A stretch of 64,000 nucleotides of DNA from contig NC_049979.1 of NCBI RefSeq assembly GCF_000003815.2, forward strand, positions 23,417,085-23,481,084, read 5' to 3'. This stretch comes from Branchiostoma floridae. Taxonomy: Eukaryota > Chordata > Leptocardii > Amphioxiformes > Branchiostomatidae. Below, piece after piece: positions 1-64,000 of the stretch. Numbering within the stretch: the first letter of the stretch is position 1; each line of letters opens with the position of its first letter. The notes under the pieces are model-generated. The model was not told the DNA's origin and did not search any database. It saw nothing but the letters and a program-made list of their open reading frames with translations. Both the position numbers and the translations under genes were made by a program.

Positions 1-3000
1 CTTCTCGAGATATCTCGACTATACCGGCTCTGTTTAGGCGCAACCGCTAGCCCCTTCTTCTAAACACCGCCGGTGACGGCATGGCACCGGGTAGGGGGTA
101 ACTTAATGGCGCGACTGTAGCTTAGACTTTAAGTTCCGGCCCGGCAAACATGGTATGGTTGGAAAGGTTGCATAGCAAGGAATCGAAAGGTGCAAACCGC
201 AAAATTTTCGGATACTTCCTTCTCGAGATATTCTTGACTATACGGGCTCTGTTTAGGCGCAACCGCTAGCCCCTTCTTCTAAACACCGCCGGTCACGGCA
301 TGACACCGGGTAGGTGGTAACTTAATGGCGCGACTGTAGCTTAGACTTTAAGTTCCGGCCCGGTAAACATGGTATGTTTGATAAGGTTGCATAGCAAGGA
401 ATCGAAAGGTGCAAACCGCAAAATTTTCGGATACTTCCTTCTCGAGATATTCTTGACTATACGGGCTCTGTTTAGGCGCAACCGCTAGCCCCTTCTTCTA
501 AACACCGCCGGTCACGGCATGGCACCGGGTATGTGGTAACTTAATGGCGCGACTGTAGCTTAGACTTTAAGTTCCGGCCCGGCAAACATGGTATGGTTGG
601 AAAGGTTGCATAGCAAGGAATCGAAAGATGCAAACCGTAAAATGTTCGGATACTTACTTCTCGAGATANNNNNNNNNNNNNNNNNNNNNNNNNNNNNNNN
701 NNNNNNNNNNNNNNNNNNNNNNNNNNNNNNNNNNNNNNNNNNNNNNNNNNNNNNNNNNNNNNNNNNNNNNNNNNNNNNNNNNNNNNNNNNNNNNNNNNNN
801 NNNNNNNNNNNNNNNNNNNNNNNNNNNNNNNNNNNNNNNNNNNNNNNNNNNNNNNNNNNNNNNNNNNNNNNNNNNNNNNNNNNNNNNNNNNNNNNNNNNN
901 NNNNNNNNNNNNNNNNNNNNNNNNNNNNNNNNNNNNNNNNNNNNNNNNNNNNNNNNNNNNNNNNNNNNNNNNNNNNNNNNNNNNNNNNNNNNNNNNNNNN
1001 NNNNNNNNNNNNNNNNNNNNNNNNNNNNNNNNNNNNNNNNNNNNNNNNNNNNNNNNNNNNNNNNNNNNNNNNNNNNNNNNNNNNNNNNNNNNNNNNNNNN
1101 NNNNNNNNNNNNNNNNNNNNNNNNNNNNNNNNNNNNNNNNNNNNNNNNNNNNNNNNNNNNNNNNNNNNNNNNNNNNNNNNNNNNNNNNNNNNNNNNNNNN
1201 NNNNNNNNNNNNNNNNNNNNNNNNNNNNNNNNNNNNNNNNNNNNNNNNNNNNNNNNNNNNNNNNNNNNNNNNNNNNNNNNNNNNNNNNNNNNNNNNNNNN
1301 NNNNNNNNNNNNNNNNNNNNNNNNNNNNNNNNNNNNNNNNNNNNNNNNNNNNNNNNNNNNNNNNNNNNNNNNNNNNNNNNNNNNNNNNNNNNNNNNNNNN
1401 NNNNNNNNNNNNNNNNNNNNNNNNNNNNNNNNNNNNTAGACTTTAAGTTCCGGCCCGGCAAACTTGGTATGGTTGGAAAGGTTGCACAGCAAGGAATCGA
1501 AAGGTGCAAACCGCAAAATTTTCGGATACTTCCTTCTCGAGATATTCTTGACTATACGGGCTCTGTTTAGGCGCAACCGCTAGCCCCTTCTTCTAAACAC
1601 CGCCGGTCACGGCATGGCACCGGGTAGGTGGTAACTTAATGGCGCGACTGTAGCTTAGACTTTAAGTTCCGGCCCGGCAAACTTGGTATGGTTGGAAAGG
1701 TTGCATAGCAAGCAATCGAAAGATGCAAACCGCAAAATTTTCGGATACTTCCTTCTCGAGATATTCTTGACTATACGGGCTCTGTTTAGGCGCAACCGCT
1801 AGCCCCTTCTTCTAAACACCGCCGGTCACGGCATGGCACCGGGTAGGTGGTGACTTAATGGCGCGACTGTAGCTTAGACTTTAAGTTCCGGCCCGGCAAA
1901 CTTGGTATGGTTGGAAAGGTTGCATAGCAAGGAATCGAAAGGTGCAAACCGCAAAATTTTCAAATACTGCCTTCTCGAGATATTTTTAACTATACGGGCT
2001 CTGTTTAGGCGCAACCGCTAGCCCCTTCTTCTAAACACCGCCGGTGACGGCATGGCACCGGGTAGGGGGTGACTTAATGGCGCGACTGTAGCTTAGACTT
2101 TAAGTTTCGGCCCGGCAAACTTGGTATGGTTGGAAAGATTGCACAGCAAGGAATCGAAAGGTGCAAACCGCAAAATTTTCGGATACTTCCTTCTCGAGAT
2201 ATTCTTGACTATACGGGCTCTGTTTAGGCGCAACCGCTAGCCCCTTCTTCTAAACACCGCCGGTCACGGCATGGCACCGGGTAGGTGGTAACTTAATGGC
2301 GCGACTGTAGCTTAGCCTTTAAGTTCCGGCCCGGTAAACATGGTATGGTTGGAAAGGTTGCATAGCAAGGAATTGAAAGGTGCAAACCGCAAAATTTTCG
2401 GATACTTCCTTCTCGAGATATTCTTGACTATACGGGCTCTGTTTAGGCGCAACCGCTAGCCCCTTCTTCTAAACACCGCCGGTCACGGCACCGGGTGGGG
2501 CGTGACTTAATGGCGCGACTGTAGCTTAGACTTTAAGTTCCGGCCCGGCAAACATGGTATGGTTGGAAAGGTTGCACAGCAAAGAATCGAAAGGTGCAAA
2601 CCGCAAAATTTTCGGATACTTCCTTCTCGAGATATTCTTGACTATACGGGCTCTGTTTAGGCGCAACCGCTAGCCCCTTCTTCTAAACACCGCCGGTCAC
2701 GGCATGGCACCGGGTAGGGGGTGACTTAATGGCGCGACTGTAGCTTAGACTTTAAGTTCCGGCCCGGCAAACATGGTATGGTTGGAAAGGTTGCATAGCA
2801 AAGAATCGAAAGGTGCAAACCGCAAAATTTTCGGATACTTCCTTCTCGAGATATTCTTGACTATACGGGCTCTGTTTAGGCGCAACCGCTAGCCCCTTCT
2901 TCTAAACACCGCCGGTCACTGCATGGCACCGGGTAGGGGGTGACTTAATGGCGCGACTGTAGCTTAGACTTTAAGTTTCGGCCCGGCAAACTTGGTATGG

Positions 3001-4083
3001 TTGGAAAGGTTGCATAGCAAGGAATCGAAAGGTGCAACCGCAAAATTTTCGGATACTTCCTTCTCGAGATATTCTTGACTATACGGGCTCTGTTTAGGCG
3101 CAACCGCTAGCCCCTTCTTCTAAACACCGCCGGTCACGGCACCGGGTGGGGCGTGACTTAATGGCGCGACTGTAGCTTAGACTTTAAGTTCCGGCCCGGC
3201 AAACTTGGTATGGTTGGAAAGGTTGCATAGCAAGGAATCGAAAGGTGCAAACCGCAAAATTTTCGGATACTTCCTTCTCGAGATATTCTTGACTATACGG
3301 GCTCTGTTTAGGCGCAACCGCTAGCCCCTTCTTCTAAACACCGCCGGTCACGGAACCCGGGTAGGGGGTGACTTAATGGCGCGACTGTAGCTTAGACTTT
3401 AAGTTCCGGCCCGGCAAACTTGGTATGGTTGGAAAGGTTGCATAGCAAGGAATCGAAAGGTGCAAACCGCAAAATTTTCGGATACTTCCTTCTCGAGATA
3501 TTCTTGACTATACGGGCACTGTTTAGGCGCAACCGCTAGCCCCTTCTTCTAAACACCGCCGGTCACGGAACCCAGGTAGGGGGTGACTTAATGGCGCGAC
3601 TGTAGCTTAGACTTTAAGTTCCGGCCCGGCAAACTTGGTATGGTTGGAAAGGTTGCATAGCATGGAATCGAAAGGTGCAAACCGCAAAATTTTCGAATAC
3701 TTCCTTCTCGAGATATTCTTGACTATACGGGCTCTGTTTAGGCGCAACCGCTAGCCCCTTCTTCTAAACACCGTCGGTCACGGCACCGGGTGGGGGGTGA
3801 CTTAATGGCGCGACTGTAGCTTAGACTTTAAGTTTCGGCCTGGCAAACTTGGTATGGTTGGAAAGGTTGCATAGCAAAGAATCGAAAGGTGCAAACCGTA
3901 AAATTTTCGGATACTTCCTTCTCGAGATATTCTTGACTATACGGGCTCTGTTTAGGCGCAACCGCTAGCCCCTTCTTCTAAACACCGCCGGTCACGGCAT
4001 GGCACCGGGTAGGGGGTGACTTAATGGCGCGACTGTAGCTTAGCCTTTAAGTTCCGGCCCGGCAAACTTGGTATGGTTGGAAA
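1..4083. repeat. Tandem satellite array, unit about 219 bp
   Basis: A unit beginning CTTCTCGAGATATTC recurs at 1, 219, 438, 657, 1533, 1752, 1971, 2190, 2409, 2623, 2842, 3060, 3274, 3489, 3704 and 3918. Spacing is 219 bp, dropping to 214-215 bp where a small deletion removes part of the CGGCATGGCACCGGG segment. Copies differ by only a few substitutions. The array is already under way at base 1, so it extends upstream of the window, and it stops inside a copy at about 4083. A short CCGGT/ACCGG inverted pair lies in the unit. Open frames across it are by-products of repetition. I see no clear RNA polymerase III A/B box pair and assign no function. Confidence 0.95.
669..1436. other. Assembly gap (768 N) inside the satellite
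   Basis: The run of N lies within the satellite. The unit start before it (657) and the first after it (1533) are 876 bp apart, exactly four times 219. The gap length therefore agrees with four missing copies. Confidence 0.98.
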
Positions 4084-4099
4084 AGTCTCTTTGTGCGCT

Positions 4100-5480
4100 A
4101 TTGACAGATAAAACTGCTTTATAGTAATCCGAATAGTTTGTAGCCCTAGCTGTAGAATAGTAACAAAGTAATTTTTAGTACTCAGAGGACTTTTTGCTTT
4201 CTGCCCAGGGGTTTTTCTGTGCAATGTAAGTCATTTAAGTGACGCACACTTTGTAATCTTGATGCCATAAAGTTTTGAATTTACGAATATTCAGCGTCAA
4301 TGGTTGAAAAGGAGCTTTCCTGGCCCTCATTTATCGCGGTTAATCCGAGTAGGTTTCAAGCCCTGTAGAAAATAACCAAAGTAATTTTCAGTACTCAGGT
4401 GACTTTTTGCTTGCTGTCCACGGGTAGTACTTTACAATTCAAGTCATGAAAGTAACGCACACTTTGTAATCTTTCTTTCCATTACGTTTGAAAGGTAAGA
4501 ATATTCAGCGTCAATGTTGAAAAAGGAGCTTTCCGGGCCCCCGAATTTCGCGGTTAATGGTCTTATTCCACAATTTCGCCGTCCCATAGGAATACAGCTT
4601 AAATCACACAACTTCTATGCCCGCAAATCCAATTAAAAACAGTATTTCTGGAGATGTTTTGCTTTCTATTGGAAGTGCACTAGGTCGTTCGGCATTTCAA
4701 AAAATGACACCCACTCAACTATAGTTATCGGATTTCAAACTGCGAGTACCCGAGCCCTGTAGAAAAGTACCAAAGTAATTTTCAGTACTCAGATGACTTG
4801 TTGCTTTCTTCCAACGGATATTACTATGCAATTCAAGTGACTAAAGTAAAGTACACTTTGTAATCTTAACGCTATACGTTTGAAAGTTTAGAATATTCAG
4901 CGTCAACGGTGATAAAGGAGCTTTTCGGGCCCCCTACTTTCGCGGTTAATGCGATCAGGTTTCAAGCGCTGTAGAAAAGTACCAACGTAATTTTTAGTTC
5001 TCAGATTACTTTTTGCTTTCTTTCAACGGGTAGTACTATGCAATTCAAGTGACTAAAGTAACGCACACTATGTAATCTTGACGACATTACATTTGAAAGT
5101 TAAGAATATTCAGCGTCAATGGCAAAAAATGAGCTTTCCGGGCCCCGACTTTCGCGGTTAATCCGAGTAGGTTTCAAGTCCTGTAGAAAAGTACCAAAGT
5201 AATTTTCAGTACTCAGATGACTTTTTGCTTTCTATCCACGGGTAGCACTATGCAATTCAAGTGATTAGATTAACGCAAACTTTGTAATCTTGACGTCATA
5301 ACGTTTGAAAGTTTAGAACATTCAGCATCAATGGCGCAAAAGGAGCTTTCCGGATCCCCGACTTTCACGGTTAATCCAAATACCTTTCAAGTCCTGTAGA
5401 AAAGTACCAAAGTAATTTTCAGTACTCAGATGACTTTTTGCTTTCTGTCCACGGGTAGCACTATGTAATTCAAGTAATTA
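4100..5480. repeat. Diverged tandem array, unit about 213 bp
   Basis: A motif close to AGTAATTTTCAGTACTCAG starts at about 4167, 4380, 4774, 4985, 5198 and 5411. Spacing is about 213 bp except for one interval of 394 bp that holds a partial or scrambled copy. Each unit also carries GGAGCTTTCCGGGCCCC-like, TTCGCGGTTAAT-like and CTTTGTAATCTTGACG-like blocks. The sequence is unrelated by eye to the 219-bp satellite it directly adjoins, and copies are much more diverged. No gene is visible here. Confidence 0.85.
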
Positions 5481-5661
5481 AAGTATGCAATTTACCAACA
5501 AAAAGGCTTCTTACACTTACTTACTTTTGCAAGCCATCTGGCATCAAAATGCTGCGCAGGTCTGTAATGGTGACCTTTCACCTTTTGCTGATCTCACATG
5601 TATCGCCATGGTGAGCAAAAACAAGGCTCACCATGCATGGTATCGCTCAAAAAGACATGTT

Positions 5662-6294
5662 CAGGGGTGCCTAAGCATTTGCACGATCCCTATGAAATTC
5701 GTACGAATATTATGTGATACACACGAATCACTATGCGAAAACGCACGAATATTATGAAATTCGCACGAATCACTATGCGAAATCGTACGAATTTTATGAA
5801 ATTCGCACGAATCACTATGTGACACACACGAGCCTTATGTGATTTGCACGATCCTTATGCGAAATTGCGCAACCACTGGCGGAGTCACGTGACAAACGGA
5901 GCGGGATTTTCAAGATGGCGGCTTCGCCGCTTCGGCGACTGAAAATACGATGTAACACGCCGAAATGAAGCTAAACAGTAGCTCACAGGCTATCAAATAC
6001 ATCTTTGCGACGGTAAATGTCCATTCCATGCCTTGAAATATAAATATCTCGGGTAGAAACGCTCAAAATCATGCCTCCTCCCGGCCGCCGTTTTTGCATA
6101 AGGATCGTGCAAATCACATAAGGCCCGTGTGTGTCACATAGTGATTCGTGCGAATTTCATAAAATTCGTACGATTTCGCATAGTGATTCGTGCGAATTTC
6201 ATAATATTCGTGCGTTTTCGCATAGTGATTCGTGTGTATCACATAATATTCGTACGAATTTCATAGGGTTCGTGCAAATGCTTAGGCACCCCTG
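5662..6294. mobile_element. Fold-back transposable element with about 205-bp inverted arms
   Basis: The left arm (5662 to about 5870) starts CAGGGGTGCCTAAGC. Its near-exact reverse complement forms the right arm (about 6090-6294), ending GCTTAGGCACCCCTG. Both arms are built from short degenerate subrepeats such as CGCACGAATCACTATGCG. The unpaired centre (about 5870-6090) contains an AAGATGGCGGC motif and no long frame. A possible 5-bp target duplication ATGTT flanks both ends (5657-5661 and 6295-6299). No transposase is present, so the element is non-autonomous. The CAGGGGTG terminus is reminiscent of hAT ends, but the short duplication does not fit the usual 8 bp, so the superfamily is left open. 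Confidence 0.85.
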
Positions 6295-6299
6295 ATGTT

Positions 6300-7024
6300 A
6301 CCCCTTCGTTGAGAATGGTACAGTCGTCGCAGTAACGCGACATGGTCTCTCGCGAGAATCGGCGATATGTGCTAATGAGGTCAGTGAGACAGGAAAATAA
6401 TGCTGAAACTGGCTGTGTGGCATACGTGATATGATAGCTGTTTTGTTTTGATGTGGACGTGGAGTCAGGGGCAAAGTGTGGGCTTGAAATGGACGATATC
6501 ATCCCTCCGCTCAAGGTAGTGTATGTCAGAATGTGCATAACAGGGCATGTCTCTCGCTTTGTGGCATTTACACTGCGTTTTTAGCTGACACAAGTGACAG
6601 AAAGAACCCTCCTTGGCTGTCAGAATCGAAGTTGCATCGATCTGTTCGACGCTGGCAAGCACTTGTGCTGGTTGGGAGGGGGGCGGGGAAGTTATCATTT
6701 GTGACTGCTTGTCACGAATTGAGAAGCATCTAGAGAAAGCTCTGGAGTGTCCGTAATCAAATTAAAGTCTATAAGTATAACGTTACTCTAGAAATACTAA
6801 ATTATTTGCAAACCTACAAGGTAAAGGATCCCATAATTTAGTACTTGGCAACAAGGACACATTGGTCAAAGACAGTTTGGTTGTTTATATTCAGTTAAAA
6901 CAAAAACCAAGGAGCTTTAGAAAGTAAAAAGAATGCATTTATTTTAGACCAGTAGACATTTTTTTGTGTACAAATGAATGAAAATGTAGTATGTTAAATG
7001 ACATTTATAACTTCCTTGTCTTTG

Positions 7025-7056
<32 letters not shown>

Positions 7057-7203
7057 ATCTGAGAAGAAGCTGTATACAGGGTGTGGATGGTTACAATTAG
7101 TTGATAGGTTCAGTCCTGGGTAGGGCATCTGAGTTGGGGCAGCCGCACTAGGTACTGCAAGGGTGTGAACATACAAACATTTTGTTGTTGTTTTATCGAA
7201 CAG
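6300..7203. other. Gene-free interval upstream of the BTBD17-like gene
   Basis: No frame here resembles a conserved protein. A pyrimidine-rich tract ending TTTTATCGAACAG lies immediately before the ATG at 7204 and looks like a 3' splice site. One or more 5' exons of the downstream gene may therefore lie in or beyond this interval; I could not identify them. Confidence 0.5.
7027..7054. repeat. (CA)14 microsatellite
   Basis: An uninterrupted CA dinucleotide run lies about 150 bp upstream of the BTB gene. Confidence 0.97.
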
Positions 7204-8580
7204 ATGGCCTCTGAAGAAGAAGAAGACCATCCTGAGGAGGAGGAGGAGGAGACTGTGCCTAAGGAGCTGATCGACAACTCCCCAGCTTTCCTCTGCAGCG
7301 TCTCCAACCTGCTGGTTACCTCCCAGTTCAGTGACATCACCCTGAAGGTGGGAAACCGGGTATTCCAAGTGCACAAACTGTTCCTCGTCAACGCTAGCGA
7401 CGTCTTCAGAGTCATGCTGACCCACGACAACTGGGTGGAGGCTCAGCAGAAAGTCATCGAGCTGAAGGAGGATCCAAAATGCGAGGCTGTGTTCGCTGAG
7501 TTCCTGCACTACATGTACTCTGGACAGATCTACATGAACATGGAGACGGTGCTCCCCATCTTGGTCCTGGCTGATAAGTACAATGTGACAAACTTGAAGG
7601 ATCTGTGTGTGAACTTCATGACGCAGCACCTGGCTGCAGACAGTAACAGCACGCACGCCGTGTCGTGGTTCCAGCAGGCTCACATGTTCCACCACAAGAA
7701 CCTGGAGGAGAAGTGTCACAAGTTCATCGTCTGGAACATGGAGACGGTCATCAAGTCCCCCGACTGGCTCAACTGGGGCAAGAAACCACTGCTGACTCTC
7801 CTGCAGAGTTCGGACATTGTTATCCAAGACGAGTTCAGCCTGTACGTCGCAGTGGAGGCCTGGATTCGTGAAGAGTGCGGTCCTAACTTGGGGAGAGCGA
7901 AAGACTTGCTGACTGAGTTCCTACCACATATCCGCTTCCCCATGATGACCCCCCAGCAGCTGCTGCAGCTGGAGAGCACACAGTTCGCTCAGCAATATCC
8001 AGACCTCTACACCAATGAGATCAGTGAAGCCTTCCGATATCACGCCCTTCCCCGCTCGGACAGACCACACAACCAGCTTCAGCACATCAAGTACGGGTGT
8101 CGGAATTACACGGACAATCAGTTCAGCGCAGGCCTGGTTACCGAGGACTATTCGTCCATGCCTACCTGCGAACTACGGACTCTGGAGTTTGAAACTAAGA
8201 AGAGCAACTCTAATGCAGATGTGGACAAGTGGGGCTGGGTTGTGGAATTCTACCCTAAGGGGGTACGGTGGGAGGGGTGTTACATGCACAGCTGGGTCCG
8301 CATGCAGTTTGTGGAGCCGAAGGAGAGCTGTGAGGTCCGCTTCATCCTGCGGTCAACGGACGCGGAAACTCGTAACGTGGAGGTTGCAATACTGATCTGC
8401 GGACATCAGAGGGGGGTGGAGTATGTAGAGCAGGTGGTCCAGCGCAGATTTCTCTTCAATGCTGAGAACAGAATCATGTTGCTAAATAACATCATCCCTA
8501 TTCAGGAACTCAGCTCCCCTGACTCACACTACCTGGTCAATGACAGTCTCAAGCTGCAGATTGTTCTTAAGCCTCACTGA
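7204..8580 (+). CDS. BTBD17: BTBD17-like BTB/BACK domain protein
   Basis: This 458-residue frame starts at an ATG right after a splice-acceptor-like sequence. The frame also runs 13 codons upstream to 7165, but that extension looks like intron or UTR. An acidic N-terminus (EEEEDHPEEEEEE) leads into a BTB/POZ domain (about residues 35-140, with QFSDITLKVGNRVFQVHKLF), then a BACK domain (about 145-250, with LLTLLQSSDIVIQDEFSLY). The C-terminal half (about 280-458) ends HYLVNDSLKLQIVLKPH, which matches the tail of vertebrate BTBD17 as I recall it, and the length is close to human (about 478). BTB domains dimerise or recruit cullin-3; the role of BTBD17 is poorly known. The vertebrate protein has a signal peptide, not seen here, which might be encoded by an upstream exon. 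LGALS3BP-like proteins are the nearest alternative. Confidence 0.82.
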   Translation: MASEEEEDHPEEEEEETVPKELIDNSPAFLCSVSNLLVTSQFSDITLKVGNRVFQVHKLFLVNASDVFRVMLTHDNWVEAQQKVIELKEDPKCEAVFAEFLHYMYSGQIYMNMETVLPILVLADKYNVTNLKDLCVNFMTQHLAADSNSTHAVSWFQQAHMFHHKNLEEKCHKFIVWNMETVIKSPDWLNWGKKPLLTLLQSSDIVIQDEFSLYVAVEAWIREECGPNLGRAKDLLTEFLPHIRFPMMTPQQLLQLESTQFAQQYPDLYTNEISEAFRYHALPRSDRPHNQLQHIKYGCRNYTDNQFSAGLVTEDYSSMPTCELRTLEFETKKSNSNADVDKWGWVVEFYPKGVRWEGCYMHSWVRMQFVEPKESCEVRFILRSTDAETRNVEVAILICGHQRGVEYVEQVVQRRFLFNAENRIMLLNNIIPIQELSSPDSHYLVNDSLKLQIVLKPH

Positions 8581-8880
8581 GCATGTGCAACAGTACATGT
8601 ACATTCTCTCAACTGTACATACTGCCATGTGAAGTTAACAAAATTATTCATGTCCCTCATTCAGTATCTATTCTCATTTGCAAAACTTAAATTAGACAAC
8701 AAACTAAGGGACGCAAATAGTTCATTCCAACTGTAGCATCTTTTGTAAATGAATGAATTAAGTACTGTACCTCTGAACTATGAAATTTTACAAATACTTA
8801 GATTTATGTTATTAGATGTATGTTAATGATAATTTTAGCATGTATCAGAAGTTAAAAGCACAAAACAAAATGCTTTACAT

Positions 8881-8886
8881 AATAAA
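8881..8886 (+). terminator. Polyadenylation signal of the BTBD17-like gene
   Basis: AATAAA lies about 300 bp after the stop at 8580, within AT-rich sequence that looks like a 3' UTR. Confidence 0.5.
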
Positions 8887-10765
8887 ATCAATGAAAGGTA
8901 TGAATGAGGGGTATGAATGGTTTTATTGTTAACTGTAACCTCTAATGATATAGTACAATCATGTCTCTGTGAAGAGTGATGAAATGAACAACTTCACTTC
9001 ATCATTGCATGTATGGTTGTAACAAATGTGAAATTATAAGATAAAGTTTATTGAAGGTGGGATATATATGAAGAAAGTTCAAAATAATGCATGAGTTATG
9101 GTAGAGTATACATGTACAAAGTATCTTCTAGAGTAACAAAGATATCAAGCTTTTGCAACAAAGGGCTCAATTCTATTGATAGAATGAATGCCTTTCAATA
9201 GGGTGATAGTTATATGCAATGTTGTCATTTCTGTTGCAGTGATGAAATGTAAAAATGAAGAGCAGGACTTATCTAAGGAAACAGCAATATTCAAATGATA
9301 AAAAAGCTATGCGTAATATATACAAACATAAATAATGCCTGTGGCTATGATACTTTGTAATCATTTTGGATCATACATGTAGCACAACTGCCTTTGATAT
9401 CATATCAATATCAAAATGTGATGTTTCATACAGAGTGCCTGTAAGTAACGCTTCTACACACATATCAAAACACCAGTTGGAAGATCTCATAATCTCTGAA
9501 ATAAAAAGAGTTATTTGTAAATTTCTTGTTTCAGTGTTCTTTATTGATTGTGCAAATGATGATGGTCTCCTTAACTCAAATTACATCTAAACAATTGTAT
9601 GCACTAAATAGCAGCCACTCAAGAAACTTGATGAGATTATGGAAATGGTCAGACATTATATACAGATACTAGTACTGTGTTTCGTCAATGACGTGCTATC
9701 TTTAAACATTGACTATTTCCATATCATAGACAGTTGCTCAAGTGACTGCTATTTGGCATATCTTATTACCTAGACATCTAACCTTCATCAACATACATCT
9801 ACACCACTTTTTCATCTTATCAAAGGGTATGAAGACCGAGGATTGTCCAGGGCAAAAGATATAAAACCAAAAAAAGAAGTTCTTCTGCAGTGCCAAGTTT
9901 TATCACTCAATAGGAGGCCCAAAATCAACATATTTCCATCAAGTTCCCAAGACCTCATACCAGACATCATTGCAATTCATCCAGAAGTTGTTAAGTTATA
10001 ACCCCATAAACACAAAGCTACAAACAGCCAGACTCAAAACAACAACTCATGGAGACATGGGAGATGTAAATATGCAAGCTCCCTGTGTGTCGTTCTTTCG
10101 AGAACCTTTGCATGCATTAATATTTCACGTCGCTAGTCGGCGCCATTGCACGACGCGCGAGACTTTGAATGAACTGCATCGCGAAAACCTGGAGGCTAGG
10201 TGATGCCTACGTGATGCCAGGTCTACGTCACATTGGTCTGCGGTTGAACATCTCAGGCGGAACTTTAAATCCCCTGCCTTTTCTTTTATTGTAATGGTAG
10301 GTTATGTTATCTGTTACATGTAAGTTGACGATACATACTTTTTTTACGTATGGTGCATAACGTCAGTGGGAATTTTAGAAGAAAACAGTCCAGTAAGCCG
10401 CCCCCCTCCCCAACCTCCCAAAATTGGTGTACATAATCTGGGATACAAAATGTAGAAAATAAGGGACTTACAGAAGTGTTGTCCCGGCTCCAACGTGTTG
10501 GATTTAGTTCAGAAAAATGTTATGACCTAATGGTGTTTGTCAAGGCTTGCTTGATGGCACTGAAATCATGCACCAGACTGCAGCTGTTTTACTATGATAA
10601 AAAGTTATCACTTTTTTGGGCAATCTTTGTTTGCCACAACGTTCCTACAGGCTTGCTACTTGTACTACAGTCAGTAGAACTGTTACAGTTACTGTAGTAG
10701 TCTGGCGTGAAGAACTGTACCACTCCCTTTTGTTTTTATGACCCCAGTCACAATAAAACAACCCC
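8887..10765. other. Intergenic region between BTBD17-like and SRBD1
   Basis: AT-rich sequence without a supportable coding frame. Short open frames at 9366-9590 and 9970-10203 show no family features. The only compositional change is a CpG-richer patch at about 10120-10260, listed separately. Confidence 0.6.
10120..10260 (+). promoter_or_regulatory. Possible SRBD1 promoter or 5' UTR exon
   Basis: In an AT-rich surrounding this patch holds GCGCCATTGCACGACGCGCG, a TACGTCA CRE-like site and a possible splice donor (GGAGGCTAG before GTGATG, near 10200). It lies about 500 bp upstream of the first SRBD1 coding exon. Promoter use is inferred from composition and position only. Confidence 0.25.
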
Positions 10766-13700
10766 ATGGCCATGGCACAGAAGAAGATGGCATCTGCCAA
10801 ACCTGGAGAGAAGACCTCCTCAGCAGGGGTGTCCATGTTGTGGGAGACAGCATATGTGCTTGCAGACAGACAGGACATTGATAACTACATCGCTGCTAAC
10901 ATCATAGAACTGCTGGATGAAGGCTGCACTGTACCGTTCATCGCTCGATATCGTAAGGAGAAAACAGGCAACATGGAAGCAGAGAAACTCAGGGAGGTGC
11001 AAGCTGTGTACGAGGAGCTCAAGTAAGGAAAGCTTCAACAAGCCCTTTTACATAATCTCCAAGCAGTTCAATTGGCCAAGGAGTGTAGTCAACCAAGAGG
11101 TGTACATTTGCCATTTAGGTTAAGCCAAACACATTCCTACTGAGTCCTAGGCTGGCTTCATTCCTCTGACAGCTCTTGATACTTATTCTTATTCTTAGGC
11201 TACCATAGGATCTGCTTGGAGATTACTTTTACAGAGACCAGAACGCATGTGCAGCGGCAGGAATTCTAGGTTATCTGTCAAAGGTAAAGTCCCTGAAAAA
11301 GTAAACAAAACCCGTCTGAATGTTGTTATGCAAATTGAAACAATGGACGAGACAAGGACTGGGTTTTTTTTTCAGGGCCTTTACCTTTGACATATTATCT
11401 AGAATTCCTGTAGTCGCACATGCGTTCTGATCTCTGCGAGGGGCTTATATGCACACATGCAGATGTACTTGTATAATCATGATTGATATTACACTATAAT
11501 GTTATACAATATAATGATGCATGATCTATGACAAGCGGTCATAGAGAGAAATGATGGTTTCAATATAACACTAGGTACTATTTAGTAAGTAAGAAAGAGG
11601 AGGATTGACTCGAGAATCACTTTGTATTTAAAAATGTAGAAACTTTATTTGACATAAGAGCCACCTAGTTATATCACATTTTCTTCAATTTCTGTGTATG
11701 TGTTTATAAAATGTTTGCAAAACAGAAATTTCAAAATGCTTTTATCTGCTATAATTCATATTGGCCAACTTCTAGAAAAGCATTGTAAACAAAAAAACAT
11801 TGACAGATAGACATAGTCTTACAAAATGTAGCATCAGAGTACTGTACACTTGTAATTGTATTAAAGGAGTCATCTTGCATGATCTAGGAATCCTTTGTCC
11901 ATTGAAAGCAACCAAAACCAGGATAATATTATAATGGTTACGGTTGGACTGGTCACTTACCTTGTATTTTATTTTTGTATGTATGTTAATTGTGGTATGT
12001 CTGTATGTCCAGAGGAGTGCAGCAGAAGGCGTGTACCGTGGTGAAGCAGGTGGAGAAGCAGGGGAAGATGACAGACGGGTTACTGTCCGCCATCAGGAGA
12101 TCCACCACCACGGAGGAGCTGGAGCACCTGGTAGGATGGACCGGTCATGTGACACTGTCTGTTACATGGTCACTGTCTTTATAGTATTGTAATGGTAAAT
12201 AGTATTGTCTGTAGACTTTCGTTCCCATAAATATACTGGAGATTTTCAAGCATGAATGCTTTTCAGCACCAAGGTCAAGAATACCCGTAGCCTTTTAGGT
12301 TCAACTTGAGATGAGAATAACCTTTTTGAGCATTCATGGGGTGATCAGGATGATTTGAACCTTCACCAACTTCAATTTGTCAACTCTGCCCAACAGCCTG
12401 GTCAACTTATATAGAATACGACCCGCAGGAAGGCTGGGACCGAGGGTGATGTGGAATACACCGTGTTGTATTTTATTTATGTCATACCCTCCTGAGAAAA
12501 CCCATGTTTTGATGCGAAATGCGCCAGAAGTTGAACAAATTTGGTGCCCTCGAACCAACAGTGTTGCAACAGCAATGTTCCAACGTCCGATTCAGGTATT
12601 CGAATTGCCAACCGAGCCATATTCGGCCCGCTCGAAATGGTTCCATTTACTCGAAAAAAGCCTGTGTGATACACCTTTCAAACCTGTGCGATACAGAAGC
12701 GTACGGCCCGGTCCAGAACACCCGTATCGAACATTTTCGCGTCACAGGTATGACATAAAGCCAGTTACGTAGGGTTTCAGTTAGGGTGTAAGGGTTTAGG
12801 GTTAGAGTTAACCAGGTTTTTGGCCAAGTGGGTCTGATTGGCCAAATTGTAATGGTTGTCCGACATCCTTCATAAGTACAATCCTCTCACTTGGCCATTT
12901 CCCATCTACCTGTATCTCCATAAATGACTCCTCTTTAAGTTTAAGCACCTAGCACATATTGGTCAACCCATAAACATCTTTTAGTAAGTAAAACATCTAC
13001 CAGTAAGCCCTTTGTCACAGGTTACTGATTACTACATTCTGTCCTCAGTATGCACCGTACAAGGTTGGCAGCAAGGCTACTCTAGCTGAGCGAGCCCGAC
13101 AGCTGGGGCTAGAACCAGCAGCTATGGCAGTGTTGTCACAACCTCACTCCTACAGGCCTCAACAGCTGGTCAGGGCAGGGCAGGAAGGTTAGTCACAGAA
13201 AAAACATTTCTGTAGTCAAGGCATGTGTAGTTTTGAATAAAAACAATTAATAAAAACTTTGTTCATATAAGTTGGTACCTAACATGTATTGTTTGGTGCC
13301 CAACAAACTATAAATATTCCATGTATGGCAGAATCAAAGTACTGAAAGTCTGACACAGTTTCCATATATATGTTTATGGATTTTTTTTACTTCAATCACG
13401 TAATCTGTATTGTTGAATAAAGAGACTCTTGTTACACTACCATGGCTTTATTCTCACCAACGTATTAGTGACCGTCTGTCGCCTTCTTTAGGACATTGGT
13501 GAGAATAAAGCAATAGTTGTGTAAAAAGAGTGACTCTTTATTCAGTGATGTACCAACCTGATGAAACTATTCACAAAGCTGTATTGTTCTTATATTTGTC
13601 TGATCTCAAAGAAAAGCAGTTCAATTCATGAATAAAGAAAGTCTGAAACACACAAAGAAACAATATCTTATGGCTACTAGCCAAAGTTAGAAAGTTACAT

Positions 13701-16700
13701 GTATTTGCTTCCTCAACTGTAATCCAATACTTTCCCAACGTATGGGTATACTTGTGTCATGACTCTAGCACTACAGATGTGATGTGGACCCAATATTCCA
13801 AGGGTTCCTTTGTTTCACAAATGCAATAGAGTTTAAACAATAGGATTTAAATATCTAATTTGACAGGTCTCCAGTCTCTGGAAGAAGTTGAAAGAGGTGT
13901 TCAGCACATCATAGCAGACATAGTTTCCAAGGACAAGGAAACGATGGACACTATCAGGGCCATGTACGTGTTAACTACCCAGAGGACTTGTCTGTATTTC
14001 GTCTCCTTTTGTCAGTACAGTAGAAGCCATTTAATTGCACACCCCACTTGCCAGCGTTTTTTGTGCAATTATCCAGGTGGTGCAATAATGCAAAGTTATC
14101 CAGCTGGACCACTGGACTACTACTGTAACTGTTAGTGATGTTTGAGTTGGCAGTTACATTGGCAGTTCTAGAGTAACACAGCTTTTTTCTTTCATATCTG
14201 CTCATAGTATGCGACAAAAAGTTGTAGTATTGGAAAATGTTATATTCTAGTAGTTACTACTGACAGATACACTCAAAACTGTTCAAGAAGACTACCCAGA
14301 TGATCACTATACAATGTAGACAGGATTCTTAATGGATGTGTCAGTGGAAGAAAATGATCAATGGACTACCAAAAAGTGGTCACATTGGGCAGGTGGTCCT
14401 TATGTAGAGGTGGTCACTTGCACAAGTTTAACTGTGTATCTACTGGATAAGGCAAAGACTAGTTAGTCAAGATTGTCTATGCTTCATTGCACCACACAGT
14501 TAGGCAATTCAGCAGCTATAGCTAGTACATGAACTGTACTGCCAGGAAGACCTGGTTTAGATTAGCAAAGTCACACCTTATCTTGGTTTACATAAGAGAT
14601 CAAGAAGGCTCATTAGTTATCAGTGAAAGTGTCATTTTTGGCTTCCTCCTGTCATAGGTGCAAGGCAGGGCATGTCAGACTGGAATCCACCAAGTCTAAA
14701 AGTACTGCCAAGAAGGAGAAAGAACAAGAGAATACTACCCACAAGTTTGAGCAGTACTACACCTTCTCCTGCCCCATCAAGTTCATCAAACCTCACCAGG
14801 TGCAGGATAATATTTTTGATGCTGATAATATTTTTGTATCTTATTTGTTGCAATGTATTTTATTGGATTGTATGTAGTGGACTCCATGAAGAATAGTTTG
14901 ATGTATTCAACTAATGGAGTTTCCTAATGAACAAACAAACAAACTGATCATTTGACCAAAAAAGTTAGGTAGTCTTGTGGTTATGATAATATAAACCCAT
15001 ATAAAAGGTTCTGGGTTGGAATCACTTGCAGGTCCCAGTGTTTCTCCCTTGGGAAATGGCAATTTACACCTATTTTCTCACTCAACTCAGGTGAAAATGA
15101 GTACCACACTTTGGAAAGGGACGTTATCTCGGATGGAACGTAAAGCCAGTGGTCCTGTATTTTAGGAGAGCCACGCCTTGACTTGAGAGCATGTTAAAGA
15201 TCCTATAACAGTCAAATAGTGTTTTGAGCTGGCCTACATCCATATGTCCAAAATTCAGGAACCTTAATGTGGAGCATGCCATGTGTAAAAATGACTGTGT
15301 TTTGTATATGTATCAAGAAATGTGCAAAAAAGTCTAAATCACAAAAGTGTATCATTCCTTATTTTGTGACAATGCCCTTTTGTTTCTTCATTTTGTAACA
15401 ACCCCCTAATATTGCTATCATGTTACCTGACAGGTGCTGGCCATCAACAGAGGTGAGAGTCAGAAGATCCTATCAGTAAAGATAAACATTCCTGATGACG
15501 TCAAAACAAGATTCCTGGCCTTCTGTGATCGGCGCTGGGTACCGCGGAACGCTCCACAGCACGTGGTGGGGGTGATCAGGAAGGCTGTAGAGGATGCATA
15601 CAGCAGACTGATCCAGCCTCTTATGGTCAGACATTACAGGTATGTTCTTGTGTTTATCACTGCCACAACTTTGTTCCATAAAAAAAATTGAAAAGATACT
15701 GTGTGATGTAAGTTTGTTGAGTAGTACATGATCATGGAGAATACTGTGTTGATGTTTTTTTACTTTGAATGATATGATGATTTACAAAACTTAAAGTATG
15801 TTATTATTTTTATTACGGTAGAATTCTTACTTAACCAGTAAACTACCTTTCAGTGCAACACCCCAGTTTCATCTGTAGGTTACATGTTGCATATTATACA
15901 TGTACGATGTTCTTTAACATGCTCAAGGTATGACTGTCCTCACACGGGACCTTTGTCTTCTTGTCCCATTCAAAAAGATGTCCCTAACAAAAAATAGGAA
16001 CTCCTTTTCACCTAAATTGAGTGAGAAAACTATAGTGCCTTTCCCAAGGGCACAACATTGGGGCCAGCAAGGGGTTTGAACCCAGAACCTTCAGATGGCA
16101 ACAGGCCATGATGTGTACAGTCACTGTTTTGAACTTCACTCTCCCCTGCTCAGAGCTGACCTGACTAAAACAGCAGAGAAGCAGTCTGCAGCAGTCTTCT
16201 CTCACAACCTGCAGCGCCTCCTGCTGCAGCCCCCTGTCAGGGGACGGGTCGTACTGGGGGTGGACCCTGGGTACAGGCACGGCTGTAAGCTGGCCCTCAC
16301 CTCACCTACAGGTGAGACTCACTCACACTCTTACTCACTCTCACACTCACTCACACCTCCTGCTGCAGCCCCCTGTCAGGGGCCGTGCCGTGCTGGGGGT
16401 GGATCCTGGGTACAGGCATGGGTGTAAGCTGGCACTCACTTCACCTACAGGTGGGACTCACTCACACTCTTACTCACTCTCACACTCACTCACACCTCCT
16501 GCTGCAGCCCCCTGTCAGGGGCCGTGCCGTGCTGGGGGTGGATCCTGGGTACAGGCATGGGTGTAAGCTGGCACTCACCTCACCTACAGGTGAGACTTGC
16601 TCACTCACTCACTCACACACTGGCTTACACACACTCACTCACACTCACTCACTGGCTTGCTCTCTCACTCACTCTCACTCACTCACTTACTCACTCACTC

Positions 16701-19700
16701 ACACTCATTTACTCACACTAACTCCCTCCCTCACTTCCTCAAGTTGTCTGACACCTACATGACTCTAATCATGTCCATTGTTTCCTTGTCTTTGGAAACT
16801 ATGCCTGCTATATATGATGTGCCAGACAACTCTTTCAACTTCTTCTGGAGACTGGCGATCTGTCAATTTATAATTATATATTACATAATGCAACGCCGAA
16901 ATTTCTACTTGGCAGTGATCCTGAAGTTCTTGTTCTACTTTTCCCATGGACAACTGACACAATGCCAAAAAAGTAAATTGAGTATTCTGGTGGAAGCATT
17001 CACAGTCAAACATGTTGGTCAGAGAAGAACAAATACTTGTAGTACTGTAAAATGTATTTCCAAAATGAATTCAATGTCCTACATACAATGTATAGTTATG
17101 TTGGAAGTCTTGCTGAGATGTTGTCTGATAACAGTGTTTTGTTTACAGGACAGATCCTGCACACAGATGTTGTTTATCTCCATGACAACAGGGCTCTCCG
17201 AGAAGCTGACAGGGTGAAGAGAATTTTGCTGACTCACAGGTAGGTGGTGGTGGTGGGGTCCCACTGGGAGGGAGGAAGATGGAAATGGTGGTACTGAAGA
17301 TGTCTATGCTGGAAACTTGACTGTCAATCACAATTAGCTGTTGAACCAATGATAGCATGGCAATTAGCAGTTCGACCAATGAGAGAATACTTGCATGCCC
17401 ATCAATCGCTTAAGTTACATACAGTACAGAAATGAAAACCCTGAGGTGGTTTTAAGTTTGTACTTGTGGAAGCATTCACAGTCAAACTGCAGACATAAAA
17501 CCACTGTTAAATTTTCAAGAATCACTGTACATGTAGTTTCAGAGTGATAAACTGTGTTGTTTTGATTCTGGGTTGCCCCTACTGTGAATCTCTTACAGAT
17601 GTCAGACAGTTGCCATTGGCAATGGAACAGCCTGCAGAGAGACGGAGGCCTTCTTCTCCCAGCACATCCAGCAGGGGACATTCCGGCCCCTGGACGTCGT
17701 CTACTGGTCAGTTGTTCTAAGGCCAACACAACCATTGGTCAAGTACCAGTCAGACAACTTAGGTTCTCTCCTGATAAAGAGCATACCTTTTTCTGTGTAA
17801 CGCAGCAGGCTATTTTACTTTACCGTTATTTGTAGCTGCCCACTCTAATGTATACTTATGGGTTGATGGTATAAATGTAAATTATTTAATTTGGTCATGT
17901 TAATTCTTTCCTCACTTTCTTACCAAGGGTCCCTGAATTCTTTCTTAAAGTCTTGTTTATATCATATTCCAGACAGATTGGAATGGCCAGTTGTGTCTGT
18001 GTTGACTTCCCAGTCTAGTTTTGCCACACACCCTATGTCACATTGGGACAATCCAATGAACTCCTTCCCAAACCTTTCCCTTAGAACAAGGCAATTTATC
18101 ATTCAGTGTTATGTTCCCTGAATTTATTATCAACTTTGCCTGCCCTCCTGTATTTACTATCAAGTGTTTCCATAATACCACATGCAGACCCTCATGTGTT
18201 GCTCTTGGATGAGAAAAGTTGTCTTCATGGGTCACAGAAATAGCACTTAGTAACTAAAGCAAATAGAGTCAAAATCACCAAGGTTAAGGTCAGGCAAACA
18301 ATTAACTCTCTACTCCCATTGGGTCACATCAGTTTTAAATTTTGCCCCCTTTTTAATCAAGAGCTGATGTAAAAGACACTTGATTTGATATTCCCTTAGG
18401 GTTTATGTTTGTCAGCTTCCACCCACTGTCTCCTCCACTTCCTCCCACAACAAGTGTTCAGTTTCAGCTCCTTTATTTGCACCAGGAGTGTTGTTTGTTA
18501 GCTACAAGGCATACTTTTAAAGAGATAACTGTCAAAACAAATGTTACCCAGTCCTGATGAGACCCTACTGTACATGGTTACCCAGATGTTTGAGATTAGA
18601 TTCACCATCAAAATCAATGTCCCTGTTATGTAACCATGGGGTCAAGGTGACAGCTTCAAAACCACTTTTTAAGCACTTCCATGTGGTTTTGTTGATCTGA
18701 TGGCACCCAGCTTTTTTTTCCTTGTTATACCATGAGAAACAGTTTATATGCATACACATGTAGGTACAAGCAAAATGATGTTAAATGAATGCAAAATGTT
18801 TCTTACCTAATGCTTGTTCAGGTCCGGACCTAGAACATGAACTTCAACCTGGACCTGGACTCCAATCCATTATTACCTCCATGAAATGTCATGGAATGGA
18901 GGTTATATTTTCTGTTATGTGTCTCTGTCTGTGTAGATGATTACTCAAGAACGGCTGGATGGATTGGTTTCATACTTGTTGTGTTGGTGGGGTGTGATGA
19001 AAGCTCGAATCGATGAGATTTTGGGAGCCGTATCTGTCGTTATAATCGATGTAATAATATCAGAAATCACCCCTATATTTGAGATATATTGGTACAGGCA
19101 TCGTGCATGCTTTATGTGTTTGTTAATGGGCTTAGCTCCAAGCAGATGGTGACAGCTGTTTGGGGAACCCCGAGTTTTTTTAATATGATAATTAGTTTTA
19201 TTTATGTCTTAGGATATCATGGAGATGTGAAGCGTAAGTATAATTGTAAGAAGTTGAGGTACATTTAACGATAATGCTTAACAGGTATGGATGTCTCACA
19301 TACTGTACTGCTGATTTGAGTGACATGGTGATTAAAATGCCATTAGGTCCTCTCATCTGGGTTGGGTGTCAGAAGTTTTATGGGCGATATGAGATGTTCT
19401 GATTTTGTTACGATAAGGGAGTTGTTAGTTGTCTTTTTCGTAGCCAATGATACTTGTTTTTTAGCAGACGGGGTTGGCGCCAAGTATTCATCTTACAGTT
19501 GGTGTAGGGCTGTCAGAGGAAAGTGTGCATCTCGTTTTTGTACCGTGTGAACAGCTGATGTTATGACATATTGGTGGAAAATCAAATCACCATCTGACTA
19601 AAGTTGGCCACATCCCTTCTTCTTTCTGAGTTTCCCAACTTCCTCCCACCACACAGCTCTGAGGCACATAGTCGAACCTCAATAATGCTGACAACCTTAG

Positions 19701-22700
19701 ACATTTTAAATGCCAAACATCAAGCTTAAGGAACACCACGCTACCATATGCCGTCGACCTCTTAAACGCACATTACACAATTAAGTGTCACATTTTGATA
19801 ATTACTAATCAGATGGACATCCTCTGTGTCATTAAATAAATACACCACTACTTTCCCATAACATTTATATTATATGACCATTACTCTCAAATACAACCGA
19901 CTATAAACATACATACCATCCACAAAAAAGCAATAAATATTTCATGGAGGTATGAGGTCCCCGAACTCTAGTTGTCTATGTAGGCTTTGTAGGAAGTAAT
20001 TTTACGCATTGAAGTCAGAATAGAGACTAGTGCTGAATCATTGGTATAATTCCATTTCAGTATTGTAAATGAGAGTGGAGCGTCCATCTACAGTGTCTCT
20101 GATGAGGCTAAGAAAGAGATGCCAGACCTGGACCCTAACCTTAGGAGTGCAGGTGCGAATTATATAATGAAAGTTATACAAAATCAAATCTGGACATTTT
20201 CTCCTGCTTTATCATTCCTCCTATATTTGTTATTGATCTAAATATGCTTGTGATAATCATATGTGTAAAGTGTTATTATCAGTTTAAGATCAGAACAGCA
20301 AATATCTGTAGAGAAAATTAGAAATATACATACATGTAGTTTAATTTGTGTAACTTCAATTGATACTGTACTTCAGACTATTTCCATTGTGCACTGTACT
20401 TGTGAGAATTTATTAGAAATACTTGGCATAGTTAACTCGGATTTTGTTCTCCATTTATGTAGTTTCCATTGCCCGAAGACTTCAGGACCCTTTGGTCGAG
20501 CTGGTGAAGATTGAACCAAAAAACATTGGAGTTGGCATGTATCAGGTGGGTAACATTGTGCCCCCAACCCCCACCCCCCCCACCCCCCACCCCCCCCACC
20601 CCCCACCCCCCTTACACACACACACAGTAAGAATACATTTTGAAAAGTTGACTGATGACAGTTCCTGTTACTTCCCAGCATGACATATCTGAGTCCATGT
20701 TGAAGGCAGCCCTGGACGGTGTTGTGGAGGAATGTGTCAGCTTTGTGGGGGTGGATATAAACGTCTGCTCAGAAACATTACTCAGGTAAGTCACAAATCA
20801 ACAGTTACTGTAGTTGAAGAAATGAGAAAGTGTTGATGTAAAGATGACCATTGTACAACCTTGGGACCTACTGGCTTCCTCTTGTAACTCAACCCACTCA
20901 ACCTGATGATGGATGACAAAGTGGTCCTCTTCATACTGATGGAAAACACCATCATGGTGATGACACATTCCATTATAGACCTGCCTACTCTGTTCACACT
21001 TTTAAAATTCTTTAATTGGGTATCTCACTGGACTGAGCCAATAATGATAAAAATTTCACTTGGAAATTGTGCCAACCAATTGCTGTCTCAGTAATGTGCA
21101 GATGAGGCAAACAATATGGCCATGATTGAAATGTCACATTCCCAGTTTATCCAACATAACTTTATTGGTCAGTATGTTTTAATAAATCAATGTTGGAATA
21201 TGCCTAAGTTTGGACATATCATAGTTGCCCATAACTGAAACCCTACTTAACAACCAGTGTTTAAAAAAACATGGCAACAGACCTGGACCGTCTACTATGT
21301 TCTAGTGATTTCTTATCCCCATATATTGTACAAAATATAGCAGCATGTCAAGCATACACATACAGTATTTCAATAGAATTAACATTTATTCTATGTGCAT
21401 TCTATGTATATTCCAGGGTATTTTAGTAAACAGTAGGACCCACACTATGCATAAAAAGAAGATGTCAAATATTAATTGTAATTTGTAAGTGATGATTTTG
21501 TTTCCAGACGTCTTGCAGGGCTGAATGCCAGTAAGGCCAAGAAAGTGGTGGAGTGGCGAGAAGCCAACGGAGCCTTCATCAACAGGGAGCAGCTCAGAAG
21601 TGTGAAGGGGCTCGGCCCCAAGACTTTTGAGCAGTGTGCAGGTTTCATCCGGATCAATCCTATTAGCATTAACAGGTATGCCAGTTTGAAAAAGGCAAAT
21701 ATATGTGCTCACAGTATGCAATACTGTAAATGCAGAAATGTTCACGGTGGATTAATGTTAGCGGGTTTTCGCGGTGACCACTTCACCGCGAACTTAAAAC
21801 CACAGCGAACATTTTTCTATTATGGTATTAGACTGCAGTCTATGGTGTTACCGCAAACTTAAATCCACCGCGAAAAGTCCTTTTACCCGCTATTTCGAAA
21901 TTAAATCCCCGCGAATTAAATGCATTTACAGAAATTACATGCCTGTAGTGTCCGTGCCCGCCCAAATGTCTGCACTACCTCCTGTGGTGTTTTCAATTGC
22001 ATAAGTTTTGTCCGTAAAAGTTGCTCTCTTACAGGTTAATATTCCTGTCATGGTATGCAACCGGTTTCGCTGCAGTATGGTACTGTATCAGGCTGCTAGG
22101 GAGGCCAAAGTCTAATCATTTTGAGATCTCATCAAGATCACCCAGGCACATAACTATCAATACAATCTATCCTGGCCTTCTCGATTTATGCTGTTCATCG
22201 ACATATAAGCATACATTGTGTACATACAAATATCCCCCAAAACATAGCCCTCTTGGCTATTGAAACGGCACGTGAATTTTGCTCTTGACTTGATTTAGGT
22301 AATGTTATAGTCAGGGGAGTTAGTGGGAAGGCCAGCATGCCACAAGAGTATAAAATGGATCAGGAAAAATGACATCCCAATAATAAGCTTGATTAGGCAA
22401 GGCTGGAGAACAGCTGAGCACTGTCACACGATCATTACGTATGATGTACTGAGCTCAACATCTGTGCTTTGACATATTAGGGTAAATAATAGGTAACCGT
22501 TCATTTTTCTCTCAATGTTTTTCAGGCCAGCAAAGTCCTCCACAGAGGAGGAGCAGTCTGCCAATACTGCACAAGGCAAGAAGAGGAAAGCTGCAGCAGA
22601 GCCCAAGAGGAAAACAAAGAAGGCAAAAACAGAAGCAAACATGACCCTTAATCCCCTGGACATGACCTGTATCCACCCTGAGTCCTACTCCATAGCCCTG

Positions 22701-25230
22701 CAGTAAGTTTGTCTTGTCTGCTACTTTGTAGTAATACATGACTTTGTTGGCTCAATAGACTAGAGGTACATGTAGACAGATACCATAAAAAGGGAAATGT
22801 TTGGTATGCCTTAATGTTTACTGTTTTTGCGGCGACCTCATCAAGTTGCTAGTTTTAAAGTTATCCCATAAATTTTTTGTTGTGTCTTCTGCGCGCCCAC
22901 AACCTTGCCTTAAAGCACTAATTCTATAGCAGCCTTGCCCAGTCACTTTAGTGTAGTAGGTGTGAGGCCGTGCACTACCTACGTGTGCATGTATCTTATT
23001 TTCAGACTGATTGTCCATTAACTTAGGTGCTGGTGTTTCCATTATGTCCTATCTATACAACTATAGCCCTACTATTGCATTGAAAACCACTGCAAATACT
23101 CAAATGCTCCCTACGACAAAATTAAATCCCAGTAAACTTAAAGCCTTTCACAGTAGTTCCCATTTGGGGATGTCATCCAGCAACAAAAACATCACCTAAT
23201 CCTGTAATACATCCTTTCTCTGGGAAACTAAGTCCTACTAAGTGTGCAGTCAATCCCCCAATCCTACCTACTGTTGATCTGTTTTAAAGAGGATTCAGTT
23301 AACCTGTACCACTGACTCTTTAAATCTTTGGAGAAAACAGTGCAAGATTTTGTTTTCCCCTGATAATCTACCTTTCTGTCGCTGACTTACAAAATGTACT
23401 TAATGGCCCTTGCAGAGGCTAATCGTAATTCAAACAATAAACATTTGTGCATTACAGAACCATGCAGCTGCAAAGTTTGTGCTTAAAGTTTATTTTTTAG
23501 ATTCTTTGAATCCTCCCTTAAGTACAACATTTAAGCTCATCAAGTCATAACCAGATACAGGACCCACACTTTTGCTTTCCCAGAGTAGTACTTATAGTTA
23601 GAGAATGTACATGTCACAGCCTCAGAGCTGAACTTTCAGCATCCTATACAGGACCCAATCAGCATGTCTTCCCAATTCCCATTGACAGGAAAAAAGTTTT
23701 CTGTCAATTTGTACAAATTTCTGTCATTGACTACAAAACAGCCAACAGAAGGAAGCAGCATATGGCTGGTTGGGTTGGAAAATGATCTTGTCTTAAAGAC
23801 CACTCCGTTGTCTGAGCCTATTTTTTTTTTTTTACCTTTCTGAAATTTTAACCACTGTTTGTCAAGGTTAAAGGAATGTTCTCCAACCTTTTTCATCATA
23901 AGCAGACTTGTGGGGCATATGAAGCAATGGCTATGAGAGTTACATGTAAATATGCATCTGGTGAATGATAGGACTTCATCATGTAGGTGATTAAACATCA
24001 ATGAATAGATTAAGTGCCTAGAGCATAACTACTGTCGCCTATGATGCAGGTTTCTAAACAGGATTGGTGGCAGCCTGGATGAACTGGGACAACAGAACAT
24101 GAGGACTAAAGTCCAGGCAGCTCTGATGAAAAATAGTAAGCACAGGAAACCATCTTTACATTATCTCCTCACAAATTCATAGCCTTTGCCATCATCTCAG
24201 ACTGTTAGGTATGATTAATGACTTTTTCTGCCACATCTGAACTTTTCTTCCTGTCACTTTGACAAATCTGACCTTTGCAGTCATCTTCTCACTCACTCCC
24301 AAAATGAAGTTGCAATGCACTAGTAGCAGCTCTGAACTAAGAGCACACCCCTAATCCACACAACATTCTACAAGCTGGTACACAGCAATCACACCTGACA
24401 ATGGATCCACTGAATTACAGATGTAGAGGGACTGGCTGCTGAGCTGAAATGTGGAACACCGACCATGCAGCTCATCATTGATGGGTTACAACAGCCTCTG
24501 GACTATGATATACGAGCAGGTACTGCTCCAAGCCTTTTTGAATGGTAGACATTGTTGTGTGTAAGTAATATATATGTCAGGGAAGGGACTGTGATTTGGC
24601 ACAGAATCACCAATTGTACCCATAGAGATTGTGATCAGAGTCTCTGTCAACAGAGATTGCAATCAAGATGCTAGGAATGTGTTAGGGTGGTCTAAACATG
24701 GATCTTGAGTTTTAAGTCTACTGATCTCAAGTGACAGATGTCCATCAGGACCTCTACTAGTAGAAGTGCCGATAGTACCAGCTGAGATTCTGATCGTGAT
24801 CTCAGACTGCTGAAATTCTACTGGCGGAATCAGGAATTCTGGCAAATGGCAATTTTTACTCAATGACATATATTTTGACAAAAATGTTGTTTGAATAGGT
24901 ACAGATGATACTGTAATGCAATCAATGCAATGGCAGTCTGTGTTCTTTGCAGAGTTTGAAAAGCCATTGTTCAAGAAAGGTCTGGTGTCCATGAGCGACC
25001 TGAAGACTGGAACCACACTAACGGGACGGGTCACCAACCTGACAGACTTTGGTGCTTTTGTGGACATTGGAGTCGGGAAGGATGGGCTGATTCACAAGAG
25101 CAAGATACGCCCAGACAGACTGAAGGGGAAGAAATGCCTGGGGCCTGGAGACAAGGTGGAAGTGAAAGTGTTGAACGTGGACCCATCTCGAGGCAGGATT
25201 GGCCTGGAGCTGCTTGCCCTCATCGGATAG
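10766..25230 (+). CDS. SRBD1: S1 RNA-binding domain protein SRBD1 (Tex family), 17 exons
   Basis: Exons traced in phase: 10766-11022, 12013-12130, 13049-13187, 13867-13963, 14658-14799, 15434-15639, 16154-16311, 17149-17239, 17599-17706, 20061-20152, 20463-20545, 20679-20785, 21508-21675, 22526-22702, 24050-24135, 24421-24519 and 24953-25230. All have GT-AG ends; total 2406 nt, 801 residues. The order matches bacterial Tex: N-terminal helical core with [16 protein letters not shown] and [13 protein letters not shown], a YqgF/RNase H-like fold starting [15 protein letters not shown] (about 354) with [12 protein letters not shown], helix-hairpin-helix motifs (about 533-589, [15 protein letters not shown]), and a C-terminal S1 domain (about 729-798, [24 protein letters not shown]). 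A lysine-rich insert (about 589-640) resembles a nuclear localisation signal. Tex proteins bind RNA and act in transcription; the animal protein is little studied. Human SRBD1 is longer (about 995), so more N-terminus may lie upstream of 10766. Confidence 0.94.
11057..11221. mobile_element. MITE, CTCCAAGCAG family, copy 1 (SRBD1 intron 1)
   Basis: The ends CTCCAAGCAG and CTGCTTGGAG are inverted repeats. The interior TTGGCCAAGGAGTGTAGTC is shared with the copies at 39693-39910 and 56155-56319. It is short and non-coding. Confidence 0.7.
11232..11436. repeat. Imperfect inverted repeat in SRBD1 intron 1
   Basis: The arm at 11232-11300 (CAGAGACCAGAACGCATGTG at its outer end) is complementary, with a few mismatches, to 11366-11436 (ending CACATGCGTTCTGATCTCTG). 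The loop is about 65 bp. It looks like a MITE or an inverted duplication and abuts the preceding element. Confidence 0.75.
12772..12812. repeat. Short telomere-like TTAGGG-rich tract
   Basis: TTAGGG occurs several times in a degenerate context (for example GGGTTTAGGGTTAGAG). It is too short and imperfect to be more than a minor interstitial tract. Confidence 0.45.
13414..13545. mobile_element. Small palindromic MITE-like element (SRBD1 intron 3)
   Basis: The arm 13414-13460 (TGAATAAAGAG at its start, TTTATTCTCACCAA at its inner end) is the imperfect reverse complement of 13498-13545 (GGTGAGAATAAAG to CTCTTTATTCA). The loop is about 37 bp and there is no coding capacity. Confidence 0.7.
14962..15245 (+). 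mobile_element. tRNA-derived SINE (SRBD1 intron 5)
   Basis: A tRNA-like head has an A-box-like GGTAGTCTTGTGG near 14970 and a B-box-like GGTTCTGGGTTGGAATCAC near 15010. The body contains CCCTTGGGAAATGGCAATTT, GGGACGTTATCTCGGATGG and GAGCATGTTAAAGATCC. A second copy of the same body lies inverted at 15905-16135. Ends and target duplications are not clear. Confidence 0.65.
15905..16135 (-). mobile_element. tRNA-derived SINE, minus strand (SRBD1 intron 6)
   Basis: Read on the minus strand it has a tRNA-like head with GGTTCTGGGTTCAAACCCC (B box), then a body with CCCTTGGGAAAGGCACTATA and GAGCATGTTAAAGAACAT shared with the SINE at 14962-15245. It ends about 20 bp before the exon at 16154, so it contributes sequence right at the branch-point region of that exon. 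Confidence 0.65.
16217..16590 (+). repeat. Triplicated exon-intron boundary of SRBD1 exon 7
   Basis: Three copies of a 139-bp unit start at 16217, 16356 and 16495. Each contains the 3' part of exon 7, encoding PPVRGR(V/A)[15 protein letters not shown], plus a donor-like (A)CAG/GTGAGA or CAG/GTGGGA and about 45 bp of CTCACT-rich intron. Copy 1 is the exon used in the main gene model. Copies 2 and 3 are nearly identical to each other and differ from copy 1 by several, partly silent, changes. Pyrimidine-rich sequence ending CTGCTGCAG precedes copies 2 and 3 and could act as an acceptor, but joining them to the phase-1 end of copy 1 breaks the frame. I therefore treat them as non-coding relics. 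Confidence 0.9.
16591..16745. repeat. CTCACT-type simple repeat (SRBD1 intron 7)
   Basis: A run of CACT/CTCACT repeats with some interruptions follows the third exon-7 copy. Open frames rich in Thr, His, Ser and Leu across it are artefacts. Confidence 0.9.
18876..19950. mobile_element. About 1.1-kb non-autonomous element with TA target site (SRBD1 intron 9)
   Basis: The termini CCTCCATGAAAT and ATTTCATGGAGG are inverted repeats, each bordered outside by TA (18874-18875 and 19951-19952), as expected for Tc1/mariner-type insertion. The interior of about 1 kb has only short frames and no recognisable transposase. It accounts for most of the unusually long intron between exons 9 and 10. Confidence 0.6.
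20562..20628. repeat. C-rich tract plus (AC) run filling a 133-bp SRBD1 intron
   Basis: Intron 11 (20546-20678) is dominated by runs of 5-9 C separated by single A, then CACACACACACA. The complementary strand has four or more G runs and could form a G-quadruplex. Confidence 0.9.
21724..21931 (+). mobile_element. MITE, CTGTAAATGC family, copy 1 (SRBD1 intron 13)
   Basis: The ends CTGTAAATGCA and TGCATTTACAG are inverted repeats, with TA outside the left end. The interior has blocks such as TTCACGGTGGATT, TTCGCGGTGA and CCGCGAAAA. The same element occurs in opposite orientation at 32429-32634. Worn fragments are seen near 36305-36530, 38945-39295, 41140-41320 and 44280-44430. Confidence 0.75.
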
Positions 25231-25390
25231 ATAAAACTGTGAATTCCGCTGCATGTTACAGCACTTTTTCAGACATTACAAGTGGTAACACTGCAGAAAA
25301 CCAACATTCCTGGTTATAATTTCCTGTTCTATACAGACTGCAACAGAGACACTGCACCAGCAAGTGTCACATATTGCTATGTTTAACTAG

Positions 25391-25396
25391 AATAAA
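25391..25396 (+). terminator. Polyadenylation signal of SRBD1
   Basis: AATAAA lies about 160 bp past the SRBD1 stop codon. Confidence 0.5.
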
Positions 25397-25837
25397 TATC
25401 CCTTCAGATTTGTTCTCATAGTGACATGTTGTTGACTCATTCCTGATCATTGATTCTTCTTTACTACTGCTCAGCCTGACAGATAGAATGTTTATTGAAT
25501 TTTTTTGTTATTCCAGTAATACAGGAGAAAGGTTTTCCCTCCCTGACATGTCCCTTGTGTTATCCAGTTTGATTGGTTAAATCAATCACAAAAACTGGCC
25601 CAAATCCCAGTCATGCTGTTTAAGGAAACATGAACCTCACTGAGGTCAGGGCTCATGATGACAATTTATGTCCCCTTGTCACATCAGTCTGACCTCTGAT
25701 CATACTGTAGTCACTGGTGCATATATCTTAGTCTTGACTCTGACTTTGCTGCATATATCTTCATCTTGTCCTTGGTATGGGGTACATATTGAGCTGTCAT
25801 ATATCCTTAGTCTTAAATCTGTGTTAAGTAAGTCAGT

Positions 25838-26161
25838 GCAATGGCCGGAACCTGTGCAATTGCAGAGGTGGTAGAGTGTTCGCCTTGCCTTTGGCAGGTC
25901 ATGAGTTCGATCTCTGGCGGAGTCATACCAAAGACTTTAAAAATGGTACATTCTGTTTTCTCTGCTTATCGCTCAGCTGCCCCCTCAGCATTCGGGAAAG
26001 AGTATGGTAGTTGAACACACAAACTACTGCCAGAGGACTAGCCCCCTGCTGTAGTGATTGCACAAAGTTGTGTGGCCCAGGGCTACTGAAAAAAGGTGGG
26101 TGCCGCCTTATTATGCACCATCTGGTGTGGGAAGGACTTTAACTTTTAACTTCAACTTAGC
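25838..26161 (+). mobile_element. tRNA-derived SINE with target-site duplication
   Basis: The tRNA-like head has A box TGGTAGAGTG and B box AGTTCGATCTC. The body is about 250 bp, followed by a tail of CTTTAACTTTTAACTTCAAC repeats. The 8-bp direct repeat AAGTCAGT flanks it (25830-25837 and 26162-26169), supporting insertion by retrotransposition. It may belong to the SINE family described from Branchiostoma floridae, but I have not compared sequences. It lies between SRBD1 and the TIR-Death gene. Confidence 0.85.
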
Positions 26162-26169
26162 AAGTCAGT

Positions 26170-27007
26170 ACACAGTTTTTGTGTCCCCACAATTACATTC
26201 GGGTTCCTATATCTTGCAGCTTTTCCAGTTGCAATTTGAAACAGGATAAAGAAGGGATGAGGAATGATTTTTTTGCCTCCAGGTATCTTGATGAAAGGTA
26301 ATGGTATTTGAATTATGCAAAGTTAAGACGTGATTTGCATAATTAATGACTTATATTTGGATAATGTTAAATGAGAAAAGCTAAATACTCCTTACACCTG
26401 GCTCATGAGAAACATTAAATAGGTGCAAATAATGCAAATCATAAAGTTAACTAATTTGCATAATCAATGACAAAATTGTATTATACATTAATGGTGGATG
26501 ATGGAAGATTCATACACCTTACTTAGATAAAGGTGAATGTCATTTGTATAAAAATCTGCGAAAAGTTTGAGGGCACCCATGCCATCCAATGTTTAATGGA
26601 ATAGCCCAGTGACATCAGGTGCGACTGGGGGTGTGACACAGCAGCAGTGGAAAGTCCCTAGTTGGGGATTCCCCCACGCGGAAGTGATGACGCGACGTGT
26701 GCCAATACATTTACCGTTATCACCCCCTCCATTGGATAGCGTCTGGTGACCAAATTATACACCGATTCATCTATGGATAATTTAGACACATAGAATTTTT
26801 GAATATAATATAGATATTTTTCTTGATTCTGAGTGCTTGGAGGAAAAGTGCACAATGTCAGTGCTAAATGATACAAACATAATGCAAAACTGGGACTACT
26901 GACGAGAAGGAACAGCGCTTCAAAATGGCGGACATGTATGGAAAGTGCGTGTCTTGTTGGACCTTATCCTAACTTTTCCAAGGGTTTGGAAACGACCAGA
27001 ACCACCA
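26170..27007. other. Intergenic region and probable promoter of the TIR-Death gene
   Basis: AT-rich and gene-free to about 26600. Closer to the gene, AAAATGGCGGAC at about 26921-26932 resembles a YY1-type initiator element. Its ATG opens a 15-codon upstream frame that ends TAA before the main start at 27008. Confidence 0.4.
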
Positions 27008-30000
27008 ATGCAGAGGCAGGACATACAGGAAGGTGAGAGGCAGCGATGTAGACAATATTTAACTCGAGTGTAGGTGTAGAAGTGCTACGTTGGTCATTGG
27101 AAAACCTTTCATGGGCACAGTTTTAGAAACGAAATCATGTCGCATCACGGTTTCACAAGTACACTTTCACTTGGAAAGTAGAGGCGCACTTAAACTTAGC
27201 TTAATGATTACAGCCTGGATTTGTTTGTCTTACTAAGCTGGGTTACTGTTAAAGAGAAGTAAACATATATACTTTTGGTAATGTTGTTGACAGTACGCCT
27301 CATCCATGCTGGGGAGGACCAGGAGGCCCTTCTGAAACCTCTGGCCACAGCGATTGAGAAATACTTGAAACAACAGGACTTGGTCACGTACGAAACATTC
27401 ACCACACATGATGCAGGTAAATACATAGCTACATATATAACGTTATACAATGTAGGTAATTGTAAGTTATGTCATGTAAACATGAAGGGTGTGTTACAGA
27501 AGATCTTAACGTTATCTTCCAATTCCAAATGTACTTCAGAAAAGCTCCTTGAGGTAGTGCAGAATATCCACAGAAAACCAACAGCTTGTCAGCCACACAG
27601 AAAGTCAGTGGTTTGAGGCTAGGGAAATCTCTAGACATACAGTCAAACCTGTATTAGGGGCCACCTCTACAGAGGGGCCACCTGTCCATAGTGGCCACTT
27701 TTTGTCGGTCCCTTTGGTATTTTATCTACAAGTTACCACCTCTATACAGAGGCCACCTGTCTATAGTGGCCAAATTTGTCCAGTCCCTTGAGTGGCCGCT
27801 ATAGACAGGTTTGACTGTATAATGTTACAGATGAGGTTTAGCTTTGCTGAGTGAGGTAGACACTTTTCCTGTCAATAACACTTTTTTGGTACTATTGACA
27901 GGGTGTTCCAGTCAATAGCCATGACAACTTACTATGAGTAATGTTGTAACAAGAGTTGACAAGACCTACCCCTTGTTTCTCAAGATCAACATATTGAATT
28001 TGTCCAGGGTCAGAATCTGTTAGTGAGAAAGTTGCAGAGGCCATCAGAGATGCCAAAGGGAAGAAGATCCCTTCAGCTGTGATCATCAGCAAGAAGTTTC
28101 TAAGCACGCTCTTCCTGAATAAGAACAAGGACCAATTGATAGGTAACTAAAACATGGCACATGCAACTTACACATTTCTATAACATCTACGAGTCTTTAA
28201 TTTATGATTTTCAAAAAGCAAGCACTATATGATGCTGACTGATATATGTAACATTACTAATGGATTAATGCTGTCCATCTGTATTTACAACATAAATGAG
28301 AGTAGTTCAAAGGTTAGAGACCCTGCCTCTGGACCTGTTTAGGGCTTTCGAACTCCGGCTGTGTCGCTCACCAGAAGTGCACACTACTGGAAAGGGTTGC
28401 AGTCATTAGGGATGGGCAATTGGGCCACTATTCATTGTATACATTGTACTTGTCGAAAAGACCTAAGTGAATTTCTATATATATGAATGCTGTACGTATT
28501 GTCTTCTTTGTCATAACTGATGGAAGATTAGCTCTTTAGTAAGCTGAACTGGTTGAAATTACTATGTTTTCATTGAAACTTCATACAGCTGTAAAGTAAA
28601 TAAAATGGTTTACTGTATCTTTATGTTCCCTTTGCAGAGTTGCTAGTAGATGATCACAGCTACAGTGTACTTGTGCCCATCTGGCTGGGTGTTGATGAGG
28701 AGGAGATCAAACGTTACAGCAGTCGGCTGGCCAGCAAGCGTCCTGTCAGAGGGGAACATTACACACCACACAGCCACAACTTTCAGATCCTTGCTGAAAC
28801 TTTGGTTATGGCATGGCTTGGTATGAACAAGTTACAACTACTTAGTCTTAGATGTAGTTGCAACTTTGAATTAAGTTCCTGCCAAAATGAATAGATTTAC
28901 AGTTTTGCAAATGTACTCTTGTCTTCTAAGATATTATGATAGTTGTGTAATTATGTTTCTGGTGTAATTGACTGTTATTCATTGTTTTGCTTATTCTACC
29001 TGTCTTCAGGAAAGTACATCCCATCTGAAGGTGATGACTCCATAGCAGGTAGGTGAACTAAACTGCTAGATTTTTCTTTGGAATGGTTTATTACTGCTTT
29101 GCCAACTTTGTGTAGGACCTTAATGGTTTTCTGTCAAGGAATCAGGAACAGCAACATTATTTTGTGATCTACTGCTTTACAGAGAATCATCCGGAACATC
29201 TGAGAAGCCGGGAACCTGTGGAATCAGAGGACCCATCTAGTGTGGAGGAGCAGCCAGTCATAGATGTGTCTGGTGAGGACACTGTGGACACCCGGCCATC
29301 TGACCTACCCAGGGAAACAGCTACCAACACGGAGGGTAGACCTGCAAACCTACAGCAAGAAGAGAATGAGTCAGCCTCCTGTGCTGCGGCCATGGCTGGG
29401 AGTGGGCTACACACAAACTATGCAGAAGGACTGGACAAGTTGGACATCAGTGGTTTGTGGTCACTTCAGAGCTATCTTTATACTCATTGAGAAGGAATTG
29501 TAGGTCATCAATGATTATTCCATGGAAATTGGCTAATACTAAAGCCCGACCCACTTCCACAAAACCAGAATGCAAAAAAGTATAAATGGAAATATTTGAC
29601 AGAAATGCAGCCTTTCTCTTATGGTCAAACTGCTAATTGTCATGATGTCATTGGTTGAACTGCTATTTGTGATGGACAGTCAAAATCGGTCTACAATGAA
29701 GGCAAAAGCAACATATTACAGACTTTGAAATTGATGGCTTAGATTTCAGCACCACGGACAAGGCCCGTATAGAATCCTGTTTGCCAGCTACACCAGCAGA
29801 TTTCTTTCATTGTTAATGAGGAGATAACTTCAGTCTGTTTTGTGAATATCTACAGGTTCACAACTTTAACTAACAACTTTCCTTTGGTTCTTTCATTCAA
29901 GAGGAAGGAGCAAAGAAAGGTGATGGAGCAGGAGCGGACCCAACTCAGCCACACCCATCAGATTTGCCCAATGAGGCAGCTGCTAGTGGTGAAGCCAGGC

Positions 30001-31487
30001 TAGCAAACCAGCAGCAGGAGGAGGAAGGAGACTCCAGCTGTAGTGATAAAGCTATAGGAGCAGGAGGATGTCACATGGACCCAGAGAAGGGCTTATCATA
30101 CCTGAACCGAGATGGTGAGAAAGACTCTTGCTATGAAACTTACTATTTCCTGTGTTTTTTTATAAAGGAAACTAACTATGGTTTGAGCTTCCTCTTGTTA
30201 TTAACAATAGGTAAGATGAATACATGTACTTTTTTTACAGCTGAGGATTCATGCCATGGGTCCCAAGGAGTGCCGTCAATGGGCTCAAGGAATGCAGCTA
30301 CAGCCTGTGCACCTGCAGCAGCAGCTACAAGACAACCTGCTGCACCCATAGCTGGTGGGGAGGCTTCTGCACCTACTGTTCCTGCTGGACCTGCAGCTGC
30401 AGGAGAACAAGTCCAGGCACGCAGTGCACCTGGGAAACCAGACAAACCAAAGCCAGCAAACATTCCAATAGGTGGCCCTCTGAATGACTCAACTGACAAA
30501 GAGCTCAAATCGGTAAATCCTGCTTTCATGTCTGTTGACAACAACTCTGAACACTTGTTCTGCTGATTGTTAACAACATTCCAAATCGCACATGCTGGTA
30601 GACAATAATGTTTTGGAGATGGAACACACAGAGATATATAGTGATGCTCTATTAATTTATAGAAGCTTAGTTCACAAATTTGTAAATTGCTTGTAAAACT
30701 AGAAGTCTGTGATGCACAAACTAAAATCCTTCAGAGAAACCTATCAACATTTAGTTGAAGAAATACAATAGTGTTTGTACTTATTGCAGCCTATTCCTGT
30801 GAATGGCCATGACAACAAGGAACACAGGTGTCCTACATCTGAAGGTAAGACCCTTCTCAGGTGTTGATGCCATTATTTTTGTGCAGACTGTGGTGCCGTT
30901 GCAAAATCTGCTCTAACAAGAGCATAATCTGGTGGAAACGTGCAGGAACTGCAATAGCAACTCAGTCTGCATTTAATTCTTGTTGACACCAGATTATCAT
31001 CCAGAGTAGATTTTACATTACTAGAGTTTGGAAATTGGTCTCATATTGAAGTTTACATTATCACTAGTCTGGTAGCAAACTATGGATGTTAACTGGAAGT
31101 GTTACATGTGTCTGTTTCTATACAGGAATCGTTCCTCCAAATGCCTTTTATGTCGGCACCAGTGACCCATCCCAGGACACCCCCAGCCCACCCCAGGACC
31201 CACAGGCAGAGTACATGGTTGATCTGGGTCAAGATATCCTTGATGACCTGAAAATGAAGCTTGACCCTCAGATGCCACTCATAAAGAATTGGCGCAACTT
31301 TGGAAGCAGGAATGGACTCAAGAATCAAGATTTGAACTACATCGACTACTGCGCTAGACAAGGACAAAGTCCTACAGTGGCAATTTTCCAGAAGTTGTCA
31401 CACTTGACTATCAAAAAGTTCAAAGAAGACTGTAAGTTTTACAAACGGATGGATGTACTGGAGGTGATGAAGAGGCATGGCTACTGA
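27008..31487 (+). CDS. TIR domain - linker - Death domain protein, 10 exons
   Basis: Exons traced in phase: 27008-27032, 27294-27416, 28008-28142, 28638-28820, 29010-29048, 29183-29449, 29902-30114, 30241-30512, 30790-30844 and 31126-31487 (1674 nt, 557 residues). The start MQRQDIQEV is the only ATG in frame in exon 1. Residues about 9-150 form a TIR domain: VRLIHAGEDQEALLKPLA (strand A/box 1 region), KKIPSAVIISKKFLS, and VPIWLGVDEEEIKRYSSRLA, the last being characteristic of bacterial-type TIR_2 domains. Residues about 160-465 are a Pro/Ala/Glu/Ser-rich linker with an internal repeat. Residues about 469-557 form a Death domain: DILDDLKMKLD, NWRNFGSRNGLKNQDLNYI, QSPTVAIFQKL, YKRMDVLEVMKRHGY. 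No signal peptide or membrane segment is seen, so it is likely a cytosolic adaptor or sensor in innate immune or cell-death signalling; that role is inferred. The last donor of exon 6 (A/GTGGTT) is weak, so that junction is least certain. Confidence 0.86.
27640..27817. mobile_element. MITE, CAGTCAAACCTGT family (TIR-Death intron 2)
   Basis: CAGTCAAACCTGTATTAGG and its inverted counterpart CTATAGACAGGTTTGACTG form the ends, each flanked by TA (Tc1/mariner-type target). Interior GGCCACCTGTCTATAGTGGCC-like subrepeats are present. Relatives lie at 36022-36239 and, degraded, near 14270-14450 and 58850-58885. Confidence 0.8.
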
Positions 31488-32305
31488 CTTCAGTACTGTA
31501 GCTTAATCCTGAAAATTGTAAAGCAACATGCCCCTTTATTACTGTTCAGAACTCTCATATCAGAGTCTTACTCTGGAAGAATATTAGAGAGGATTAGATT
31601 GGGTTAGCAATTGTAGTTGGAGAAAAAAATCATTGTGACTGAAAATTAAGAGAATTTATTTGAAAATTGAGAGAATTTATTTGAAAACAAGTGTTCTCAT
31701 GACACTAACTTCTGTGAAGTAATTATTGTGTGATCATGGTGTTTGCTACCCAAAATTCAAATCCATCCAAACACCCCTTGGAGGTCACTGACATCTTTCA
31801 TGGAGTAATAATTACACCAACATTTGTGCTGAGAAAAAAGCATCTGCTTCTGGTGATTTAATTCCATTATTTCTGTGGCCCATTCCTTTGAACTATTACA
31901 CAATGCTACTTAGACTAGCTAGATGATCTCCCACCACTTTGCATATGCTGTTCAACAGCTTGTTTGTGATTATTTTATGTTACTAATACTAGAGGAGACT
32001 TGCTCATTTGTTATTGTTCTTAGATGCTCTTAGTTAATGTTGGGAACATCCTAATTAGAATAGTCAATTGTCCTATTTTGTAAAGGGTATTCATGGGGGT
32101 TGTTAGAATGAAATTTGAATATATGTTTTGACAATTATGTTCAAGGCATTCTGTGTATCTTAGTATTTCACGTTCATTCTCTCATTTTATCTGTTATTTC
32201 ATGATTTCATTGCAAACTTTGTATAATGTACATGTACGTGTACATTTGGACATTTGAATATACTGTTCTTTTTGTCAAGTACATATATTTGCTGTCTATT
32301 ATGCT

Positions 32306-32311
32306 AATAAA
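32306..32311 (+). terminator. Polyadenylation signal of the TIR-Death gene
   Basis: AATAAA about 820 bp after the stop codon; the intervening AT-rich sequence shows no other gene and fits a long 3' UTR. Confidence 0.4.
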
Positions 32312-32428
32312 ACTTGCTGCTAAGGCCTAGCAAAAGGCAAGTTGTGTTTCCAGTTACGGTCCTGAAAAAAATGGGTTGGTATGTATAGTTATTCTATTAT
32401 TTTCCTTTTTAGATCTCAGCCAAAGTTA

Positions 32429-32634
32429 CTGTCGATGCATTTAAGTTCACGGAGATTTAATTTCGCAGTAGCACTAGCAGGAAAATGGACTGTGGTTTTA
32501 ATTTCACGGTAGCACCATGCACTGTAGTCTCTTACTGTTATGGAAAATATTAGCGGTGGTTTTAAATTCACGGTGAAGCGACTGCCGCGAAAACCGCGAA
32601 CATCAAACCACCGCAAAAATTTCTGCATTTACAG
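32429..32634 (-). mobile_element. MITE, CTGTAAATGC family, copy 2 (inverted)
   Basis: This is the reverse complement, with substitutions, of the element at 21724-21931. The right end TGCATTTACAG is intact and followed by TA; the left end is worn (CTGTCGATGCATTT). Confidence 0.75.
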
Positions 32635-32919
32635 TATCCGACAAATACAGAAAATAGCACTGAAATGCATCTAGCACTGGCCAGAAAGTATTGCAAGAAG
32701 ACAACAAGTGTATACAGCCCAGACCATACACAACCCTCATTCATTCATCAATTTATTCATTCATCTATCCATTCATACATACATGCATGCATGCATTCAT
32801 TCATAGTTTAGATGTACTCATTAGGCCTGGCCCAGTCCAATAAAGTGAGCACCTGACACCCCTTTTCCCGTCGTGGGTTCGACCATTACGCAACTTTCGA
32901 TCCCATAAGACATTTCGGA

Positions 32920-33048
32920 ACCAAGATGGCAGCGTCCTAGAAAAACACACCTGACAAGAATGCAGATTTTTCTCAAAGTCCTTTCAAACGTTATCCGTTC
33001 CAACAAGGAAGTCATCAGCTTGGTACAGACACGGGCAAGATTACGAAG
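32920..33048 (+). promoter_or_regulatory. Probable promoter/5' UTR of the ABCB10-like gene
   Basis: CCAAGATGGCAGC near 32920-32932 resembles a YY1 initiator element and lies about 120 bp before the start codon. Its ATG begins a 5-codon upstream frame (ATG GCA GCG TCC TAG). Confidence 0.4.
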
Positions 33049-36000
33049 ATGATCAGGATCGTGAGTCTCGCCTGCCGGGTGGGAACCAGTGCCACAGCTG
33101 CCTGTGGTAACAGCGGTTCTCCTGTGTTTACATATCCCGCCAAACAAGTTCTCATCTCCAGACCTGGATCTTCACTCGGACACAGGTGCTGGTCTAGTCT
33201 TCAAACCGGCCTAGGTATCAAGAAATCTTCCGTTAACATCGCGAGGAGTTACAGGCTGCCCAGTGGAACAACCGCGAGGACATCCCAGACGAAGTCATTT
33301 TGTGGGTGTGGCGGACAACACGTGCCATTTTCCCACCAGGCTGGGAAGTCTGGAGGCGTGAGTGGTTTATTTGCCAACAGAAATATCATATCCTTTGCTG
33401 GGTTTAGTCGGGGCTTTAGATTAGGACGTAGCTCACGCCAGAAGTCTACACAGGGTTCACAGAATGTGGCGAAAACAGAAGCGAACTCTAAAGCCAAACT
33501 TGCGGCCCTCCCCCCTGCGAAGGACTTGCGTCGTCTGCTGCAGCTGGCCCGGCCGGAGAGACGGCAAGTCGTAGGTACGAGTTTGCGTACGATGTAGTAC
33601 GACTGGGGAAGGTGTGATAGTAGTGACAATTATGTATGTTACTTTTGTAGGCCGCATTTAGCCTAATTGCTCTTTTGACATTTTTAAGAACTGATGAAAT
33701 TGATGAGATGATGCAACAGGTAGGTGTAAGTTGCTTTGTAAATTCAACAAGATGATGAAATAATGCACAGTCATGCTGATCGGCAGGTACAAATGTACTA
33801 GGTTGCTCTAGAGTTGTAAGCTCTCATAGAACTATATATGTGTTTTCTTTGTCGTCCCCTTGGCCTATTCAAGTTTCAATAGTAAATTGATACTGTTTTG
33901 GGTATGATGTAATTTTGCCTGAAATAAATATATCATTTATAAAGTATTTCACTTTTATACATGTACATGCAGCCTTTGTACATTTCAACTCAATTCCACT
34001 AACATTGCATAGTCTCTATTAAATATCAGCATCAGTTGGCAAAATGAATTGGACCAATAATCAAACAATTCAAAGTAATTCTTCTTCTTCCCTTTTTTGA
34101 CATAGGCAATTAAAAACATGTTTTTAGGTTGTGTCTGTGTAATGTAGTGTAGTGGTCTGTACAGTCAGCTACTTTGCCACATCTGGTTCAAATTCTATGT
34201 AGCCGGTAGCCCAGGCTTACGCCAAAAAATAATTTTGTATCGTTTTTTTTTCGAACTTGGGTGTTAAGCCCCCTGTGTGAGTGTGCTTGTGCCATAAAAC
34301 ATTGTCCAACACACCCCTTTTAGGGCAGGGAGTTCCAGTGTGCTTGGCCAAGAAGCACAAGTCATTGTACTGCAGCTAACAAAAAAGCATTACATTTTGT
34401 CTCAAGCATTCCACTCAAAGTTTGACCTGCTTTATTTTACCTTCTGTTTTCCCCAGCTGCTATCGGCCTCCTCCTCATCTCCAGTGCAGTCACCATGGCG
34501 GTGCCCTACAGCATGGGCCGGGTCATCGACACCATCTACTCAGCAGTGGAACAGGGGAACCTGATAGACAACCTGAAGTGGATCTGTAAGATACTGGTGG
34601 TTGTCTTCATCGTTGGAGGATGTGCCAATGCAGGAAGAGTGTATCTAATGCAGATGTCAGGTAGGACTCGTGGTCCTGTGCAGAGCCTCACTTACAACCT
34701 GTACAATATACCTTGGGGAGGCTCTGCTAAACATTGAAATACTAGAAAGGTAAAATTTGCAAGCATGTTTACGTATTCAGTTTATTATCATTAAAACACA
34801 ATCATAGTGTAATTGAACACAATGGGGTGTCTTGCTACTTAATCAGTAACCATGTCAGTAACCATGGTAACAGTTGGTCAAGGTGATTGGCTTATAATTT
34901 GCTTAGAACAAAAGAAAAACAGGTAGAAGAAATGGAGCAAAAACAGTATATTTCCCTTCCCTGAAGGTAAACTTAATCAACTCGTCAAAGTCTAAGCCAG
35001 AGCATTAGGTACTATGAAACTGTAAAGAAGCACTCAAATGAATTGACCAACCCAAAGGTTTCAAAGCAAATCCAATAACTTGAATATGACATTGATTATG
35101 AAAGGTCCAAGTGCAAGTCTAGGTCCTTAGGTCTTGAGTTTGAGGGATGAAGGACTGTAAGTCATTGTGAAGGATAGTTGGTACATCCATCAAAACCATG
35201 CATCAAAGTCCCTTGATCAAACTGCCAGCTGGATTATCTGTTGATGAGTTCAGGCTAACCTATGATTTCATCTGTCTGATTGAACAATGATGAGGTGTAT
35301 AAGTCATGGATCTGAAGGATAAGGTCATGATCATGGCCTGAGCTTTTTGGTTTTCATTTCCTTCAAGTGACAGTCAGTCTTATGTAATTATATTTTAAAG
35401 CAGACTTACAGTCAGATGTCAATATTCAAATGTACTTGTGTAAGAGGTCTTATTGAAATAGGATATATGAAGCATGGACCCATGAAACTGAAAGCAAATG
35501 TTATGACAAAATGTTATGTTCGCCTATTGACGTTCTCAATTCGCAATGCTTGAGTATCACACGATAATACATTAGCTTTCCCTGACTTCCATTGGTAGGT
35601 GAAAGTAAACCTTGAAGTGCTGTTAGAATATCTAACACTCACAGCTTATTGTGGTAACTCAGGTACTCAAGGAGGGCACCTTTACTACAAGTAGTCCTTG
35701 AGTCACTACGCCAATTCAACAGCATCGCCCTCAAGTATCCACTTTAGCGGTAGCTAATGGATTTGGATCTAAGTGTCTGTTCTCCCTTCTCAGGCCAGAG
35801 GATTGTGAACAGGTTACGCAATGCAGTATTTGGCTCCATCCTGAAGCAGGAGACGGCATTTTTTGACAAGACGCGGACGGGAGAGCTCATCAATCGCCTG
35901 TCTGCGGACACCGCGCTGGTCGGCTACGCCGTGACGGAAAACATCTCGGACGGGCTGAGGTCTACAGTCGCTGTTATAGCAGGAGTTGGAATGATGGTGG

Positions 36001-39000
36001 GTTGCTACCCTGATATTGGTACAGTCAGACCTGCTCAAGAAGACCACCCAGGGGACCAATAAAGTCTGGTCTGTGTGGACAGGTCGTCACTATACACAGG
36101 ATACCTAATGCTTTTGTCGATGGGAAAAATCATATGAGGGACCACTAAATAGGTGGCCCTTATAGGTGGTCAGAGGTACAAGTTTTACTGTATATCAATG
36201 GTCAGGTGGTCCTTATGTAAATGTGGTCACCGTTGACTGTATATATATGATATTAGTAAATAACTATAGCTGACAGATGTTGAGTTAACATGTAACAAGG
36301 TGTAATATACAGTATATACTGTAAATCTTGACATGTTTGCTGTGGTTTATTTTTGTGGTTTATTTTTTACATGGTACCGTAAAATATGAATTTCCAATGT
36401 ATAATGTATTACTCCAGTGACTGTATTACAGAATTGTTTCAACCATGAAGTTAAAACGCAGCAAATTTAAAAACCTCCTTTCCCTTTCTACCATGTAATT
36501 AAGGCCACATTAAAAGTTACTGAATTTACTGAAATCAGACATGATTTTAATGTGCTTTTTCTTTCCAGTTTTATGTCTCCCCACAACTGGCATCCATCGT
36601 ACTGACAGTGGTGCCACCAATCAGCATGATCGGCATCCTGTACGGGAGATACGTGCGCAAGATCACCAAACGGGTGCAGGACGCACTGGCGAAATCCACA
36701 GAGGTGTGTATGTATGCCAGGTATATTCCTAAGGACACAAAGGATTTTTAGGGCTAGACCATTCCATTCTTATGCATTTGTGATCTCCAAGCAGGTGTTG
36801 GGAGGCTGTAGCATTTGTGCTGTTGTAATGCTTTCACTTACCTTACAGTACTGGACTAAGTGTACAATATTTTGTGCTAGTACTACCATGTTAAGCTCTA
36901 ATGGAATTGGTGTCAACATAACTCTTGGGATGCCTTCAATGCAAACGTTTGGATAGTCCTACAGGGTTGCAATGAAATTTTTTTGTTTATACCTGCACCT
37001 TTTTCTCTTCAATGCTAGGTTGCTGAAGAGAGTTTATTACAGATCAGTATTATCAAGGCCTTTGCAAAGGAAATGCGCTCATGTAAGACATACGCAGCTA
37101 AAACCGCCAGGGTCTTGGAATATGAAAAGAGTGAAGCAGTAGCAATGGCTGCTTTTGAGGGAGGAGTATGTACCAACTGCAGTTGAAGGCCTAAGGGATT
37201 CAGTTATGTACAGGGCAATAGCAAAATATGACATGAGCTTTGCTAGTATAGACATGTTTGGCTTTTGTGTCATATCTTGGCCCTGAGGATGAATCTGTAA
37301 TTCATGGCTCATCGCAGGCTTCTGCTTCTTTCACACAGGCTTCCATAGAATGATAGTTCCTTTCCTTACAACAGTTACACTGTGTCATGTCATATCTTGG
37401 ATATGCCCTGTTGCAAACTTATGGTGTTTTACTATGTGCCCATTTTATTACATGTCATATCCTCTTGTCAGGTAGCCGAGGAGAAGATAGGCAACATCCG
37501 CACAGTCAAGGCGTTTGCCAAAGAGGATAATGAGTGTAAAAGATATGCAGAGAAAATTGCTATCGTCGTCAACCTTGCCAAGCAGGAGTCTTTGGCAAAG
37601 GCAGCCTTCTTTGGATCGGTAGGAATGATGGTCCCAAAGCCTAGATGCTATCCTATTTAGCATCCGGGCCTTTCATAATAACGAGTTATAGAATCCTGGG
37701 TATACTAAAAAGGATGGCATCCAGACTGGATGCTCCAAATCAATATGCTGTATTTCTACAAGTGTCATTTTGGCATGTTTTGTTTGCAGTTTAGAAAGCT
37801 TGCTGTTGTTATAATTAGCATGCTTCAACTCGAGTATGACGATTGTATGTATGTAAGTACAATGTATGTAAAATTAGCATAAAGTTCCCCATGCATCATC
37901 AGGTGCATTTACATATACTATGCTGCTTCTTTTGTACTCTTGGATATGCATATACTTATGTGTGTTTGTGTTGTATTGCTGGATTAAAAGTCCTTGCCTG
38001 TAGTAATGAACCAATCAAACCTTACTCATCTTCCTAAGCTTGCAACATTAGCAAATGCAGTTAGGCTTATCTTGCTTTGTGCATACTGTTGAATGCATTA
38101 GCTATAAACACAAAATTCGAGATTTCCACATCTCAAACACTCTTTGATTATGTGCAGGGACATAAGTATCAAGAAACTCATTTAAGTAGTGGCAGAAGAT
38201 AGAAACATATTGTTGTGATTACTGACTGAAGTTTTTATCATAACAGATGGGGATGGCAGGGAACCTTGTAGTCCTGTCTGTGCTGTATGGAGGAGGCATG
38301 ATGATGGAGAGTGCTCACATCACTGTGGGGGACCTGTCCGCTTTCATGCTGTACACTGGGTGGGTGGCAATGTCTCTTGGAGGTAGGCACACTTTGGTCT
38401 TACAAAATCATATACAATCACATGTTTATGTAAACTGGGCCCCTTAAAAAACAAATCTACAGAGTTGAGTGGGACTACCTAGCCATTTGCAAATTCAACA
38501 AAGGAATAAGATAGATTTTAGACAACTTGATAGAGTCATATTTGTTGGGTTTATACTTGTTTAGTGCAGCCTGGGTTTACTTTCTTCCATTATTGTGATA
38601 CACATATGTATGCATTTATATGTGTAGTGTAGCTATGTGCAATGGATAGTCTTTGCAAGAAAAGAAATCTTGCAATGATGAATGAATGAATGAATCAAGT
38701 TTAAAGAAATCTGACATGATAGGATAGGAAGCATAGGATCATAAAGCATACTTTGACCCATGTAAGATCTGCCTGTTCCCTTCCCAGGTCTGACATCCTT
38801 CTACTCAGAACTGATGAAGGCTATCGGAGCAACTTCTCGCCTGTGGGAGCTGGTGGATAGAAAACCAGAGATAGCAATCGATGGTGAGATATATATGTAA
38901 CATTAATGCATTCAATTTATAACTGATTTTATGTCTTTTTTTTTTGCTGTGACCTCTTCACCGTGAAGGCAAAACCACCGCAAAAAATATTTGTTCCATG

Positions 39001-42000
39001 TTCTGCCTCTCTACCCTCTTGTCTAAGCACTACATGTGTACGTTGTGTTCATTGTTCAGTACTATAATGTGTTGGAGGCAACTGTTCTGTCTGTCTATAT
39101 CACCCTTGCAGATTGGCTACAGCAAGTTAATTTATGACTGGCTGTCTGTAAAGGCGCCATGTTTCTATTACAGTAGCAGTATGTGACTATAGAGCTGTCA
39201 CAAACTCAAAACCACTGCAGACACTCCACTTCCTCCTTACCACAAAATCAAATCAACACAAACGTAAATGCATTTACAGTGCATTTTAGGCATTTACAGT
39301 GCATTGTAATCTATTCCATGATGATCTGAAACAAAATCTAAAACAACACTGAAGGAGTATGATTGACTACTGTTTCAAAGAGGTTTGGTATCTTATGATA
39401 TGGTAGGATAGAATGTACATGAATGACCCATTAATGCATTGTAAATTTTGATTGCATTTTCCCTCCACAGTTGGACATGTACCAACTGCTGCTTCAGTGC
39501 TCGGTGCCATCAAGTTCAACGACATCCAGTTTGCGTATCCCTCACGACTTGATGTACAAGTCTTCTCCAACCTCAGCCTGTCTGTCCCTGCCGGCTCCAT
39601 AACTGCAGTGGTGGGCTCCAGTGGGTCAGGAAAATCCACCCTCGGATCCCTGCTACTCCGACTGTACGACCCAAATCAAGGTAGGAGGTAGTCTCCAAGC
39701 AGACCCTACGGTGCCTTTGAGATAGTATCAAAGCTCAGGCCAAGGAGTATAGCCGGCCAAAGGGAGTCAAACACCCTACGTTGCCTTTGAGTGAAAGTAT
39801 CAAAGCTGGCCAAGAAGTATAGCCAGCCAAGGGGAGTCGAATGGTGCCAGCTATACTCCTTGGCCAGCTTTGATACTATCTCAAAGGCACAGTAGGGTCT
39901 GCATGTAGATTAGGTAGGAGGGTCTGTATGGGGGAGGGGTCCTGGCAACGCTTAACAGTAAATTCATGAGGGTCATAAACACCTAACTGTAAATTTAGGA
40001 AGTTGGCAACACTTTCCTTTACCCACCACTTTATTCTAAATTCGAGTATTTCAATTACTAGCTGCAGGTCTGCAAACAGCAATGTACAACAACATTGTGA
40101 CTTTTGAGCAATCTTTTATTCGACTATACGTCATACAAAACATTGCTTGTCAGTAATGTGCTACAAAGAATCAAAGTGACCAATTACACTTCACAAATAA
40201 TTTACAGGCAGTTGAATTAGGGTGGATCAGCTACAATTAACCTTGAATTTCGATAGCTCACTAGACTTTTATGGAGATGGCATGCAGACCCTCAGGTAGT
40301 ATGTATCTCCTTATTCTGCCACTGAAGGTCATTGTGGGGAATTGATGTCATTTCCTCTCCTGACTTTTCCTGCTGTGTGTCATAACTATGGCTAATGTCG
40401 TTTCTAAAGGTCCCCCCATTGAGTAGTTATTTAACTCATTGCCATTGGCAGAATCCTTGCCTAACACCTGCCAGATTATGTGCGATGCATTTTGGGTTGG
40501 AATGTGGGCGACTAGGGATGAAAAAAACTGCTCTATATTCATCTGGTATAAAAGCTACAATTAATTCATTTATTTTTGCTTGGACTTAATATCATAGAAG
40601 TTAGAGAAGGTTTCGCTTTGTTGTTAATCAAATTCTACAGTTAGTAATACATTGGGAAGGCAACTTGGTATGTCAGGACTTCGCTGTGAAAAGGTAACAG
40701 TTTAAGATTAACCATAATTCCATTTGTCAAGAAAAATATAATGCCTCGTGTATTGGTCAACAGCACAGTTATAAATGCCATTCCACCTCCTGTCGCAACT
40801 TCAGGTTCAGTCACTATAGATGGAGAGGACATCAGGAACCTGAATCCACAGTGGCTCAGGACCTACGTGGGCACTGTGAGTCAAGTAAGTCACCTGGTCT
40901 TCATTACGGGCAGTGTTTACTCCACCTCTGCCTAATTCACATCAGGTTTCCTGACAGTTCAGATTGTACAAGGACATCACAGTAAATGTAACCCTAGAGA
41001 TTGACTGACTGGTGACCTCTGGACTAGAACACAGACAAACTGTACATGATCCAGATTTATGACCTTATTATAATGACACACTTTTGTGTTCAAATAGATG
41101 ATACAAAAAAGATGCATGCAAAAATGCTGTAAAAGAGGATATTTTTTCTGTGGTTTATGTTGAACTTTCAACATGAACTTTAAACCTCTGCAAATATTTT
41201 CCTTTTACAGTAAAAGTCTGCATCGCAGTTTCAACCGCAAATTTCAAACCAAAGCAATTACCCCATTTTCTCACCGGAGCAAAATTGATCCCTGCAAACA
41301 TTTCCCCTTTTACAGTACTAGCTGCCCTGCCTATTAAATAACTGTAGTGACTTAAGAGTTGAGCAAAACTTTTCTCACTGGTGAACTCAAAAGGTCATAA
41401 TTTATGATATGTTTGATTTATCATAATCAATTACTTATTGTATACATGTGTATCACTCTTAATACATCTAGTACTAAAGTAATAGTTCCATTCTTTGATT
41501 TCAATGCTACCAGTATTTCTTCTACTCCATTGCCAACTATTGAATGACATATTGTGTGCAGCTGACTTTACATTTTGAGCTGTTGCCATAATCAGATGGA
41601 AGATGGTATTTGAAGAACCAACAAATACATATTACAAGAATTTTTAAAACTGTGAAACAATAGCCTTTGTTACATTTTGTCCTTCAACACAGACATTGAT
41701 CCTTGAGAACATGTATTCTGTTTATTGTTAGTCACTTCAGCAGATCTGTGGTCTGGCGTCTGGCCTACACTAACTTACAACAGTAGATTGTGTTGGCTCC
41801 ATGTTTCTGTCCTACTACCCTTCTGACCTCTGTGGGCTTTGGTCAAGGCAGCTGCCAACACTAATCCTATTTTGGCACTGGGCTACAGTCAGAATATGGA
41901 AGTACATGTTGTTGTATTGGGTTTGCTGCCCTTTTTGAGGGCTTTATTGTTTCATATAGCATACTTCAAACCTCTTCCATATGATATAGTTGTATTAGAA

Positions 42001-45000
42001 TTGTGCGTCAGCTGATGGAGTTCAATACATGACATACAACGTGACATCTGGATCTACCCATGGATACATATGTCGTACATATGTTATTCTGCTGGCAAAG
42101 ATACAGATTGGCATCATACACAACATACATGTACAGTACGTGCTTGCTTGCTTACAAAATGTAAGTCGAGTCCTTCCAGCCTGTACAGTACGTGACATGA
42201 AATTAAAGATGCCTTTGGCATCCAATACTTGGCAAAAAATGTACTGCCATGCAGGACAGCTCTGAAATGACTGTCACAACACTTATTAACAGCACTGTAC
42301 AGACTACACAGTGTAACATCACCTTTTATAGCATCAGTTCTGTTGCCCCTGACCCAGGAACCCATTCTGTTCTCCTGCTCCATCCGGGATAACATCACCT
42401 ACGGAGCTGCTGACCCCTCAGTCATCAGCATAGACAAAATCATCCAGGCAGCCAAGGAGGCTAACGCCTTAGACTTCATCCAAAGCTTCCCTGATGGGTT
42501 TGAAACAGTTGTAGGGGAGAGAGGTGTCATGCTTTCAGGTGAGGGCTAAGATAACTTGTATTCATTGCAATAACCTTCCTTGATTTTAGCGTAAAACTTA
42601 CTTTCTGAGATCAGCGTTAAGCGTCACCCCATGAATTGGGCTGATTTTCAAGGCAGCCCATAGCAAGTTGAAAGAATACAATCTTAGGAGGCTGTAAATG
42701 ATACAAGTGAAATGAGATTAATCTTAGAAAGTATGTTAGCAATGAATCTCAGCAAGAAGCTTAAAACAAATAAAACCATATCTTCCAAACCAATTCAATA
42801 ACATCTAAATTCAATCAGCTTCTGTATGGAAATCAATATAAGTTGTATATGAAACACTTTTGCATCAAATACACATCATATATGTATCCTGTATGCATGA
42901 AGCACTTATGAATTGCATTGACACAGATTACGTTTGACACAATCATTGATTTTTCCCATCAAAATGCTGATCAGTTTTACCCCCAGCTGATTAGAATGTG
43001 ATAAATCTCTGTAATTGCTGTAATTGTGTGTAGCTGTAATTATGCATAGCTAGTACAAGAGCACAGTCATTGTCTGCATCCATGTGTTCAATAAGACATT
43101 ACTACAGGTGCAAGGTCTTGTGTGCACTTAAGACACGTGTAACCAAAATGTATACCACAACAAGAGGCTTTATCCACAACACTTCATGTAGTAGGAGGAA
43201 AATGGCTCTGGCATGTCTTGCTTCACCTAATTCTAAGAAGGAGGAATTGATTCTGGTTAGGTCTATGAAATTGGGGTCATGGCCCTTGGAGAATGAGGTT
43301 ATAACTCCTGGGGAACCAGAAAGGCTGTCTGGGTAGACCAATGATCTGATAATGGTGCAGTGTTAGCCTCAATCAGTCGGACTTGTCACCCTCCTCAGAT
43401 GACTATCACAGGACATTGTCTTTGACATAGTCCAGAAGGAAAAATGCAGACCTTTCCCCTACTACTGTCAGGGTAAATTGGAATGACGATTCATGATTGG
43501 CCGGTGACATTGAAAGGATAAATGTGATGACCAACTCCTGCATTTCTCTAGTAGCGATTCCCTGCTGGGCTGCCCCAAGACAACAGCTGAACAGACGTTT
43601 GCATTAACGTCATGCAATTTCTACAGACCTAAAACAAATCAATATGGATTGCTTTCTTTTCTGTCCTGAATTTTATTGACAAAATCAAATAACTGTTGGG
43701 GACAGGTGGTTTATGAATCTCACTGTTCCCTGTGACTAGAAAGCGCAGGATGCAGTGGGAAAAAGTCTCAATTGGCAGTTTTACAGTGATGTCATCTGCC
43801 TGATGCTAATATATAATGGAGCATCAGTGTAATTGAGTCTGACAGGCCAGCTTGGCTGCTGCACCAGGGAAACAGGGTAAGAAGTAATCAGGTTCAGTGT
43901 GCATCAGCCAGAAAGGTTTTACATTCCCTCCAATAAAAATCAGATTCCTGGGGGATCTAAAGCTCCTGCCAATTAGGGGTCCAGCAGTGGCCCCCAATGT
44001 TACTCCTGAAGAGATACCATTCATTCCTGGGTTGTTTTGGTTGGAAAGGTCAAGGTTGTTGCCTTTGGTCCTTTGAACATTTTAGTTAAGCAATCTGTCA
44101 TCAATGGACAGGTATTGAGGGTTAAGTGAGCCAGCTGGTATTGGGTATTGGGCCTGTTGTATCAAGAGGTTACTATATTGCATGTGTGATATATGTAATA
44201 ATCAATATGTGGGTCTAGATGCACAGACACATCATCTATCATATTAGCTGTCAACAAACTGTGCAGTCAGAAATCCATCATATTGTAAATGCAACAGTTG
44301 TATACATATTTGCAGCAGTTTTGTGTTCACAATTTCCACTGCAAACTCATCGCACAGTGAACAAATTTTGATAATACATTCTCTGTCAGTAACTCCCCAA
44401 ACACTGCAAACAACTCCTTTTACCTTGCATTGCACAATTACCTTTACCTTTAACTAATCCCATCCTTCAAACTTAAATAAATGAATAATTATTAAATGAA
44501 TAATGATGAAATATGACATTAAAGTCAATCACTGCTGTTTGGTCATTCATTCACTGTTAATTGTTCATTCAATCTGCTAATGCAGTTGTTTTTTTCAGAT
44601 TGCATAAATCTATTTGCACAATGCACAAACTGTTATACCATGGAGACATTGCTTTGCTTTTATTGCACATTGCTGCCTTCATCACCAATGTCTAAGATGA
44701 TGGATAGATATTGTTACCTGGGAGATATTGTCTTTCTGTGTATCTTCGAAGATAGCAGGCTAACCTATTCTGATTGTACACATCACAGGTGGCCAGAGAC
44801 AAAGAATTGCAATTGCCAGAGCACTGATAAAGGTAAGTCTGAATCTTCCTCGAGTGATCAATATTTGCTAGTGGGAAAGTAAGTGGATTTTGTATTGAAT
44901 CACAGGTGGTGAGTATTGGTGTGGCCCACTGTCTTGATAAGTCCAATTAGAAGCATAATTGGACATACAAAAGAGCAATATGAAATCAGTCCCATATTGA

Positions 45001-46555
45001 GTCATAAGAGTGTGCAGCTGTATAATAAAATCAATGCTGAGAAATCAAAGTGCATCAGTGGAAAGAACACAGCTGCAGTAAATACACAGCTGTCGCTCCA
45101 TTTAACAGCCTTTTGTTGGATTTCTGAATTAGACATCAGTACTGCAACAACCTATGAAGAGGCACAAACATGTGATTGGATTTTGATTCACTGCATGCAT
45201 GGTGATCTAATGACTGCCCTTTGTGCTGCCTGAAATGGCAGGACAAAGCCTGGTTATTGATGGTCCCATGGCCATTACTCAGGTAGTCTGACACTGCCCC
45301 ATGTTATCTGGTCCTACAGGATCCCAAGATCCTCCTGTTAGATGAAGCCACCAGGTATGTACACCTCCATCCCCTTATCTGATCTAGTACTGTTTCTACC
45401 ATAATTACTTTCCATTGAGAGGTTGTAAATTAAAAAAAAAACCTCTACCCATCCAATGGTTGGCCCGAAGGACCTGTAATTATAATAAGATACACACATT
45501 GTCATTGACATCAGACCATCTACATGTTAACTTGGATGTCATTTAATATTTTTAGGATACTGATTTGACTGCTATAAATTTGTAACAATAATTTCAATGA
45601 TTGGAACATGAGGAGTCAGTTGAATTTCCAGATGAAATGGGTAACTCATGTATCAATTCTCGTGTGGCGTCATAATTCTTGTAGGAGAAAAGCTTTGCAA
45701 CTCTATATTCATTTAATATTTTTCACGTTATTATTCATCCAGTCTCAATGTAGCCAGACTGTCAAACTGTCTCAAGGGCCAACACAGGCCAGCTCCATGG
45801 CCTTAGGGCCAATATGCTTCAGAACAGTCTGGCATCTAGACTAGCCTCTGTGCAAAATAAGGTCAATGTGGTCCCTGTGTGGTTGCCAATTTCTTCCATT
45901 ACCTATATAAGGCCTAGAGAGAAAAAAGTTGTGTTTCTGGTTACCAACTAACCCTAGCAAAAACCTGCCAACAATAGCCTTTTTGGGGAGGGTCGACCGC
46001 TGGCAAAGATTTTGGATTGTAATGCTTAAAACATTGTAGAATCATTTCTGTTCCTCATTTCTGATGTGCTTGCACAATGTACATGTATGTCTGCATAATC
46101 AAAACATGATGTCGAAAATACCACTGTCCTGATGCATTTCAGTTTTGCATTGTTTAAATAGCACATGTATTTTGTTGGATCACTTCGACAGAAATCTAAA
46201 AGAGAAGAGAATTAAATCCCTACCTAAACGACCCTAATTTTTTTCAGGACATTAATCAGAAACACAGCACTAATTCTCCTAGGCCTGAGGTGATTGACAG
46301 CTGACTAATTCTATCTCCCTCAGTGCTTTGGACGCAGAGAGCGAGTCCCTGGTGCAGGAGGCCCTGGAGAGGCTCATGATTGGCAGGACAGTTATAACAA
46401 TTGCACACAGGCTGTCTACCATCAAGAATGCTGACACCATCGCGGTACTTAACAACGGTGCCATTGTGGAACAGGGAAGCTACGAGTCCCTCATGGCCAT
46501 CCCCTCTGGCATGTTCAGGAAACTGGTGGAGAAACAAACCATAGTCGCACGTTAA
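33049..46555 (+). CDS. ABCB10: ABCB10-type mitochondrial ABC half-transporter, 13 exons
   Basis: Exons traced in phase: 33049-33574, 34457-34660, 35794-35996, 36569-36703, exon 5 as either 37019-37165 or 37472-37618, 38247-38382, 38788-38883, 39471-39680, 40805-40884, 42358-42538, 44789-44832, 45320-45354 and 46324-46555. With one exon 5 this gives 2229 nt and 742 residues (human ABCB10 about 738). The N-terminus is rich in Arg and Ser and poor in acids, as in a mitochondrial presequence. The membrane domain (about 175-450) includes [19 protein letters not shown]. The nucleotide-binding domain has Walker [10 protein letters not shown] (531-539), Q-loop Gln 579, LSGGQ (638-642), Walker B LLLDEAT (659-665), D-loop SALDA (666-670) and H-loop His 694, all intact. 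ABCB10 homodimers sit in the inner mitochondrial membrane and support haem biosynthesis and redox protection in vertebrates; the same role here is inferred. Confidence 0.95.
36022..36239. mobile_element. MITE, CAGTC(A/G)(A/G)ACCTG family (ABCB10 intron 3)
   Basis: CAGTCAGACCTGCTCAAGA at the left and GGTCACCGTTGACTG at the right are imperfect inverted ends with TA on both sides. The interior GGTGGTCCTTATGTAAATG-type blocks match the family at 27640-27817. Confidence 0.65.
37019..37165 (+). CDS. ABCB10: ABCB10 alternative exon 5a
   Basis: A 147-bp phase-0 exon encodes 49 residues starting [18 protein letters not shown] and ending AMAAFEGG. It is preceded by a pyrimidine tract and TAG (CTTTTTCTCTTCAATGCTAG) and followed by donor GTATGT. 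By eye, 25 of 49 residues match exon 5b, so the two are duplicates. Relative to the usual ABCB10 pattern (EE-x-IGN-x-RTV-(K/R)-AF) the GNIRTV segment is replaced by LQISII. Either exon joins exon 4 and exon 6 without a frame change. Confidence 0.85.
37472..37618 (+). CDS. ABCB10: ABCB10 exon 5b (canonical version)
   Basis: A 147-bp phase-0 exon encodes [18 protein letters not shown] and ends AKAAFFGS, the standard ABCB family sequence for the cytosolic or matrix loop between membrane helices 4 and 5. Acceptor CCTCTTGTCAG, donor GTAGGA. It lies 306 bp after exon 5a. Confidence 0.92.
39693..39910. mobile_element. MITE, CTCCAAGCAG family, copy 2 (ABCB10 intron 8)
   Basis: CTCCAAGCAGACCCTACGGT at the left pairs with the right end around AGTAGGGTCTGC. 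Inside is a strong hairpin: GATAGTATCAAAGCTCAGGCC, a second GAAAGTATCAAAGCTGGCC, and CTTGGCCAGCTTTGATACTATCTC. It begins only 12 bp after the exon-8 donor. Confidence 0.7.
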
Positions 46556-46575
46556 TGGTACCATGGCAACACAAT

Positions 46576-46581
46576 AATAAA
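46576..46581 (+). terminator. Polyadenylation signal of the ABCB10-like gene
   Basis: AATAAA occurs about 20 bp after the stop codon in ACAATAATAAAAC. Such a short 3' UTR is unusual, so a later signal may also be used. Confidence 0.35.
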
Positions 46582-46599
46582 ACACTGTCAAGGACAGTT

Positions 46600-49500
46600 A
46601 TATGAAAAGGTCACAGAAGCTATTAAACACGTAAATTGATATCAGCTCTCGGAAATAGGCAAAGTTAGAAGTGACTAGCATTTATTAAGGGTACATATCA
46701 GAGGTAGTTTGATAGATGGTGCAATGTCTCAGAGAATATTTTATCTTTACTAAAAGAAATTAAAGCTAAGAATTGTGATTTGGTAATGGCAGTTCTGGAT
46801 AGAACAAATATGTCACAAGACGACAACTTTGGAATAACTCTTAATCATATTCTTATTCCACGTACGTGTGTTGTTTAGAATCATTAGACATTCCCTTGCT
46901 GTATTTTGGATTTCATTCCTGTCTTGTCCTAGAACAGCCCTGGAAGAATTAAGTACGCATACAAGTGGATGGAGACATTTTATGAATTGTGAGGGAAACC
47001 ACATTTTCTCGTATGGCGTACACTGTGGGGCAGTACAAGTCTTGCAGGCCAAACCGTTGCCTGCAGTGATGACACCAGATAGATATGCGATGTTCTGTGT
47101 GCAATGCCTTCTCGTCAATTCCTGTGGNNNNNNNNNNNNNNNNNNNNNNNNNNNNNNNNNNNNNNNNNNNNNNNNNNNNNNNNNNNNNNNNNNNNNNNNN
47201 NNNNNNNNNNNNNNNNNNNNNNNNNNNAACATTAGAGTTGTGCCTTCAAAACAAACAAGGCAGCCACCGGGCTGCCTCACCCTGTCCTGGGGGATGGTGT
47301 GCTTACAACAGTTTGGTACCATCTCCCTGGTAACTGCCGACATCCAGATGATAGGTAAAAAAGTGTGGAAAAAGCGAGTATATATATATTTTAGGGACCA
47401 TATTACCTAGATGTTCTAGTATTAAGAATTAATTGTATCAACAATTGACATCCCATAACAAGTAATTGATTCTCTCTTAGCTGTTTAAATGTTGTGGGCG
47501 GAAAGTGCTTTAAACATTGTACTTACAAATTGTCATCAGCTATTTTGACCCGGGCACGAGCGCCCATTACTCACTGAAGACATGTGGAACGGAGTCGTTA
47601 AGAATGCTTTTAAGGCTCTTTTAACCCTGTGTTGGTCGTGATTCATTCATCACCGTAGAACGGGTCGTCAGGTGCCTAACGATACCTTATAACTTGCAGT
47701 GCAATAAGGGTCATTGCCTTGTGCTTTTAATATTTTGCGTCAAAATGTGTATATTTGAAAGAATTATATAGTATCATAGAAAGTATCATAGAGTGTATAT
47801 GTATCTGTACCCGTTGTTGCAGAAAAATAGGGATGTTACAGTTGCCCAACTGGTAGCAGACCCACATTGAGCTCTTGGTTCCAACTTAACTGGACCACCC
47901 TGGTTCAATCGGTTAGGGCTGCAGCCGTCTTTCGGAAGGGACCTGAAATGGGGATCTCGTGACCGAAATGGTGACTGCAACAGGTTAAAGAAAGTGCTTC
48001 GAAGGACCGAACGATATGATGTATATTTGTACCCTTTACTGCAGAGACTACATCACGCATTGATCGTACTTGTTGACATGGTGATGATAACGCAGCTCTG
48101 ACTGAAAAGCGTGGGCGTTCATAATTGTATAAAGCATGTGTGTTTTGCGCTGCGGAGATCCTATAATCGATTCCATCTCGGTTTGTACTGCCAGGCGGCA
48201 CGTTCATAAAGCCTTTCCCGAGATGGATGGAAAGTTTTGACAAGAAAGCGTCAGTGGCTGGAAAACGTTCCAGATGATGCGACCCACCTCTGCCGATGTG
48301 CGCAATCAAATGACCTTTTGGATATCCTGTTTTCCAATTGTTATAATGGGATGGCACGTCACCCAAACACCTTCTCTGACAGCACGCACATGGTTTCAAT
48401 TCTGGTGGGGGACATATCATAATCCCCAATCAGATAGATGCTGGCAATGTTAAGGCGACCTAAATCATTAAAATGACATCTGTGCCGTGGGAGGAATTTG
48501 TAACGTAGATGGCTTATATCTATCAGTCAAAACAGCCTCCTTTTGAGTTATGTTAACGGATTACATTTATAACGATCACGTAGATCACGAAAGCTCAGCG
48601 ATAAATTATCATTGATACTTGCCCTTTTATGGTCACGGTGGATGAAATCGTGACCGACCATCAGTGGTTGTAAGTGGTCACGAGGCAAGGGTGAAGATCG
48701 GTGTGTTTTGAGTATGTCAGAAGTAGCTAGCCTCCTAACAGGCTCTTCGAATCGGGCGTGCTTTCCTGATGGCGCATTATGACAACCTTGACAGATATGC
48801 CATCACTTCAGCAAAAAGACCGAATCGTGGAGCCTAAGAAGAATCGATAAAGTGTGTGTGATATTTGTGCATGTGCTCACCAAATTACTGCAATGTTTCT
48901 AATGACGTATTTCTCCTGCGGAAAGTTGTGACATATTTTGGAACTGGACGCTTTCCAAATTCGCGATTCAGAACAGTGACAAGAACTACACTAGTAGCAA
49001 AGGAAGAAATATTATTTTGACAGAACCTCTACAATCAACTAAAAGGAATAGAATAACTTTCACCACATCGTTAGCCATTGTAACAAGTCAGTGGAGCCTG
49101 ATAAAAACGATGCCGATTAGGTCGTCGTACAATTATCGGTGCTGTAAAAAAGTTGCCCTCCGACGGTTGTCCCCGAATGAGCCAAAGTCAAAAAGACTTT
49201 CACAACGCCTGGATATACGAGGTGTGCGTTCGTAGACATATCATTTCTAAATGATTGATCATAACCTTCGTAGAATCCAGCATCAGCTATATCACACGGA
49301 TGCATAACAACCTCAGCGGTGTCACCTTACACGCAGAATATCGATCATTTTCCACAAACTTAAACCTGCTATGGAATCTCTGAGTCATGTTGATCCGTGT
49401 ACGTCCCTTGACTATTTCTGTATGAAAAGAATGTACGTGATCCTAATGACACAATACAAAGCTACAGTGGCCATTTTGCGCTCCAATTGGGTTCCTCGTC

Positions 49501-50860
49501 ATATCGATTGGTACTGACCTTCAGCGTGCATTTACGTCAGGGTTGACCTGTGTTTGACGGACATCTCACTGGACTGTGCCACATTGCGCCATGAAATTGC
49601 GCCTAATTTGTGCGTTTGTGCCGATTTTCCCTTATGGTCACTGACGTGCGACGTAATTGCATCGAAGAGCGGGTTATTGTACATTCAAGTGTTGCCACTG
49701 AATCAAAAAACAATTTACAAAGATTAAAAATGCATCAAAAAGAGATTTGCAGTGATAAAAGCATGTTCATTTATGATTCTTGGTGAAATGTAGGTAAGAT
49801 ATTGTAGAATTCATGTAGTGTTTTTTTTAATTAAAAAAAGTCGCAATCAAAAGAACCTGTTTGAAACAAATAAAAGGAGGTCTGATGAGATGCAGTGCAA
49901 TGACAATGTGCTGGTAGCGGGTTCAACCCAAAAGTTCCCGCTTATTTCAGGCCAGGCGGTGACACGTATAACTGATACACGCCTGGCCGGAGAGACAGCA
50001 GTAGGATTGGCGTGCTGCATGTGTGGGCGGGCCCCCACTGACATGACCCGGGTCAGGAAACTTATGTCTCTCTTATGAGACAAACACTGGATTCTAGCCA
50101 AGGGAATTTCTCAGGAAGTGTTTGTCTACGTTCCGGCACATTTTCAGCGACTTTTTTGTTTTCCTCCGGAGCTCCAGAGGCGATATCGGACCGGCGGGTT
50201 CGAGTGAACCGGCGGTGGGACCGTACAGCTGGGAGCACATGGTCGGGGTCCCATCACTGTGGGGTGGGATGATGCGAGTGCGCAAGTGTGGCCGCTACTT
50301 TGCATCGCCCGTTAAAACATTAATGCCCCACGTAGCTTGTTAAACATTTACGCACGCTACAGGACAGTGCAGAATTTGATTTTTTTCTAAATTATCAGAT
50401 AGTATATCAAAAACAGTGTGAAGTTCCGCCGATTTTCCAGGTCGAGGGTCTGCCCCCTTGACTGGAACACTGGAATACCACAAGTCTTCCGATGTCTCTG
50501 TGAAACCTAATCCCTTGTATGCGTTAATTTTGTACGGATCTCCATAAATAGTACCTCCGTCGACCGACTGGCTGTGTGCTGCGTTATCAACATCAGTCCC
50601 AGGCAAGGGCTAACATGGGCCGCAGTCGTTACTTGTCTCTGATAGCCATGCCTTTATTAAAATTGACCATTTAATGGATGTTTGGGAGACATTCTCAATG
50701 AATTGGTTGGCTCATCGATCGTGATTGCTGTGTAAGAGAGATGCGTCATCGCTTGAGGGTAGCCAGCTAGGGAAAGTGCTCCGGTGCACGGCTATTACCG
50801 ATCATTTCTACAGAGGCACGCTGGCAGGCGTCTGTTCGCATACTCAGCAATGGACGCAGT
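46600..50860. other. Gene-poor interval between ABCB10 and the SRCR gene
   Basis: No supportable exon on either strand. Frames at 47905-48429 (minus, 174 codons) and 50340-50606 (minus, 88 codons) show no family features. The sequence becomes more CpG-rich from about 49500 towards the SRCR exon, suggesting promoter or 5' UTR sequence. A TTCGGAAGGGACC motif near 47930 also occurs near 62700 and probably marks a worn SINE. Confidence 0.5.
47128..47227. other. Assembly gap (100 N)
   Basis: Exactly 100 N, a conventional placeholder for a gap of unknown length. Confidence 0.98.
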
Positions 50861-51473
50861 ATGATCATGGCAGTCTCCTGCAGCAGGACATCATTACTCG
50901 CGCTGTGGCTATGGAGTTTTACCCTGGTGTGGAGATGCTGCCTGTGCCAGACGGAACTAGGGGGCCACTTGTCGGGATCTCGGGTCCTGACGTTAGCGGG
51001 AAGCCCGTACGTAGCGGCGGAGGATATCCACGTTCCCAGCGGCTCCGTCCTGACCGTGGAGCCGGGAGTTACCGTACGGTTCGGCCCTGGGGTGGGCTTG
51101 TTTGTTGCCGGTGCGCTGAAAGCGCAGGGCCGAGACGATCAGAGGATAACCTTTACCCGCTTGGACGGGGCGCCGACGTGGAATTTATCGAGTCGGCTAG
51201 GTCTTGGGATCAGACTTGTGGAGGGAAGAACGTTAAACGAAGGTCGCTTAGAGTTGCAAGATGCCAATGACACATGGGGAACAGTATGCGACGACGGCTG
51301 GGATAGCCGGGATACAGCGGTTGCCTGCCGTCAGCTGGGGTACCGTGGGGGAGGGGAGTTTCGCCGCTTCGGTACCGGGACTGGACCCATCCTACTGGAT
51401 GAGATGGACTGCGATGGGTCTGAACTTGCCCTCTTCAAGTGTCGCGTACAGACATTGGGAAACCATGACTGCG
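50861..51473 (+). CDS. First coding exon of an SRCR protein (Bark beetle-like N-terminus), partial
   Basis: The frame starts at ATG 50861 (a second in-frame ATG is at 50867) and ends at donor GCG/GTAAGC; 613 nt, about 204 residues, phase 1. A hydrophobic signal peptide (LLALWLWSFTLVWRCCLC) is followed by ELGGHLSG. Next is a repeated V-rich segment (SGSVLTVEPGVTVRFGPGVG) like the opening strands of a right-handed beta-helix. Then comes an SRCR domain (about 125-204): GRLELQ, TWGTVCDDGWDSRDTAVACR, QLGYRGG, DEMDCDGSELALFKC, cut by the intron before its last cysteine. This order resembles Bark beetle/Anakonda, a tricellular-junction protein, from memory of the family. The gene's other exons were not found, so a different SRCR receptor is possible. 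Confidence 0.8.
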
Positions 51474-54400
51474 GTAAGCCTGTGTTTACTTATCCTACGT
51501 ACACGCAACACATAACACCCGACACATCTCCAGTTTGTTTTTCACTAGTAGTAGTCATATTCTTCAGATGGCAGTGAGAAAACATAGCGGTGAGGGTTCA
51601 ACTTGTTGAGAAAAACAAGAGAAATTAAACCATATGTTCTGAGGGGGCGATGCACGATAAACCACCAAGCCCTTTTCCCGCAGCGGTGCTCTGTCTTCAT
51701 CTATCGGCTCAGAGCGTGTTGCATAATTTCAAGGCTGAGCAAGGAGCTGAGGTTCCGCCGCAACACCGGCCGATTTCTCAGACCGCTGTTTTGATGTGTG
51801 AGGCACCCAAGAGGTACATGTAAATACATCTGTGAAAATTCCTACAAACCACATGCTCCTCACATGAAAAATGGCCCGTTTTCCCCACAACAGTCGAGGG
51901 TTCAGTTTCCAAAAGGGATATTGTTGTCGGCCATAATTAATGGCCCCATGAAATTTTATCGAACTGAAAATCTATCCGTGATAACCGACTAGAATATCCG
52001 CAACACTAGACATCGAGGATAGCATCTTTTGCCTGACGAGTGCTTTTGTTGGGAAATTTCAGATCCTCAGATATCTTCGATATCAGCCGTTTTTGGTGGG
52101 TAGATTGTTGTGTTGGGGACTGATTGAGGTCATTGACCCTCCCGGGATTAAGAGTGAGAGATCCGTAATTACAGCCATGTAGCATGACGGCGGCTCCTCC
52201 CATCTCTTGGATATTTGTGGTTGTAAATTACCTCCGTCATATTGAAGCGTATGGTTCATTCTATCAGGGGATTTATCACAGATAGGAACATTTGATACCG
52301 ATTGTACTACCCTGATCGACCATCCCCTGTTATTTTACTTCAGTGATAATTATAACGTTACGTATTCACCATTGCTGATTCCTGGGGAATGCCGTGTGCA
52401 TGATGTACAGCTATCACTCCTCACCCCCGCCCCACAGCCCGCCCAGTGCACGTACGTCATCCCCTAGAAATGCCGCCGCATGTGTTTACGATTACGCGGA
52501 GAGTAATTTCTGTAGCACAAGAGGAGATCAGATGCTAGACTAGAGTTTCTCTTTGCGACGGCACAGGCTCGCTGTCTTTCATTACTGAAGGTGACGTTCA
52601 AATAAACAGGAGGCCACATCTGTCCTCATTTTGCCCGTGCATGTTGTGTTGTCATTATAGATTTTCTAATCTGGTGTAGCTTGCAACTTGACGCAAGTTG
52701 CAAACGTTCTTGTTGTTACTAAAAGATATCGGCTTGCTTTCCTTACACTTTTGCCCTGATAGATATTCATAGCAATTCTCCACTTGCACAAGCTTCGCGG
52801 TTATAGAACGACTCCACACTCACGCACTGACTCCCTTCCATCTTCCATATTGCTACCGGAATTACCCCCGGCTAATGGCCCCAGGTTCTGTGGCTAGACA
52901 GAAAGGTCAGAGTCTCCCCTGGAAGGATAGGAACCACTCAACCCTCCCTACATCACGTCTTTGGTGAATAGATGTGTTTAAAACATAGAAAAGGGTCATT
53001 GAACAAAACATTTCCGACGGATGTAGGCCTTAAGTAAAGGCGTCGCGGCGTTTGCTCGAAAATGGCGAGAGCCAGAGAAGTATAGTATTATTATTATAGA
53101 AGGTAGTATGCTATTGGTCTACTTGGTCCTCTAGACAATAGCCAGGATAAAATGACAATAAAATGATACAATGAATGGTTGTATAACAGTGACTGGCTTG
53201 TCAGGCTGCCCAGTTACATAATACCCCTGGTTTATTTGTACCCAGCTTGTCATCAGTTGGAAACACGGTACACAGGGCGTGAATCACGTGGAGTTTGGCG
53301 GACATATTTACGTTGGTGGAGTTGACGTGTGCACGATGTGTGGAGACGAGTTCAGTAAACGTCCCAAATAAACAAAACACAGCTGTAGAAACGTGATAGC
53401 CGTTACAGCTCCCCACACGTGCGAAAAAGTTCCAATCTGTCGAAATGGAGCGCAGCAGAGGTCACGTATGGCAATCATCTACGAGAAATGAGGAGGGATG
53501 GGGGGGGGGGGTGGCATTCCCTAAGGTACTTTCCAGCAAAACGGCGCGGCAGGTATATTGCGTGCCATCAGCTAATTCGTGATAAGCGCCGGGCGCTTAC
53601 GCCAATTTTCAGATTTACCAATTGTTGACCTGGACATTTACATGTGGAAATATCGGGGTTTTGGAGCTCGGTACGCGTGAACTAGCACGTAATGATGGGA
53701 CATGAGGAAGCTTTATTTATGCAGCAAACCAAAAGAACAGCGACTTTTGTACGGTTAACTACAAATTACAGAATAGAATAGAAAAGCAATATAACTCTTA
53801 AAATTTTGATCACTGCACTAAACAATTGTTGGCGGGACCGGGTCCTTACACAATAAATGATAACGTGAATAAATTTGTAATAACTTTTTTGTTTCGATCA
53901 GGTGGGGCTAATCTTGGGTTTTTGTAGCGTGTGGCAGGTTCCATTTCATAGTGATAGTGTATAGAGATAAATCAATCTGTTGTTGAATCTATCGACTACT
54001 TATATCATCGTATTTTCGTCCCAATGTCAAAGACCAACGTTAGTAAGAAAACACGTTTATGAAAAAAAAAGAGAGATACAGGTGCATAGAGCCACTGAGA
54101 GATCACTGAAATGAAATAGGAATGACATAATATTTGTTTCCGGCGCTGCGATTCCCCTTTCTTGACCCCTAAGAAATACTAGTACATGTAGTATGTAGCG
54201 TCCCACTTTATGGCAGCCACTCTGGCTATGATCCCATCCACGGGGATACTAGGGTAATAGCTAAATCGTATTTGGAATCCTGGTCGGTGGGGGACTAAGT
54301 AATGGTGACAAATGCCGCGATGTCCGTTGCTGTCACTCGCATCCACTCTGGAGATGCCCCCCTCCCGTTGACGGGATGTTGTGAGATAAGCGCCGTAACA

Positions 54401-56150
54401 CGCTGGTGATGAATGCGGGCATGTTCTCCCCGTGTCAGCCGGCGGTTTGTTCACGGACTCTGTGTCAACTGTACGTCCGACTGCCCGGCTCTCGGTGAAG
54501 GATCGTGTCAATAGATCAACTAGAATTCGGACTAGGATGTAGCATTTCTCGCTGAGGCGATGGCCTTCCAATTAGCGTCCATTTCTTGGATGAACAACCG
54601 ACGCGTGGCAGTGAAAAAAATGTCGATCTGTAAATTGCTGTCCCTCCTCTTGAAAAAAAGGTAAAGCATATGATAATGATATACTTAATCACTAAGATAG
54701 TGTCGGCACTAGAACCATGTCAATCCCCCAAGCTAGACTATGTTAAGTCTTGTTGAACAAGGTTGGCAGTCTGTCAGATTGTGCACGCTAAGTATCTAAC
54801 CTCCCTGGTTAAGGTGTGGTCTACCCGTGGCTAGTTCAAAAGTATAAGCACCACCTTTGCACTATTATCACAGCGGTATGAATCTACTGGCCCTGCACTG
54901 TGTGATAAATCTCCTACCATCCTGTGGGCCATGGTTTGCCAGCACAGTGAGGGAGAGAATCCCTAACAGATGTGCTCGTCGGTGCGGTCTGAGATGATAA
55001 CGTGATTAACCAATCCTGACATCCGCCCTCCGCGCGTGCCATCCTTATCGCTTGCATCGATTTTGTTTATGATAAGTGGTGCCGATGGTGCTATTGACCC
55101 ATGCCCGATTTCCTTTCATCTTCAAACCTTCAACTTGAAACGATGTAATCCTGGCGGGTCATACAGGAGATGTGTTCCTCTGGGAACCTCTTCGCTAATG
55201 GACCAGGCAAGCTGAGGTATCAAAGACAACTAGTGCCAGAGGTAATGCCTTCAAACATGGCTCTCCGCACGCAAGACGCACCTGTAACGGAACCAGCACC
55301 AGACAGCGGGGATCGACAACAAGATTACAGTCTTATGAGTCAGGCTGAACCGGGTGAACCCAACAGTACCTCTGGATGACCTCGCAGAATGAAAACACCT
55401 TAGCGGATACCCAGGATAACTGTCACTCAAGCAACTGGATAGATGTGGAAAACTGACTGGGACCGTCAGTCGTCACAGGCAGCATCCACAACCTTTTGTC
55501 AGTGACTGTAGCCTGAGTATCATCCTATCACTGTTTTCTGTGTTTTTTTTTTTTCAAAAGAATTAGCCAGTGCGGACAGTGGGACACTAAGGAGGATGGT
55601 ACCCAGACTACAATTGAGCAAGATCTGATATATCTTGTCCAGTTACTGACAAAGATAGTGCATGCTACCTAAAACGTCTGACCGTTTCCCAAATCTATAC
55701 AGTTTCTTTAGTAAATGTTATCCTGCATATCTTATTACCAGGATGTCTACCTGTCATTGACGGTATTATCTGCATCCATATGCAGTGTTGAATTACAACG
55801 TAACATCAATGCAGCAACATAACGTTAATGCTTAAGAGGATTTGGTTTACTATCAAATAACTTGCTATTGACAAGACATGCTTGAGACAATTCAGTGATG
55901 GGTTTGGGGAAACATCGTGACATTTTGGCGTGAAATGTCTCACCTTGTAAGGATTCTCAACGTGGTTTCTACCATGTGATATCTTCATGATGTCCAAGTA
56001 TCGGGATTTGTTTTAGGACTAAGGGTATGGAGAGAACCATGCTTGATATGAGTGTTGAAATAACAATACATCGAGGTTATATCTGCACAATACAGCCATT
56101 CATATTCGTACATGAACAGTCACCGGGAATTACGATCTGCATGTTTGACC
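51474..56150. other. Gene-free stretch, probably intron of the SRCR gene
   Basis: After the donor at 51474 I find no exon with SRCR, beta-helix or transmembrane features. Open frames at 54179-54571 (minus) and 55170-55379 (plus) have no recognisable domain. The stretch is mixed in composition with scattered CpG-rich patches and no long tandem repeat. Confidence 0.45.
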
Positions 56151-56154
56151 CGCA

Positions 56155-56319
56155 ATCTCGAAGCAGGTCATGCGGTAGCAAGATAGTATCAAAAGCTGGC
56201 AGAGGAGTGAAGCTGGCTTTGAAGTGTGTTTCGCTACATGGCAAATGGGCACCTCTTGGCTGACTACACTCCTTGGCAAGTTTGGTACTATCTTATGCCA
56301 TTGTAGGATCTGCTTGGAG
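56155..56319. mobile_element. MITE, CTCCAAGCAG family, copy 3
   Basis: Left end CTCGAAGCAG and right end CTGCTTGGAG are imperfect inverted repeats. The interior AAGATAGTATCAAAAGCTGGC and TACACTCCTTGGCAAG match the copies at 11057-11221 and 39693-39910. Confidence 0.65.
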
Positions 56320-56749
56320 TTTAAGCTGAACAGGACCTCCTGGTGCAAACCTACCAGAATGCGCTCGGTGACAATGAAAGCTACATCATTCACCTGATGA
56401 GGGCCATATTTGTATAAACACTGCACACCCAACACAGTCCATCGGTACATCTGACATTACCTGGCTCTACAAGACTATCTTGGCCACCGTAAGGTTTCTA
56501 ATGGGAATGTAACCATCCCGCGGACTGACTCTCCTGGCTATTTCCCCCTTTTTGGTGAAGTCTACAATCCGTACTCCCGTGGGAAGGCCTGGTGGAGGCT
56601 ATTACATTACAGTCACGTCCTCTCTTTAGGAAGGGTTGTCGAATCGGTTATAAATTATTGCCCAAAATTCTTCAGGCAGATCTGATTATTTATCACATTC
56701 ATTTAGCTCTGAAAAGTATTTAAAATAAATATCGTGATAACTGAAAAAG

Positions 56750-57362
56750 TTGTGATAATAGATCTTGGGTTTAATGTCTCATTAATTCACCAATTGAGAG
56801 GTATAAGTATCTTTTACTGGAGAATTAATGTGATAGCAACCCCCTTATCACATTAATTCTCCATACAGATATCTAGTATTCTATATGGAGAATTAATGTG
56901 ATAGCAACCCCTTTATCACATTAATTCTCCAAAGAGAGATCCAGGATTCTTATATGGAGAATTAATGGATTCCTATCTGGAGAATTAATGTGATAGTAAC
57001 CCCTTTATCACATTAATTCTCCAAAGAGAGATCCAGGATTCTTATATGGAGAATTAATGTGATAGCAACCCCTTTATCACATTAATTCTCCATAGAGATA
57101 TCCGGGGTTCTTTTACTGGAGAATTAATGTGATAGCAACCCCTTTATCACATTAATTCTCCAAAGAGAGATCCAGGATTCCTATCTGGAGAATTGATGTG
57201 ATAGCAACCCCTTTATCACATTAATTCTCCATAGAGATATCCAGGATTCTTCTACTGGAGAATTAATGTGATAGCAACCCCTTTATAACATTAATTCTCC
57301 AAAGAGAGATCCAGGATTCTTATATGGAGAATTAATGTGATAGCAACCCCTTTATCACATAT
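56750..57362. repeat. Palindromic tandem array, left copy
   Basis: About eight units of roughly 69-71 bp. Each unit is a near-perfect palindrome, GGAGAATTAATGTGATAGCA then ACCCCTTTATCACATTAATTCTCC, followed by a spacer such as AAAGAGAGATCCAGGATTCT. The asymmetric centre AGCAACCCCTTT gives the array an orientation. One unit is interrupted near 56965. Confidence 0.92.
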
Positions 57363-57518
57363 ACCTCATATATGATATATGGGTACATATACATATACCA
57401 CTGTTTGCCCTTGCCCTAGCCATGACTCTAGGTGCAGAGGAGAAACTAGTTTATAAAGGTGGCACCAATATGGAAGCCATGAGTCACGTTGAGTGTAGTT
57501 ACCAACTTTGTTTTAAAA

Positions 57519-58205
57519 CTAGAAAGGCCGACATTTGCTTGAGAGCAAATACAGCATATTTCAGCCATCTCCCTCATGCAACAATAGGCCTTGAGGTCGT
57601 TGACCCCTTTGGCCATTGGAAAATGACCCAAAAAATTCCCAAATAATGAAATATATCATTTTAAAGTGTTCCATGCCAAACATTATACATGGGTCATTTG
57701 GATAAATATCTAGAGCACCCCTTTACCAAATTTCGGGTCATTTGGTTGTAAAACGAGGGAACAGGAGCCAAAAATGTCCAATTTTTGTCTAAAAATGGCC
57801 ATAAAATTGCAATATTAAGCATTATGTTGTACTGTATGGAAAAACTGTTATTAAATTCATGCGCACAAAATTTTAGGGCACTTTTAGACCAAATTTCAGG
57901 TCATTCGGTTGTAAAACGAGGGTACAAGAGGCAAAAATGTGCTTTTTTTGTCAAAAAATGGCAAAAAATCGCAAAATTAAGCATTTTGTTGTACCGTATA
58001 CCAAAACTGTTATTAAATCTGGGTGGGCATATGATCGGGGCACCTCTGTACCAAATTTCATGTCATTCGGCTGTAATACCAGGGTACAGGAGCCCAAAAT
58101 ATACATAAAAATTGACAAAAACCTCAATAAAATCATTTCAAAGGCAGATATGAAACTAGAAAGGCCGACATTTGCTTAAGAGCAAATACAGCATATTTCA
58201 GCCAT
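57519..58205. repeat. Direct repeats bounding an AT-rich repeat segment
   Basis: The block beginning ACTAGAAAGGCCGACATTTG and ending ATATTTCAGCCAT occurs at 57519-57568 and 58155-58205. Between them are copies of the CCAAATTTC(A)GGTCATTCGG / CAGGAGCCAAAA repeat also found at 60700-61640. Confidence 0.75.
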
Positions 58206-59397
58206 ACCCCTTCCCACGCAACATTGGACTGTTCCAAATCACCCCTGCGCAAAAATGAAACACCCTCTTAACAGTACATTATCCCCCAAAGTGGACTGGT
58301 ATTGTGAATTGATTCCAGGTAAAAACAGAGCTTGCTTCTATTTTTCAGAAAATGACAATAATCACACCTTCCATTCAGAAAATTTTCATCATGACTGAAA
58401 ATTGTTGAATGACTTCATGTAATGTCATTAACAATTTTCAGTACGATAACTAGGTGTAAGTTTAAAAAAGTATAAGCTCCTTGTGATGTGGGTACATTTA
58501 TTATTGCAGTGAACTTTTTTTATTCAAGTAGGGCATACGATTTAATAATTATCAAGCAGGTGCAGGTACTGTTGGAGCGTTTGTTTTCTTCAAGCTGTAA
58601 AACTGTTAAACTGTTTTACTTTGTATGCAATTAGCCATCGAGCCTATTCTTATTTTAGTTTAACAACTTCCTGCCAGACCCAGAAGATACGATTGAACCT
58701 TGTTCGAGGATTTATTTTCGTCTGTCTGGTCAGTCTGTTCATACCCTGGCGCTGAGAGTGTTCTATTGGGCTGAAACTCTGGCATGTTTAAAGTTACTTA
58801 CAATTTAAATGTTCAAAGTTTATGTCAAACAACAACAGCACTAGGAAATGTGGCCACTATAGACAGGTGGTCACTATAGAGAAAATGCTGATCTATTGAC
58901 TAGGAGCCATACGTTACACATGATTTCATTACACTGATCATTAATCATATAAACATTGCACAGGTAAGCCAATTGTTTAGATGTACAATTAAGTTCAAAT
59001 AATTCTGAAGAGAAATATTGATGAGAAAATAATCATTCTCGCCACTGTCTAACTTATAATTACGTATCAAAACTAAACACAGATTTTCTAACTAACGCAC
59101 CTTTCGCCGACTTCATCAAAGGACCGCCGGCTATCAATCAAACACGGCTGTTGATTAGACTTAGAGTTTCAAACAGTCATGTGCTGTGTGCCAGTTGACA
59201 GCGAACTTCATGCTACGTGATGTTTTACATTGCTTGGACCTTCTTTCCTACAGCGGTGCTTCTACAAAATATTTAGACTGTAACACTGAGTCCCACATGT
59301 TTTATAGAATAAAATTTGGCGCAGAACAGCGTTTTTTGCTGGGCATTTTTATTGAAACATGTCCGTGGGAATATCAGCGAGGCGGCGACGTAGGGAT

Positions 59398-60790
59398 ATC
59401 AGACCGTCAACAAAAGTCGCACGGCGGCTAACGGCGCAGCGAAGATACTAGCGCTATAAATAAGCGCTTCAACTAAGGATGGCAACCCGTACAATATTTT
59501 TGTATACTGTTGACCTAAGTAAAGTTTGTTGTTTATGAGGTTTTAGTTGTCTTTGAAGCTTTGACCCGAAATATTTTAAAGTCAAACTGCTGAAGAGAAG
59601 TAAGTGACTGGTACGATTATCGTAGATATGGCCCTAAAAAAACTGATAAAAGAAGCCTTCTCAATAGTCTAAAATGCAAGAGCTTCCGGGGGGGCTTCGC
59701 CCACCTGGGTCCCCCCCCCCCCCCCCACAGTGGTCCTGCCCCTGGACCCCGCCAGGGACATTCGGCGGCCCCCGGACCCCTGTCCGACGCTTTGAAAAAA
59801 TCCTGGCGAGAAGTCTGTACGGCCTGAGTCTTCAAGTTAACGTATTGTGTGGTCCCGCTTATGAATATTAATTAGCCTTCGCTTTCCTCTTCGCTGATTG
59901 GCTGAACCATTAATTGAATTAACTCTTCCTGCCGGCTAGACGCAGGTGCAGATGTCGGCTCTGTGGGGTGAACGTCCGAAAGGTCATGGCATGGAGAACG
60001 AAAGAAAACCAATTTCCCCTAAAAAAAGTGCTGTAATTAAGCCTTTTACAGTACTTTATGCCAAAAATTTTACTTTGATCATTTTACCAACTATCTTATG
60101 CCTATCTATACCAAATGTTACTCATACCAGGGTACAGGGGTGCAAAATATACCGTTATAAGACCGTCAACAACAGTCGCACGGAGCTAACAGCGCAGCGA
60201 AAATACCATCGCTAGCGTTTCAACTTCGGATAACAAGTTATAAGTACTGTTGAACTCAGTAACGTTAAAGTTTGTTTTTAGTTGCCTTTGACGGTTTGAC
60301 CTGAAATAGTGTTACGCTAAACTCCTGAAGAGAAGTTAAGTGACTGCTGCGATTATCATAGATATGCCCCTAAGAACTGATACAATATAAAGCCTTCTGA
60401 ATAGTCTAAAATGCGAGAGCCTTAGGCGGGCTTTGCTCCCCCTGGCGGGAACACTGCTATATACGGGATCATGAGGCCCAGCTTATGAATATTAATTAGC
60501 CTTTGGCCTCCTCTTCGCTGATTGGCTAGGTCTTTGATTCAATTAACTCTCCGGCTGACGCGCACAGGTGTGGCTCTGTGCGGGGTCACGGAAGGTCACG
60601 TCAGGAGGCCAAAAGAAAACAAATTTCCCTTCAGAAAAGTGCCAAAATTAATAATTTTTAAGTTGTTTATGTCAAAAATTTTACTTGAATCTTGTTACCA
60701 AGTATCTAATGCCTATCTATACCAAATTTCAGGTCAATTAATTGTAATACCAGGGTACAGGAGCCAAAAGTGTCCTTTTTTGATCAAAAA
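59398..60790. repeat. Diverged tandem duplication, about 0.7 kb per copy
   Basis: Copy A (about 59398-60146) and copy B (about 60151-60790) share, in order, GACCGTCAACAA(A/C)AGTCGCACG, CTGAAGAGAAG, GCCTTCTNAATAGTCTAAAATGC, CTTATGAATATTAATTAGCC, CTCTTCGCTGATTGGCT and ATGCCTATCTATACCAAAT. Copy A holds a 15-base C run near 59712. Neither copy has a supportable gene. Confidence 0.75.
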
Positions 60791-61640
60791 TTGGCCAAAA
60801 ATCGCAAAAATAAGCATTTTGTTGCACTGTACACCAAAAGTGTTATTGAATTTATATGAAGGGATTACCAAGGCACATCTGTGTCAAATTTCAGCTCATT
60901 CGGTTGCAATACCAAGGTACAGGAGCCAAAAGTGTCCTTTTTTGGTCAAAAATTGGTAAAAAAATCGCAAAAATAAGCATTTTGTTGTACTGTACACCAA
61001 AAGTGTTATTGAATTTATATGGGGGCATTATCAAGGCACATCTCTGTCAAATTTCAGCTCATTTGGTTGTAATACCAGGGTACAGGGGCCAAAAGTGTCC
61101 TTTTTTGGTCAAAAATTGGTCAAAAAATCGCAAAAATAAGCATTTTGTTGCACTGTACACCAAAAGTGTTATTGAATTTATATGAAGGGATTACCAAGGC
61201 ACATCTGTGTCAAATTTCAGCTCATTCGGTTGCAATACCAAGGTACAGGAGCCAAAAGTGTCCTTTTTTGGTCAAAAATTGGTCAAAAAATCGCAAAAAT
61301 AAGCATTTTGTTGTACTGTACACCAAAAGTGTTATTGAATTTATATGGGGGCATTATCAAGGCACATCTCTGTCAAATTTCAGCTCATTTGGTTGTAATA
61401 CCAGGGTACAGGGGCCAAAAGTGTCCTTTTTTGGTCAAAAATTGGTCAAAAAATCGCAAAAATAAGCATTTTGTTGTACTGTACACCAAAAGTGTTATCG
61501 AATTTATTTGGGGGCATTATCAAGGCACATCTCTGTCAAATTTCAGCTCATTTGGTTGTAATACCAGGGTACAGGGGCCAAAATATACAGTTTTGGTCTA
61601 AAATTGACCAAAAAATCTCAATTAAATCATTTTAGAGGCA
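60700..61640. repeat. Tandem repeat, unit 162-163 bp, with dimeric higher order
   Basis: The motif G(A/G)GCCAAAAGTGTCC or its equivalent starts at 60761, 60923, 61086, 61249, 61412 and 61575. Two unit types alternate: one has GAAGGGATTACCAAGGCAC, the other GGGGGCATTATCAAGGCAC. The result is a repeated dimer of about 326 bp (60923-61248 and 61249-61574). Frames across it are open by chance and shift with the 163-bp period. Confidence 0.9.
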
Positions 61641-61643
61641 GAT

Positions 61644-62030
61644 ATGAAAAAACTGAGAAAAAAGCATCAAGGTATTGGCCCATTCTACCCCTGTGCCAAA
61701 TTTCAGGTCATTCGGTCCAGGAACGGCGGAGATGAATCACTTTGAAGATTTGACAGGAGAAAGAAAGAAAGAAAGAAAGAAAGAAACATTACGAATACAA
61801 TATATTTCACCATACTATGTATGGCTGAAATATAAAAAATGAAAAAAACACCTAAGGGTATTGGCTTACTCTACCTTTGTGCCAAATTTCAAGTCAATCG
61901 GTTAAAAAACGGCGGAGTTGATTCGATTTGAAGATTTGGCAGGAGAAAGAAAGAAAGAAAGAAGAAAGAAAGAAACATTACGAATACAATATATTTCACC
62001 ATACCTATGGTATGGCTGAAATATAATGAT
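61644..62030. repeat. Two tandem copies of a (GAAA)n-containing segment
   Basis: Copies at about 61644-61830 and 61838-62030 share GTGCCAAATTTCA, ACGGCGGAG, TTTGAAGATTTG, a GAAA microsatellite, ACATTACGAATACAATATAT and ATGGCTGAAATATAA. Confidence 0.85.
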
Positions 62031-62414
62031 GCCAGTCTATCACATTAAACGAGTGTCACTTTTTATTCACCAGTGCACTTATTGAATACATGAATGCCTT
62101 GTTGGCTATGATACCATGTTTTGTCGTGTCAATTCTTGTTTACAATGTTTATGGTGCCTATTTTGACAATGTGGCCAACTTGCTTTTTTACCCATCTTTT
62201 TTTCGCCCTATCTCGCTATTTTTGCAGTCTGCTAAGGGTGTCTTACATAAGGTTTCCTTTCTGTAAGAATGAGAAGCTAACTGCATGTGTTCCGACTCTA
62301 TCGGTCTTCTTTAGTCTCAGTACTAGTATATAAATTACCAACGTCTCCACTGCCTACCCTGGGAGCCAGACAGAAACGGGTAGCTAGCGAGATTTGTTCG
62401 CGAGTTTTGTTCAG

Positions 62415-62526
62415 TCCGCCGACCTCACATTAGCGCTCCGGGGAGTTTCAGCCCGGAGGAGTTATCGCTACCCTCTTCCTAATCGGGCTTAAACTCCCCG
62501 GGGCGCTAATAGGAGCTCGGCGGGCC
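62415..62526. repeat. GC-rich inverted repeat (hairpin)
   Basis: The arm 62415-62455 (ATTAGCGCTCCGGGGAGTTT, then CAGCCCG) is complementary with a few mismatches to 62484-62526 (CGGGCTTAAACTCCCCGGGG, CGCTAATAGGAG, then CTCGGCGGG). The loop is about 28 bp. Confidence 0.8.
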
Positions 62527-62559
62527 TAATTGTCTTGGGCTACCGAATAACTGTCCTAG

Positions 62560-62870
62560 CCTGCCTGATCTCGGATGGTCCCCAGGGTACCACGGCCTAG
62601 CAATCTGGATCCAATTCCATGGATCTGCGGGCCTGAGTTCGATCCCAGGGTCGGCTCGGTTCGGCTTGGACATGTTGTAAGACATGTAAGAGATCTTTCG
62701 GAAGGGACCCCGACCTAAAATGGAACTACCTTGTTCCTACCTGGCCTGACGAACTCTAAGAGTTCTCTATGATGATAAAAGCTCCTTGGACAAACCCAGA
62801 TGACTTTCTATGTCCCATCCCGCGGTGTTGGGGGAGTACCCTGTGACGTCTTTTCCGGTCTCATGTTCCC
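62560..62870 (+). mobile_element. Possible tRNA-derived SINE
   Basis: A B-box-like GAGTTCGATCCCAGG near 62635 follows a region of tRNA-like length, and a body motif TTTCGGAAGGGACC is shared with 47930. I did not find a clear A box or target duplication. Confidence 0.35.
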
Positions 62871-63078
62871 AAAATAGGGGGCGCTTCGTCAGTTTTCTCC
62901 AAAACAAGGACGTTATATAACCAACTGAAGTATATGTACGTAACATTCATAAAGTTTTTCCCCAAATAAAGGACATTATCATGTAACACCAAAATGTAAC
63001 GTGTCTGGTTTTTAATTCCGTAAACGATTGCATGCTGCCAACTGGTGACGGTAACCACATGCTGATGCGAACAGGCCT

Positions 63079-63978
63079 TTATCACAACTTTGTCAAATTA
63101 ATTCACCAGTAGGAGAACCGTGGATCTCTGTTTGGAGAATTAATGTGATAAGGGGGTTGCAATCACATTAATTCTCCAGTAAAGATTTCTGGATCTTTCT
63201 ATGGAGAATTAATGTGATAAGGGGGTTGCTATCACATTAATTCTCCATATAAGAATCGTGGATCTCTTTATGGAGAATTAATGTGATAAGGGGGTTGCTA
63301 TCACATTAATTCTCCAGTAGAAGATTTCATGATCACTCTATGGAGAATTAATGTGATAAGGGGGTTGCTATCACATTAATTCTCCAGTAGAAGATTTCTG
63401 GATCTTTCTATGGAGAATTAATGTGATAAGGGGGTTGCTATCACATTAATTCTCCATATAAGAATCGTGGATCTCTTTATGGAGAATTAATGTGATAAGG
63501 GGGTTGCTATCACATTAATTCTCCAGTAAAGATTTCTTGATCTCTCTATGGAGAATTAATGTGATAAGGGGGTTGCTATCACATTAATTCTCCAGTAAAG
63601 ATTTCTTGATCTCTCTATGGAGAATTAATGTTATAAAGGGGTTGCTATCACATTAATTCTCCAGTAGAAGATTTCTGGATCTTTCTATGGAGAATTAATG
63701 TGATAAGGGGGTTGCTATCACATTAATTCTCCAGTAGAAGATTTCATGATCACTCTATGGAGAATTAATGTGATAAAGGGGTTGCTATCACATTAATTCT
63801 CCAGTAGAAGATTTCTGGATCTTTCTATGGAGAATTAATGTGATAAGGGGGTTGCTATCACATTAATTCTCCATATAAGAATCGTGGATCTCTTTATGGA
63901 GAATTAATGTGATAAGGGGGTTGCTATCACATTAATTCTTCAGAAGAAGGTTGAAAATCCTTTGGCGAAAAAATGTGA
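63079..63978. repeat. Palindromic tandem array, right copy (12 units)
   Basis: Units start at 63134, 63203, 63272, 63342, 63412, 63481, 63550, 63619, 63689, 63759, 63829 and 63898, a period of 69-70 bp. Each is a 44-bp palindrome, GGAGAATTAATGTGATAAGG to CACATTAATTCTCC, plus a spacer. Five spacer variants recur in different orders. The centre AAGGGGGTTGCT is the reverse complement of the left array's centre, so the two arrays are inverted relative to each other. The ends AACTTTGTCA and TGACAAAGTT are themselves inverted. Confidence 0.93.
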
Positions 63979-64000
63979 CAAAGTTTTTACTTATAGCTAT

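Follow-up and report, generated by a model that had tools for sequence, protein, structure and literature searches.

Tandem homologous copies of the coupling-helix exon in an ABCB10-type transporter gene of Branchiostoma floridae, most likely spliced one at a time

An ABCB10-type half-transporter gene of the amphioxus Branchiostoma floridae carries two homologous copies of its fifth coding exon, 5a and 5b, side by side. Our reading, to which we give a probability of about 0.77, is that exon 5 was duplicated in tandem long ago, that both copies remained coding exons, and that a transcript would normally carry only one of them, with 5b as the default and 5a expressed as a weaker, regulated alternative. 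Exon choice would then swap the second intracellular loop (ICL2) and the coupling helix that plugs into the nucleotide-binding domain (NBD), and each choice would give a transporter with a differently tuned joint between the NBD and the transmembrane domain (TMD). The work concerns a stretch of 64,000 nucleotides of contig NC_049979.1 (assembly GCF_000003815.2), referred to below as the window.

The ABCB10-type gene and its duplicated exon

The gene was modelled by hand on the + strand from an ATG at 33049 to a stop codon at 46555. All modelled introns are GT-AG, and there are 13 coding exons, encoding 742 residues, when one exon 5 is used. The exons referred to in the text are as follows.

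33049..33574, + strand: exon 1 of the ABCB10-type gene (gene model), with the ATG and a long N-terminal stretch
36569..36703, + strand: exon 4, constant, 5' of the slot (gene model); donor GAG/GTGTGT, phase 0
37019..37165, + strand: exon 5a, derived copy of the coupling-helix exon; open frame, GT-AG flanks, 25/49 identical to 5b, codon positions 1 and 2 conserved
37472..37618, + strand: exon 5b, by its matches the canonical ABCB10 coupling-helix exon (gene model); human ABCB10 is the best structure match
38247..38382, + strand: exon 6, constant, 3' of the slot (gene model)
46324..46555, + strand: exon 13, final coding exon (gene model)

Residues 176-742 contain one Pfam ABC_membrane domain and one ABC_tran domain, that is, the single TMD and single NBD of a half-transporter. 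Among solved structures, ABCB10 is the nearest relative. The closest match to slot 5b is human ABCB10 (E 5.1e-11), with P-glycoprotein (P-gp) as the runner-up (E 0.0043). The longer comparison took the protein from exon 4 to the C-terminus (429 residues), and human ABCB10 (PDB 3zdq, 4ayt and 7y48) aligned over 427 of those 429 residues with 591.5 bits in a single stretch. P-gp-type chains score slightly higher in total, at 626.1 bits, but only as the sum of two halves (343.3 + 282.5). The ABCB10-type identity proposed in the first-pass annotation is thus borne out by structure matches, Pfam domains and gene model together. The ABCB10 transporter sits in the mitochondrial inner membrane and is connected with hemoglobin synthesis and with protection against reactive oxygen species (PMC4459825), and the long N-terminal stretch that exon 1 places before the TMD is suggestive of a mitochondrial leader. 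In Table 1 of PMC1276783, two methods give human ABCB10 12 introns and a third gives 13. The count of 12 agrees with the 13 exons modelled here, so one of the two copies is an extra exon; by its intron count the human gene has space for a single slot exon, and the amphioxus gene has two.

Exons 5a and 5b are adjacent, fill a single slot between exons 4 and 6, and share a length of 147 nt, phases of 0-0 and GT-AG sites; their proteins align without gaps at 25 of 49 identical residues. These values, recomputed here along with the coordinates, match those given at first pass. Aligned to 5b without gaps, 5a scores 110 on BLOSUM62, and 20,000 shuffles of 5a gave a mean of -27 (sd 14) and a maximum of 33. 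Together with the equal length and phase and the 25/49 identity, this confirms the tandem exon duplication. The product is 742 aa with 5a alone or 5b alone, 791 aa with both and 693 aa with neither, all in frame, and the earlier statement that joint inclusion would add 49 residues therefore holds. No third copy occurs in the window. When the whole 513-Mb assembly was searched with the 5a protein, two candidates were scored, both matched at E<=10, and these were 5a itself and 5b; no further copy was found.

Several other features of the window were recorded in passing. Upstream, an open stretch at 31128-31484 runs up to a stop codon and matches the Pfam Death domain (23.7 bits, cutoff 22.6); it is apparently the end of another + strand gene. 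Just 3' of the ABCB10-type gene, 100 N at 47128-47227 mark an assembly gap. Intron 8 holds a strong inverted repeat at 39690-39910 (score 39; scan window from 39628), in which the opposed copies contain GTGCCTTTGAGATAGTATCAAAGCT. Minisatellite-like arrays of units of about 69 nt, with the palindromic pair TCACATTAATTCTCC / GGAGAATTAATGTGA, lie at 56810-57360 and 63093-63949 and have the same sequence in both places, and arrays of units of about 162-163 nt with a similar consensus lie at 57715-58100 and 60723-61621.

Divergence, constraint and splice-site strength of exon 5a

The two exons are identical at 82/147 nucleotides, which by codon position amounts to 33, 33 and 16 of 49, with a pS of 0.79 (saturated) and a dN of 0.47. 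Full synonymous randomisation of these two proteins is expected to leave 14.8 +/- 3.0 third-position matches. The observed 16 equals this expectation: synonymous sites have reached saturation, and so the duplication is an old one. Neutral drift was simulated with 4000 descendants of 5b per distance, each scored for being stop-free and at least 25/49 identical. The fraction passing was 0.30 at 0.25 substitutions per site and 0.0075 at 0.5; it was 1/4000 (0.00025) at 0.75, and none passed at 1.0, 1.25 or 1.5. The third positions of the actual pair resemble the simulation at distances of at least 1.5 (17.2/49 at 1.5), of which the share of 5a itself is about 0.75 or more, assuming similar branch lengths for 5a and 5b. 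Since simulated neutral descendants at such distances were seldom or never so similar and stop-free, 5a has, given the same assumption, very probably been a selected coding exon, with purifying selection acting on it through most of its past. Constraint on 5a is in this way sustained by the codon-position pattern, the simulation and the synonymous saturation. Both copies come out as under purifying selection in a comparison that is pairwise and confined to one genome, with recent change or loss on the 5a branch beyond its resolution.

The copies have not changed equally. Over the 47 positions that align to human ABCB10, 5b shares 26 residues with the human protein and 5a shares 18; ten positions are altered in 5a alone and two in 5b alone (exact p 0.039). 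By these counts 5b is the canonical form and 5a the derived, faster-evolving one. At the same 47 positions, ten residues pair 5b with human, eight pair 5a with 5b (24 identical less 16 common to all three) and two pair 5a with human, a distribution compatible with duplication either before or after the split from vertebrates.

Splice sites were scored with a leave-one-out matrix drawn from the gene's own sites; with only 11 donors and 11 acceptors behind it, score differences are rough. On this scale the 5a donor (2.57) is the lowest of the 13 in the gene, compared with 5.61 for the 5b donor and 4.62-10.67 for the 11 constitutive donors. The acceptors of 5a (2.5) and 5b (3.35) both fall among the scores of the 11 constitutive acceptors, which go down to -1.87 and up to 19.4. 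When the 12 best GT or AG sites in 36560-38260 are ranked, the 5b donor is sixth and the 5b acceptor twelfth, and neither 5a site is among them. The scores suggest that 5b is the default exon. They would also be expected if 5a were a once-functional exon in the course of being lost, spliced rarely or never while 5b does all the work, and the faster change of its protein and a GC3 of 0.39, compared with 0.59 for the CDS, point the same way. Such an exon, however, has to be squared with a frame free of stops and frameshifts, with intact GT and AG, and with a pattern that, in this one genome, fits constraint over most of its history. We consider loss of this kind improbable, although it deserves to be kept in mind.

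The slot and the ICL2 coupling helix

Alignments to other ABCB chains, and to human P-gp for its numbering, place the start of the slot at P-gp Val253 by way of the shared VAEE...IRTV motif. The first 25 residues of the slot correspond to P-gp 253-277 and so fall within ICL2, which spans 250-277 (PMC4505440). The pair had been assigned to the coupling region at first pass, and the motif alignment agrees. The accompanying statement, that 5a changes exactly this core, is correct in part. The main change in 5a does convert GNIRTV to LQISII, with loss of the Arg and Thr found in human ABCB10 and P-gp and with Ser and Ile at the positions of P-gp R262 and T263. Nevertheless, 5a preserves VAEE and KAFAKE, as well as the Ile that precedes the Arg. 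The Ala facing the NBD socket, which is Ala-266 in P-gp, is retained, as is the Phe that comes next.

The mutational record of P-gp ICL2 offers a point of comparison, as it concerns the same loop with the same VAEE...I...AF frame; the P-gp changes are engineered point mutations, whereas here a whole exon is naturally replaced. In P-gp, 14 of 28 ICL2 mutations blocked maturation (PMC4505440). Twelve of the maturation-blocking positions fall in the slot, and at these 5a equals 5b nine times and differs by I/L or I/V twice. The one remaining difference is at the R276 position, where 5a has Thr. At the remaining 13 slot positions the copies agree five times, and the contrast is not significant (Fisher one-sided p 0.075). 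Of the nine shared positions, 268, 269 and 274 carry residues unlike those of P-gp in both copies, so the sensitivity seen in P-gp may not carry over. As for the lost side chains, R262A and T263A singly reduce P-gp maturation to about 55-60%, and the double mutants R262A/R905A and T263A/T906A retain about 70% of ATPase activity (PMC4505440); losing these side chains therefore need not kill a transporter. The Pfam ABC_membrane model scores the 5a isoform at 183.8 bits, 20 bits below the 5b isoform (203.8) and with a cutoff of 28. Among bacterial relatives, 12 loci from one scan were available, and just two of them (L004 and L005) align over the slot, in three alignments, too few for a count of variation.

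From this pattern of change and retention we infer that the 5a version would be a working but retuned NBD-TMD joint. An effect on coupling or assembly would fit the position of the slot better than a switch of substrate, which appears less likely.

One copy per transcript and known exon swaps

With a length of 147 nt divisible by 3, and open frames in both the double and the exon-less products, neither reading frame nor nonsense-mediated decay (NMD) enforces exclusivity. Exons that are multiples of three are likewise placed outside the NMD scenario for exclusive splicing in PMC6071210. The gap between 5a and 5b is 306 nt and both exons have ordinary GT-AG sites; hence neither spliceosome incompatibility nor crowding is evident. 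Intron-intron duplexes were sought among the three introns around the exons, and no pair outdoes sequence drawn from a Markov model: of 120 samples each, 22, 37 and 64 did at least as well. The inter-exon intron does contain repeats, each of them weak against the local background:

37210..37236, + strand: left arm of an inverted repeat lying between 5a and 5b
37268..37280, + strand: 13 nt identical to a part of the right arm
37385..37411, + strand: right arm of that repeat, complementary to the left arm (37210-37236) at 22/27 positions

An inverted repeat of 27 nt, one arm of which is partly copied over 13 nt, resembles, in layout, one docking site with two selectors. Shuffles do not reproduce it: 0/400 match the inverted repeat and 0/2000 give a 13-nt exact direct repeat. 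The same 64 kb, divided into 408 half-overlapping windows that include the tandem arrays and the inter-exon intron, yields an inverted repeat as strong in 27/408 (one of these covering the inter-exon intron), a direct repeat of at least 13 nt in 73/408 and both kinds in 15/408. Given the 27/408, we do not claim these repeats as a docking-selector device. The fold of the 5a-5b intron as a whole is unremarkable (z -0.21), as is that of intron 4 (z 0.47). The intron between 5b and 6 (37619-38246) folds with a z of -3.16, with 0/20 shuffles as good, and carries, close to its 5' end, a short inverted repeat that scores 16; it possibly harbours a small mobile element.

The case for mutual exclusivity is thus that the two exons are homologous and equally long and that the double product is implausible, and on these grounds 5a and 5b are most likely spliced one at a time. 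Were 5a instead a cassette exon joined with 5b, the membrane domain would gain 49 residues. The in-frame double product would allow this, and no exclusion mechanism emerged from the duplex and repeat tests. Double inclusion would, however, place a second copy of the loop, and of the first part of the helix after it, in a fold of six helices, and the aligned chains examined show no such insertion, which makes joint inclusion distinctly unlikely. Still less probable is a role for 5a as a poison exon, for which one further site has to be considered:

37082..37083, + strand: cryptic donor CAT/GTAAGA within 5a (last exon base 37082); matrix score 6.6, compared with 2.57 for the 5a donor

Use of this donor would give a 64-nt, frame-shifting exon and shifted products that end after 396 or 446 residues, with decay of the transcript as the proposed outcome. 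A poison exon would need no constraint on 49 residues, yet the likeness of 5a to 5b continues beyond 37082, with 11 identities in the final 24 residues, and the donor matrix was built on just 11 donors. An assembly artefact or allelic mis-join has no observation in its favour and is very improbable, as the copies match at only 82 of 147 bases and their 100-nt flanks align no better than 300 shuffles (upstream 11, shuffle mean 8.5 and maximum 15; downstream 6, shuffle mean 7.8).

One-for-one exon swaps of this kind are already known in related pumps. In the ABCC family, tandem duplicated exons are swapped in human ABCC9, Drosophila mrp and C. elegans mrp-1, described as distinct and unrelated events (PMC9741552). 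As in ABCC9 and the MRP genes, an ABC transporter here has homologous tandem exons, with the swap predicted rather than observed; unlike them, the gene is an ABCB half-transporter and the exon is that of the ICL2 coupling helix. The pair also resembles mutually exclusive exons under docking-selector control (PMC6071210; PMC8042237) in being tandem, homologous and of a length divisible by 3, but differs in that the tests of the introns around 5a and 5b gave no convincing docking-selector pair. An ABCB10 example was not found in the literature searched: no report of tandem or mutually exclusive exons in ABCB10 turned up, in a search that left subscription journals mostly uncovered and is weak evidence of absence, and none pairing ABCB10 with amphioxus was found. 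PMC1276783 tabulates intron counts for ABCB10, and that material does not describe such exons; in the relevant part of PMC12686395, zebrafish abcb10 is listed as mis-spliced, with the type of event left unstated.

If 5a is expressed, evolution has maintained two complete versions of a coupling helix within one gene, and tandem-exon switching extends from ABCC/MRP transporters to a mitochondrial-type ABCB. The two copies would then be a ready-optimised pair of sequences for probing how ATPase activity is coupled to the membrane in an ABC exporter. More tentatively, and at odds we would call rather long, splicing in this animal may exchange one coupling helix for another in a mitochondrial ABC exporter, such that cells co-expressing the two forms could build homodimers as well as 5a/5b heterodimers with unequal joints. 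If true, such heterodimers would be a natural experiment on asymmetry of the transmission interface, in a transporter whose human ortholog has links to both heme synthesis and oxidative stress.
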